Shown here piece by piece: positions 1-37,821 of a DNA stretch of 37,821 nt. Within the stretch, counting starts at the first letter, position 1. Each line of letters opens with the position of its first letter. The notes under the pieces were generated by a model. That model saw nothing but the letters and a program-made list of their open reading frames with translations, had not been told where the DNA came from and searched no databases. This DNA is from a virus. A program made the translations under genes and the position numbers. The stretch covers positions 1 to 37,821 of the IMG/VR virus record IMGVR_UViG_3300006028_000020, one strand, 5' to 3'.

Positions 1-31
1 GTCACCCCCTCGCGCGCGCGGGCGCGTATCA

Positions 32-64
32 AATGGCAACCGCGTCACCAATCTCGTTGCCATT
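32..64. repeat. 9-bp perfect inverted repeat
   Basis: AATGGCAAC at 32-40 is the exact reverse complement of GTTGCCATT at 56-64, with 15 bases between them. It lies ahead of the first gene and could be an operator. If the window ends join (see findings) this stretch would instead be coding. No binding protein can be named. Confidence 0.45.
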
Positions 65-75
65 GTCGATTTCGG

Positions 76-104
76 TTGCGCTAGGCGCCTAGCGGGGTTA
101 TCTT
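76..104 (+). promoter_or_regulatory. Possible promoter with a 16-bp palindrome in its spacer
   Basis: A -35-like TTGCGC (76-81) and a -10-like TATCTT (99-104) are 17 bases apart. The perfect 16-bp palindrome CGCTAGGCGCCTAGCG (79-94) overlaps the -35 and fills most of the spacer, as an operator would. The predicted transcription start falls at about 111, next to the ATG at 112. Each hexamer matches the consensus at only 4 of 6 positions, so this is a weak call. Confidence 0.35.
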
Positions 105-111
105 CAACTGC

Positions 112-306
112 ATGACGACGACGCAAACCAGCAAGCCCTCCGACAGCGCCATCACCTACACGAACAACGCCTCAATCGTTGCCTTTCAGCCGAGTGGCGA
201 TTCCTGCCGGGTCATCATCAACGAGCGCATCGAGACGATGAACATGGCCGCCGCGCTCGACTTCGAGGATGCACTCAAAGAGGCTGGTTACTGGGTCGCA
301 GGCTGA
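112..306 (+). CDS. Small hypothetical protein (64 aa)
   Basis: I do not recognise this protein. The first 20 residues are Ser/Thr/Asn-rich. The C-terminal half, from about residue 35, looks like a folded alpha/beta segment containing FEDALKEAGYWV. The ATG is the first start after the promoter-like element at 76-104, and no clear Shine-Dalgarno sequence precedes it, so translation may be leaderless. It begins a run of four small plus-strand genes ending at 1057. The gene-like composition and orderly context support it being real, but its function is unknown. Confidence 0.55.
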   Translation: MTTTQTSKPSDSAITYTNNASIVAFQPSGDSCRVIINERIETMNMAAALDFEDALKEAGYWVAG

Positions 307-393
307 GCGGCTCGCCTTCCGCTCCCGGCCCCGAGCATATCGGAGCTGGTGGCGGGCGTCGGAGCCCGAACCAACGAGGAGAGAATCGGCATC

Positions 394-585
394 ATGGCAA
401 ATACCTACTGGAACATTGATAGCGGCGACGGCAACGAGCTGACGGCGGGCATCCAGCTCGAGTCTGAGGCTCGTAAAATTGCGCAGCGTATGGCCAACGA
501 GCGCGGCGAGAGCGTGTATCTGTACGAGGTCGGCGCAGGCGACGGGGAATCCGAGGCGGACTCGGAAGAAATCGAGCCTGAATAA
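394..585 (+). CDS. Small acidic hypothetical protein (63 aa)
   Basis: The start was set at the ATG at 394 because GAGGAGAG (376-383) precedes it at normal ribosome-binding distance. An upstream in-frame GTG at 349 has no such signal. The product begins MANTYWNIDSGDG and has a strongly acidic tail (GESEADSEEIEPE). The N-terminal half looks like a small strand-helix fold with a helix ARKIAQRMANERGESVYLYEV, a pattern seen in short phage accessory proteins. The stop overlaps the next start by one base, so the two genes are probably co-translated. Function is unknown. Confidence 0.6.
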   Translation: MANTYWNIDSGDGNELTAGIQLESEARKIAQRMANERGESVYLYEVGAGDGESEADSEEIEPE

Positions 586-803
586 TGTGGATAAATCTGG
601 AAACCCACGCCGATGAGCGTGACCACTGGACCCCGAGCTACCGAGCCAGCATTGACGCGCGGTGGCCGCTGGACGGTGACGAGCAGCGCGTGCGGCTAGC
701 TGATGGCAGCGAGGTCACCGCAACGGTCGAGCATCACCGCGGGTACCGCTGGCTCGACGCGGACGGGCAGGAGCTCGATGTCATGGCGGTGGAGCTGCCG
801 TGA
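585..803 (+). CDS. Small hypothetical protein (72 aa)
   Basis: The ATG overlaps the preceding TAA by one base (TAATG), which fixes the start by translational coupling. The protein is rich in Asp, Arg and Trp, and its second half, with alternating hydrophobic and polar residues (VRLADGSEVTATVEHH), suggests a small beta-barrel or beta-sheet fold. No family is recognised. Its stop overlaps the start of the RHH gene by GTGA, so it belongs to the same short operon. Confidence 0.55.
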   Translation: MWINLETHADERDHWTPSYRASIDARWPLDGDEQRVRLADGSEVTATVEHHRGYRWLDADGQELDVMAVELP

Positions 804-1057
804 AGGGCGCACGCTCCGGCACGCAGTGGACGGAAGCCGACTACGCCGCGCACGGCTACGGGCGGATTACGCTGAGACTGCCGCGAGCCGTGCTCGAGCT
901 GCTGGCCGCCAAGGCGAAGGAGTCGGGTAAGTCGCGGGCTGAGCTCGTCGAGGTCGCCGTGAGGCTCTACGAGGGCTCAGGAGAGCCCGTGGCAGATCGG
1001 AGCACCGAGACGCCACGGGGACGCAAACGCGCTCAGCGTGGCAGCCAGGGGCCATAA
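800..1057 (+). CDS. Ribbon-helix-helix (CopG/Arc-like) DNA-binding protein (85 aa)
   Basis: Residues about 22-58 show the ribbon-helix-helix pattern. A short basic strand (GRITLRLP) is followed by a helix (RAVLELLAAKAKESG), then a turn and second helix (SRAELVEVAVRLYEG). Such proteins bind DNA as dimers through the paired strands and usually act as repressors or plasmid/phage control factors. The C-terminal tail is basic (RGRKRAQRG). A GTG start overlaps the preceding stop (GTGA). It is the last gene of the plus-strand cluster and meets the minus-strand lipoprotein gene tail to tail, 5 bases away. Its target is unknown; the palindrome at 79-94 is one candidate. Confidence 0.65.
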   Translation: MKGARSGTQWTEADYAAHGYGRITLRLPRAVLELLAAKAKESGKSRAELVEVAVRLYEGSGEPVADRSTETPRGRKRAQRGSQGP

Positions 1058-1062
1058 CAGGC

Positions 1063-1641
1063 CTACTGCGCTGGTACGCACACTGGGTACCCGCCACCGC
1101 TCGCCGAACAGACGCCGCCGAGGTCACCACAGCGAGCAATCAGCGCAGCGTCCGGCGCCATGGCCGACACGTGATTCGGGCCCATCTGCAGCGACCAGCA
1201 GCCGAACGAGCAGAGCCACGCCTGTGGCTGCCCGGCCACCGGTGCCCACGGGCCGCAAGACCACTCGGCGTCACACATGCGCTGCTTCGCGCTCGGCTCG
1301 GGGTCGCACGGGGCGAACAGGCTACCGGGCTCCGGCTGCTGCCCAGCGCCCGCGGCGCCCGCCGTCGAGTCTGGCGAGCCGGCCGCACCCGCCTCCGCCG
1401 CAACGCTGCCTCCCTTCCCAGCTGCTCCGCCCGCATGATGCGCGCCGCCCGCGCCGCCGCCACCCGAGCCGAGTCGGCCTGAGGCTCCGCCGCTTGTAGC
1501 GCCGCCGCCGCCGTCACCCGCGCCCGCCGCGCCGCCAACTGGAGCGCCCGCCGCCGCGTCATCGCCGACTGAGGCCGCCCCGCTCGAGCACGAGCACACA
1601 GCCAGAAGCGCGAGCACGGCAATAGCCCCAATGGTTCCCAT
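1063..1641 (-). CDS. Probable lipoprotein with Gly/Ala linker and Cys-rich C-terminus (192 aa)
   Basis: The N-terminus is a hydrophobic export signal (residues 2-15) followed by CSC. Cys16 or Cys18 could be the lipidated residue, Cys18 having the better -1 residue (Ser17). Unusually, the signal has no Lys or Arg before the hydrophobic stretch. Residues about 20-105 are a low-complexity Gly/Ala/Ser linker, and about 106-192 form a compact domain with eight cysteines, probably disulphide-bonded outside the cytoplasm. This architecture is common in Myxococcota cell-surface lipoproteins. The gene follows terL by 39 bases on the same strand. A phage-borne surface lipoprotein could act in superinfection exclusion or lysogenic conversion, but that is inference from context only. 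Confidence 0.7.
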   Translation of the reverse strand: MGTIGAIAVLALLAVCSCSSGAASVGDDAAAGAPVGGAAGAGDGGGGATSGGASGRLGSGGGGAGGAHHAGGAAGKGGSVAAEAGAAGSPDSTAGAAGAGQQPEPGSLFAPCDPEPSAKQRMCDAEWSCGPWAPVAGQPQAWLCSFGCWSLQMGPNHVSAMAPDAALIARCGDLGGVCSASGGGYPVCVPAQ

Positions 1642-1680
1642 CAGGCCAGCATACGCAGTCGCCGGCCCGGTGCAACCGAC

Positions 1681-3132
1681 TCAGCGCGCCGGCCGGTATG
1701 CCCCGAGCTTCCGGGCCCGCTGTTCGGCCCGCTTCTTGATTGCCGCCCGCGTCGCCTTGGCCTCGGCCGCGTACCAGTCAGGCGAGCCTGGCTTCGGCGC
1801 CTCAAGCTCCGGCGTGTACCATGTGCGCGCGGCTCGCACCCCGTAGAGCAGCGAGTCGCAGCAGTGATTCTCGAAGCGCGGGTCCTCGGCGACGCGCCCC
1901 GGCCCCCACTGCAGCAGGCACATCTCGTCGAGCAGCTGGCCGCAGTCGCGCGCCACGATTTTGACCGTGCCGCTGCGGAGCTCGCCCTGGACGATTTCCT
2001 GGAACGCGCGCTTCTTCGTCTTCTCGGCCGCGACGATGCCGATGCCATAGCGCTGGCGCATCTCCTCGGCGTAACCCTTGCCGAGCCCGCCCTCGTCGCC
2101 GATGATCTGCAGCCCGGCTCCGAACTCGGCCCGCAGGCGCTCCGTGTGCGCAGCGACCGCGGACGGGATGAGCCCGGTCATACTCCAGCTCCGAAGCACA
2201 TACACCTCGGGCATACCGGTCTTCGTGCCGAGCACCGTGAACGCCGTCGCGTCAGTGAACCCGAAGTCAATGCTCAGTATGTGGCGCAGCCCGTCGGGGA
2301 CTTGGTCCGGAGTGACCGCGTTGAGCGCCGCCGAATACGGGTACACGAGCGCGCCCTCGTCGCGCACCCATTCGCCGAGGTACTCACGGCGGAACGTGGC
2401 CGAGCTCTGGTCGAGCCCGTACGTCTCGCAGAACAGCGCGATCTCGTGCTTCGCGTCCGGGATGTGCGGGTTGTCGAGAATGGTCCAGTGGTGCGTCGGC
2501 CACGGGGGCGAGCCGTCACCGGTGCTCACCTCGTAGAACAGGCCGGCCGGGATGGGGCTCGGTGTGCCCGCGAGTAGCAGGTGCCCCGCCTTGTCGATGA
2601 GGGCTGGCTCAATACTGTCCGTGATGAGCTCGCGCAGCCAGACGCCGTACTCCTGCGCCTCATCGATTGCCGCGCGCTTGTACTTGCTGCCGCGGAACTT
2701 GCCGACCTCGGACTTGTCTTTGCAGCCAGCGAGCCAAATGGTGTGCCGCGTCAGGCCGACCATGAGCAGCAGCTGCCCGTCGACCTCGCGGAGCCGCAGC
2801 TGCAGCTCGGGGTAGCGCTGCGCGAAGTAGTCGATGGCCGGCTGCAGGATGCGGCGCGCGTCACCCTTCGAGCGCGCGATGTACACGCTGAGCCCGGCCG
2901 GGTCGGAGAGCGCGCCGTCGATGAGCCACGCGAGGATGCCGTGCGACTTGCCGGCGCGGCGCGAGCAAACGGCGACCTTGCGGCGCGACGGGTCGCAGAC
3001 GAACGCGCGCTGTTTTGGATGCAAATCGCCCAGGAACCGGCGGGCCTTGCGGACATCGTTCGCCGTGTTGATTCGGCGCTCGAGCTCCCCGCGAAGCTCC
3101 GGCGGCAGCTGGGCGATTTGCGCGGGGGTCAC
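1681..3132 (-). CDS. terL: Terminase large subunit (DNA-packaging ATPase/nuclease)
   Basis: This is the packaging motor subunit that powers DNA entry through the portal and cuts the concatemer. The N-terminal ATPase carries an adenine-binding region (HPKQRAFV, from residue 38), Walker A CSRRAGKS (56-63) and Walker B AAIDEAQ (154-160, with catalytic Glu158). The C-terminal half has RNase H-like nuclease signatures, LSIDFGFTDATAF at about residues 285-300 and an acidic IIGDEGGLGKGY segment. The 483-residue length is normal for the family. The GTG start overlaps the stop of the upstream zinc-binding gene (GTGA). It lies downstream of terS in an operon that runs opposite to the portal and capsid genes, which is less usual than the co-directional arrangement. 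Confidence 0.95.
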   Translation of the reverse strand: MTPAQIAQLPPELRGELERRINTANDVRKARRFLGDLHPKQRAFVCDPSRRKVAVCSRRAGKSHGILAWLIDGALSDPAGLSVYIARSKGDARRILQPAIDYFAQRYPELQLRLREVDGQLLLMVGLTRHTIWLAGCKDKSEVGKFRGSKYKRAAIDEAQEYGVWLRELITDSIEPALIDKAGHLLLAGTPSPIPAGLFYEVSTGDGSPPWPTHHWTILDNPHIPDAKHEIALFCETYGLDQSSATFRREYLGEWVRDEGALVYPYSAALNAVTPDQVPDGLRHILSIDFGFTDATAFTVLGTKTGMPEVYVLRSWSMTGLIPSAVAAHTERLRAEFGAGLQIIGDEGGLGKGYAEEMRQRYGIGIVAAEKTKKRAFQEIVQGELRSGTVKIVARDCGQLLDEMCLLQWGPGRVAEDPRFENHCCDSLLYGVRAARTWYTPELEAPKPGSPDWYAAEAKATRAAIKKRAEQRARKLGAYRPAR

Positions 3133-3293
3133 TTCGGCTTGCGCTGAGGACGCAGCGTGAGCTGGAGCCTTCTAATATCGTCGTTCAGAAACCGACGGTA
3201 GCTGATTAGGTAATCGAGCTTCGCTTTGCGCTCTCGCTTTGTGCCCGGTGCCCATAAGACACATGTGCCACAGGCTTCGCACGTCTTTTTCAT
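3129..3293 (-). CDS. Small zinc-ribbon-like protein (54 aa)
   Basis: The start was chosen at the ATG at 3293, which overlaps the upstream stop as ATGA. The product begins MKKTCEACGTC, a Cys-rich knuckle able to hold a metal, followed by a basic helical region with Arg/Lys-rich segments (KRERKAKLDYL, RRLQLTLRPQRKPK). It sits between terS and terL and is coupled to terL by a 4-base overlap. A basic Cys-motif protein at this position could bind DNA or help the terminase, but that is inference. Confidence 0.6.
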   Translation of the reverse strand: MKKTCEACGTCVLWAPGTKRERKAKLDYLISYRRFLNDDIRRLQLTLRPQRKPK

Positions 3294-3556
3294 TCGGTCA
3301 CGATTTTGACGGCTGCGCGCGTCACCGCGGCGTCGGGTACCCAATAGGTCTCGCCCGTGTTCGGGCTGTGGTACGCGAACCCACCCGAGTAGCGCTCGAT
3401 GGGGCACCCGTCGGTGGCAACGATGACAGGCTCACCGTCGAGGTTGTGCTGCAGCGACAAGGCGAGAAAGATCACCTTCGTTTTCGGCGCCGCTGGCGCT
3501 TGCGTGCCCGCCGCCAGATTCGATTTCCTCGCCGCTTGTTTCGTAGCTTCGTCCAT
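3290..3556 (-). CDS. Hypothetical protein overlapping terS (88 aa)
   Basis: The ATG at 3556 is preceded by GGAGAGAG about 8 bases upstream, and the stop overlaps the next start as ATGA. The first 125 bases lie inside the end of the terS reading frame in another phase, an unusually long overlap for this genome. Residues about 25-88 look globular and beta-rich (KVIFLALSLQHNLDGEPVIV, YHSPNTGETYWVPDA). The first 24 residues are low-complexity, so a later GTG at 3475 is an alternative start. Function is unknown. Confidence 0.6.
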   Translation of the reverse strand: MDEATKQAARKSNLAAGTQAPAAPKTKVIFLALSLQHNLDGEPVIVATDGCPIERYSGGFAYHSPNTGETYWVPDAAVTRAAVKIVTE

Positions 3557-4049
3557 TGCTGCTCTCTCCGCTGAGTTGGGCCAGGAAGCGGGATGCCTCC
3601 CGCGCTAGGTCTGAGTCGCTCATCTGCTGATATCGAATCACCACTTCGCTATTCGCCCCGCTCAGGCCGAGAATGTCGGCCAGATGCTTGGCGGCAGTGA
3701 GCGCGGTGCGGTGGTCGGGCTTGCGGATTTCGACGACGTTGCCCTGCGCGTCGACCGTCTCCTCGGTGCGCGTCTCGGCGGCACGGCCAATCTGCGCGAT
3801 GCGCTCGATCACCGCCATCTTCGCCTCTTCGCCGCCCCACGACAGGCGCAGGAGTCGCCCGGCCTCGGCGCAATACTTCTGCGCATTCTCGAGCGAGAGC
3901 CCGTGCGTCACCGCGAGCTGGCGGACCGAGCGGTAAGGGAACCACTCGCCCTTGCTCATCGTGTGCGCGATCTCCTCCACGATCTTGTCCTTGGCCAGCG
4001 TCGAGCCCTCGGCGCCGCCGCTGCCCGGTTTGAGCGAGCGCCGCCCCAT
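3432..4049 (-). CDS. terS: Probable terminase small subunit (205 aa)
   Basis: The small subunit recognises packaging-site DNA and loads the large subunit. Residues about 25-65 hold a helix-turn-helix-like segment (SVRQLAVTHGLSLENAQKYC). A long helical middle follows (AVIERIAQIGRAAETRTEET), then a region resembling the oligomerisation core of such proteins (TALTAAKHLADILGLSG). The start at the ATG at 4049 overlaps the stop of the 23-residue micro-gene (TGATG); an ORF extension further upstream has shadow-like composition. Position two genes ahead of terL supports the call. The last 41 codons overlap the 88-residue gene in another frame and read as low-complexity sequence. Identification rests on pattern and position, not on a diagnostic motif. 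Confidence 0.7.
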   Translation of the reverse strand: MGRRSLKPGSGGAEGSTLAKDKIVEEIAHTMSKGEWFPYRSVRQLAVTHGLSLENAQKYCAEAGRLLRLSWGGEEAKMAVIERIAQIGRAAETRTEETVDAQGNVVEIRKPDHRTALTAAKHLADILGLSGANSEVVIRYQQMSDSDLAREASRFLAQLSGESSNGRSYETSGEEIESGGGHASASGAENEGDLSRLVAAAQPRR

Positions 4050-4120
4050 CAGAGCCCCCGCTTCTCGCAAGCCATCGCGAAGCAGACCCACAGGAAGACG
4101 AAGGTCAGAACGTAGCTCAT
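4049..4120 (-). CDS. 23-aa single-pass membrane micro-protein
   Basis: This frame fills the gap between two coupled genes and links them. Its ATG (4120) overlaps the upstream stop as ATGA, and its TGA overlaps the terS start as TGATG. The product begins MSYVLTFVFLWVCFAMACEK, one hydrophobic segment (residues 3-18) with a short charged tail. The double coupling and a sensible membrane peptide argue for a real gene. A role as a membrane toxin, holin regulator or simple translational bridge cannot be told apart from sequence. Confidence 0.55.
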   Translation of the reverse strand: MSYVLTFVFLWVCFAMACEKRGL

Positions 4121-4407
4121 CCCTTCGCGCCCTCCGCCGCCGCAGCACGTCGCGCCAGCTCCTCGACCTCGAACCTCTTGATCTCGTCGACCAGGTCCAT
4201 GAGCTGGCTCGGCCCGTCGACTTCGGGGTCATAGCCCCGGCGCATGCGCTTCAGATACTCGAGGAAGTGCAGCGGGTCGGCCGCATTGTTCTGCCGCGCC
4301 GCGCGCTCGAGACGCCGCGAAAGCAACACGCCCTCGGATACGGGCAGCGCCTTCTTCGGGGCAACCCACGTGAGGTGCCGCGCAATCCGTCGAGAGAGGC
4401 TACCCAC
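4117..4407 (-). CDS. Hypothetical helical protein (96 aa)
   Basis: The protein is mostly charged and helical. A basic N-terminal half (SLSRRIARHL, LLSRRLERAARQ) is followed by an acidic/hydrophobic helix (QLMDLVDEIKRFEVEELARRAAA). No family is recognised. It overlaps the end of the GroES-like gene by 8 bases and the micro-gene by four, so it is translated as part of the packaging operon. A packaging accessory role is possible from position only. Confidence 0.6.
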   Translation of the reverse strand: MGSLSRRIARHLTWVAPKKALPVSEGVLLSRRLERAARQNNAADPLHFLEYLKRMRRGYDPEVDGPSQLMDLVDEIKRFEVEELARRAAAAEGAKG

Positions 4408-4837
4408 GGCGGACGCCCATCAGCAGCGCGTCGTAATCGCCATCCACGTCTCCGATGGGAGGAGGCGCCGGATTGGTTTCCGGCTGCTCATCCTCGAGCA
4501 CCGCGAGCACCTCTTCCTCCCGCACCACACGGAAATTCCCGTTCTTGTCGGCCCAATCCGCCGCCTTGTTCTGTCGCGGCACGTTCACGTCGAGGCAGTA
4601 ATCCTGCCCCGCCTGCCGGTCGACCAGCACGATTTCCCCGGCCTTGAGCGTCGTCGGCACGAAATGCCCGTGCCCATTGTCGCGGTAATGCCCCGGGCCG
4701 ACCGCGATCACCTCGGCCTTCAGCGTCTTCTCGGGCTTCGCCGTGTCCGGCAAGAAGATGCATCCGCCGTCAGACACCTTTTTCGGTGGCAAAAATCGGA
4801 TCACCACATTGTCCTGAATCGCGCGGATATGTGCCAT
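4400..4837 (-). CDS. GroES/Cpn10-like co-chaperonin (145 aa)
   Basis: GroES caps the GroEL chamber during protein folding; phages such as T4 (gp31) encode their own version to fold capsid protein. The N-terminus IRAIQDNVVIRF matches the first Cpn10 strand. The flexible mobile loop with its hydrophobic contact follows at about residues 18-35 (VSDGGCIFLPDTA). The core EVIAVGPG, LKAGEIVLVD and C-terminal REEEVLAVLE match the rest of the fold. At 145 residues it is longer than the usual 95-100. The extra length is an insert near 45-60, a segment at 85-95, and an acidic/Pro-rich tail after about 117. It is the first gene of the minus-strand packaging operon, back to back with the portal operon. 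No GroEL is present, so it must pair with the host chaperonin. Confidence 0.85.
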   Translation of the reverse strand: MAHIRAIQDNVVIRFLPPKKVSDGGCIFLPDTAKPEKTLKAEVIAVGPGHYRDNGHGHFVPTTLKAGEIVLVDRQAGQDYCLDVNVPRQNKAADWADKNGNFRVVREEEVLAVLEDEQPETNPAPPPIGDVDGDYDALLMGVRRG

Positions 4838-4979
4838 GTTTCGATAGGGCTATCACGAATGGCACACTCTGTCACGCGAAATTGCGTGGCATTTTTGAAC
4901 CAATTGCGCCACTGTGTGTCACGCAAGAATGGCACAGACCGGCCAGCTGAAATGGCATCAGCTTGACAAGGGAGCCGAA
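4838..4979. promoter_or_regulatory. Divergent late control region with repeats
   Basis: This 142-base gap separates the leftward packaging operon from the rightward virion operon and must hold both promoters. The octamer TGTCACGC occurs at 4870-4877 and 4917-4924. Near-complementary GCGTGGCA lies at 4884-4891, so 4870-4891 is an inverted repeat around GAAATT. The 9-mer AATGGCACA occurs at 4858-4866 and 4928-4936, and TGTGCCAT is present at the groES start. No convincing consensus -35/-10 pair is seen, which would fit activation by a late regulator. Confidence 0.5.
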
Positions 4980-6887
4980 ATGGCTCGCGAACTTGTCGCG
5001 CTGTGCATTGCGCTGCAGGTCGAGCAGAAGGCCCGCAAGACGCGCTGCCGCGACGCCGCGAGCCGGTACGAGATGCGCCGCCTGGGCGGGCTATCGCCGG
5101 GCGCGTACTACCGTGCGGGGGCCTACTCGGGCTCCGATGGCGGGGCGTCGCTGGTTTGGCCCGAGGAACGCAGTATCGCGAACGCTGCGCAGGCCAAGCT
5201 CGCGGGGCAGCAAAAGCCGAAGGTCCAATTCGTCACCAGCGATTCGGACTGGCAGACCAAGCGCAAGTCGAAGAAGCTCGACCGGTTCGTCGAGGGGCAG
5301 TTCATGCAGGCGATCGGCAGCTACGCCGACGTGTGGCAGCTCATGCTTCGCGTGTTCCTGGACGCCTGCGTGTTCCCGACTGGTGGCGCCGTCAAGGTGT
5401 TCGCCGACGAGGAAGACGGGCGCGTTAGCTACGAGCGCGTGTTCACCTGGGAGCTCTTCGTTGACCCGCTCGAAGCGCGCTATGGCCAGCCGCGTAACAA
5501 GTTTCACGTCTACCCGTACGACCGTGACGAGCTGATCGAGAAGTTTCCCGAGCAGAGAGACGCGCTCGAGCGCGCGCCCGAATACGTCGAGGAAGGCGAA
5601 GCTGAGTGGACCGGCACGAAGCGCATCTCGAATCAGATCCGCGTGTGCGAGGCGTGGCGGCTGCCGTTCAGCAAGAACAAGCCCGGGCGTCACGTGATTG
5701 CGGTCAACGATGCTGTGCTGGTCGATGAGGATTGGACGCGCAACGAGTTCCCGTTCATCGAGATCCACTGGTCGAAGCATCTCGTTGGCTCCGACGGCAC
5801 CTCGCTCGTCGAGGAGGTCGCGAGCATCGCCGACGTGGTGAACGACACCGTGCAGCGCATGTCGGACTCGCACAAGCGCACGAGCATGGGCGTGCTCTGC
5901 TACGAGGACGGCTCGATGCGCGAGGAGGATCTGCGCACGAATGAGGACGGCATCAATCTGCGGAGCGCGCCGGGCAAGGCGCCGCCCACGTACATTCAGC
6001 CGCTGCCGTTCGGCCCGGCCAACGTGCAATTCCTGCAGATGAATCAGGCCGAGCTCCACGACATTTCCGGCGTGTCCGAGATGCTGACGAGCGGCGACAA
6101 GCCGACCGGGCTCACGGCCGCCGTTGCAATCCGAGCAACCGAGGATGTCCAGAGCAAACGCTTCAGCGTCATTTATCGCGCGTACGAAGAGAGCTTCGTG
6201 TCGCTGGCTCGTCACACTGTGGCTTGCACTCGCGAGCTGTACGCGCAAAACAAAGACTTCGAGTCACGCTGGACCGGAAAGGGTTTTCTCAAGACCCTGA
6301 AGTGGTCGGACGTGGATCTCGAGGATGACCGCTACGTCATCCAAATCTACCCGGTCGGCGAGGTGAAGAACACGCCAGCCGATCGCCTGCAGCTCATCCA
6401 AGAGATGAACGCCGCCGGCAAGGTCAGCGACGAGAGCCTCATCGAGGTCATCAAGTACCTCGACTCCTCGAAGGAGCTCGAATCGGTCAGCCGTCAGCGC
6501 GAGCTCGTCGAGAGTTACGTCGACCAATGGCTCGATGCGACGCCCGAGGCCGAGCAAGAGGGCACGTTCCGCTACCGCCCGCCGATTCCGTGGATGCCCT
6601 CGTTGCCCGATGCGCTCGTTCAGGTCGCACAGGCGTACCTCGAGGCCGAGATGGATGACGTGCCCGATTTCAACAAGGACTTCTTCTTGCGCTTCATGCA
6701 AGAGGTCGACCTCGAGATTCAGAAGAAGGAAGCGCGAGCCGCCGCGAACGCCGCCGGCAAACCGATGGCACCGCAAGCCGACATGGGCGCGCCCGGCATG
6801 ATGGCGCCGCCGCCCGCGCCCGGACCGACGCTGCCGCCGGGACCGCCGGCGCCGGGCGCCTCGCCACCCCTCCAATTGGTGCAGTGA
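4980..6887 (+). CDS. Portal protein (635 aa)
   Basis: The portal forms the ring at one capsid vertex through which DNA enters and leaves, and to which terminase and connector proteins dock. The long single-domain protein has portal-type features: an N-terminal helical region, a central core with MLTSGDKPTGLTAAVAIRA followed by a long helix (YRAYEESFVSLARHTVACT), and a low-complexity Pro/Ala/Met-rich tail. The size fits short-tailed phage portals. I chose the ATG at 4980 because AAGGGAG lies just upstream. In-frame GTG 4914 and ATG 4929 would add residues from the control region and lack a binding site. Its stop overlaps the scaffold-like gene start (TGATG). Confidence 0.9.
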   Translation: MARELVALCIALQVEQKARKTRCRDAASRYEMRRLGGLSPGAYYRAGAYSGSDGGASLVWPEERSIANAAQAKLAGQQKPKVQFVTSDSDWQTKRKSKKLDRFVEGQFMQAIGSYADVWQLMLRVFLDACVFPTGGAVKVFADEEDGRVSYERVFTWELFVDPLEARYGQPRNKFHVYPYDRDELIEKFPEQRDALERAPEYVEEGEAEWTGTKRISNQIRVCEAWRLPFSKNKPGRHVIAVNDAVLVDEDWTRNEFPFIEIHWSKHLVGSDGTSLVEEVASIADVVNDTVQRMSDSHKRTSMGVLCYEDGSMREEDLRTNEDGINLRSAPGKAPPTYIQPLPFGPANVQFLQMNQAELHDISGVSEMLTSGDKPTGLTAAVAIRATEDVQSKRFSVIYRAYEESFVSLARHTVACTRELYAQNKDFESRWTGKGFLKTLKWSDVDLEDDRYVIQIYPVGEVKNTPADRLQLIQEMNAAGKVSDESLIEVIKYLDSSKELESVSRQRELVESYVDQWLDATPEAEQEGTFRYRPPIPWMPSLPDALVQVAQAYLEAEMDDVPDFNKDFFLRFMQEVDLEIQKKEARAAANAAGKPMAPQADMGAPGMMAPPPAPGPTLPPGPPAPGASPPLQLVQ

Positions 6888-8047
6888 TGCCAGGCGAAGA
6901 AGCAGCAGAATCCACAGTCGCAAGCTCAACCGCTGCCCCTGTTGCCGCTCCCTCCGGAGGCGGCATCAAGACCGCAGCCGAGGTGATCGCGAAGGTCACG
7001 GCGCCCGAGACTCCCGCAAAGGACGCGAAGGGCAAGTTCGTCGCCGCCGCGAAGCCGACTGAGCCCGCGCGCCGCGTCGAAAAGCTCGAAGCCGCCGCGA
7101 AGCCCGCCGAGGCTACCGCGGGCGCGCCGGAGCCCGAGGACGACGCGAGCATCATCGCGAAAGCTCGCTTCCACCTGCAGCACGGCAACGTCGCCAAGTT
7201 CATCGACACCGTCGTCGGCGACATGAACGCGGAGGGTCTACCTGACGCTGTGCGAGAGGCGCTTGGGCGAAAGCTCGGCGTGAGCTCGAAGCAATGGGAA
7301 GAAATCCGCAAGTACGAGCAGGGCGCCAAGCGCAAGCTCGCTGCGCGTGAACAAGAACTCTCCGGCGTCGTCGAGCGGCTAAAAGCCGAGTATGCCCCGT
7401 TCCATCAGGCGCGCGCGGCTTACGAGGCCGGAGATTACGATGCGGCGTTCAAGGCTGCGTTCGGCGAGGACGCGGCCGACTACCAGCGCAAGATCATCTC
7501 GCAGCGGGTCGGCAAGAACCCCGAGATCGAAAAGCTGCGGGCCGAGCTCGAGGAACGCGACAAGCGCATCGCGGCGAAGGAGCGCGAGCAGGCCGAAGCG
7601 CGCGCCGCGGCCGAGCAAGCAGAGGCGCAGCGTGCCTACATGTCCGAGATGCAAGGGCAGCTCGTCAAATCTGACGACCCTGAGATCGCTGCCTACGCGA
7701 CCAAGCCCCAGTTCATTCAACGCTGCTTCGCCGTGATGCAGCGCGTGTACCAAACGCAAGGCGTAGAAGCCGACTTGGCCGACGTGGTCGAGTATGTGCG
7801 CGCCAATCAAGTTTCTGTCGCGGAGGCTCGTTCGTGGGCTCCCGCTGCTACTGCCGGGGTTACTCCCGCGAATGCTGTCCGGGCCAGCGCACCGCCCGAG
7901 AAACCGCCCGCTGCGAAAGCACCGGCGCGCGCTCTCAAGCAATCGCAAGCCGCAGAGGCGACCGGCAAGCCGCGGAAAGAGACATCGGCAGAGGTGCGGG
8001 AACGCTACCGACGCATGATGGAACAGTCCGACGAAGCAGCCGAATAG
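6887..8047 (+). CDS. Probable scaffolding / head-assembly protein (386 aa)
   Basis: The gene lies between portal and major capsid protein, the normal place for a scaffold. The N-terminal 90 residues are Ala/Pro/Lys-rich and disordered. Residues about 130-160 include a helical segment around DAVREALGRKLGVSSKQWEEI. Residues about 205-255 form a strong charged coiled coil (EIEKLRAELEERDKRIAAKE and onward), followed by another helical part and an Ala/Lys-rich basic C-terminus, where scaffolds commonly contact coat protein. The sequence resembles scaffolds in style only. The ATG overlaps the portal stop by one base; a GTG one codon earlier is also possible. Confidence 0.75.
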   Translation: MPGEEAAESTVASSTAAPVAAPSGGGIKTAAEVIAKVTAPETPAKDAKGKFVAAAKPTEPARRVEKLEAAAKPAEATAGAPEPEDDASIIAKARFHLQHGNVAKFIDTVVGDMNAEGLPDAVREALGRKLGVSSKQWEEIRKYEQGAKRKLAAREQELSGVVERLKAEYAPFHQARAAYEAGDYDAAFKAAFGEDAADYQRKIISQRVGKNPEIEKLRAELEERDKRIAAKEREQAEARAAAEQAEAQRAYMSEMQGQLVKSDDPEIAAYATKPQFIQRCFAVMQRVYQTQGVEADLADVVEYVRANQVSVAEARSWAPAATAGVTPANAVRASAPPEKPPAAKAPARALKQSQAAEATGKPRKETSAEVRERYRRMMEQSDEAAE

Positions 8048-8077
8048 CACGCCTTCACGCGGCCAGGGACAATCCCA

Positions 8078-9343
8078 ATGGCCTCAACTCTGGCGCAATT
8101 CGACGCATTTCTCAAAGACTACTACACCAAAGACAAAATCGACGACCTGACCAAGAAGGATCGACCCTTCTTCGGCATGGTCACGCGCGAGGAAGACCTC
8201 GGCGGCGATCAATACGTTCATCCGTTCATCTTCCAGAATCCGCAAGGCTTCGGCGCGACGCTCGCCAAGGCGCAGCAAGGCTCTCAGCAAGGCTCCGGCA
8301 ACGGCAACTTGCAGGGCCGCAAGTGGAAGGTCGCGTACGGCGACTACAGCGCGTCGGTCGAAATCGGCGACAAGGTCATCAAGGCCTCGCGCTCCAACGT
8401 CGGCGCGTTCCTCCGCGACCAAGAGACGGAAATCAACGGCCTGTACAACGGGTTCGGCGACACCTTCTCGACGTACCTGTACGGCAATGGCGGCCAGGCG
8501 CTCGGCTCGTTCACCATCTCGAGCGGCGTGTGCACGCTCGTCAATGCCGACGACGTGGTCAACTTCGAGGTTGGGCAGATCCTCGTGGTGTCGGCCAACG
8601 ATGGCTCCGACTCCTCGCACGTCCTGATTGCCAGCTCGGCTCAGGGCTTCGTGGTCAGCGTCGATCGCAACGCGGGCACGTTCAGCGTTTCGGCGACTTC
8701 GGGCGGTTCGGTGGCGACGCCGACCAACTGGACCGGCACGATGTACGCCTTCCGCGACGGCGACTTCGGCGGCTCCGGCGCGACGCGCATCCTGCTCGGT
8801 CTCGGCGCGTGGATCCCCGCGGCGGCTCCGACCTCGACGACGTTCGAGAACATCAATCGCACGGTCGACTCGGCGCGCATGTCCGGCATTCGCCTGACGA
8901 GCGCGGAAATCGCGAGCGTGACGCTCGAGCAGCGCCTCAAGCGCTTGGTGACGCGCATGCGCGGCCGCAACTTCGGGCCCGGCCCGGACGCCGTGTTCCT
9001 GAACCCCGAGAAGTGGCAGAACGTCGCTGACTCGCTCGAGTCGCGTGGCTACCGCGAGATCGGCGCGAATGCCGAATTCGGCTACGAGAACATCACGTTC
9101 AAGGCCGGCGGCAAGACGGTGAAGCTCTACGCGGATCCGTTCTGCCCGATCGGCACCGCTTTCGCGCTGAAGATGGACACCGTGAAGCTCGGTGGCCTCA
9201 GCAAAATCCCCGAGGTCGTCAATGGTGACGGGCTCGAAATGCTCCGCAAGGTTGCGAGCAACGACTACGAATACCGTCTGGTGGCTTACCCGGCTTTCGT
9301 GGTTGCTGCTCCGGGCTTCTGCGGTCGCGTTGCTACGACCTGA
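8078..9343 (+). CDS. Major capsid protein (421 aa)
   Basis: This is the shell-forming protein. It starts with a helical N-terminal region (LAQFDAFLKDYYTKDKIDDL). A loop-rich segment follows (PFIFQNPQGFGATLAKAQQG), then a long helix-and-strand core (VEIGDKVIKASRSNVGAFLRDQETEI). An inserted beta-rich domain lies at about residues 145-225. The C-terminal half contains RRNF-like and DAVFLNPEKW motifs typical of HK97-fold coats of short-tailed phages. It ends with a hydrophobic strand (YRLVAYPAFVVAAPGF). AGGGA lies upstream of the ATG. Position after the scaffold-like gene and length fit. The beta-rich insert may be a surface-exposed domain. Confidence 0.88.
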   Translation: MASTLAQFDAFLKDYYTKDKIDDLTKKDRPFFGMVTREEDLGGDQYVHPFIFQNPQGFGATLAKAQQGSQQGSGNGNLQGRKWKVAYGDYSASVEIGDKVIKASRSNVGAFLRDQETEINGLYNGFGDTFSTYLYGNGGQALGSFTISSGVCTLVNADDVVNFEVGQILVVSANDGSDSSHVLIASSAQGFVVSVDRNAGTFSVSATSGGSVATPTNWTGTMYAFRDGDFGGSGATRILLGLGAWIPAAAPTSTTFENINRTVDSARMSGIRLTSAEIASVTLEQRLKRLVTRMRGRNFGPGPDAVFLNPEKWQNVADSLESRGYREIGANAEFGYENITFKAGGKTVKLYADPFCPIGTAFALKMDTVKLGGLSKIPEVVNGDGLEMLRKVASNDYEYRLVAYPAFVVAAPGFCGRVATT

Positions 9344-9352
9344 GGTGCAACC

Positions 9353-9742
9353 ATGAGTGCAAGCGCTGGCGATGTTCCTGCTTACGACCTCAAGTCGGGC
9401 AGGTTCGATCGCGTACACATGAGGATGCGAGCGACGATCGGCGCGGCTGGCGCCGTGCCCTCGCCGCTCACTTCGCAGGACGACCAAAACATGAGCGTCA
9501 CGCACGGCACGGCCGGCGTGTACACGCTCACGTTCCCGCCTGCAGCAGACGCGGACGCCGAGTTGGACGTGACGTTCGTTTCCGCTGCAGGGACAATCAA
9601 GACAGCGTGGGTCACGGCGTTCTCACCAACGGCGGGAACCGCGTCCGTCACTTTCGGCAACGGCGGCGGAACGGCCACCGATCCCGCAAACGGCGACACC
9701 GTCACGTTCGCCTTCGTGCTGAACCGGACGAAACAATTCTGA
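9353..9742 (+). CDS. Probable small beta-rich virion protein (129 aa)
   Basis: The gene follows the major capsid gene by 9 bases with GAGG upstream of the ATG. The product is rich in Thr, Val, Ala and Gly, with many alternating strands (GVYTLTFPP, AELDVTFVS, TVTFAFVLNR). This suggests an immunoglobulin-like or beta-sandwich fold of the kind used for capsid decoration. No family is recognised. A decoration or capsid-stabilising role is inferred from position and fold type. Confidence 0.65.
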   Translation: MSASAGDVPAYDLKSGRFDRVHMRMRATIGAAGAVPSPLTSQDDQNMSVTHGTAGVYTLTFPPAADADAELDVTFVSAAGTIKTAWVTAFSPTAGTASVTFGNGGGTATDPANGDTVTFAFVLNRTKQF

Positions 9743-9993
9743 TGGCCGGCATGCCAGGCATGGAGCCCGACGGCGACGAGCCAAAGAGCAAGAGCAAAGG
9801 CAAGGGCTTGGACATCGCCGTCATCATGGGCGGCGGCAAACCCAAGCCCGGCTCGGACGATGAGGACAAGGGCGGCGGCGATCTGCCGCCCGGGTTCGAG
9901 ACGGCCGCGACCGAAGCCTTTCCGGAGATGGCCGGCGACACGGAGCGCGTGACCGCGCTCTGGCGCGCAATCAAGGCCTGCGACGAATACTAA
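9742..9993 (+). CDS. Small head-region protein (83 aa)
   Basis: The start was set at 9742, where ATG overlaps the preceding TGA by one base (TGATG); an upstream in-frame start at 9607 would lie wholly inside the previous gene. The N-terminal half is disordered, Gly/Lys/Asp-rich. The last 30 residues form a helix with AFPEMAGDTERVTALWRAI and KACDEY. Small proteins with a similar C-terminal helix are often found between capsid and connector genes, with unknown role. A virion or assembly role is inferred. Confidence 0.65.
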   Translation: MAGMPGMEPDGDEPKSKSKGKGLDIAVIMGGGKPKPGSDDEDKGGGDLPPGFETAATEAFPEMAGDTERVTALWRAIKACDEY

Positions 9994-10012
9994 CCCACCG
10001 GAGTGATGCAAC

Positions 10013-10732
10013 GTGGCAAGAACCCGAACCCTGACCCAGATGCTGGCGGACGTGCGCTGGCAGGCGGACCAGGTCGGGGCCACGTTGCGCCACACGGACG
10101 CCGACCTCACGCGCGCGATCAATCAATCGATTCAGCGTTGGCGTGAGTGGGTGAGCGAGCAGGGCTGGCCTCTGTATCTCACCCCATTTTCCAGCACTCT
10201 CACGGTCGGCCCCACGGCGCCCTACGCCTTCGGTACGCTCGACATGTCCGGTTGGACGGGCGGACCGGTGCTGCACGTCTACCAGCTCGAGTGCACGGTC
10301 AACGGCCAGGTGCTCGACATTCCGCAGATCCCATTCGAGCAGCGCAATCAATACCAGGGCATCTTCGGCCCGGTACCGACCGGCGCGACGCAGAGCATCC
10401 CGGTCGGCTTCTTTCGCTACGGCAACAAGCTCGGTATCGTGCCGCCGCCGCAGTCCGCGTATCCGTACACGGGCTGGTTTATGGGACTTTTCCCGGACCT
10501 CGTCGCGGGCAGCGACACCTTCGACGGCATCGCCGGGTGGGAGGAATGGCTCAACTGGGACGTGCTCGTGAAAATCCTCGTGCGTGACCGCGAGGGCGGC
10601 ATTTACGCGCTGGCCACTTCGGAGCGCGACCGGCTTAAGGCCGAGTTCGAACAGCGACTGCGACAGGACCGCCCGAGCGTCACGCGGCGCATCGACATGC
10701 GCAACATGCGCAACCGAAGGACGATGCTGTGA
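10013..10732 (+). CDS. Head-tail connector / adaptor protein (239 aa)
   Basis: The N-terminus TLTQMLADVRWQAD, then an acidic turn and LTRAINQSIQRWREWVSEQ, is the helix pair seen in phage adaptor proteins that sit under the portal. A beta-rich middle follows, and an N-to-C Arg-rich helical tail (ERDRLKAEFEQRLRQD, RRIDMRNMRNRR). Short-tailed phages use such a protein to join the portal to the tail nozzle. The GTG at 10013 is preceded by GGAG, and its stop overlaps the next GTG start. Confidence 0.75.
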   Translation: MARTRTLTQMLADVRWQADQVGATLRHTDADLTRAINQSIQRWREWVSEQGWPLYLTPFSSTLTVGPTAPYAFGTLDMSGWTGGPVLHVYQLECTVNGQVLDIPQIPFEQRNQYQGIFGPVPTGATQSIPVGFFRYGNKLGIVPPPQSAYPYTGWFMGLFPDLVAGSDTFDGIAGWEEWLNWDVLVKILVRDREGGIYALATSERDRLKAEFEQRLRQDRPSVTRRIDMRNMRNRRTML

Positions 10733-11151
10733 CGCTGAAGCAGGTCAATCAGTTCGCGACGGGAGACGCAGAAAAGCTCGGCCGTCAGCTGTCCGCGTTC
10801 GAGGACAATGTGCACGCCGAGTGCTCCGATATCCGCTTGAACTTCGCGCCAGTGCTCGACGATGTGTCGCGCGTCGCGCTCCCTGCGCCAGCGCCGACTG
10901 CATTCGCGTTGCTCCCTGATCAGCAAGCGACATTCGACACCACCCGGGGCAACCTCACCGCGATCTTGCCACCACTTTCGCCAAAGAACTTCGGGCGACG
11001 TTTCGTGGTCATCAAGCGCAAGCCCGGTAACACATTGAACGTGATTTGCCAGGACTCAGCGGTGCTGCTCAATTACGGAGCATTCCCGTTGGCGATCACA
11101 GCGACCGGAGTCACAGTTTTCTACTGCGACGCCGCGGGGTACTACAAGTGA
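10729..11151 (+). CDS. Hypothetical virion protein (140 aa)
   Basis: The GTG start overlaps the preceding stop (GTGA), and its own stop overlaps the next GTG, so the gene is tightly coupled between the adaptor and the nozzle-like protein. Residues about 1-45 are helical and 60-140 are beta-rich (FGRRFVVIKRKPGNTLNVIC, ITATGVTVFYCDAAGYY). The C-terminal pattern resembles small beta-sandwich domains of phage structural proteins. The role is unknown. Confidence 0.65.
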   Translation: MTLKQVNQFATGDAEKLGRQLSAFEDNVHAECSDIRLNFAPVLDDVSRVALPAPAPTAFALLPDQQATFDTTRGNLTAILPPLSPKNFGRRFVVIKRKPGNTLNVICQDSAVLLNYGAFPLAITATGVTVFYCDAAGYYK

Positions 11152-14100
11152 GCGACCTGCTCCCGATCCTGTTTACCCGCGGGCAGAACGAGGGAATCGA
11201 CCCGCGCGTCGCGCCGCCCGACGTGCATGTCGTCGCACAGAACGTGCGCTGGCGCAAAGACGGTCGACCAGCGAAGCGCTATGGCTTGCGATCAATCAGC
11301 CTGAGCGGACTGAACTCAGTGAGCGGCGGCCCGCAGTACACGTCCTCACCGGTCAACGCCATCACGCAATGGAGCGGGGCTCCGCTGCTGTTGCTCGGCT
11401 CCGGCGCGCGTCAGCTGAATGGCGCGACCTGGACCGACGCGGACATCGCGTCCCGCAACGAGATCTCGCATTGGGGCCCAGGCGAACGTTCGCCCGTTGC
11501 CATCTCCGATCAGAAGACGTTCGCGAATGCGTCGGTCGGTTACTCGAGTGGGCTACTGCTCTACGCCTGGGACGACGGAACGGTAACGTACACCTGCGCG
11601 CGCACTCCGAGCGGGTCGGTGGTCATTTCGACCACGGCATTCGCGACGGCCACCTACCCGCGCGTGGTGAGCACGAGCTCTTTTCTCTACCTGTTGACCA
11701 GGAACGGGACGACGCTCAACTGTACTACGTTCGACCCGACAACGGGTCTCCCAGGAGCGACAGTCGCAATCGGGACACTGAACAACGCGGGGGACTATTT
11801 CGACGCGGTCGGCCGTGGCAGCGATTTCGTGGTCGTGTACCAGAGCGCCGTCAACACACTGACGGTCAAGCTGCTCACTGCCGTATCTTCGCCGGCTGTG
11901 ACGCAGACGCAGACGATCGCGTCGGCCGATGTTGGTGTCCAGCATACGAAGATGACGATCGCCGGCACAAGCTCGAGCTCCGTGTTTGTTGCGTGGCTCG
12001 AAACGACGCTCGGCACAGTCTGCTACGCGGCGCTGGCGAACGCGGTCACCTCCGTTTCGCTCACGCGCACCACGGTCGGCGCAGCGACGGTAAACAACGC
12101 TGACCAGCCCGGCGTGGTCATCGACGACGCGAACAATGCCGGCCTGTACTACGGCGGGCTGTCGGGCGGCGGCGCGAATCTGAGCTTCGTCTCGGTCGTC
12201 AACATTAGCGACTCGGGCAGCGTCGGGACGATCGCTGTTCACCAGTTTTGCCGGCTCGCCAGCAAGCCATTCAATGGGCCAGCGCAGGGCACGCTCGGCA
12301 GCCAAGACGGGCGCTACGTGTGGGTGCACACGCACAATAGCGACGCGACGAACTCAGGAACGCTGTGGGACACGCAGCGCACCTTCTACTTGATGCGCAT
12401 GAGCCGCGGCGCAACGGACGTGACGTTTCGTCGCCAGCTGCACACGCCAAACATGGTCGGCTCGACGGGCTCATTCACGTCGCATTTGGTCGACGTAGTG
12501 AACACGTCCACAGGATTCGGCACGAATACCGGGTTCTTCACGGTGCTGCTGAACACGGTGCGCTTCGGAAATGCGGCAGCCGAGTGTTACAGCGTCGAGA
12601 GCCTCTCATTTTTCTCGCTGTTCGTGACGCAGCGCTTTGCCGCGCGCTCGACCGTGCAAGCAGGGCGGGCGCTCCAAATCTCAGGCGGCGCGCTCGCGGA
12701 GTTCAATGGACTTTGCGAGGAGACCGGGTTCAGTAACTTCCCCGTCATCTTCAGCGTCGTTGGCGGCGGCGGCGGCGCCCTCTCGAGCGGCACTTACCTC
12801 TACGTCGCGGTGTTCGAATACCTCGATGCGCAGGGACGCAGACACCGGTCGGCTCCGAGCGATCCGTTTACGTTCGCGAGCGGTGCCAATACCTCGGCCA
12901 CGCTCCAAATCGAAACGCTCATCGCGCAAAGCAAGGCGGCAAACGTATCGGTGCACGTGTACCGCACGCTGGTCGGCGGCACGACCTACCATCGCGTGAC
13001 GCCGAACGTCGGCGCCCCGAACGCCTTCTCTGGCACCTTCGTCACGTACGTCGACTTGATGGGCGACACCGCCGCGGCCGCAAACGAGTTCATCTACACG
13101 GACGGCGGCGTCATCCCCAATCAGCTCCCCCCGCCCTGCACGTTCATGTGTCTCTGCAATGGGCGGCTGTGGCTCGGTGGGCAAGCCGATCGGTGCGTAC
13201 TCACGTCGAGCAAACTGCTCGTCGATGGCGAGCCGACGCAGTTCGGCGACCCGAGCGATTTCGAGTTCGAAGTGTTCCTGCCCGAGAGCAACACCGGGCT
13301 AGCATCGCTCGATGGCACGCTCGTCGCGTTCGCTCGCGAAGCCATCTACTTGGTGACCGGAGACGGGCCAGACGACCAGGGCGTCGGCGGCTACAATCCG
13401 CCGCAGAAGCTACCGTGTGACGTGGGGTGCATCGACTGGCGCTCGGTCGTCGAGACATCGATCGGCGTGTTCTTCCAGTCGAAGCGAGGGATCTACCTGC
13501 TGCCGCGCGGGTTCAACACACCGGTATTCATTGGCGCCGAGGTAGAGGACACGCTCGCGTCATTCCCGATCTGCAAGTCGGCGACACTTGTCTCGGCTCC
13601 GGCAAATGCTTCCGGACAGGGGGAAATCACCGTTCGCTTCGTGATGACCGACACGGAGAACGGCGTGAATACCACCTGCCTGGTGTACGACCTGAAGACT
13701 CAAGGGTGGAGCGTCGATACCAATATCGGTGTCGGCTCGCAGGGCCCGGGCGGCACGTGGCTCGATACGTTCGTTCAGTCGGGCGCCAACACCGGCTCGC
13801 TCAACCTGCTTTTTGCAGAAGACCGCACGACGTACGCGATCAGCTCGACGTTCATTCCGACGAAGCTCGGGACGGGTGACATCCGACCGTTCGGCGTTGC
13901 CGGCTACGGCGGATTCGAGCGCGTGGTGCTCGTCGGAGAATTCCGCGGCGCAGCGAACGTGAATGTGTCCGTGTCCGTCGATGGCGCGACGACCGACGTT
14001 TACCCGTTCCAAGTCACCGCGGCGGACGCGCCGGACGGCTCCGTGTATCTCGACGTGACACCGAAGGTCCGGCTCGGGTCGTCCATCCGCGTGACGGTGG

Positions 14101-14210
14101 TCGACGCGACGAGTTCCGGACCGACCGAGGGCTTCATCGCGCAGGCGCTGTTCATCGAGAGCGAGACGATCGGAAAGACGAAGCGGCTTGCCGCAGCGAG
14201 GAAAGCCTGA
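11148..14210 (+). CDS. Tail-nozzle-like (tail tubular protein B type) structural protein (1020 aa)
   Basis: The N-terminus FTRGQNEGIDPRVAPPDVHVVAQNVRW...KDGRPAKRYGLRS matches the opening of large beta-propeller proteins that form the tail nozzle of podoviruses. Repeated beta motifs run through the chain. The segment at about residues 690-790 (GEPTQFGDPSDFEFEVF, LASLDGTLVAFAREAIYLV, VFFQSKRGIYLLPRG) is typical of tail tubular protein B-like blades. I set the start at the GTG at 11148, which overlaps the stop of the previous gene (GTGA). It is the largest structural gene and follows the adaptor, as expected for the nozzle. The exact family is uncertain. Confidence 0.75.
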   Translation: MSDLLPILFTRGQNEGIDPRVAPPDVHVVAQNVRWRKDGRPAKRYGLRSISLSGLNSVSGGPQYTSSPVNAITQWSGAPLLLLGSGARQLNGATWTDADIASRNEISHWGPGERSPVAISDQKTFANASVGYSSGLLLYAWDDGTVTYTCARTPSGSVVISTTAFATATYPRVVSTSSFLYLLTRNGTTLNCTTFDPTTGLPGATVAIGTLNNAGDYFDAVGRGSDFVVVYQSAVNTLTVKLLTAVSSPAVTQTQTIASADVGVQHTKMTIAGTSSSSVFVAWLETTLGTVCYAALANAVTSVSLTRTTVGAATVNNADQPGVVIDDANNAGLYYGGLSGGGANLSFVSVVNISDSGSVGTIAVHQFCRLASKPFNGPAQGTLGSQDGRYVWVHTHNSDATNSGTLWDTQRTFYLMRMSRGATDVTFRRQLHTPNMVGSTGSFTSHLVDVVNTSTGFGTNTGFFTVLLNTVRFGNAAAECYSVESLSFFSLFVTQRFAARSTVQAGRALQISGGALAEFNGLCEETGFSNFPVIFSVVGGGGGALSSGTYLYVAVFEYLDAQGRRHRSAPSDPFTFASGANTSATLQIETLIAQSKAANVSVHVYRTLVGGTTYHRVTPNVGAPNAFSGTFVTYVDLMGDTAAAANEFIYTDGGVIPNQLPPPCTFMCLCNGRLWLGGQADRCVLTSSKLLVDGEPTQFGDPSDFEFEVFLPESNTGLASLDGTLVAFAREAIYLVTGDGPDDQGVGGYNPPQKLPCDVGCIDWRSVVETSIGVFFQSKRGIYLLPRGFNTPVFIGAEVEDTLASFPICKSATLVSAPANASGQGEITVRFVMTDTENGVNTTCLVYDLKTQGWSVDTNIGVGSQGPGGTWLDTFVQSGANTGSLNLLFAEDRTTYAISSTFIPTKLGTGDIRPFGVAGYGGFERVVLVGEFRGAANVNVSVSVDGATTDVYPFQVTAADAPDGSVYLDVTPKVRLGSSIRVTVVDATSSGPTEGFIAQALFIESETIGKTKRLAAARKA

Positions 14211-16651
14211 TGCCGAACCCTGACGGAACGATGACACCCGAAGAGCGGCAGCGCGCGCTGCTGAGCGCGCAGCAAACGCCGGTCAATCCTGGGTATACGC
14301 ATCTCGGCGAGGCCGGCGGCCGGCACGAGACGCAGCTCGGGGTAGACCAGGCTGTGGCGCGTGGCTCCGAATTGGGCGGGAGTCACCAATACGATTACGG
14401 CCTCGGCGTTCAGAGCTCGCTCTTCGGTAACCTCAGCGACGCCGAAGCGCTCGCAAAGCGGCAGGGCGATTTCGGGCTCGGCACGAACAACAACGCTCCG
14501 ACCGCTGCCATGCTCGGCAACGCGCAGGCGACGGGGGACAAGTACAGCGGACAGTTCGGCACCGACGCCAGCCGAGCGGGCGACTTGTCGGCAGCCGCGG
14601 GCGCGCGCGGGCTCGGCAGGTTCCAGGGCGACACTGGCGCATACGACGCGGCGACCGCAAACGCGGCGAACGACCGTGCGCTACAGACCGGCGCCTACGG
14701 CGCGCTGATGAATTTCGCGAGCCAGGGACCGGGGCCGAGCGCAGCTCAGGCGCAGCTGCAGCAGGCGACGAACGCCAATACGGCGAACGCACTCGCGATG
14801 GCCCGCTCCGGCCGCGGCATGGGTGGCAGCGCAGCGGCGCTTCGGGGAGCGGTCGCGCAAAATGCCCTCACGCAGCAAGGCGCGAACGCGCAAGCGGCCG
14901 AGCTCCGCGCGAACGAGAATACGGCATTTCAAGCGCAGCGCCTCAGCGCCATGGGCCAAGCAGGGAACGTCGCCGGCCAGGTCGTCACGGGCGACCAGGG
15001 GACAGGGCAACTCGGGCTCGCGGGGGCGCAGTACGCGACGAACACCGCTCTGCAGGGAACGCAGCTCAACGACGCCACCTCGCAGGCATGGGCGCAGCAG
15101 CAGATGGCCGGGCAGCAAGCGGGACTGGGCGCGGAGATGGGCGCTCAGACGCAGCAACTGAACCTCAACGCGACGGCGCTCGCGGGCCGCGAGTCCGAGT
15201 GGGCATCGGCGAACCAGACGCATGGCATCGACACCGGCAACGCGACGCAAGCCGGCATCGCTGACGCGAACCGTCAGCAGGCATACACAGGCGCGGCCCT
15301 CTCCGGGGCGGCGGGCGTCATCGCCGCGACCTCCGACGAGCGCTACAAAACGAACATCCAGCCGCTGAGCAATCAGGGTCCGGCCCCGCTTCCTAACCAA
15401 GCTCCGGCGCAGTCGACCGACTCGCTCGGACCGTCGAAGGCAAGTCAGGATTCGGCGGCGCACGCGGCGGAAGGCAGCGCGATCGGCGGCACGGCGGGCA
15501 GCGTCGCTGGAGGCGTGATCGGTTCAGCAGTTGGCGGTCCCGTTGGCGGAGCGCTCGGGAGCATGGCCGGTAACTTCGCCGGCAAGGCGCTCGGCAAACT
15601 CGCGTCCGACATTCGTGCGAAGGACAACATTCAGCCGCTGAGCTACACGCGCGGGGCGCCGCTTGTCGACAGTGACGGCGAGGACCCGCTGATGCACTAT
15701 GCGCGGCTGCGCGGCATCCCGGTGGACTACGACGACGCCGACGAGCCTCAGCAGCCGGCGGCGACGCAGCGGGATCCGCACAACCCGAGCCGCCTCATCT
15801 CCTCGTATCAGCCAATCTCGGACGCCTCGCGCGGCGCGGGCGGCTCGAAGAGCGCCTACCACGCGCTGCTCTCGATCGCTGACCAGCATGGGCTTTCGAC
15901 CGCGGCTGACCAGAAGGACGTAGCGAAGTACGCGGCAATCCCGGCGGACAAGATACCGAAGGCGGACGACGGGACCAATTCGATGACGGGCACCGGGCCT
16001 GACGCCAGCAAGGCGTTCGGCGCCGGTCTGTCGGCGGCCGGACAATCGCTCACGTCGGGGCCGCTGAGTGCGCGCGCATATCAGCGCTTCGCTCGCGACA
16101 ACTCTCACCCGATTTTGAGCGAAGGGGACGCGCTGCTGGCCGACTCGGCGCGCAATGCCCCGGGCAGCATCTACCAGTACAAAGACCCGAAGGACGGCGC
16201 GGGCACCTACGTCGGGCCGATGGCGCAGGACCTCGCTGCGCACCCGGTCACGCGCGGCGCGGTCACAGCGGAGCCCGGTACCGGGAAGCTGCAGGTCAAC
16301 GGCGCGCGACTCGCCACGGTGAACACCGCGCAAAATCACGCACAGCAGAACCAGCTCGACGCGCTTGACGCAAAGCTCGCTGAACTAGAAGGCCTGCTCA
16401 AAGGCTCGAGCAAGTACCCCGAGCCGCAAGAGCCCGGCGCGGAGGCCACATCCGACGAGCGCTACAAGCGCGACACCGTCAAGCTCAGCGCAACCCCGCG
16501 CGGCGCGCCGTACCCGGATTACGCGCCCGCCAAACAGTCGCCCTATCAGCCGATCGCTGACGCGAGTCGGTACGCCGGGCGTGTCACGTTTCGGCCTACT
16601 GGTTCCGACCCGTACCCGAGCAACCAGCCGTACCAGAGGGCCGCGCGCTGA
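14210..16651 (+). CDS. Virion protein with three S74-like motifs (813 aa)
   Basis: Residues about 1-360 are Ala/Gln/Asn/Gly-rich and helical, resembling ejected internal proteins. The motif SDERYKTNIQPL occurs near residue 375, SDIRAKDNIQPL near 466 and SDERYKRDTVKL near 748. This is the opening signature of the S74 intramolecular chaperone (SDxRxKxNIxPL), which trimerises and trims tail spikes. After the second copy come YVGPMAQDL near residue 665 and a C-terminal coiled coil (HAQQNQLDALDAKLAELEGLL), as in S74 domains. Between copies 1 and 2 lies a glycine-zipper stretch (GGTAGSVAGGVIGSAVGGPV). The start overlaps the previous stop by one base. Whether it is ejected, a spike, or self-cleaving is unclear. 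Confidence 0.7.
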   Translation: MPNPDGTMTPEERQRALLSAQQTPVNPGYTHLGEAGGRHETQLGVDQAVARGSELGGSHQYDYGLGVQSSLFGNLSDAEALAKRQGDFGLGTNNNAPTAAMLGNAQATGDKYSGQFGTDASRAGDLSAAAGARGLGRFQGDTGAYDAATANAANDRALQTGAYGALMNFASQGPGPSAAQAQLQQATNANTANALAMARSGRGMGGSAAALRGAVAQNALTQQGANAQAAELRANENTAFQAQRLSAMGQAGNVAGQVVTGDQGTGQLGLAGAQYATNTALQGTQLNDATSQAWAQQQMAGQQAGLGAEMGAQTQQLNLNATALAGRESEWASANQTHGIDTGNATQAGIADANRQQAYTGAALSGAAGVIAATSDERYKTNIQPLSNQGPAPLPNQAPAQSTDSLGPSKASQDSAAHAAEGSAIGGTAGSVAGGVIGSAVGGPVGGALGSMAGNFAGKALGKLASDIRAKDNIQPLSYTRGAPLVDSDGEDPLMHYARLRGIPVDYDDADEPQQPAATQRDPHNPSRLISSYQPISDASRGAGGSKSAYHALLSIADQHGLSTAADQKDVAKYAAIPADKIPKADDGTNSMTGTGPDASKAFGAGLSAAGQSLTSGPLSARAYQRFARDNSHPILSEGDALLADSARNAPGSIYQYKDPKDGAGTYVGPMAQDLAAHPVTRGAVTAEPGTGKLQVNGARLATVNTAQNHAQQNQLDALDAKLAELEGLLKGSSKYPEPQEPGAEATSDERYKRDTVKLSATPRGAPYPDYAPAKQSPYQPIADASRYAGRVTFRPTGSDPYPSNQPYQRAAR

Positions 16652-18558
16652 TGGCGAAAGTCATCGACGTGACCGATGTCCCGGAGCTGCCCGGCGCCGG
16701 CATGCTCCATTTCGACGACGGGCGACCGCCGCTGATGGCGCTGCCGGAGATCGCTGGCCACTACCGCGAACAGCTGGGGCAGCCGGACGAGCGGCTCGCG
16801 GAGAACGACAAGCCGTCGAGCGACACCCGCACGGACGCGGGCGGGGACTGGCGGAACAAGTGGGGCGGCACGCTCTACCCGCGAGTCGTCAACCCGAACC
16901 CCGAGCCGCCGCCGACCCCCGCGGCGCCCGCCGCAGCGCCCTCCCAGCCTGCGCCCGCCGCGCCCGGGGGAACTCCATACGGCCCCCCTCCGCCGCCTGC
17001 TCCGCCTGCGCAACCAGAGCCGGCTCCGCAAGACACCGTCCAGCAGGCGCGTGACGTGGTCGCGCAGCGTGCCGCAGCCGAGCTCATTCGTGGCACCACG
17101 GGCGGCGGCCCAGCTCGCCCGGCCGGCTACGCCCCGGTGTCGCAACGAACGACGGTCGAGGCGGGCCCCGCGTACGATCCGCAAGCCGCGCGCGAACGTC
17201 TCGCCGCCGATCAATCCGTACTCGACGCGCAGCTCGGTCAGCAGGCGACGGCGAAACAGATCGCCGACGCACAGGCCGCGAAAGCCGCCGCCGACCATCT
17301 CGCGGCGCAGCAGCAGCTTGCCAAGCAACAGGCGGAGATCCTGCGCAAGCAGCAGGCGTATCAGCAGCAGAATCAGCACATGGAGCGCGAGCTCGCTGAC
17401 TATTCGCAGTCCGCGCAGCCCGACCCGAATCGCTTCTTTTCGCGGCGCGAGCCGATCGCGAACATCATGAGCGTGATCGGCCAGGCGCTCGGCGCGGCCG
17501 GCGCGAGCCTCGGGCATTCGCAGAACTTTGCATTCGAGTATGTGCAGCAGCAGATCCGAAACGATATCGCGGCGCAACAGCAGGCGTACGAGGCGGGGCG
17601 CGCGGACCGCAATAACGCACTCGCGCGATTCGCCAACTACTACCACGGCGATATCGACATGGCGAAAGCCGGGCTTCAGCAGGCCATGAACAAGGTCGCC
17701 GAAACCGAGGTCAGCCAATTCGCCGCGCAGGCGCAGAGTCGCACGATTTCGGCGAATGCCGCCGCACTCGCCGCGCAGTTCCAAAAGGACTCGCTCATGC
17801 GCGAGCAGCAAAAGGCGGAGCTCGCTCTCGGTAAGACAACGACCGCCACGGAAGACAAGTTCCACCAGGCGGAGGGCGGCGGCCCGCGCCCGCTCACGCC
17901 GGCCGAGCAAGAGGCGAGACTCAAGCTGCTCGGAAAGCCGGGCAAGGACCAGGGTGCGCTCGGCCTCACCCCGCAAGCGCTCGCGCGCCAGAAGGCGACC
18001 TACGGCACCAAGAAAGAGCAGATTGCGCGCCTCTATTCAGCTCTCGAAGAGGAAGCGAAGCTGCAGGGTGTCGCCATCGACAAGGCGACCGGGACCGTCA
18101 TCGACCCGAAAACGGGGCGCCCGGCTACCGAGCTGCCGCAGTCCCCGGGCATCGGTTACGTCGCCGGGCACCTGCCCGACTCTCTTGCCGGCGAAGAAGG
18201 GCGCGCGCTGCGGCGCGCTCGAGCGAACAGCGCCCGCCTGCATGCGCAGACGATTTACGACAAATCGATCACCGCCGAGGAGGCCGAACACGAGATCCCG
18301 ACCGTCATGGGCAAGACGCCCGGCGACGCGCTTCGCAGCCTGAAGCAGCGCCTGCACGAGCTCTCGCAGTACGACTACCAGCTCGACTCAACGGCGGCGA
18401 CCATCGACCCGCGCATGGTGAACGAGCGCACGCGCGCACAGAAAGACGTGAACGTTTCGCGCGCTACCGGGGAGCCGCTTGAAGGCCCGCGTCCGACGCC
18501 ATCGGAGAACATCGTCGGAGCGCCCGAGCCCGACACGGACACCGGTGGTGGCCCGTGA
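16651..18558 (+). CDS. Probable internal virion / ejection protein (635 aa)
   Basis: The start overlaps the preceding TGA by one base. After an N-terminal region of about 80 residues comes a Pro/Ala-rich hinge (about 85-130). A long Ala/Gln-rich coiled-coil region follows (about 180-250 and 300-400, with AAQQQAYEAGRADRNNALAR). A helical C-terminal half ends in a Pro/Gly-rich tail. Composition and position, between the S74-like protein and the membrane-zipper protein, match the internal proteins that podoviruses inject ahead of DNA. No enzyme motif is visible. The next gene overlaps by GTGA. Confidence 0.65.
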   Translation: MAKVIDVTDVPELPGAGMLHFDDGRPPLMALPEIAGHYREQLGQPDERLAENDKPSSDTRTDAGGDWRNKWGGTLYPRVVNPNPEPPPTPAAPAAAPSQPAPAAPGGTPYGPPPPPAPPAQPEPAPQDTVQQARDVVAQRAAAELIRGTTGGGPARPAGYAPVSQRTTVEAGPAYDPQAARERLAADQSVLDAQLGQQATAKQIADAQAAKAAADHLAAQQQLAKQQAEILRKQQAYQQQNQHMERELADYSQSAQPDPNRFFSRREPIANIMSVIGQALGAAGASLGHSQNFAFEYVQQQIRNDIAAQQQAYEAGRADRNNALARFANYYHGDIDMAKAGLQQAMNKVAETEVSQFAAQAQSRTISANAAALAAQFQKDSLMREQQKAELALGKTTTATEDKFHQAEGGGPRPLTPAEQEARLKLLGKPGKDQGALGLTPQALARQKATYGTKKEQIARLYSALEEEAKLQGVAIDKATGTVIDPKTGRPATELPQSPGIGYVAGHLPDSLAGEEGRALRRARANSARLHAQTIYDKSITAEEAEHEIPTVMGKTPGDALRSLKQRLHELSQYDYQLDSTAATIDPRMVNERTRAQKDVNVSRATGEPLEGPRPTPSENIVGAPEPDTDTGGGP

Positions 18559-21455
18559 GCGGCGCCGCGAAAGCCTACGTCCAGACGCGGGACGGCGACG
18601 TAATCGAGGTACCGAAGGACGAGGTCCGCGCGAAGCTCGAGAGTGGCGACTACCTGCCCGCGACCGCGGCCGACAAGGCAGCCGCAGACAAGCTCGCAGC
18701 CAACTCGACCCTGAAGGCCAAGGCGAAAACCTTTGGCGAGTCCGCGGCGGCCGGAGCTATCGACACCATCCAGGCCCCGATCGCCTTGCCGCTGCGCGCA
18801 AACGCGGCGCTTTGGGGCGACGAGGATCCGCTCAAGAACATCGGCGGCCGGCAGACCGTCGAGAATCTGGCGACCATTTTCGGGGACGCGCGCGAGGGCG
18901 CGACCGGCAAGACGGGCGAGGCCTACGGGCGCGAGTACAGCGAGAACGCGCGGGCGCGCGCCGAGGCTAACCCCGGCACGGCCACGGCGGGCAACGTTGC
19001 GGGCTCCATAATCGGCGGTGGCGCGCTTTCGAGCGGAGCCGGGGCAATCGGCGGGACCGCGGCCAAGGCGCTTGGTGGCGGCATTGTGGCGCGCGCGGCG
19101 GGTGCATTCGCGGGCGGCGCGCTCGAAGGAGCCGCATACGGGCAGGCCCAGGCCGGAGAGGAGGCGTATCTCCACAACATCCCGCTCTCTGGCGAAAAGC
19201 TCATTGCCGCCATGGGATGGGGCGCGCTCCTCGGCGGCGGCGTTTCGCTGGCCACGCACGGCGCTGGCGCGCTACTTCGGAGCGGGTCACGCGGGGCAAC
19301 GCCGCTCGACTCGCCGCGGCTGCCGGACAACGGGCTGAGCGACGTAAACGAGCTCGGCATCGAAAATGCCGAATTCAATCGCGACCCCGCAAGCATGCGG
19401 GATCTGACCCTGCACCGTGGCGCCTATGCAGGAGCGACGCCCGAAGAGGTGCAGCAGATCGCTCGCGGCGAAATCCCGACGAAGAACTCCGGCGGGGTTT
19501 GGCCTGACGGCTCCCCCATGGAGGGCAAGCCATTCGAGCCGGTATCCGTGAACGTGGAGAGCGACGGGCAGATCCACCTGAACGACGGGCGGCACCGGTT
19601 GCAAGCCGCCAAGGAAGCGGGCGCGAAAGAGATCGTCGCGAAGGTCCGCCGCTACGACGCCGAGGGCAACATGGTGTCCGAGCAGGTGTCGCCGGTGAGC
19701 ATCGGGTCGCTCGACGCTGCGGCGGAAGCGGAACCGGGCGCGCTATCGAGCGCGGTCCGCAGCTTCGCCGACGAGCGCACGGCCAAGGCGCTCGGGGCGC
19801 GCGGCTCGACCCTGAAGAAGCTCGGTCGCACTGCGGACGCAGCCGAATCGACCATGCACGACATGGCGCAGACGGTTCGCGGCGTGACGCTCGACGACGG
19901 CACCCCTGTTTTTCGCGCTCTCGATTCCCAGTCCGACCTTGCCGAGCGCGTGGCGCAGGCCAAGCAGGAAACCGGCGCCAAACTCGGCGCGTTCCGCGAA
20001 GAGGCCGACAAGATTTTCGAGGCTCACCCCGAGATCGCGCCGGACGCTCGAGCGATAGCCGAGCGCATCCAAAAGCAAGTGGTCGAGCCGCTCGAGACGC
20101 ACCCGAGCTCCGTCACGCGCGCGCAGGCCGGCCCGATCCGGCAAGTGGCAAACGACCTCCGTGAGCTCGCCTCGCCAGCGGTAGGCGGCAGCGAGCCGTT
20201 CCCGACCAAGGTGTCGGACCTGACGAAGCTGCGGCAATCACTCGACGAGCAGATCTACCAAGCCAAGCGCGGAGTGAACCTCTCGCAGCAGGGCGCGCCG
20301 CCGAACCTGAAGGACTTGGAGCAGGCGCGTGGCATCCTCGAAGAGTCGATTGAGGCAGCTCAGGACAAGGCCGCGACGTTTTTCGACAAGAAGGCGGCGC
20401 TTTCCTACAAAGAGCTGAAAACCCAGTACCGCCACCTCTCGCTCGCTTCCGACATTGCCGGCGCGGCCGAGCTGCAAAACCTCGGAAACCGCGTCGTGTC
20501 ACCGAGCGATTACGGCGCGAGCGCGATCGGCGGAATCCTCGGGGGCGGGCCCGTTGGCGCACTCGCCTCGGGCATCGCTCACAAGGCCGTCCGCGAGCAC
20601 TCGAGCGCGGTGCTCGCGGTCCTCGCCGACAAGCTGGCCAACAACCTCGACGGCAAGCTCGAATCCGGACTCGGCGCATTCTTCCGCGAGTCGACGGCGC
20701 GCGCTTCGGTCGGACTGGACCAGGCGGGGAAGCTTTCCGGCGCTGTCCCGATTCGGCGCATCGCGACGCCCGCCGCCGTCGAGGCGTTCAGGGGTCGGTC
20801 AAAGGACCTCGCCGCGGCCTACGACAAGCGCGTGGCGGAGCTTTCGAACGCGAACCGGGACATGGGCGCAGGCGTGCGTGCGCACATGCAAACGGCGATG
20901 GGGAGCGCCTACGAGTCGATGCCGCGCCTGACGCAGGCGGCGACCGTCACGGCGACGCGCGGCGCGCAGTACCTGCAGACGCAACTGCCGAGCGGGACGA
21001 ACGCGCCAACCATGTTCCAGCCGACGCGCAAGATTTCGCCGAGTGACTTGCAGATCCGCGAGTTCGCGCAGAAGTGGGCAGCGGTGGCGAACCCGCTGAG
21101 CGTGGTCGACGACCTACGCCGCGGCACGGTCACGCACGCGCAGATCGATGCGATAAAAAACGTCTACCCGCAGATGTACGCGGAGATCCAGACCAAGGCG
21201 CTCGAGAAGATCCGCGACCTCGACGCCAAGGGCAAGCGCATGCCGTTCAACGACCGGCTGCAGCTCGACTTGTTTCTTGACCTGAACGGCGCGGGTGAGC
21301 CGACCCTCGCGGGTGATTTCGTGGATCGCGTGACCGCTGTCCAGGCAGCGAAGCAGCAGCAAGACGCACAGCAAAAGCCGCACGGATCCGGCGCGGCGCT
21401 CGGCAAGATTTCGGCATCCCGCCAAGCGGGTTCGGCGACAGTTCTAGGAGAATGA
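18555..21455 (+). CDS. Large ejection protein with glycine zippers and a ParB-like patch (966 aa)
   Basis: Residues about 140-240 contain several Gly/Ala zipper segments (SIIGGGALSSGAGAIGGTAA, GALLGGGVSLATHGAGALL), suited to membrane insertion during genome delivery. Residues about 328-368 resemble a ParB/sulfiredoxin-like fold: VSVNVESDGQIHLNDGRHRL, with D344-G345-R346-H347-R348, then QAAKEAGAKEIVAKVRRY. The long remainder is helical with coiled coils and another Gly-rich patch near 655-675. In the Gly-zipper and helical parts it resembles podovirus internal virion proteins that form a periplasmic conduit. The ParB-like part could bind nucleotide or DNA, which is inference. The GTG start overlaps the previous stop. 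Confidence 0.65.
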   Translation: MSGAAKAYVQTRDGDVIEVPKDEVRAKLESGDYLPATAADKAAADKLAANSTLKAKAKTFGESAAAGAIDTIQAPIALPLRANAALWGDEDPLKNIGGRQTVENLATIFGDAREGATGKTGEAYGREYSENARARAEANPGTATAGNVAGSIIGGGALSSGAGAIGGTAAKALGGGIVARAAGAFAGGALEGAAYGQAQAGEEAYLHNIPLSGEKLIAAMGWGALLGGGVSLATHGAGALLRSGSRGATPLDSPRLPDNGLSDVNELGIENAEFNRDPASMRDLTLHRGAYAGATPEEVQQIARGEIPTKNSGGVWPDGSPMEGKPFEPVSVNVESDGQIHLNDGRHRLQAAKEAGAKEIVAKVRRYDAEGNMVSEQVSPVSIGSLDAAAEAEPGALSSAVRSFADERTAKALGARGSTLKKLGRTADAAESTMHDMAQTVRGVTLDDGTPVFRALDSQSDLAERVAQAKQETGAKLGAFREEADKIFEAHPEIAPDARAIAERIQKQVVEPLETHPSSVTRAQAGPIRQVANDLRELASPAVGGSEPFPTKVSDLTKLRQSLDEQIYQAKRGVNLSQQGAPPNLKDLEQARGILEESIEAAQDKAATFFDKKAALSYKELKTQYRHLSLASDIAGAAELQNLGNRVVSPSDYGASAIGGILGGGPVGALASGIAHKAVREHSSAVLAVLADKLANNLDGKLESGLGAFFRESTARASVGLDQAGKLSGAVPIRRIATPAAVEAFRGRSKDLAAAYDKRVAELSNANRDMGAGVRAHMQTAMGSAYESMPRLTQAATVTATRGAQYLQTQLPSGTNAPTMFQPTRKISPSDLQIREFAQKWAAVANPLSVVDDLRRGTVTHAQIDAIKNVYPQMYAEIQTKALEKIRDLDAKGKRMPFNDRLQLDLFLDLNGAGEPTLAGDFVDRVTAVQAAKQQQDAQQKPHGSGAALGKISASRQAGSATVLGE

Positions 21456-21458
21456 AAG

Positions 21459-21764
21459 ATGCTCAAGGTTACCAATACTGAATCGTCTGATTCGCAGCGG
21501 GTCGCATGGACAACGACGCCGGCTGACTACGATATCGGGGCGAACGACCCGATCAAAGGCGCGCAGCCTGGTCTCGCCATGCCGAGCGAGGGGCGCCCAT
21601 GTAGGCGTATCATTGTCTTCGGCGCTGGCGTTCTACAGTACAACGGACTCGACGGCGTGACGGTTACAACGCCTTCGCTGCCGGCGGGCACGGTACTGGA
21701 TATCCAAGCCATCAAGCTACTCGCGGGGGGAAGCACGGCAACCAATGTGATGGTGTTCTGGTGA
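21459..21764 (+). CDS. Hypothetical small virion protein (101 aa)
   Basis: AGGAG lies 8 bases ahead of the ATG. The chain is beta-rich with a Val/Thr/Gly C-terminal half (GVLQYNGLDGVTVTTPSLPAG, VLDIQAIKLLAGG). It lies between an ejection protein and the spike-like protein, and its stop overlaps the next GTG. A short tail-tip or spike-base protein is plausible; no family is recognised. Confidence 0.6.
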   Translation: MLKVTNTESSDSQRVAWTTTPADYDIGANDPIKGAQPGLAMPSEGRPCRRIIVFGAGVLQYNGLDGVTVTTPSLPAGTVLDIQAIKLLAGGSTATNVMVFW

Positions 21765-22849
21765 TCCACTTGCCGACACCGGAAGAGGTGCGGCGGATCC
21801 GGATGCCACACAAGCGCCAACGGTCACCTCGTCCCGAGCATCGCCGCGCGATGTACATCGGCGGCGGCGGGGTGCGCATTCCGGGCGAGGCGTTCCCGGT
21901 CGCTGCTGGTTCCGCGTTCTCCGGCAACTTCGCAACGCTATTCCCCGGCGCCTATCAGGTAGTGCAGACAGACCTCGGTCTCACGTACGGCGGGACGATG
22001 CGGGCGAGTGGCACGACGCCGCCCGTCATTACGCTCACGGGTGCACTAGTTGGCTCGCCAGTGCCCATTCGAATCACGGTCGGGGTCACCGGGGCGCTCG
22101 GAGTCTGGACGTTTCAGGTGTCGTATGATGGGGGCGGTACGATTGCCCAGGTCGGCACGTCTGCCGCTACGGTACCCCTGGTTGGCGCGGGCTTAGGCTT
22201 ATCGATCAACATCGCTGCCGGCAACGCCGCTGGCGACAACGTCTGGCTCGCCACGTGCTCCGCGCTCGCGGACCAGAGCGGAAACGCATTGGATTATACC
22301 CAGGCGACGGCGAACAATCAGCCGGTAGTCGGTGTCGGCCTGAACGGTAAAGCGAGCCTAATCGGCAACGGCGTGTCGATGTTGATGGGCTCATCGTTCA
22401 ACGCTCCGACACCGGGGATAACGCCATACTACACGTGGGCCGTGTTCCGCGAAGTTTCGTTCACGTTGAATCGGTCCCTGTTCGGGCATGGGGCAGCAGG
22501 CAACAACTCCAACGTGTACTTTACCGGCACATCTACGAACATGATCGCATTCAACGGAGCGAGCGTGACGAATGCCGGGGTCACGGTTGGCTCGTGGCTC
22601 GAAACGGAGCGCGTAGCGAGCAACAACGCAGCAGACACTTTCAAGGTGGGCCCGACGACTGTTAGCGGGAATGCCGGCAACCTCGGGTGCACAGGAACGC
22701 AAATTTTTGCATCCGGTGGGGGAACCATCGGAAATTTTGAGCTGCTGGCGCTGGCATTCACTCCGAACCTCCCGGACTGGGCCGCGGTGCGCGCGGCGAT
22801 AAACGGCTCTGCTGGCTATGGCGTTGGCAACGTGGGACTTTGCGTATGA
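21761..22849 (+). CDS. Probable tail spike / receptor-binding protein (362 aa)
   Basis: The basic N-terminal 30 residues (EEVRRIRMPHKRQRSPRPEHRR) are followed by a Gly/Thr/Val-rich beta region at about 60-140. Residues about 160-350 look like a concanavalin/LamG-type sandwich: YTWAVFREVSFTLNRSLFGHG, NVYFTGTSTNMIAFNGASV, and a closing FELLALAFTPN. Such modules bind surface sugars in phage fibres and spikes. The GTG start overlaps the preceding stop (GTGA), and the stop overlaps the next ATG (ATGA). The position after the ejection proteins fits a receptor-binding protein. Confidence 0.65.
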   Translation: MIHLPTPEEVRRIRMPHKRQRSPRPEHRRAMYIGGGGVRIPGEAFPVAAGSAFSGNFATLFPGAYQVVQTDLGLTYGGTMRASGTTPPVITLTGALVGSPVPIRITVGVTGALGVWTFQVSYDGGGTIAQVGTSAATVPLVGAGLGLSINIAAGNAAGDNVWLATCSALADQSGNALDYTQATANNQPVVGVGLNGKASLIGNGVSMLMGSSFNAPTPGITPYYTWAVFREVSFTLNRSLFGHGAAGNNSNVYFTGTSTNMIAFNGASVTNAGVTVGSWLETERVASNNAADTFKVGPTTVSGNAGNLGCTGTQIFASGGGTIGNFELLALAFTPNLPDWAAVRAAINGSAGYGVGNVGLCV

Positions 22850-23166
22850 CCAAGAAAGTCTCGTCCGCGGTACAGGGTGACGCCGACGTGTGCAACGCGC
22901 TTTCGTTGCCGACGCAGGGGTGTCACGCGGGGGCAGGAATTCACGTCGTGATCCCGGCAGACTGGCAAGCGCGCATCGCCGCCGGACAAGACGTACCGGG
23001 GTGCTCGTACGCGCACATCGAGTCTGACGGCTCACTGTTCGTCGACGCGATTGTGAACACGATGATCGCTGTCCCCGCAAACATCAACGCGCTCAGCGCA
23101 CCGCTGCAAGCTAAGGCTGCGGCTCTCCAGGCAAAGCTTTCAATAGCGATCATCATTTCATCCTGA
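22846..23166 (+). CDS. Hypothetical protein after the spike gene (106 aa)
   Basis: The ATG at 22846 overlaps the spike gene stop (ATGA), which decides the start over a TTG two codons earlier. The chain has four cysteines (ADVCNAL, TQGCHAG, VPGCSYA) and an Ala/Leu-rich helical C-terminus with a hydrophobic end (SIAIIISS). No family is recognised. A spike chaperone or accessory role is possible from position only. Confidence 0.55.
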   Translation: MTKKVSSAVQGDADVCNALSLPTQGCHAGAGIHVVIPADWQARIAAGQDVPGCSYAHIESDGSLFVDAIVNTMIAVPANINALSAPLQAKAAALQAKLSIAIIISS

Positions 23167-23179
23167 AGGGACACAAAAC

Positions 23180-23353
23180 ATGCTCGAAACCATCAAGCAA
23201 ATCGCACAAGACGGCGCGGCTCTGCTCGGCGCTGTGTCGCTGCTAAGCACGGCACTTTCGCATCTGCCGCTACCGGCTCGCGTCGCCGAGTTCTTCGCGC
23301 GCGTCGGGCTCGCCACGGCAAAATTCAGCGTCAACAAGAGGGAAACGCCGTGA
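23180..23353 (+). CDS. Small holin-like membrane protein (57 aa)
   Basis: This reading frame of 57 codons lies in the gap before the lipoprotein gene, with AAGGGA ten bases before the ATG. The product has a hydrophobic stretch (residues about 13-32, GAALLGAVSLLSTALSHLPL), then an amphipathic basic helix (ARVAEFFARVGLATAKF) and a charged tail. Size, topology and position at the head of the lysis cassette fit a small holin or pinholin, but no family is recognised. Its stop overlaps the next GTG (GTGA). Confidence 0.6.
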   Translation: MLETIKQIAQDGAALLGAVSLLSTALSHLPLPARVAEFFARVGLATAKFSVNKRETP

Positions 23354-23559
23354 GGCGCCATGTCCTCCGCGTCGTGGTATTGGCGGGCTACCTTGGCGCT
23401 TTGGCTCATTGCGGCGGCGCGGTCCCAACGCGCGCGAGCGTCGAGGCGGACGAGGACAAGTTCTGCCGAGCGGTAGCGCGTGCTCGCGTGCTCGAAAACG
23501 AATACGGGCTCAACCCGGTCGCTCCGGCTCCCGACGGCGGCGAAGCGGGCAGCAAATAA
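23350..23559 (+). CDS. Small lipoprotein, candidate outer-membrane spanin (69 aa)
   Basis: The GTG start overlaps the previous stop. The N-terminus has two Arg then a hydrophobic stretch and a lipobox-like LAHC (VVLAGYLGALAHCGG, Cys21). The mature part is short and charged (EADEDKFCRAVARARVLENEYG). Small phage lipoproteins in lysis cassettes usually act as Rz1-type outer-membrane spanins. No clear inner-membrane Rz partner with an N-terminal membrane segment is seen, so the assignment is tentative. Confidence 0.6.
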   Translation: MRRHVLRVVVLAGYLGALAHCGGAVPTRASVEADEDKFCRAVARARVLENEYGLNPVAPAPDGGEAGSK

Positions 23560-23629
23560 GCCAAAGGCGCCCGGACCATCCAGACGCCTTGAGCCGCTAT
23601 TGTTCAGCGAAAGCGCGAAGAGAGCACCA

Positions 23630-24289
23630 ATGCCCGACAACATCAAGCCCGAACCGCCCGCGCTCTACCTCTGGCAGGATGCCGCGGTGGCGCTGGTCGA
23701 ATACGCATGCGGCTGGTCTGCCGGGCGCAGCAAGGACGACCCCGTCTATCTCGCCGTCGTCGAGCATCGCGACGTGCCACCGTGGCGCGCGCACTACTCG
23801 AGCTGCGGCGACCTCGCACATTGGCTGCTCGAGCGCCTAGGCCTCGACGAGCCCTGGGTGAACCGCGCGGCCCTCGGGCATTACCGAATCGGCGCGAACG
23901 TCGCTTCCCTCGCCGGCTGCCCCATTCATTCGCTGCCGGGCGGCGCGGACTGGCAACCGGACCCCGGTGACATCATCGAAATCTGGAACGCGGCCACGGG
24001 ATCGGACGCGCACGTTTGCGTCGCGCTCGACGGCTCGCTGCCCGGCCGACTGCGCACCGGCAACTACGGCGCGGGCGGCATGTCGGCGGCGGCGGCGCCG
24101 GGCGCGAAGGTCGCGGACAGCCCGCTCGTGCACACGCCGACCGGGTGGATGCTCGGCTCGCGGCATGTGCAGCGCGTCGTGCGGCTTGCCGACGCTATAC
24201 GTCTCACCAAGAAGCCGCCGGACCTGACCGGCGCTGAGGTCACGGGTGAGATCATCGACGCACTGGGCGCGAAATGGAGCGAAGCGTGA
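23630..24289 (+). CDS. Probable endolysin, NlpC/P60- or CHAP-like cysteine peptidase (219 aa)
   Basis: GAAGAGAG precedes the ATG at 23630; an upstream in-frame extension from 23480 is out of phase with the lipoprotein gene and is shadow-like. The catalytic pattern of NlpC/P60/CHAP peptidases is visible. Cys59 starts a helix in YSSCGDLAHWLLERLG, PGDIIEIW lies near residue 112, and His128 sits in SDAHVCVALDG. These enzymes cut peptide bonds in peptidoglycan at lysis. No signal peptide is seen, so export would need a holin. It lies between lipoprotein and coiled-coil/membrane genes, consistent with a lysis cassette. Confidence 0.7.
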   Translation: MPDNIKPEPPALYLWQDAAVALVEYACGWSAGRSKDDPVYLAVVEHRDVPPWRAHYSSCGDLAHWLLERLGLDEPWVNRAALGHYRIGANVASLAGCPIHSLPGGADWQPDPGDIIEIWNAATGSDAHVCVALDGSLPGRLRTGNYGAGGMSAAAAPGAKVADSPLVHTPTGWMLGSRHVQRVVRLADAIRLTKKPPDLTGAEVTGEIIDALGAKWSEA

Positions 24290-24528
24290 CCCGCTGGGAA
24301 AAGCTCTCGCATGTGCTGCTCCGGCTCGTGGACTCGGCGCGGCAGCACACCGGAGCCATTCAGCACATGACGAGCGAATTCGGCCGGATGTGCGACACGC
24401 TCGAACGGATCGAGCACCTGACGGAAGAAATTCATGCCTCCCACCAAAAAGCCAACCGGGAACTCACAGGGCTTGCGACTCGTGTCACGAAGCTCGAACG
24501 GAGGAACGATGGCGACGCGGCCGAGTGA
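24286..24528 (+). CDS. Coiled-coil protein in lysis cassette (80 aa)
   Basis: The GTG at 24286 overlaps the lysin stop (GTGA). The product is almost wholly helical with heptad character (LERIEHLTEEIHASHQKANR, ELTGLATRVTKLERR). It has no hydrophobic membrane segment, unlike a normal inner-membrane spanin. It overlaps the next gene by 20 bases. It might pair with the neighbouring membrane protein as a split spanin-like unit, which is speculative. Confidence 0.6.
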   Translation: MTRWEKLSHVLLRLVDSARQHTGAIQHMTSEFGRMCDTLERIEHLTEEIHASHQKANRELTGLATRVTKLERRNDGDAAE

Positions 24529-24751
24529 GGCGCCGCTGGACGAAGCGGAGCGGCTTGCGCGCGAGCTCGCGGATTACGACGATCGCGACGAGGAAATCAC
24601 CGCGAACGTGCACGTGCACCTCGACTCCAAGCCTGACTCGGAGCCGCCAGTGAAGAAGCAGATCCGCACGGGGCTGGTCGCGATTGGCAGCGGGATCGGG
24701 CTGGCGCTCGTCACCGTCGCGGCGGCGTTGCTTCAGCGGTGCGGGAAGTAG
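24509..24751 (+). CDS. C-terminal-anchored membrane protein, holin-like (80 aa)
   Basis: GGAGG lies 4 bases before the ATG at 24509, a strong binding site that decides the start. The first 50 residues are acidic and charged (DEAERLARELADYDDRDEE). A single membrane segment follows near the end (GLVAIGSGIGLALVTVAAALL) with a short basic tail. The topology suggests a tail-anchored inner-membrane protein. A holin, antiholin or spanin role is possible. It ends the plus-strand late operon and overlaps the convergent minus-strand gene by 41 bases. Confidence 0.6.
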   Translation: MATRPSEAPLDEAERLARELADYDDRDEEITANVHVHLDSKPDSEPPVKKQIRTGLVAIGSGIGLALVTVAAALLQRCGK

Positions 24752-24986
24752 CCGGATTCGTTTTGCACATCGGACAAAGGTCGACCCGCGAGAACGGCTC
24801 CTCCGTGCGAATGAGCTTCCAGCCTGGTGGCGCCTTCCGCGCAAGAATCCACGCCTTCGGGCTACCGTCGCGCTTCACTGCTGACTCAACGATGCCGCAG
24901 CTATTGCAGGTCACGTGCGGTTCGCGCGGAGCGATGGGCAACCCGACTCGCTCGAATCCGGGGCCTATGCCAGCGTGATAGGTCAT
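24711..24986 (-). CDS. Zinc-ribbon-like protein (91 aa)
   Basis: Two Cys pairs, CNSC near residue 27 and CPMC near 71, form a likely zinc ribbon with a helical/strand middle between them. The last gene of the early left operon, it starts 10 bases after bet and runs into the end of the convergent late operon. Small zinc-ribbon proteins are common in phage early regions as DNA- or protein-binding accessory factors. The specific role is unknown. Confidence 0.65.
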   Translation of the reverse strand: MTYHAGIGPGFERVGLPIAPREPHVTCNSCGIVESAVKRDGSPKAWILARKAPPGWKLIRTEEPFSRVDLCPMCKTNPATSRTAEATPPRR

Positions 24987-24996
24987 GGTGCGTCAG

Positions 24997-25959
24997 TCAT
25001 CGGTCGAAATCCTCCGCCGGGTCGCCATCATCCGGCGGGTCAGTGAACGCCGACTCCGCACTCGGCGCCAGCTCCTTCTCGAGCTTCGCGCACTGGCGAT
25101 TGCAGTGCTGCCAGAGCTTGCTCAGCTCCTTGTGCTGCTCCGGCGTGATGGCGCGCGCTTCCTTCGCGGCCTGCACGTCGCGCGTCAGTTGGCTTTGCTT
25201 GCCGGCGCTGCCGAGGATTTCGCGCAGCTGTAGCGCCTTGTCGTAACTGTCGACGACTTGCAGGAACGCCTTCGCTGCTTCCATGCGGCGGAGCAGGTCT
25301 GTTGCTACGTCGGGGTCGAGCGAGTCCGACGGCGGATACCCGTCATCGTGTGGGCTGTGCGGGCCGCGCGTGACATTGTCGGCCTGCCCCATCTCGTCCG
25401 GCGTGTATAGCCCCCCAAGCTCCTCGGGGAAGCCCTTGCGCAGCGCCAAGCTCTCCGCGCATTTCGCCAGCTGGTTCATGGGCATCTCCGACCAGAACCG
25501 CGTCGGGTGCCCCTCCTTGTTGGTCTGCACGAATTCCGCCCAATACGCCGTGCCGACGAACGGGCGCGACACGCCTTTCTTGTAGACCCTGACTTTGGCC
25601 CATTGCGGGAAGCCCTTGTCGTTCAGCGGGCCATACTCGGGCTCGTCCTGCCCATCGTAGCGCCCCGTCTTTTCGGCGATGGCGCGGAAGCCGTCGATGC
25701 CGACTTGCGCGGCCCACACGTCGCGCCGCTTCTGGCCATCCCAGCGCTTCACGAAATGGATCTGCTTCAGCAGCGGATTCAGTCCGCGCGCCTTCGCAAT
25801 CTCCATCAAGAACGCGAACTCGCTCTCGCTCGCGCCGTTCGCGCACATGTCGCGGATGATTTGGGACTGCTCGGGAGTGAACGAGAGCAGAGAGGTCGGG
25901 CGGTCGGGCACGGCGGCAAGGTGCGCGGTGTCGACTTTGGCTAGGGCGCGGTCGCTCAT
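24997..25959 (-). CDS. bet: Phage recombination protein Bet (Redbeta-family single-strand annealing protein), 320 aa
   Basis: The protein anneals complementary single strands during phage recombination. The core is diagnostic. GLNPLLKQIHFVKRWDGQ, then VGIDGFRAIAEKTGRYDGQ, and GHPTRFWSEMPMNQLAKCAE with SLALRKGFPEELGGLYTPDE match the lambda Redbeta/Bet family. The core ends near residue 200. A C-terminal extension of about 110 residues holds a helical part and an acidic tail (DPPDDGDPAEDFDR), as used to contact SSB in this family. The start overlaps the preceding stop (ATGA). No 5'-3' exonuclease partner is found in the window. Confidence 0.92.
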   Translation of the reverse strand: MSDRALAKVDTAHLAAVPDRPTSLLSFTPEQSQIIRDMCANGASESEFAFLMEIAKARGLNPLLKQIHFVKRWDGQKRRDVWAAQVGIDGFRAIAEKTGRYDGQDEPEYGPLNDKGFPQWAKVRVYKKGVSRPFVGTAYWAEFVQTNKEGHPTRFWSEMPMNQLAKCAESLALRKGFPEELGGLYTPDEMGQADNVTRGPHSPHDDGYPPSDSLDPDVATDLLRRMEAAKAFLQVVDSYDKALQLREILGSAGKQSQLTRDVQAAKEARAITPEQHKELSKLWQHCNRQCAKLEKELAPSAESAFTDPPDDGDPAEDFDR

Positions 25960-26177
25960 GGCTTTCCCCCTTCGTACGCCACGAATTCAGGTTCGATCCT
26001 GCCGAGACCATGCGCCTCATCTTCGCTCTCCGGGAACGAATACCGGCAGCTAGTCATGCCCCCGTCAGGCGCGGGAATGTAGCCGTGGCAATGCCGAACC
26101 ATCGGACCCGGGCCAGTGCAGTTTGAGCTTCCGAATTCACGTGACCCGCACTTCGGGCAAACAAAACCGAACGTCAT
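25956..26177 (-). CDS. Small zinc-binding protein (73 aa)
   Basis: CPKC near residue 8, another Cys at 20, and the segments VRHCHGYIP and SCRYSFP suggest a metal-binding fold. It is coupled by 4-base overlaps to both neighbours, directly before bet. Phage genomes often carry such unnamed Cys-rich small proteins in recombination operons. No function can be given. Confidence 0.65.
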   Translation of the reverse strand: MTFGFVCPKCGSREFGSSNCTGPGPMVRHCHGYIPAPDGGMTSCRYSFPESEDEAHGLGRIEPEFVAYEGGKP

Positions 26178-26371
26178 GGCTCATCATCTCCTTCGCGCCA
26201 GATATCCGGCGCAGCTCCAAGTAAAAGCGCCTCTAGCTCGCCGTGGACTCGGTCCAGGTCGGACTCGGTCGGCAGCTCGCGCGGCGGGCGAATCAGCAGG
26301 CTCGCGGCAAGCTGCTCGGCCAGTGAGCGCGGGCGATCGGGCCACGCGGGGCCGGACTTCGCGGCGGTCAT
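26174..26371 (-). CDS. Hypothetical protein (65 aa)
   Basis: I set the start at the ATG at 26371, which overlaps the stop of the 38-residue gene upstream (ATGA); a GTG at 26404 in the same frame is the alternative. The protein has a helical middle (SLAEQLAASLLIRPPREL) and an acidic end (LLLGAAPDIWREGDDEP). No motif is recognised. It belongs to the coupled early left operon. Confidence 0.55.
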   Translation of the reverse strand: MTAAKSGPAWPDRPRSLAEQLAASLLIRPPRELPTESDLDRVHGELEALLLGAAPDIWREGDDEP

Positions 26372-26484
26372 GGCGATGTCACTTCCAGCCACGTGTGCGC
26401 GCACGTCTTGCAGATTGCGAATCGCAACCCGTCAACGTCGGCCCACCGATACCAGATATGCTGGCAGACGAACGGGGCTTTCAC
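26368..26484 (-). CDS. 38-aa Cys/His micro-protein
   Basis: This frame fills the gap between two neighbours and is coupled to both. GTG at 26484 overlaps the upstream stop (GTGA), and its TGA overlaps the downstream ATG. The product has CQHIW near the start and CKTCAHTW near the end, a plausible zinc site, with several Trp residues. Reading the frame by eye gave no stop before the overlap. Small size keeps confidence modest. Confidence 0.5.
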   Translation of the reverse strand: MKAPFVCQHIWYRWADVDGLRFAICKTCAHTWLEVTSP

Positions 26485-26744
26485 TTTCCAGCCTCCGGGA
26501 TTGCGGAGCGAATGCTGAGCAGGTCGCGCTCGATTGCCGCGACGGCGTCCTCACGGGTCGCGTTCAGGGCGATCGTCTTGTTGGCGATGCGTCCCTCACA
26601 TAGTGGGCGCTCGGGGGCGCCCCCATTCTCCGTGATGCTGACGAAGAGAATGCCAAAGCAGCAGCTCCAGCTTCGACGCGGCCCAGTCATCCGCAATATC
26701 GTCTCGACCCCGAGGACGCGCGGCGTAGATTCGGATTCGGTCAC
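26481..26744 (-). CDS. Hypothetical protein (87 aa)
   Basis: The GTG at 26744 overlaps the upstream stop (GTGA), which is preferred to an ATG 14 codons earlier. The protein has a hydrophobic strand region (SCCFGILFVSITENGG) and a helical end (ATREDAVAAIERDLLSIRSAI). No family is recognised; it is part of the early left operon. Confidence 0.55.
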   Translation of the reverse strand: MTESESTPRVLGVETILRMTGPRRSWSCCFGILFVSITENGGAPERPLCEGRIANKTIALNATREDAVAAIERDLLSIRSAIPEAGK

Positions 26745-26959
26745 TTTCCGGCCTCCTCGAGAATACGCAGCACGTGCCCCAAGCACCCGATGATGTAGGT
26801 CATGTCCTCGCCTTCCGTCGTGCCCGCGGCAATCGCGTCATGCGCGCGCTCGCGGGCTGCCGTCGTCCACTGCTTGGCTGACAGCAGCAGCGCGTCGCGC
26901 GTCGGCTTTGGCACGGTCGCTGCGCCGCCCGGGAATGCGAGTCTGATTGGTTGATTCAC
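26741..26959 (-). CDS. Hypothetical protein (72 aa)
   Basis: The ATG overlaps the stop of the upstream zinc-binding gene, and its stop overlaps the next GTG. After a short N-terminal strand it is helical (DALLLSAKQWTTAARERAHD, MTYIIGCLGHVLRILEEAG). No family is recognised. The context in a coupled early operon supports it as a real gene. Confidence 0.55.
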   Translation of the reverse strand: MNQPIRLAFPGGAATVPKPTRDALLLSAKQWTTAARERAHDAIAAGTTEGEDMTYIIGCLGHVLRILEEAGK

Positions 26960-27204
26960 AGGAAAGCTCCTCTCGGCAAAAAGTCACCCGCGTGCTCCGC
27001 GTCCCATCGAGCCCGCGCGCGATCTTCCGCATCCTCGGCATCTACGCCGGCCTGCATGTCGAGCTCGAAAGCAGCGAGTGACCGCTGCTCGGCCGCGTAG
27101 CAGTCCGGACACATCGACTTCAGCCAGGCGTCGGATTGCTTCGCGCCGTGGTCGAATATCGCGCAGCCGCATTCGCAGCAGACGGGCTCGCGGGCGATGG
27201 TCAC
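26956..27204 (-). CDS. Zinc-binding hypothetical protein (82 aa)
   Basis: The GTG at 27204 overlaps the upstream stop, preferred over an earlier ATG at 27252. CCECGC near residue 9, His20 and CPDC near 32 form a likely zinc site. An acidic helical C-terminus follows (VDAEDAEDRARARWDAEHAG). It is one of several small zinc proteins in this operon, and the role is unknown. Confidence 0.6.
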   Translation of the reverse strand: MTIAREPVCCECGCAIFDHGAKQSDAWLKSMCPDCYAAEQRSLAAFELDMQAGVDAEDAEDRARARWDAEHAGDFLPRGAFL

Positions 27205-27692
27205 AGCCCTGCCTCGCGCAGGATTGCGGCGGCTCTTGTGTACGTCTCCCAAGGCGCGCGGTAGCCCGGTGATTCATCGTCCTCCCGGTCGAAGCCATCT
27301 TCGTCGTTTTCTTCTTCATCGCTGACTTCAGGAAGGTTTTCTTTGACTAGTCTCTCTGCGGTCAGCAGCGCAGCGGCGACGCGATCATCGGACAATGCAA
27401 CGTCCAGGATAACCGCCGCATCACAGAAGTCTCCCGTGCGCATTTCATTGATCGCGCGCACACCAGACCAGTCATCTAGATCACTCCAGATAATCTCTTT
27501 GTCGTCACCCATGCCAACCGTCTGAGCCAGAACGGCTCCAGCCATGCAGACGGCGCAGACGCCAGAATTTAGCGGCGAATGCCACTTGCCCATGTCGAGC
27601 CGAAACCGCTCGGGCTGCGCCTCGCACTTCTGCGCATCGCGCACGGCAAGCTCAAGCAGGTCGCTCAGCTTGCTCGGTAGCGCGGTGCTCAC
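27201..27692 (-). CDS. Conserved-type phage protein with MGxWHSP/CxVC motif (163 aa)
   Basis: The segment LDMGKWHSPLNSGVCAVCMAGAVLAQTVG at about residues 33-61 is of a kind I have met in small phage proteins of unknown function: a WH motif followed by a CxVCxAGA helix. The middle is helical. The C-terminal third has a strongly acidic patch (SDEEENDEDGFDREDDE). The GTG start overlaps the preceding stop. An accessory role in early infection is likely; I know no assigned activity. Confidence 0.65.
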   Translation of the reverse strand: MSTALPSKLSDLLELAVRDAQKCEAQPERFRLDMGKWHSPLNSGVCAVCMAGAVLAQTVGMGDDKEIIWSDLDDWSGVRAINEMRTGDFCDAAVILDVALSDDRVAAALLTAERLVKENLPEVSDEEENDEDGFDREDDESPGYRAPWETYTRAAAILREAGL

Positions 27693-27886
27693 CGCGCACC
27701 GACCTTCCGGAACGGCACGACGTTGCTGCTACTGGCGCGGGTCGACGCGAGCGGGCGCGGGCGGAACGCCGCCAGCACGTCGCGGGTGAACGCGTTCGCC
27801 TGCTCGGTCTCGGCGGCGGAACGGGGGGAGTCGGGTACCTCGAGCACCGCGCGAATCGCGAGCACTTCGAGCGTCAGCTGTTTCAT
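27689..27886 (-). CDS. First gene of early left operon, hypothetical (65 aa)
   Basis: The ATG at 27886 sits about 8 bases after the -10-like TAGCTT of the left operator-promoter, so the message may be leaderless or nearly so. The product has a helical N-terminus (KQLTLEVLAIRAVLEV) and a basic, Ser-rich end (RPRPLASTRASSS, FRKVGAR). It is coupled to the next gene by GTGA. Function is unknown. Confidence 0.55.
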   Translation of the reverse strand: MKQLTLEVLAIRAVLEVPDSPRSAAETEQANAFTRDVLAAFRPRPLASTRASSSNVVPFRKVGAR

Positions 27887-27892
27887 ACCCCC

Positions 27893-27929
27893 GAAGCTAT
27901 GTCACCTAGCATCCCATGTCAACTAGCAT
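27893..27929 (-). promoter_or_regulatory. Left early promoter with two operator sites
   Basis: Reading leftward, -35 TTGACA (27922-27917) and -10-like TAGCTT (27899-27894) are 17 bases apart. They lie in a 35-base box (27895-27929) that is the exact reverse complement of the box at 28341-28375. Two 14-base operator units, ATGCTAGTTGACAT (27929-27916) and ATGCTAGGTGACAT (27912-27899), overlap the -35 and -10. Each is an imperfect palindrome with ends ATG...CAT. The repressor encoded next door is the natural ligand. Confidence 0.8.
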
Positions 27930-27941
27930 ACTGACGATTGC

Positions 27942-27966
27942 GAAAAATACCTAGCCGATCGGCCCG
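27942..27966 (-). terminator. Weak candidate terminator after the repressor gene
   Basis: In minus-strand sense, the palindrome GCCGATCGGC (27963-27954) lies just after the repressor stop and is followed by TAGGTATTTTT. The stem is short, so the terminator is uncertain. It lies between the repressor stop and the left promoter, where insulation would be useful. Confidence 0.4.
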
Positions 27967-27969
27967 ATT

Positions 27970-28302
27970 TCAGCCGGTTTTCGACGGTGGCGGCTTGCTC
28001 GAAAGCAGGCGCGGCGTAGATGCCGGAGCGGCCTCGGCGACGCGCGCCACGGGTGCGACAAGTGCATCCAGGGAGACGCCCGCGCCCTGTGCCAGGCGCG
28101 CAATCACGTAGAACGACGCCTCGGGGCTCTTTCCGCCCAGGAGCTTGCTGACGTGCCCCTGCGTCAGGCCGGCGGCATCCGCGAGCGCGGGCTGGCTAAT
28201 CCCCTCTTCGCTCATGTGCTGGCGCAGGCGCTCGATCGCGCGCGCGAGCAGCGGGTCGAGCTGGCGGTTCTTTTTCCCCCGCTTCTGCTGAGAGGCGGTC
28301 AT
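27970..28302 (-). CDS. HTH (XRE-type) phage repressor, CI-like (110 aa)
   Basis: The start was set at the ATG at 28302; upstream in-frame Met codons would extend into the operator box. Residues about 20-85 form an XRE helix-turn-helix: an N-terminal helix, then ISQPALADAAGLTQGHVSKL and LGGKSPEASFYVIARLAQG. A short Pro/Ser-rich tail of about 25 residues follows. There is no S24/LexA-like cleavage domain. The gene lies between two identical operator-promoter boxes that face outward, so it is the likely repressor of both early operons. Its own promoter, in 28303-28340, is weak and may need activation. Confidence 0.8.
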   Translation of the reverse strand: MTASQQKRGKKNRQLDPLLARAIERLRQHMSEEGISQPALADAAGLTQGHVSKLLGGKSPEASFYVIARLAQGAGVSLDALVAPVARVAEAAPASTPRLLSSKPPPSKTG

Positions 28303-28340
28303 TCGTCGAGGCTCACGCTTTTTATGCCGACCGGCAACCG

Positions 28341-28376
28341 ATGCTAGTTGACATGGGATGCTAGGTGACATAGCTT
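28341..28376 (+). promoter_or_regulatory. Right early promoter with two operator sites
   Basis: TTGACA (28348-28353) and TAGCTT (28371-28376) form a promoter with a 17-base spacer. Operator units ATGCTAGTTGACAT (28341-28354) and ATGCTAGGTGACAT (28358-28371), 17 bases apart, overlap both hexamers. The 35-base box 28341-28375 equals the left box in mirror orientation with no mismatch. Expected transcription start is about 28383, five bases before the Cro-like ATG. Confidence 0.8.
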
Positions 28377-28387
28377 TACCACCCAGA

Positions 28388-28615
28388 ATGACGGACAACC
28401 GCGGAGCCGCAGCGCTCAGGCAGTTCCTCGAGTCGACGAAACAAGTTGACCTCGCGGACAAAACGGGCATCTCGCAGTCCCACATCAGCCGCCTGGCCGC
28501 TGGTGAGAAGACTCCGAAGATGCTGGCGGACGCTCGCGCGCTGCTCGAGCACGCGGGCATCGAACTCGATTGGTGGGACCAGCCAGTCGAATCCAGCAAA
28601 GGGGCGGCCGAGTGA
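28388..28615 (+). CDS. Cro-like HTH protein (75 aa)
   Basis: The ATG at 28388 was chosen; an upstream in-frame ATG at 28358 lies in the promoter itself. Residues about 10-45 form an XRE helix-turn-helix (VDLADKTGISQSHISRLAAG and KTPKMLADARALLEH), followed by IELDWWDQPV near residue 58. As the first gene rightward from the switch, opposite the repressor, it occupies the Cro position and probably competes for the same operators to promote lytic growth. The Cro role is inferred from position and fold. Confidence 0.75.
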   Translation: MTDNRGAAALRQFLESTKQVDLADKTGISQSHISRLAAGEKTPKMLADARALLEHAGIELDWWDQPVESSKGAAE

Positions 28616-28645
28616 CAACAGCGAGACCAGCGAGGAGGCTTTGTC

Positions 28646-28933
28646 ATGGCCGCAAAGCGTAGCGCAAAATCGCCACGGGTAGCGGGTCAGGGAATGTCCC
28701 GCCGGTCGAAAGAGCGGCAGATTATTGCTGTTGCACTTTTGCGTGCCGTGTCTGCCGCGAAGGCGACGAACGCTGAGGCGGCGCGATGGCTCGGCATTTC
28801 CGAGCGGACGATGCACGCCTGGTCGCGCCTGCGCACGCCGGTGAATGTCGAAATCGTGCTGGCGTGCCCGCAGTTGCGCGAGCGGTTCCGCGAGGAACTT
28901 TGCGTTCATGACCATGGGGGGGCTGCGAAATGA
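28646..28933 (+). CDS. Small HTH regulator (95 aa)
   Basis: AGGAGG lies nine bases upstream of the ATG, one of the strongest binding sites in the window. After a basic N-terminus, residues about 35-62 form a helix-turn-helix (ATNAEAARWLGISERTMHAW). A helical C-terminus with several His/Cys follows. Its place as the second gene after the Cro-like gene recalls the CII activator of lambda, but the sequence is not clearly homologous. It could activate the repressor or integrase promoters. Confidence 0.6.
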   Translation: MAAKRSAKSPRVAGQGMSRRSKERQIIAVALLRAVSAAKATNAEAARWLGISERTMHAWSRLRTPVNVEIVLACPQLRERFREELCVHDHGGAAK

Positions 28934-29109
28934 CGGATCGCATCGAGAGGTTTCTGGTGCAATCAGAGACCGTCGTAGGCGAATGGCGCGACGCATATTT
29001 GGCAGACGGTACCGTCGCTCTATTTGCCAATGAGCGCGATGCTGAAGGTTTCGTGAACAGGAACGACGACTTCTGTCTGCGCATCGTCGAGCTTTCGGGG
29101 GAGCCATGA
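28930..29109 (+). CDS. Hypothetical protein (59 aa)
   Basis: This frame of 59 codons joins two coupled genes. ATG at 28930 overlaps the HTH gene stop (ATGA), and its TGA overlaps the next ATG (ATGA). The product (MTDRIERFLVQSETVVGEWR at the start) looks like a compact beta/alpha protein with a charged middle (FANERDAEGFVNRNDDF). No family is recognised. Confidence 0.55.
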   Translation: MTDRIERFLVQSETVVGEWRDAYLADGTVALFANERDAEGFVNRNDDFCLRIVELSGEP

Positions 29110-29315
29110 ACCCGAAGCTACGCATCGTGCCGCCCTGCAACAGGTCGCTACCTGCCTGGTCGGTCGCAATCCGCGCGCGTCGACTCGAGCTCGGGCTGAC
29201 GCAGGACGAGGCCGCGCTGCGTTGGAGCGTGGCGCCGCGCACGATTCGCCACTGGGAGGCGGGCACGGGAGACGGACGAATGTTGGCGGCGTTTTTGGGG
29301 CTGAAGGCGGCTTGA
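29106..29315 (+). CDS. Small XRE-type HTH protein (69 aa)
   Basis: The helix-turn-helix occupies residues about 22-52 (RARRLELGLTQDEAALRWSV and APRTIRHWEAG). The chain then ends shortly after, so it is a stand-alone DNA-binding domain. The ATG overlaps the previous stop. Together with its neighbours this is the fourth HTH protein within 1.4 kb of the switch. It could be an antirepressor, a regulator or a decoy, which sequence alone does not settle. Confidence 0.6.
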   Translation: MNPKLRIVPPCNRSLPAWSVAIRARRLELGLTQDEAALRWSVAPRTIRHWEAGTGDGRMLAAFLGLKAA

Positions 29316-29327
29316 AAGGAAATGACG

Positions 29328-30488
29328 ATGGCGAAGAAGAAGATCGAAAAGCTGACACCGGAGCAGGAACGCCGACTGCCGCAATTTCGCGCGGAATGGC
29401 TCGCGCACGGTTGCTCGACGGAAATCGCTGATCGTCTACGCGCGCAAAGCACGATCACGAAGATGTACGAGATCATCGGTGAGCCAGCGCCGGCTTTCCT
29501 CTGGTTCGATTCGCCGATGGCGGCGTGTCTCGCAATTGGGCTGCTGAAAACCATCAAAAACCAGCCTACTTTGCGCGGCCAGCTCGGCAGCCAGCTCGGC
29601 AGCCAGCTCGGCAGCCAGCTCGACAGCCAGCTCGACAGCCAGCTCTACAGCCAGCTCGGCAGCCAGCTCGGCAGCCAGCTCGACAGCCAGCTCGACAGCC
29701 AGCTCGGCAGCCAGCTCGGCAGCCAGCTCGACAGCCAGCTCGTCAGCCAGCTCGGCAGCCAGCTCGGCAGCCAGCTCGGCAGCCAGCTCGACAGCCAGCT
29801 CGACAGCCAGCTCTACAGCCAGCTCGACAGAGATCTTCGAGGCAAAGCGCGTGAATCGGTGGGTGAGGCATTTCGCATGGGTTGGCAGACCGCGTGGGCG
29901 GCCTACTACAAGTTCGGTGCCGAGATAGGGGTGAAATACTCACCGGAGACCGCAGAGCGTCTCGAGCTGTGGGCGGACCTCGCTCAGTCGTGCTCTTGGT
30001 GGTGGCCCTACAAAGGCATCTGCGTCCTGAGCGAGCGCCCGAAGCTGGTGAGTTGGGATGAGCGCGCTCGCCTGCACTCGCCGTCTGGACCGGCGCTCGA
30101 GTATCGCGATGGCTACCGCCTGCACATGTGGCACGGCACCGCCGTCCCTGAGAGCTGGATTACCGCGTCCGACAAGCTCGACCCTCAAACCGCCTTGACG
30201 TGGCAGAACGTCGAGCAGCGTCGGGCGGCCGCCGAAATCATCGGCTGGCGCCGTGTACTCGAGCGGCTTTCGCCGAAGGTGATCGACGCCGACGCCGACC
30301 CAGAGATTGGTGAGCTCCTGGAGGTCGAGCTTCCTGACGCTGGAATGGCTCGCTTCCTGAAAATCCAATGCGGGACTGGACGGACATTCGTCCTTTCTGT
30401 CCCACGCGAAATGCGCACCGCCTTGCAAGCAAACTCCTGGACCTACGATCTGAAGCCCAAGGAATACAAGCTAGAGGTGCGCACGTGA
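29328..30488 (+). CDS. SQLx-repeat protein with DUF6745-like C-terminus (386 aa)
   Basis: AAAGGA (29315-29320) fits the ATG at 29328 better than the ATG two codons earlier. After an N-terminal helical part (about 1-84) comes an array of 21 Q-L-x-S units (residues about 85-167), where the varied residue is Gly, Asp, Tyr or Val. The C-terminal part carries CSWWWPYKGICVLSERP and LHSPSGPALEYRDGYRLHMWHG. This is the pattern of DUF6745-type domains, as I recall them, known from proteins of actinobacteria and other GC-rich hosts and their phages. Length of the array probably varies between strains. Function is unknown. Confidence 0.7.
   Translation: MAKKKIEKLTPEQERRLPQFRAEWLAHGCSTEIADRLRAQSTITKMYEIIGEPAPAFLWFDSPMAACLAIGLLKTIKNQPTLRGQLGSQLGSQLGSQLDSQLDSQLYSQLGSQLGSQLDSQLDSQLGSQLGSQLDSQLVSQLGSQLGSQLGSQLDSQLDSQLYSQLDRDLRGKARESVGEAFRMGWQTAWAAYYKFGAEIGVKYSPETAERLELWADLAQSCSWWWPYKGICVLSERPKLVSWDERARLHSPSGPALEYRDGYRLHMWHGTAVPESWITASDKLDPQTALTWQNVEQRRAAAEIIGWRRVLERLSPKVIDADADPEIGELLEVELPDAGMARFLKIQCGTGRTFVLSVPREMRTALQANSWTYDLKPKEYKLEVRT
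29580..29828 (+). repeat. 12-bp tandem array, 21 units
   Basis: The unit is CAGCTCGGCAGC with changes almost only in the third codon (GGC, GAC, TAC or GTC), giving Q-L-x-S. Read in order, the variable residue is G G G D D Y G G D D G G D V G G G D D Y D. Units 1-6 and 15-20 have the same pattern (GGGDDY), suggesting duplication of a 72-base block. The unit is prone to slippage during replication. Confidence 0.9.
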
Positions 30489-31303
30489 CCGGGCGGCCTC
30501 GTCGGTTCGGCACAGCCGGCTACATTCAGACGCGATGCCAGGTGATGCCGTCCGGGTGCGTTGAGTGGACGGGTACGGTTGCGCGTGATGGGTATGGCTC
30601 GGCCGTGGTCGGCATCAAAGCAAACGGTCAGGCCATTCTTCGCGTCGCACACGTCGTGGTTTGGCAGATGTGGCGAGGCCCCGTCCCAGACGGGCTGGAG
30701 CTCGATCACTTGTGCCGCAATCGTCGGTGCGTGAACCCGGTTCACCTGGAGCCCGTTACCCCGATTGTTAATATGCGACGAGGCGTCTCGCCGTTCGCGC
30801 TCAACGCACGCAAAACCCATTGCAAGCGCGGCCACGAATTCACCGCGGAATCGACCTATCTCACACCGGATGGACGCGGTCGTCAGTGCCGCGTTTGCTG
30901 CAAAGAAAAGATGCGCGCAATCCGCGCGAAGAAGGAGACGATGATGAAAATCCACACCGTAAACCGCATGGCAGCTCAAGGTGATGTGCTGTTCCGCCGA
31001 ATCGAGGCGCTACCCGACGGAGTCATCGAGCAGAAGAGCGACGGACAGATCGTGGTTGCTCACTCCGAGACTGGGCATCACCATGCGCTCGAGCCCGGCG
31101 AGGCGAAGTTGTTTGAAAAGATCGAGCGCGACCCGATGGTTTGCTACCTGCAAATCGCGGGCGAGTACGCTGACGTGGTGCACCATCGTCCGCACGATAC
31201 GCACGAGACGATCCGCCTGCTTGGAGGCACGCTCGGCAGCTTTTGGGAGGTGCGTCGGCAGCGCGAGTGGACGCCCGAGGGGTTGCGTCGCGTCGAGGAC
31301 TGA
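30485..31303 (+). CDS. HNH endonuclease fused in frame to a conserved small domain (272 aa)
   Basis: The GTG at 30485 overlaps the previous stop (GTGA). The N-terminal domain is an HNH_3-type nuclease with LDHLCRNRRCVNPVHLEPVT (Asp74, His75, Asn84, His87), and Cys/His motifs (THCKRGHEF, CRVCCKEK) near residues 118-142. Such domains are typical of homing endonucleases. From about residue 153 a different domain begins (GDVLFRRIEALPDGVIEQKS, then HSETGHHHALEPGEAKLF and RQREWTPEGLRRVED). This resembles a stand-alone phage/bacterial protein of about 115-120 residues. An internal ATG (30941) with GGAG upstream may make that part separately. Confidence 0.75.
   Translation: MTGRPRRFGTAGYIQTRCQVMPSGCVEWTGTVARDGYGSAVVGIKANGQAILRVAHVVVWQMWRGPVPDGLELDHLCRNRRCVNPVHLEPVTPIVNMRRGVSPFALNARKTHCKRGHEFTAESTYLTPDGRGRQCRVCCKEKMRAIRAKKETMMKIHTVNRMAAQGDVLFRRIEALPDGVIEQKSDGQIVVAHSETGHHHALEPGEAKLFEKIERDPMVCYLQIAGEYADVVHHRPHDTHETIRLLGGTLGSFWEVRRQREWTPEGLRRVED
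30941..31303 (+). CDS. Internal start: C-terminal domain made on its own (120 aa)
   Basis: AAGGAG (30932-30937) lies 3 bases before ATG ATG at 30941-30946, in the reading frame of the HNH fusion. The spacing is a little short for the first ATG and good for the second. The predicted product begins MMKIHTVNRMAAQGDVLF, where the conserved domain starts, so the same frame may yield two proteins. The role of the domain, with its TGHHHA motif, is unknown; the His cluster could bind a metal. Confidence 0.5.
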   Translation: MMKIHTVNRMAAQGDVLFRRIEALPDGVIEQKSDGQIVVAHSETGHHHALEPGEAKLFEKIERDPMVCYLQIAGEYADVVHHRPHDTHETIRLLGGTLGSFWEVRRQREWTPEGLRRVED

Positions 31304-31309
31304 ATCGCC

Positions 31310-31402
31310 ATGACCCAGCAGCAAATCGCAATATCGCTCGCGGCGCTGGCGTTGGCGATCGCGGTATTCGGCATGGCGCTGATGGCGCTGGGGGAAGAGT
31401 GA
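31310..31402 (+). CDS. 30-aa membrane micro-protein
   Basis: ATG at 31310 follows the previous stop by 6 bases, and the TGA overlaps the next GTG (GTGA). The product (MTQQQIAISLAALALAIAVF, then GMALMALGEE) is one hydrophobic helix with a polar start and an acidic end. Clean coupling and membrane character support it as a real gene despite its size. It might act at the inner membrane during early infection or lysogeny; no function is known. Confidence 0.5.
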   Translation: MTQQQIAISLAALALAIAVFGMALMALGEE

Positions 31403-31584
31403 CGAAGTCGAAGCGGGTCCGGAAACTCCAGGATCAGTACCGCAGTCAGCTGCGGAAGCGATGTGACGCGCTGAGCGGCAGCAAGCACATGTCGCACTCG
31501 CTGAGCGCCGAGGCGATAGCAATCGCTGACCTGCTCGGCGAACTGATGGCATCGCTTCTCGACGAGAAAGGCACCCCTAAGTGA
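31399..31584 (+). CDS. Small basic helical protein (61 aa)
   Basis: The GTG at 31399 overlaps the micro-gene stop (GTGA). The basic N-terminal half (KSKRVRKLQDQYRSQLRKRC) is followed by a hydrophobic helix (SAEAIAIADLLGELMASLLD). No family is recognised. It is coupled to the next gene by GTGA. Confidence 0.55.
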   Translation: MTKSKRVRKLQDQYRSQLRKRCDALSGSKHMSHSLSAEAIAIADLLGELMASLLDEKGTPK

Positions 31585-31907
31585 CCGAACTTACTCCCGA
31601 CGAGAAGGCGGAGCTGCGTAAGGCGGCGGAGGCGGCGACGTGCTGCGACCAGGATAGCAACTATCGGTACCTGCTCGGGCGCAACAGCTTCGCCCCTTTG
31701 AGCTTGGCAAAATATGTCGACGCGGCACGGCCGAGAATCATGCTCGCGCTACTCGACGAAAACGCCCGCCTCGAAGCTGAGCTCGATAGGATCAAGGCGC
31801 GCACGCCAAAGTACAACGAGACAAGCACCGTGCCCTGCCCGGATTGTGGCAAGTTCTCGAGCATCTTCACCGCTGGCTGTGGCCATTGCGATTACGAGGA
31901 CAAATGA
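31581..31907 (+). CDS. Ead/Ea22-like small protein with C-terminal zinc ribbon (108 aa)
   Basis: The GTG start overlaps the previous stop. The helical part (LRKAAEAATCC, then KYVDAARPRIMLALLDENAR and LEAELDRIKA) resembles the style of Ead/Ea22-like phage early proteins. The tail carries CPDC near residue 86 and CGHC near 100, a likely zinc ribbon. The role is unknown; the resemblance is one of pattern. Confidence 0.55.
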   Translation: MTELTPDEKAELRKAAEAATCCDQDSNYRYLLGRNSFAPLSLAKYVDAARPRIMLALLDENARLEAELDRIKARTPKYNETSTVPCPDCGKFSSIFTAGCGHCDYEDK

Positions 31908-32263
31908 CCAACGAGAAGCTTTGTCCGGACTGCGGAAGGCCATTCGCAAAGGGACGCCAAAGTTCGCTGACCAGCGAAGTTTGCGATAACTGGACGCATC
32001 AGGGGAGACAGGGGTGCCAGCGCAGAGCCATCATCCGGCTTCGCGCCGAAAACGCCCGCCTGTCCGAAGAGGTGCGGAGACTGAAGGCGGAGCGGCAGTG
32101 GATTCGATGCGACGAGCGCATGCCAGAGATGGGTGAGCGAGTGGTGGTTCGCTATTTTTATGGGCGAGCGATTGCCGAGCTTACCCCGGTTGGCTTCCAC
32201 GACGCAGACGGAGCTCTTCGCGACGTGACGCATTGGGTACGGCTACCGGAGTCGCCGAAGTGA
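31904..32263 (+). CDS. Zinc-motif protein with DUF551-like C-terminus (119 aa)
   Basis: The ATG at 31904 overlaps the previous stop (ATGA). The N-terminus has LCPDCGRPF and two further Cys (EVCDN, GCQRR), then a coiled helix (RLRAENARLSEEVRRLKAE). The C-terminal half, WIRCDERMPEMGERVVVRYF through THWVRLPESPK, matches the DUF551 pattern (WI...R.P......V..HW..LP.P). DUF551 is common in phage early regions and has no known activity. The next GTG overlaps the stop. Confidence 0.65.
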   Translation: MTNEKLCPDCGRPFAKGRQSSLTSEVCDNWTHQGRQGCQRRAIIRLRAENARLSEEVRRLKAERQWIRCDERMPEMGERVVVRYFYGRAIAELTPVGFHDADGALRDVTHWVRLPESPK

Positions 32264-32655
32264 CCCTGCTCACCCCCGAGGATATCGCGGCGCGCGATCT
32301 CGATGCGAAGGCCATCGCGCGTGAGCTCGGCTGCTCGCGCTCGTACGCCTACTCGGTCATGGGTGAGATTGGCTCTTTCCGTTTCGGCCGCCTCCGCCGC
32401 GTCTCGCGCTCTGATTTCGACGACTGGAAAGCTGCGCACAAATGCCCAAGCACAAGCTCTGGAAACGCAAAGGGATCTATTACACATGGATCCTCGGCAA
32501 GCGCGTCTCTACGGGATGCCGCGACGAGAAGGCTGCGCAGCGCGAGGCGTCCGAGCTCGAGCGAGCAGCAGTGGACCCAAAGTATAAAGCCGCGCACGAA
32601 ACCAGTTTCGGCACGGCCTGCCAGCTCTTCAAAGAGGAGCTCCAATTGCGGGTGA
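32260..32655 (+). CDS. Excisionase-like MerR/HTH_17 protein (131 aa)
   Basis: Residues about 12-58 carry the winged helix-turn-helix typical of excisionases: LDAKAIARELGCSRSYAYSV, a short wing (SFRFGRLRRVSRSDFDDWKA), and then the basic end. Excisionases steer integrase toward prophage excision and often precede int. The GTG overlaps the previous stop. After residue 62 the frame continues for about 69 residues through the start of int in another phase. That tail is Ser/Arg-rich and may be non-functional, or the gene may overlap int by design. Confidence 0.65.
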   Translation: MTLLTPEDIAARDLDAKAIARELGCSRSYAYSVMGEIGSFRFGRLRRVSRSDFDDWKAAHKCPSTSSGNAKGSITHGSSASASLRDAATRRLRSARRPSSSEQQWTQSIKPRTKPVSARPASSSKRSSNCG

Positions 32656-33539
32656 CGATGGGCAAGCGCTCGGAGGCCACCGTCGACTTCTACTCGTACA
32701 AGCTCGCTCATCTGGTGCGCTTGCTGGGAGCTGACCGCCCGATGTTCGAGGTCAACTCGGCGGCGGTGAGCGGTTACCTGAAGAAGCGCGCGGGCGAGGG
32801 TGCGCACGCGAGCTCGATGAACAAGGAGCTCATCGCGCTACGGCAGGTGCTCAAGTACGCGAGGCAGCGCGGGGACTTCGTCGGTGACATCGACGCCGTG
32901 ATGCCGATCGGGTTCGATCACGAGTACGAGCCGCGAAAAACCTTTCTCAGCCCGGATCAGGCGTGGGCGTTGCTCGGCCTGTTCGTGCAGAAGCGCAAGG
33001 GGGCTTCGTTGGCGGACGGCATCCTGCTCGCCGCGCGCACCGCGTTCTTTCTTGCCACGGCCTGCCGGGACGGCGAGCTCGCCCGGGCCCGCCGCGAGGA
33101 CATCGACCTGTCCAATTGGCTGGTGACGATCCGAGGCACCAAGACGCGCCTGTCCAAGCGCGTAGCCCCGGTGGTGCTCCCGGACTGCCGCCGGTTCCTG
33201 ATTGGCGCCCTGATGGCCCCTGAGCGCCGCGACGGACTGCTCTTCGGCCGGTGGCACAATCCGACCCGTGACCTGGCCCTGGCCTGCAAGCTAGCCGGCG
33301 TGCCGCGCGTCACCCCGAACGACCTCCGCCGAACGCACGCGCATTGGCTTCGGGCCAGCGGCGCCCCGCCGTCACTCATCGGCCCGGTGCTCGGCCACGC
33401 CGATAGCCGCATGACCGAGCGCGTCTACGGACGCTTGGAACCAAGCGAATTGCGAGACGAATTGGCGAAAAGGACAGGCCAAATTCAGTCCAGCGGCGGC
33501 TCTTTAAGCGCAAAACCAGGTAAAAACAGCCATGAATAA
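32442..33539 (+). CDS. int: Tyrosine-family integrase (365 aa)
   Basis: The enzyme recombines attP with a chromosomal attB. The N-terminus (MPKHKLWKRKGIYYTWILGK) looks like an arm-binding domain, and a SAM-like core-binding domain follows (about 60-130). The catalytic domain has Arg209 (TACRDGELARAR), Lys234 (RGTKTRL), the box II segment NDLRRTHAHW (Arg296), His319 (LGHAD) and the nucleophile Tyr329 (VYGRL). Asn293 stands where box II normally has His (HxLR). The gene starts inside the excisionase-like frame and ends 7 bases before the tRNA-His-like attP core, a typical arrangement. Confidence 0.95.
   Translation: MPKHKLWKRKGIYYTWILGKRVSTGCRDEKAAQREASELERAAVDPKYKAAHETSFGTACQLFKEELQLRVTMGKRSEATVDFYSYKLAHLVRLLGADRPMFEVNSAAVSGYLKKRAGEGAHASSMNKELIALRQVLKYARQRGDFVGDIDAVMPIGFDHEYEPRKTFLSPDQAWALLGLFVQKRKGASLADGILLAARTAFFLATACRDGELARARREDIDLSNWLVTIRGTKTRLSKRVAPVVLPDCRRFLIGALMAPERRDGLLFGRWHNPTRDLALACKLAGVPRVTPNDLRRTHAHWLRASGAPPSLIGPVLGHADSRMTERVYGRLEPSELRDELAKRTGQIQSSGGSLSAKPGKNSHE
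33483..33496 (+). other. Possible integrase arm-type site, int side of core
   Basis: ATTCAGTCCAGCGG matches ATTCAGTTCAGCGC at 33677-33690 at 12 of 14 positions, in direct orientation. The two lie on either side of the attP core, as arm-type integrase sites do. It is inside the 3' end of int. Confidence 0.4.
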
Positions 33540-33546
33540 GCGAGAA

Positions 33547-33598
33547 GCACTGGATTGTGGCTCCGGTTGTCGCGGGTTCGATCCCCGTCACTCACCCC
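33547..33598 (+). other. attP: attP core: 3' half of a tRNA-His gene
   Basis: The segment contains the anticodon arm CTGGA-TTGTGGC-TCCGG with anticodon GTG (His). The T arm follows (GCGGGTTCGATCCCCGT), then the 3' acceptor strand CACTCAC and discriminator C. The 5' half of a tRNA is absent, and the end reads CCT where CCA would be. This is the classic form of an attachment site matching a tRNA 3' end, so that integration restores the host tRNA. It lies 7 bases after int. Confidence 0.85.
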
Positions 33599-33614
33599 TA
33601 AATACGGCAGAAAT

Positions 33615-33648
33615 ACCCGGCGTCGACCATCCACAGGTCGCGCCGGGT
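33615..33648 (+). promoter_or_regulatory. Strong hairpin just beyond attP, sib-like or terminator
   Basis: ACCCGGCG (33615-33622) pairs with CGCCGGGT (33641-33648), and CGACC (33624-33628) with GGTCG (33636-33640), with one unpaired T and a 7-base loop. That is 13 pairs. No T-run follows, so it is not a standard terminator. Its place on the far side of attP from int is where lambda carries sib, the RNase III retroregulator of int mRNA. Confidence 0.55.
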
Positions 33649-33669
33649 GCGGCTAATCGCGCTGGTTAC

Positions 33670-33690
33670 AGTTCAGATTCAGTTCAGCGC
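33670..33690 (+). other. Possible arm-type repeats on the far side of attP
   Basis: AGTTCAG occurs at 33670-33676 and 33681-33687, 11 bases apart, about one helical turn. The second is part of ATTCAGTTCAGCGC (33677-33690), which has a near-copy within int at 33483-33496. Such short direct repeats flanking the core suggest integrase or accessory-factor binding. Confidence 0.4.
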
Positions 33691-34119
33691 ATGCCGCGAC
33701 TGGCTGAGGCTGAGTCTCTTTTGGTGCCGCGCGGTCGGTGGGCCGAACAGGACCATCGCGTCTACTTTATCGAGTGCAACTTCGAGCTCGTGAAGATCGG
33801 ATGGTCGAGCGACCCGCACGCTCGACTCGAGGGGCTCCGGACATCGAACCCCTACCCTCTGGAGCTGCTGGCACTGGTCGACGCGGGGCGCGATCTAGAA
33901 CAGGCGCTCCATGTTGAGCTCGCCGATTACCGAGTAACTGGAGAGTGGTTTCGGAAAAGGGGAGCGCTCCGATCTTTCTTGACGGGGGACGCGGTTCGTG
34001 TCGCGTACTGGACACCGGGGCGGCACAAGGCGAAACGCCATAAGCTGTTTGCGCACATCCAGGCCGAGGGCGAGCGCAATCGGTTGGGCGATTTCGACCC
34101 GCCGCGGAGGGCGTCGTGA
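33691..34119 (+). CDS. GIY-YIG-type (MUG113/T5orf172-like) protein (142 aa)
   Basis: Residues about 25-95 carry the family pattern: VYFIECNFELVKIGWSSDPH, ARLEGLRTSNPYPLELLALV, and EQALHVELADYRVTGEWFRK. These are compact GIY-YIG-like nucleases of phages and mobile elements, role usually unknown. I chose the ATG at 33691; the open frame extends back to an ATG at 33532 across attP, and that extension is tRNA-like rather than protein-like. No strong ribosome-binding site is seen. It is coupled to the next gene by GTGA. Confidence 0.7.
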   Translation: MPRLAEAESLLVPRGRWAEQDHRVYFIECNFELVKIGWSSDPHARLEGLRTSNPYPLELLALVDAGRDLEQALHVELADYRVTGEWFRKRGALRSFLTGDAVRVAYWTPGRHKAKRHKLFAHIQAEGERNRLGDFDPPRRAS

Positions 34120-34301
34120 CCCTCCCCTTTTTTTGCCCACCCCAAGACAAATGTTCACGTCGCGGGAATGCCGCCACGGTAGCCAGACGCGAGCGCCACG
34201 AGCTCGCCTGCCGCCTCGTGGTCGCGTCATCGCCGCGGCTGCGACGGATGCGCGGGCGGTGGCAATCGCTGCGCGCTGACGGCGTGTGGAGGGACGTGTG
34301 A
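34116..34301 (+). CDS. Small hypothetical protein (61 aa)
   Basis: The GTG overlaps the preceding stop (GTGA). The product is Arg-rich and basic (ARRERHELACRLVV, SPRLRRMRGRWQSLR), with two early Cys. Such Arg-rich composition can also arise from a shadow frame in GC-rich DNA, so only the coupling supports it. The 49 bases after it hold the AGGAG of the next gene. Confidence 0.35.
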   Translation: MTLPFFCPPQDKCSRRGNAATVARRERHELACRLVVASSPRLRRMRGRWQSLRADGVWRDV

Positions 34302-34350
34302 GCGCGCCGTGCGGCCGGAGTTTTTCGATAAACCATAGGAGTGACTAATC

Positions 34351-34677
34351 ATGACCAGAGTTGATGTTCAGGAAATCGTAGTTGACGGCGAAACTTACGT
34401 GAAGCGCAGCTCAATCGCGACCGTGCCGAAGGGGCCGCGCGCTGTCGTGGTGGTGGACCGAGGCTGGATTTTCGCCGGTGACGTGACCGAGGAAAACGGG
34501 CGCATCTACCTCGATAATGCGGTTTGGCTGTTCCGCTGGGAATCGATCGGTTTCGCGTCCGTCGTCGAGAACCCGAAGCAGAAAGGCGTCGACATTCGCA
34601 AGCTGTCAACGCGCGTCGACATTCCGCGCGAGTCGGAGGTGTTCCGCTTGCCGGTAGCGGCTGATTGGGGGAAGTGA
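34351..34677 (+). CDS. Hypothetical phage protein, DUF6948-like pattern (108 aa)
   Basis: ATAGGAG lies upstream of the ATG at proper distance. The core VVVVDRGWIFAGDVTEENGR, IYLDNAVWLFRWESIGFASV and VDIPRESEVFRLPV resembles small phage proteins (DUF6948-like, as I recall the pattern) with an exposed RIxLxxAxxLxRW motif. Function is unknown. Its stop overlaps the next ATG (TGATG). Confidence 0.6.
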   Translation: MTRVDVQEIVVDGETYVKRSSIATVPKGPRAVVVVDRGWIFAGDVTEENGRIYLDNAVWLFRWESIGFASVVENPKQKGVDIRKLSTRVDIPRESEVFRLPVAADWGK

Positions 34678-34883
34678 TGCTCCCGATCGGCTACGGCTCA
34701 GGCGACGGCGACGGCGACGGCTACGGCGACGGCGACGGCGACGGCGACGGCTCCGGCTCCGGCTACGGCGACGGCGACGGCTACGGCTCAGGCGACGGCT
34801 ACGGCGACGGCTACGGCTCAGGCGACGGCTACGGCGACGGCGACGGCGGCTCGATCTCGGGCGAGAAAAGGAAGAAGGCGTGA
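34677..34883 (+). CDS. Gly-X dipeptide repeat protein (68 aa)
   Basis: The ATG overlaps the previous stop by one base. After MLPI the chain is 26 Gly-X pairs, where X is Asp (most often), Tyr or Ser, then a short basic tail (SGEKRKKA). Every second codon is GGC, and X is GAC, TAC, TCC or TCA. The chain would be flexible and highly acidic. Similar Gly/Tyr/Asp/Ser repeat proteins occur in other phages; the function is unknown. Coupled to the next gene by GTGA. Confidence 0.6.
   Translation: MLPIGYGSGDGDGDGYGDGDGDGDGSGSGYGDGDGYGSGDGYGDGYGSGDGYGDGDGGSISGEKRKKA
34689..34844 (+). repeat. 6-bp tandem array (GGC + GAC/TAC/TCN), 26 units
   Basis: Units of GGC followed by GAC, TAC, TCC or TCA run in order Y S D D D Y D D D D S S Y D D Y S D Y D Y S D Y D D. 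The array is a microsatellite-like slippage-prone tract inside a coding frame. Confidence 0.9.
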
Positions 34884-35236
34884 GCGAATCGGCGTGCAAC
34901 TGCGACGACTCGCTCGAGCTGCGCGCCGAGGTCGAGAGGCTCAAAGCGGATATGCGCCGCATGCAGCAACGTGCGCCGGTGATCACCGACGATCCGTACT
35001 TCTACGAGGTGGCGAACGCGATTGACGACCATCTCGGGTGGGCGACGCAAGAAGACGAGGACAACGGCCTCTATGCGAACCGCATCCGAGAGGTTGCTGA
35101 CGAGCTGAAGCGGCTGCGAGCGGAGCGCGATTACCTCGCGGGCATGGCTTCGGCGGAGGACCTGCGCGTCATGCGCAAGGAACTGGCAACAGGCTGGGAA
35201 CCTGACGCCGCCACACCGGAGCTTGACGATGCCTAA
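34880..35236 (+). CDS. Coiled-coil hypothetical protein (118 aa)
   Basis: The GTG overlaps the previous stop. Residues about 12-32 (SLELRAEVERLKADMRRMQQ) and 85-110 are helical with heptad features (IREVADELKRLRAERDYLAG). An acidic central part contains DDHLGWATQEDEDNG. No family is recognised. The next gene starts inside its last codons. Confidence 0.6.
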   Translation: MSESACNCDDSLELRAEVERLKADMRRMQQRAPVITDDPYFYEVANAIDDHLGWATQEDEDNGLYANRIREVADELKRLRAERDYLAGMASAEDLRVMRKELATGWEPDAATPELDDA

Positions 35237-35720
35237 AACGATACACGGCGTAAGCCGGAGCCATCGCAGCGAATACAAGATTTTGAAGTCGGCAATCAGG
35301 CGCTGCACTGTGCAAAGTGACAAGAACTACAAGGAGTACGGCGCGAGAGGCATAACCGTCGACGCGTCATGGTTGGGGCCCGCCGGTTGCCAACGATTCA
35401 TTGCCGATATGGGTCCTAAGCCGAGTCGGTTTCATACGCTTGACAGGATTGATAACGACCGTGGCTACGGTCCAGCGAACTGCCGATGGGCCACACGCAA
35501 AGTGCAGTCCAACAACAGCCGAAGGACTAAACTTTTCACTATCGGAGGCGAGACGCTGTGCTTATCTGATTGGGCGCAGCGTTTTGGCCTTCTGGTTAGC
35601 ACGCTATCGGCGCGCTTGCGCAGAGGGATACCTTTTGACGTCGCGTTGAAGATGCCGGTTGGGTCACGCGGGTGGCTTCCGGAGTCCGAACAGACCAACT
35701 TTGACGAGGTGTTGCCGTGA
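35229..35720 (+). CDS. HNH/AP2-type homing endonuclease (163 aa)
   Basis: GGAG lies 8 bases before the ATG. The core NYKEYGARGITVDASWLGPA, FIADMGPKPSRFHTLDRIDN and DRGYGPANCRWATRKVQSNN-SRR is the well-known HNH pattern of phage endonucleases, which often carry an AP2 DNA-binding tail. Catalytic residues lie in FHTLDRIDNDRGYGPANCRW. The C-terminal part (LSDWAQRFGLLVSTLSARLR) resembles a small helix-turn-helix. It may be a mobile gene: it sits between two unrelated genes and starts with an 8-base overlap. Confidence 0.8.
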   Translation: MPKTIHGVSRSHRSEYKILKSAIRRCTVQSDKNYKEYGARGITVDASWLGPAGCQRFIADMGPKPSRFHTLDRIDNDRGYGPANCRWATRKVQSNNSRRTKLFTIGGETLCLSDWAQRFGLLVSTLSARLRRGIPFDVALKMPVGSRGWLPESEQTNFDEVLP

Positions 35721-36202
35721 CCCGCGCGCCGAAAAAACCCGCGGAAAAGCCGCGAATTCTCATCGACCAACGTGAGCAGGCCCCGCTCACCTTTTGCGAC
35801 ACCTTCACGGTCGAGCGCGTGCTGCTCCCCGTCGGCGACTACTCGCTTGCCGGCGCGACCGATACCGTGGCCATCGAGCGTAAGCGCAACGGTGAGCTGC
35901 AATCGTGCTGCGGCACGGACCGCGATCGGTTCATCGCGCAGATCGAGCGCATGCGCGAGTATCCGGTCAGGTGGCTAGTCATCGAGTGCACGATGGATGA
36001 TGTCGTCCTCGGGCTCAACCGCAGCGCCATCAACCCGATGAGTGTGCTCGGGACCATCATCAAGTTTGGCAGCGATTGGAACATCCCGACGATGCTGTGC
36101 GGTGACGCGCGGAATGCGTCGCTGTTCGTCGAGCGGATCATGCTGCGCGAGTGGAAGAGGCTGCAGGAAAAGGCGAAGGCCGAAGTGAAGGAGAGCGCGT
36201 GA
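35717..36202 (+). CDS. ERCC4-type nuclease (161 aa)
   Basis: This is a single ERCC4 (XPF/Mus81-like) nuclease domain. It carries LIDQREQ (Asp17), LPVGDYSLAG (Gly40-Asp41-Tyr42) and VAIERKR (Glu54, Lys56), and then DRFIAQIERMREYPVRWLVI. This fits the GDxnERKx3D active-site pattern except that the final Asp is not obvious. Such phage enzymes are thought to act on branched or flap DNA. It could supply the nuclease step that bet lacks here, which is inference. The GTG start overlaps the previous stop, and its stop overlaps the next ATG. Confidence 0.82.
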   Translation: MTRAPKKPAEKPRILIDQREQAPLTFCDTFTVERVLLPVGDYSLAGATDTVAIERKRNGELQSCCGTDRDRFIAQIERMREYPVRWLVIECTMDDVVLGLNRSAINPMSVLGTIIKFGSDWNIPTMLCGDARNASLFVERIMLREWKRLQEKAKAEVKESA

Positions 36203-36717
36203 TGGCGAAAGAGACGTGCGAGTGCTGCGGTGAACGTGCTGCCGATCGGATTGCGGGTAAAGAGGCATGGCCACCTGAGTACCAAGGCGCGCTGTACAGC
36301 GGCGAGTGTCTGTTCGATCACGGCTGCGCAGGCATAGAGGACCGCATCCTCGCCCGCCGCCGCGCCAATCCGGAGCAGCCGAGCGACACCATCCCAGCGC
36401 CGCCGTACTTCCTTGCTGAGCCGACGGGTCCGCGTGAATTCAAGCTAGCTCCACCGCCGCCACCCGCCGCGCCCGAGTGCCGCGAGTGCAGTCGACCCGA
36501 GCGCCCGATTGCCGCGACGCATGGCGAGCTGTGTGTGTACTGCGAGCACAAGCGGGACGACGGCATCTTCACCGATGGCGTCACTGAGCAGCGCAACGCC
36601 GACGCCCGCGTTCGCATGGCCGCCGCCGACCGCAAAGCCCAGCCGCGGCCCACGGCCGAGAGCCGCATGCTGGCGTTGCCTCACCCTTGGGAGTGCAGCG
36701 GGGAGGACGAGCCGTGA
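36202..36717 (+). CDS. Cys-rich zinc-binding hypothetical protein (171 aa)
   Basis: The ATG overlaps the nuclease stop (TGATG). CECC near residue 6, CLFDHGC near 36, CREC near 93 and CVYC near 112 suggest two metal sites, with a Pro/Ala-rich linker between them. The tail is disordered and charged. No family is recognised; it could bind DNA or protein. Confidence 0.6.
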   Translation: MAKETCECCGERAADRIAGKEAWPPEYQGALYSGECLFDHGCAGIEDRILARRRANPEQPSDTIPAPPYFLAEPTGPREFKLAPPPPPAAPECRECSRPERPIAATHGELCVYCEHKRDDGIFTDGVTEQRNADARVRMAAADRKAQPRPTAESRMLALPHPWECSGEDEP

Positions 36718-36869
36718 GCCCGTGCTCGCTGCCGACTTGCCGCGACTGCGGTGAGCTTCTGGCTGACAAAGCGACAGGCAATGGCCTGTGTCCCGATTGC
36801 GCCGAAGAGTCGGAATACCAGAAGATGTGGGACTCGACCGAAGACGATGAGGCGGACGACAACGAGTGA
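36714..36869 (+). CDS. 51-aa zinc-ribbon protein
   Basis: The GTG overlaps the previous stop and the stop overlaps the next GTG. Cys pairs CRDC near residue 9 and CPDC near 26 make a complete four-Cys ribbon, followed by an acidic tail (DSTEDDEADDNE). The product is a small acidic zinc-ribbon protein; the function is unknown. Confidence 0.6.
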   Translation: MSPCSLPTCRDCGELLADKATGNGLCPDCAEESEYQKMWDSTEDDEADDNE

Positions 36870-37255
36870 ACGCCCCCATCGTCAACCGCGACCCGCTGCT
36901 CGCCGGGTACCGCGCGTGTCGCTTCTACGCGATGCGCCGCGCGTGCCTCGCGCTCGCGGAGCTGCTTCGCGCCACCGCGTACGACGGCGCCCAGATGCAA
37001 GAATTGCTGCTCGTATGGCTGAAGCTGTACGACGCCGCGATCGTCGTCGCGTACGGCCACGCGCTCGCCTGCTGCAATGACCCGCGCCGGGCGTATCGCG
37101 TGTTTTGCGAGCGCGCCGTGCAGGAGCAGCTGCGGGAAAACGTGCAGCGCATGGCGGTGGACATTGTCGGGGAGCCGCGGAACGAGCCGCGCGGGTCGAC
37201 GTTCGAGGAGCGTGTGTTGGATGAAATTGAGTTTGCGAAAGTGAGGGTTGCGTGA
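36866..37255 (+). CDS. Hypothetical helical protein (129 aa)
   Basis: Coupled at both ends by GTGA. It is almost wholly helical with several Ala/Leu-rich segments (RRACLALAELLRATAYDGAQ, LLLVWLKLYDAAIVVAYGHA), so a helical bundle is likely. A hydrophobic stretch near residue 55 could touch a membrane but is not a clear transmembrane segment. No family is recognised. Confidence 0.55.
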   Translation: MNAPIVNRDPLLAGYRACRFYAMRRACLALAELLRATAYDGAQMQELLLVWLKLYDAAIVVAYGHALACCNDPRRAYRVFCERAVQEQLRENVQRMAVDIVGEPRNEPRGSTFEERVLDEIEFAKVRVA

Positions 37256-37491
37256 ACGCAGCGAAGAAGTGCCGACGTGAATTAGTGCGGATTGCCGGCT
37301 CACACAACAGGCGCGGGCAGGCATTGCGCTGCTGCATTGTCGCTGAGACTGAGGCTATGTACCTCGCGTACGCCGGGTTGATGAACATGCGCTTTTTCGG
37401 CGAGGATCCGGAAGCTGTCGCCACGGTAGATGTCCGTGTTCCGCGCAGCCTGCGTAGGTTCCTGCCGAATGGCCTTCGGGTGCTGGCATGA
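37252..37491 (+). CDS. Hypothetical protein (79 aa)
   Basis: The GTG overlaps the previous stop. The product has a basic N-terminus (KKCRRELVRIAGSHNRRGQ), a Cys pair (CC) and a mixed C-terminal part (VATVDVRVPRSLRRFLPNG). No family is recognised. Confidence 0.5.
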   Translation: MNAAKKCRRELVRIAGSHNRRGQALRCCIVAETEAMYLAYAGLMNMRFFGEDPEAVATVDVRVPRSLRRFLPNGLRVLA

Positions 37492-37562
37492 CCGCTGACA
37501 TGCGCACGCCGCGCGCCGCGCAACAGGTCGCAGATTGCCGCCCGCGCAAGGCGGCGCCGTGA
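37488..37562 (+). CDS. 24-aa micro-gene
   Basis: ATG at 37488 overlaps the preceding stop (ATGA), and its TGA overlaps the next GTG at 37559 (GTGA), so the frame bridges two genes. The product is short and basic (MTADMRTPRAAQQVADCRPR and KAAP). It could be a true peptide or just a re-initiation bridge. Confidence 0.35.
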   Translation: MTADMRTPRAAQQVADCRPRKAAP

Positions 37563-37821
37563 CCGCGCCGAAGCCCCGCGCCGAACTGCTCCGCCGCCGG
37601 CACGACGACGCGACCGAAAAACAGTGCCGCGTGTGCCGCAAATGGAAGCCACGCAAGACCGGATTCTACGCGCGCAGTTGCGCCCCCGATGGGCTGCAAA
37701 CCATCTGCAAGGTCTGCGACAACGCACGCTCGAGCAAGCGCGCCGAGTACCCCGAGGGCGACCGGCCGAGCGCGTGCAAGCGGGGAAAATTCTGCAACGA
37801 GTGCGGCGGGCTCCCCCATCG
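37559..37821 (+). CDS. Zinc-ribbon-rich protein, runs off the window end (partial, at least 87 aa)
   Basis: The GTG overlaps the micro-gene stop. Three Cys pairs, CRVC near residue 23, CKVC near 52 and CNEC near 79, with WKPRKTGFYARS and APDGLQTICK between them, resemble zinc-finger/HNH-like phage proteins of the pattern CxxC...FY...DGL...CKxC. No stop is reached before the end. If the window ends join, this frame would continue to a TGA at 113-115. Confidence 0.6.
   Translation, partial: MTAPKPRAELLRRRHDDATEKQCRVCRKWKPRKTGFYARSCAPDGLQTICKVCDNARSSKRAEYPEGDRPSACKRGKFCNECGGLPH

What the first reader, a model, noticed from the sequence alone, without database searches (positions are those of the whole stretch)
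15328..16490. Three copies of the S74-chaperone opening motif in one protein
SDERYKTNIQPL, SDIRAKDNIQPL and SDERYKRDTVKL occur at about residues 375, 466 and 748. Peptidase S74 domains normally have a single such motif at the cleavage site in front of a trimerising chaperone. The second copy is followed, much later, by MAQDL and a coiled coil. The protein otherwise looks like an ejection protein, not a spike. Repeated motifs may mean duplicated, degraded or multi-cut chaperones.
Basis: partly seen in the sequence, partly recalled or inferred. Interest (0 to 1): 0.6.

Follow-up and report, generated by a model that had tools for sequence, protein, structure and literature searches.

The report
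Repeated self-cleavage motif in ejection protein
An internal protein of an uncultured short-tailed phage carries three copies of the self-cutting motif of the S74 chaperone but only one chaperone body; two copies are preserved by selection and many related phages have the same kind of repeat, so this one protein may be cut in more than one place.

Summary
The three motifs are real: SDERYK at aa 375, SDIRAK at 466 and SDERYK at 748 of an 813-aa protein (14210-16651, +). Each keeps the published S74 Ser-Lys dyad (SDxxxK). There is only one chaperone body ('donut', aa ~638-733). It is homologous to S74 by Pfam, profile-profile comparison and AlphaFold. SD2 is the normal 'cable', pushed about 160 aa away from the donut by a variable insert. 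SD1 is an extra copy, conserved in all six members of the window's clade while its linker is not. SD3 is found only in near-identical relatives and is probably incidental. Gene order suggests a T7 gp14-like ejection protein rather than a spike. Extra SDxxxK motifs recur in this class of S74 proteins: 25 strict copies against 1.0 expected, but 3 against 2.4 in 106 fibre-type S74 proteins. In the tree 22 of 64 proteins have two or more upstream cables, and copy number changed at least 11 times. I propose a trimeric S74 cutter that can cut at more than one cable, distal first, separating the N-terminal ejection domain, a Gly-zipper segment and the chaperone. Cleavage, trimerisation and virion location are untested. 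I found no earlier description.

The parts
14210..16651 (+). S74-bearing ejection-type virion protein, 813 aa
   Evidence: homologues with the same reading frame in L003, L006, L007, L008 and L021
14210..15271 (+). Ala/Gln/Gly-rich N-terminal domain, aa 1-354, with the family signature GPSAAQAQL ... ARSGRG ... LRANEN
   Evidence: Alignments A1 and A6; AlphaFold mostly helix but low confidence (pLDDT 43)
15272..15331 (+). Hydrophobic Ala/Gly helix before SD1, aa 355-374
   Evidence: Sequence; helix in the AlphaFold model (low confidence)
15332..15367 (+). SD1, extra cable SDERYKTNIQPL, aa 375-386
   Evidence: Present in all six clade members; 8/12 residues invariant, 7 of them with codon changes
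15470..15604 (+). Gly-zipper-like hydrophobic segment, aa 421-465, between SD1 and SD2
   Evidence: 18/45 residues invariant; sub-threshold Pfam Gly-zipper_Omp in relatives L006 and L008 (E 0.006 and 0.0025)
15605..15643 (+). SD2, cable SDIRAKDNIQPLS, aa 466-478, aligned with the single cable of other S74 proteins
   Evidence: Alignment A5 with S, D and K invariant in 48 proteins; strand at aa 471-476 in the model, pLDDT about 78
15644..16111 (+). Variable linker, aa 479-634, inserted between cable and donut
   Evidence: Mostly gapped in the clade: only 41 of 156 positions are shared by all six; much shorter in L007 and L008
16121..16408 (+). S74 donut plus C-terminal coiled coil, aa ~638-733 (IYQYKDP ... 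GPMAQDL ... helix aa 698-733)
   Evidence: Pfam S74, hhalign 98.5% to fibre-type S74, AlphaFold pLDDT 91-94 over most of it, viral fold hits to S74/ICA proteins
16451..16489 (+). SD3, motif SDERYKRDTVKLS downstream of the donut, aa 748-760
   Evidence: Only in near-identical relatives; absent from L006, L007, L008, L021; no Pfam match alone
15800..15841 (+). First copy of SSYQPISDASRGAG, aa 531-544, downstream of SD2
   Evidence: Repeated at 16538-16579 (aa 777-790) downstream of SD3; 1 in 500 shuffles as good without the motifs
11046..14210 (+). Upstream neighbour, 1054 aa, virion/tail protein
   Evidence: phrog_511, 4.7e-7
16651..18558 (+). Downstream neighbour, 635 aa, position of T7 gp15
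   Evidence: Gene order; no significant family match
18555..21455 (+). gp16-like ejection protein, 966 aa
   Evidence: phrog_342 internal virion protein with endolysin domain, 9.7e-5

Best explanation
The protein is probably an internal (ejection-type) virion protein of a temperate short-tailed phage that carries one S74 intramolecular chaperone/protease at its C-terminus and more than one substrate cable for it. Shown by sequence: one donut with its coiled coil, a normal but displaced cable (SD2), and an extra cable (SD1) kept by selection. Inferred: three chains trimerise through the coiled coil, a cable threads the neighbouring donut, and the chain is cut just before the Ser of SDxxxK, as in endoNF and MyRF. 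With two cables upstream of one donut, both cuts are possible in cis only if the distal one (SD1) is cut first. That would give the N-terminal ejection domain (aa 1-374, ending in a hydrophobic helix), a Gly-zipper segment (aa 375-465) and the chaperone remainder. If SD2 is cut first, SD1 stays on the ejection protein. SD3 lies behind the donut and is probably not a functional cable.
For: S74 homology of the donut: Pfam, hhalign 98.5%, E 1.8e-15, against fibre-type S74, profile hits to the solved S74-type structures 3gud and MyRF 7dc3 and to two further tail fibres, AlphaFold pLDDT 91-94, viral fold hits named S74/ICA. SDxxxK is the published catalytic motif (PMC10769870), and S587/K592 in MyRF are at i and i+5 with cleavage before the Ser and need a trimer (PMC8326128). 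SD1 conservation: 8/12 residues invariant against 1/22 in the following linker. Recurrence: 25 strict extra copies against 1.0, 22 multi-cable proteins of 64 with at least 11 changes on the tree. Specific to this class: 3 against 2.4 in 106 fibre-type S74 proteins. Hydrophobic stretches precede both canonical and extra cables more than background. Similar neighbour sizes around the gene in 11 relatives.
Against: No cleavage, trimer or virion data exist. The AlphaFold model docks only SD2 (SD1 pLDDT about 50), although the alignment paired SD2 with the other proteins' single cables and so favoured it. The cable-to-donut spacing is far longer than in known S74 proteins. Ejection-protein identity rests on gene order plus weak family matches to neighbours, and the protein itself has no ejection-family match. 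Some extra SDxxxK sites in the survey are chance (about 6.6 of 36 expected).
Confidence: 0.45

Rival explanations
1. Only SD2 is cut. SD1 is a non-cleaved structural element, for example a cap or a docking peptide for the preceding hydrophobic helix, and multi-copy proteins are single-cut S74 proteins.
For: AlphaFold docks SD2 and not SD1; SD2 is the copy aligned with the single cable elsewhere; many homologues manage with one cable.
Against: SD1 keeps exactly the catalytic Ser, Asp and Lys, whereas neighbouring linker residues vary; in L042 and L048 the extra copies lose the Arg but keep Ser, Asp and Lys.
Confidence: 0.3
2. The extra cables are assembly handles. SD1 of one trimer threads a donut of another trimer without or before cleavage, tying trimers into the larger ring that a gp14-like pore needs.
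For: Donuts act on cables of neighbouring subunits in MyRF (PMC8326128); gp14 is described as a hexameric pore (PMC8954989); copy number varies freely between phages.
Against: No direct evidence for threading between trimers; a trimer's donuts are expected to be occupied by its own cables.
Confidence: 0.12
3. The extra motifs are leftovers of repeated duplication or recombination around the cable and have no function of their own.
For: L031 shows SD-to-SD tandem duplication; SD3 with its repeated YQPIxDASR segment looks like a partial copy and is confined to near-identical relatives.
Against: SD1 is held over relatives at about 50-60% identity with synonymous changes in the codons; extra motifs are specific to this class and at chance level in fibre-type S74.
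Confidence: 0.13

Closest known systems
Peptidase S74 / intramolecular chaperone auto-processing (ICA) domain of phage tail spikes and fibres (endoNF, T5 L-shaped fibre, GA-1 neck appendage)
   Same: SDxxxK cable, YxY and GxMAQD signatures, predicted donut and C-terminal coiled coil
   Different: Two or three cables instead of one, cable separated from the donut by a long variable insert, preceded by hydrophobic Ala/Gly stretches instead of a beta-helix, in an ejection-type protein
MyRF ICA domain (animal transcription factor)
   Same: Ser-Lys dyad at i and i+5; paired Tyr residues facing the cut (Y615/Y617, by position Y655/Y657 here)
   Different: Single cable, beta-helical stalk, different biology
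T7 gp14-type ejection proteins (outer-membrane pore)
   Same: Position between a large tail protein and two further ejection-type genes; hydrophobic helices
   Different: No detectable sequence match; carries an S74 module that is not reported for gp14 in the review passages read here

Membership tests
Peptidase S74 (PF13884) | Score above the curated Pfam cut-off | tested here: met
   38.4 against 22 bits over three stretches. No single stretch reaches it in a genome search (18.9 bits), because cable and donut are apart
Peptidase S74 (PF13884) | Catalytic SDxxxK motif | tested here: met
   Three copies; motif as in PMC10769870
Peptidase S74 (PF13884) | Donut fold with C-terminal coiled coil | tested here: met
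   pLDDT 91-94 and long terminal helix; BFVD matches to S74/ICA proteins with probability up to 0.99 but E no better than 0.009; no PDB fold match
Peptidase S74 (PF13884) | Single cable directly in front of the donut | tested here: not met
   Three copies; SD2 lies 189 residues before the YxY of the donut. This is a departure in architecture, not in homology
Peptidase S74 (PF13884) | Trimerisation and self-cleavage | not testable with these tools
   Needs expressed protein
T7 gp14-like ejection protein | Place in the virion gene order before gp15- and gp16-like genes | tested here: met
   Portal, capsid, phrog_511 protein upstream and phrog_342 protein two genes downstream; similar order of gene sizes in relatives
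T7 gp14-like ejection protein | Sequence or fold match to gp14 | tested here: inconclusive
   No Pfam, PHROG or NCBIfam match of the N-terminal domain to an ejection family; AlphaFold of that domain uninformative
T7 gp14-like ejection protein | Present in the virion and ejected | not testable with these tools
   No virion data

The most novel reading that the evidence does not exclude
A self-processing ejection polyprotein: a trimeric S74 module cuts its own chain at several cables in order, distal first, releasing a membrane-active Gly-zipper peptide and an ejection domain with a hydrophobic C-terminus. Duplicating the helix-plus-cable unit would be a recurrent way for uncultured short-tailed phages to build multi-product ejection proteins.
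Probability: 0.3. Interest if true: 0.8.

Novelty: new variant of a known kind. Interest (0 to 1): 0.6.

Why it matters
S74 chaperones are described as one-cut maturation tools of spikes and fibres. Here the same module is found on internal ejection-type proteins of uncultured phages, with the cut motif repeated and conserved. If the repeats are cut, ejection proteins of these phages are self-processing polyproteins, which would give a simple, testable route to how hydrophobic pore proteins are kept soluble until assembly. The class is recognisable by sequence alone, and single-site Ser-to-Ala changes would test it directly.

Tried and rejected
Whole-chaperone duplication: rejected, because only one donut is present. 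Chance motifs: rejected for SD1 and SD2, kept open for SD3. Fold search of the model against the PDB gave nothing, probably because much of the model is disordered; the viral library gave S74/ICA hits. AlphaFold of the N-terminal domain failed (pLDDT 43). tblastn against 50,697 phage records found no relative of the full protein or of L042, L100, L087 or L029; the window's portal also found none. Donut-only queries hit mainly annotated tail fibres at low identity. A first genome scan with the full alignment found nothing. A second with the donut found 7 loci, of which L420 has three cables. Literature searches found no multi-cable S74 or S74 ejection protein; the library holds open-licence papers only.

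Full report
Observation. The gene at 14210-16651 (+) encodes 813 aa. All three have Ser, Asp and Lys spaced as in the catalytic SDxxxK motif of S74 domains (PMC10769870). In MyRF the two catalytic residues are S587 and K592, cleavage is before the Ser, the cut segment is a 'cable' through a neighbour's 'donut', and cleavage needs a trimer (PMC8326128).

One chaperone body. Pfam places Peptidase_S74 over three stretches, the best being aa 648-676, i.e. YQYKDP...GPMAQDL. Cut into short pieces, SD1 and SD2 match the first 15 and 13 positions of the profile and SD3 does not match. A genome search finds one S74 match in the window's 37.8-kb record. A profile of this class aligns to fibre-type S74 domains with 98.5% probability and E 1.8e-15 over 90 columns, from the SD motif to the coiled coil. 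It finds the solved GA-1 neck appendage chaperone (3gud) and MyRF (7dc3), together with two other tail-fibre structures (6f45, 8jov). AlphaFold of aa 355-745 gives pLDDT 91-94 over most of aa 638-733 with a long terminal helix. It makes a strand at aa 471-476, starting at the Lys of SD2, at about 78, and leaves SD1 near 50 without a strand. Foldseek finds S74/ICA proteins in the viral library but nothing in the PDB. SD2 is therefore the normal cable, displaced by a variable insert, and SD1 is extra. The docking preference is not independent evidence, since the alignment paired SD2 with the single cables of other proteins.

Conservation. Relatives in IMG/VR show SD1 and SD2 in L006, L007, L008 and L021 (48-64% identity), and SD3 only in near-identical L003-L005. 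Over six sequences SD1 has 8 of 12 invariant residues, 7 of them with codon changes; SD2 has 6 of 13; the linker after SD1 has 1 of 22 shared positions. The distant relative L025 has a single cable. A YQPIxDASR segment follows both SD2 and SD3, so SD3 looks like a partial recent copy.

A class, not a curiosity. Pattern and profile scans gave 80 non-redundant proteins with this type of donut; 24 have two or more SDxxxK. Examples are L042 (four), L276, L279, L269, L183 and L031 (three), and L226 and L272 (two). Strict extra copies number 25 against 1.0 expected. In 106 fibre-type S74 proteins collected and counted in a similar way the number is 3 against 2.4. On a tree of the donut the multi-cable state changes at least 11 times, and starred branches force at least 3; the alignment is short, so details are uncertain. 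In L031 whole SD-to-SD units are tandem duplicates. A further three-cable case lies in a bacterial metagenome bin (L420). In these proteins the 20 residues before canonical and extra cables are more hydrophobic than background (p 8e-23 and 8e-5); sequences are not independent, so these p values are indicative.

What the protein is. Upstream lie the portal (phrog_156), a capsid protein (phrog_14242) and a 1054-aa protein matching phrog_511. Downstream are a 635-aa protein and a 966-aa protein matching phrog_342, internal virion protein with endolysin domain. Eleven relatives keep a similar run of gene sizes around the S74 gene, as far as their loci reach. In T7 this slot belongs to gp14 (my knowledge), described as an outer-membrane pore with several predicted membrane helices (PMC8954989). 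No direct match to gp14 was found. An integrase suggests a temperate phage.

Mechanism. Shown: one donut, two conserved cables, hydrophobic segments before each. Inferred: trimer formation, threading and cleavage. With two cables upstream of one donut, two cuts in cis require the distal cable to go first. The products would be aa 1-374, aa 375-465 (containing the Gly zipper) and aa 466-813. A single cut at SD2 with SD1 as a structural element is the main rival.

Limits. No isolate relative was found in 50,697 phage records, no virion data exist, and only open-licence papers could be searched.

Noticed in passing
18555-21455, aa 322-373 of the encoded protein: The gp16-like ejection protein matches a ParB-like partition protein (phrog_1033, 2.9e-5; TIGR00180, 0.0021, below cut-off) in addition to phrog_342.
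   Followed up: no
L006, L021, L212, L235 (between cables and donut) and L064/L156 (behind the donut): A shared insert of about 90 aa (DLDHPDSHYDYRGAYLAGEGRG...QHGHPTFSTQSQYS...DGGxW) appears at different places of these proteins; no Pfam or PHROG match. It looks like a mobile domain.
   Followed up: partly
L042, L048, L041, L209, L212, L235, L420: Several extra cables run straight into a short leucine-rich helix (SDxHSKTxIRxLExQLxAL or SDARAKVLEDxxAA), so the repeated unit may include the first helix of the S74 domain.
   Followed up: partly
window 32442-33539: Integrase family match (phrog_1, 6.9e-43), so the phage is probably temperate.
   Followed up: no
window 33532-34119: Matches homing-endonuclease-type and unknown phage families (phrog_4284 1.4e-13, phrog_18411 5e-4) directly behind the integrase.
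   Followed up: no
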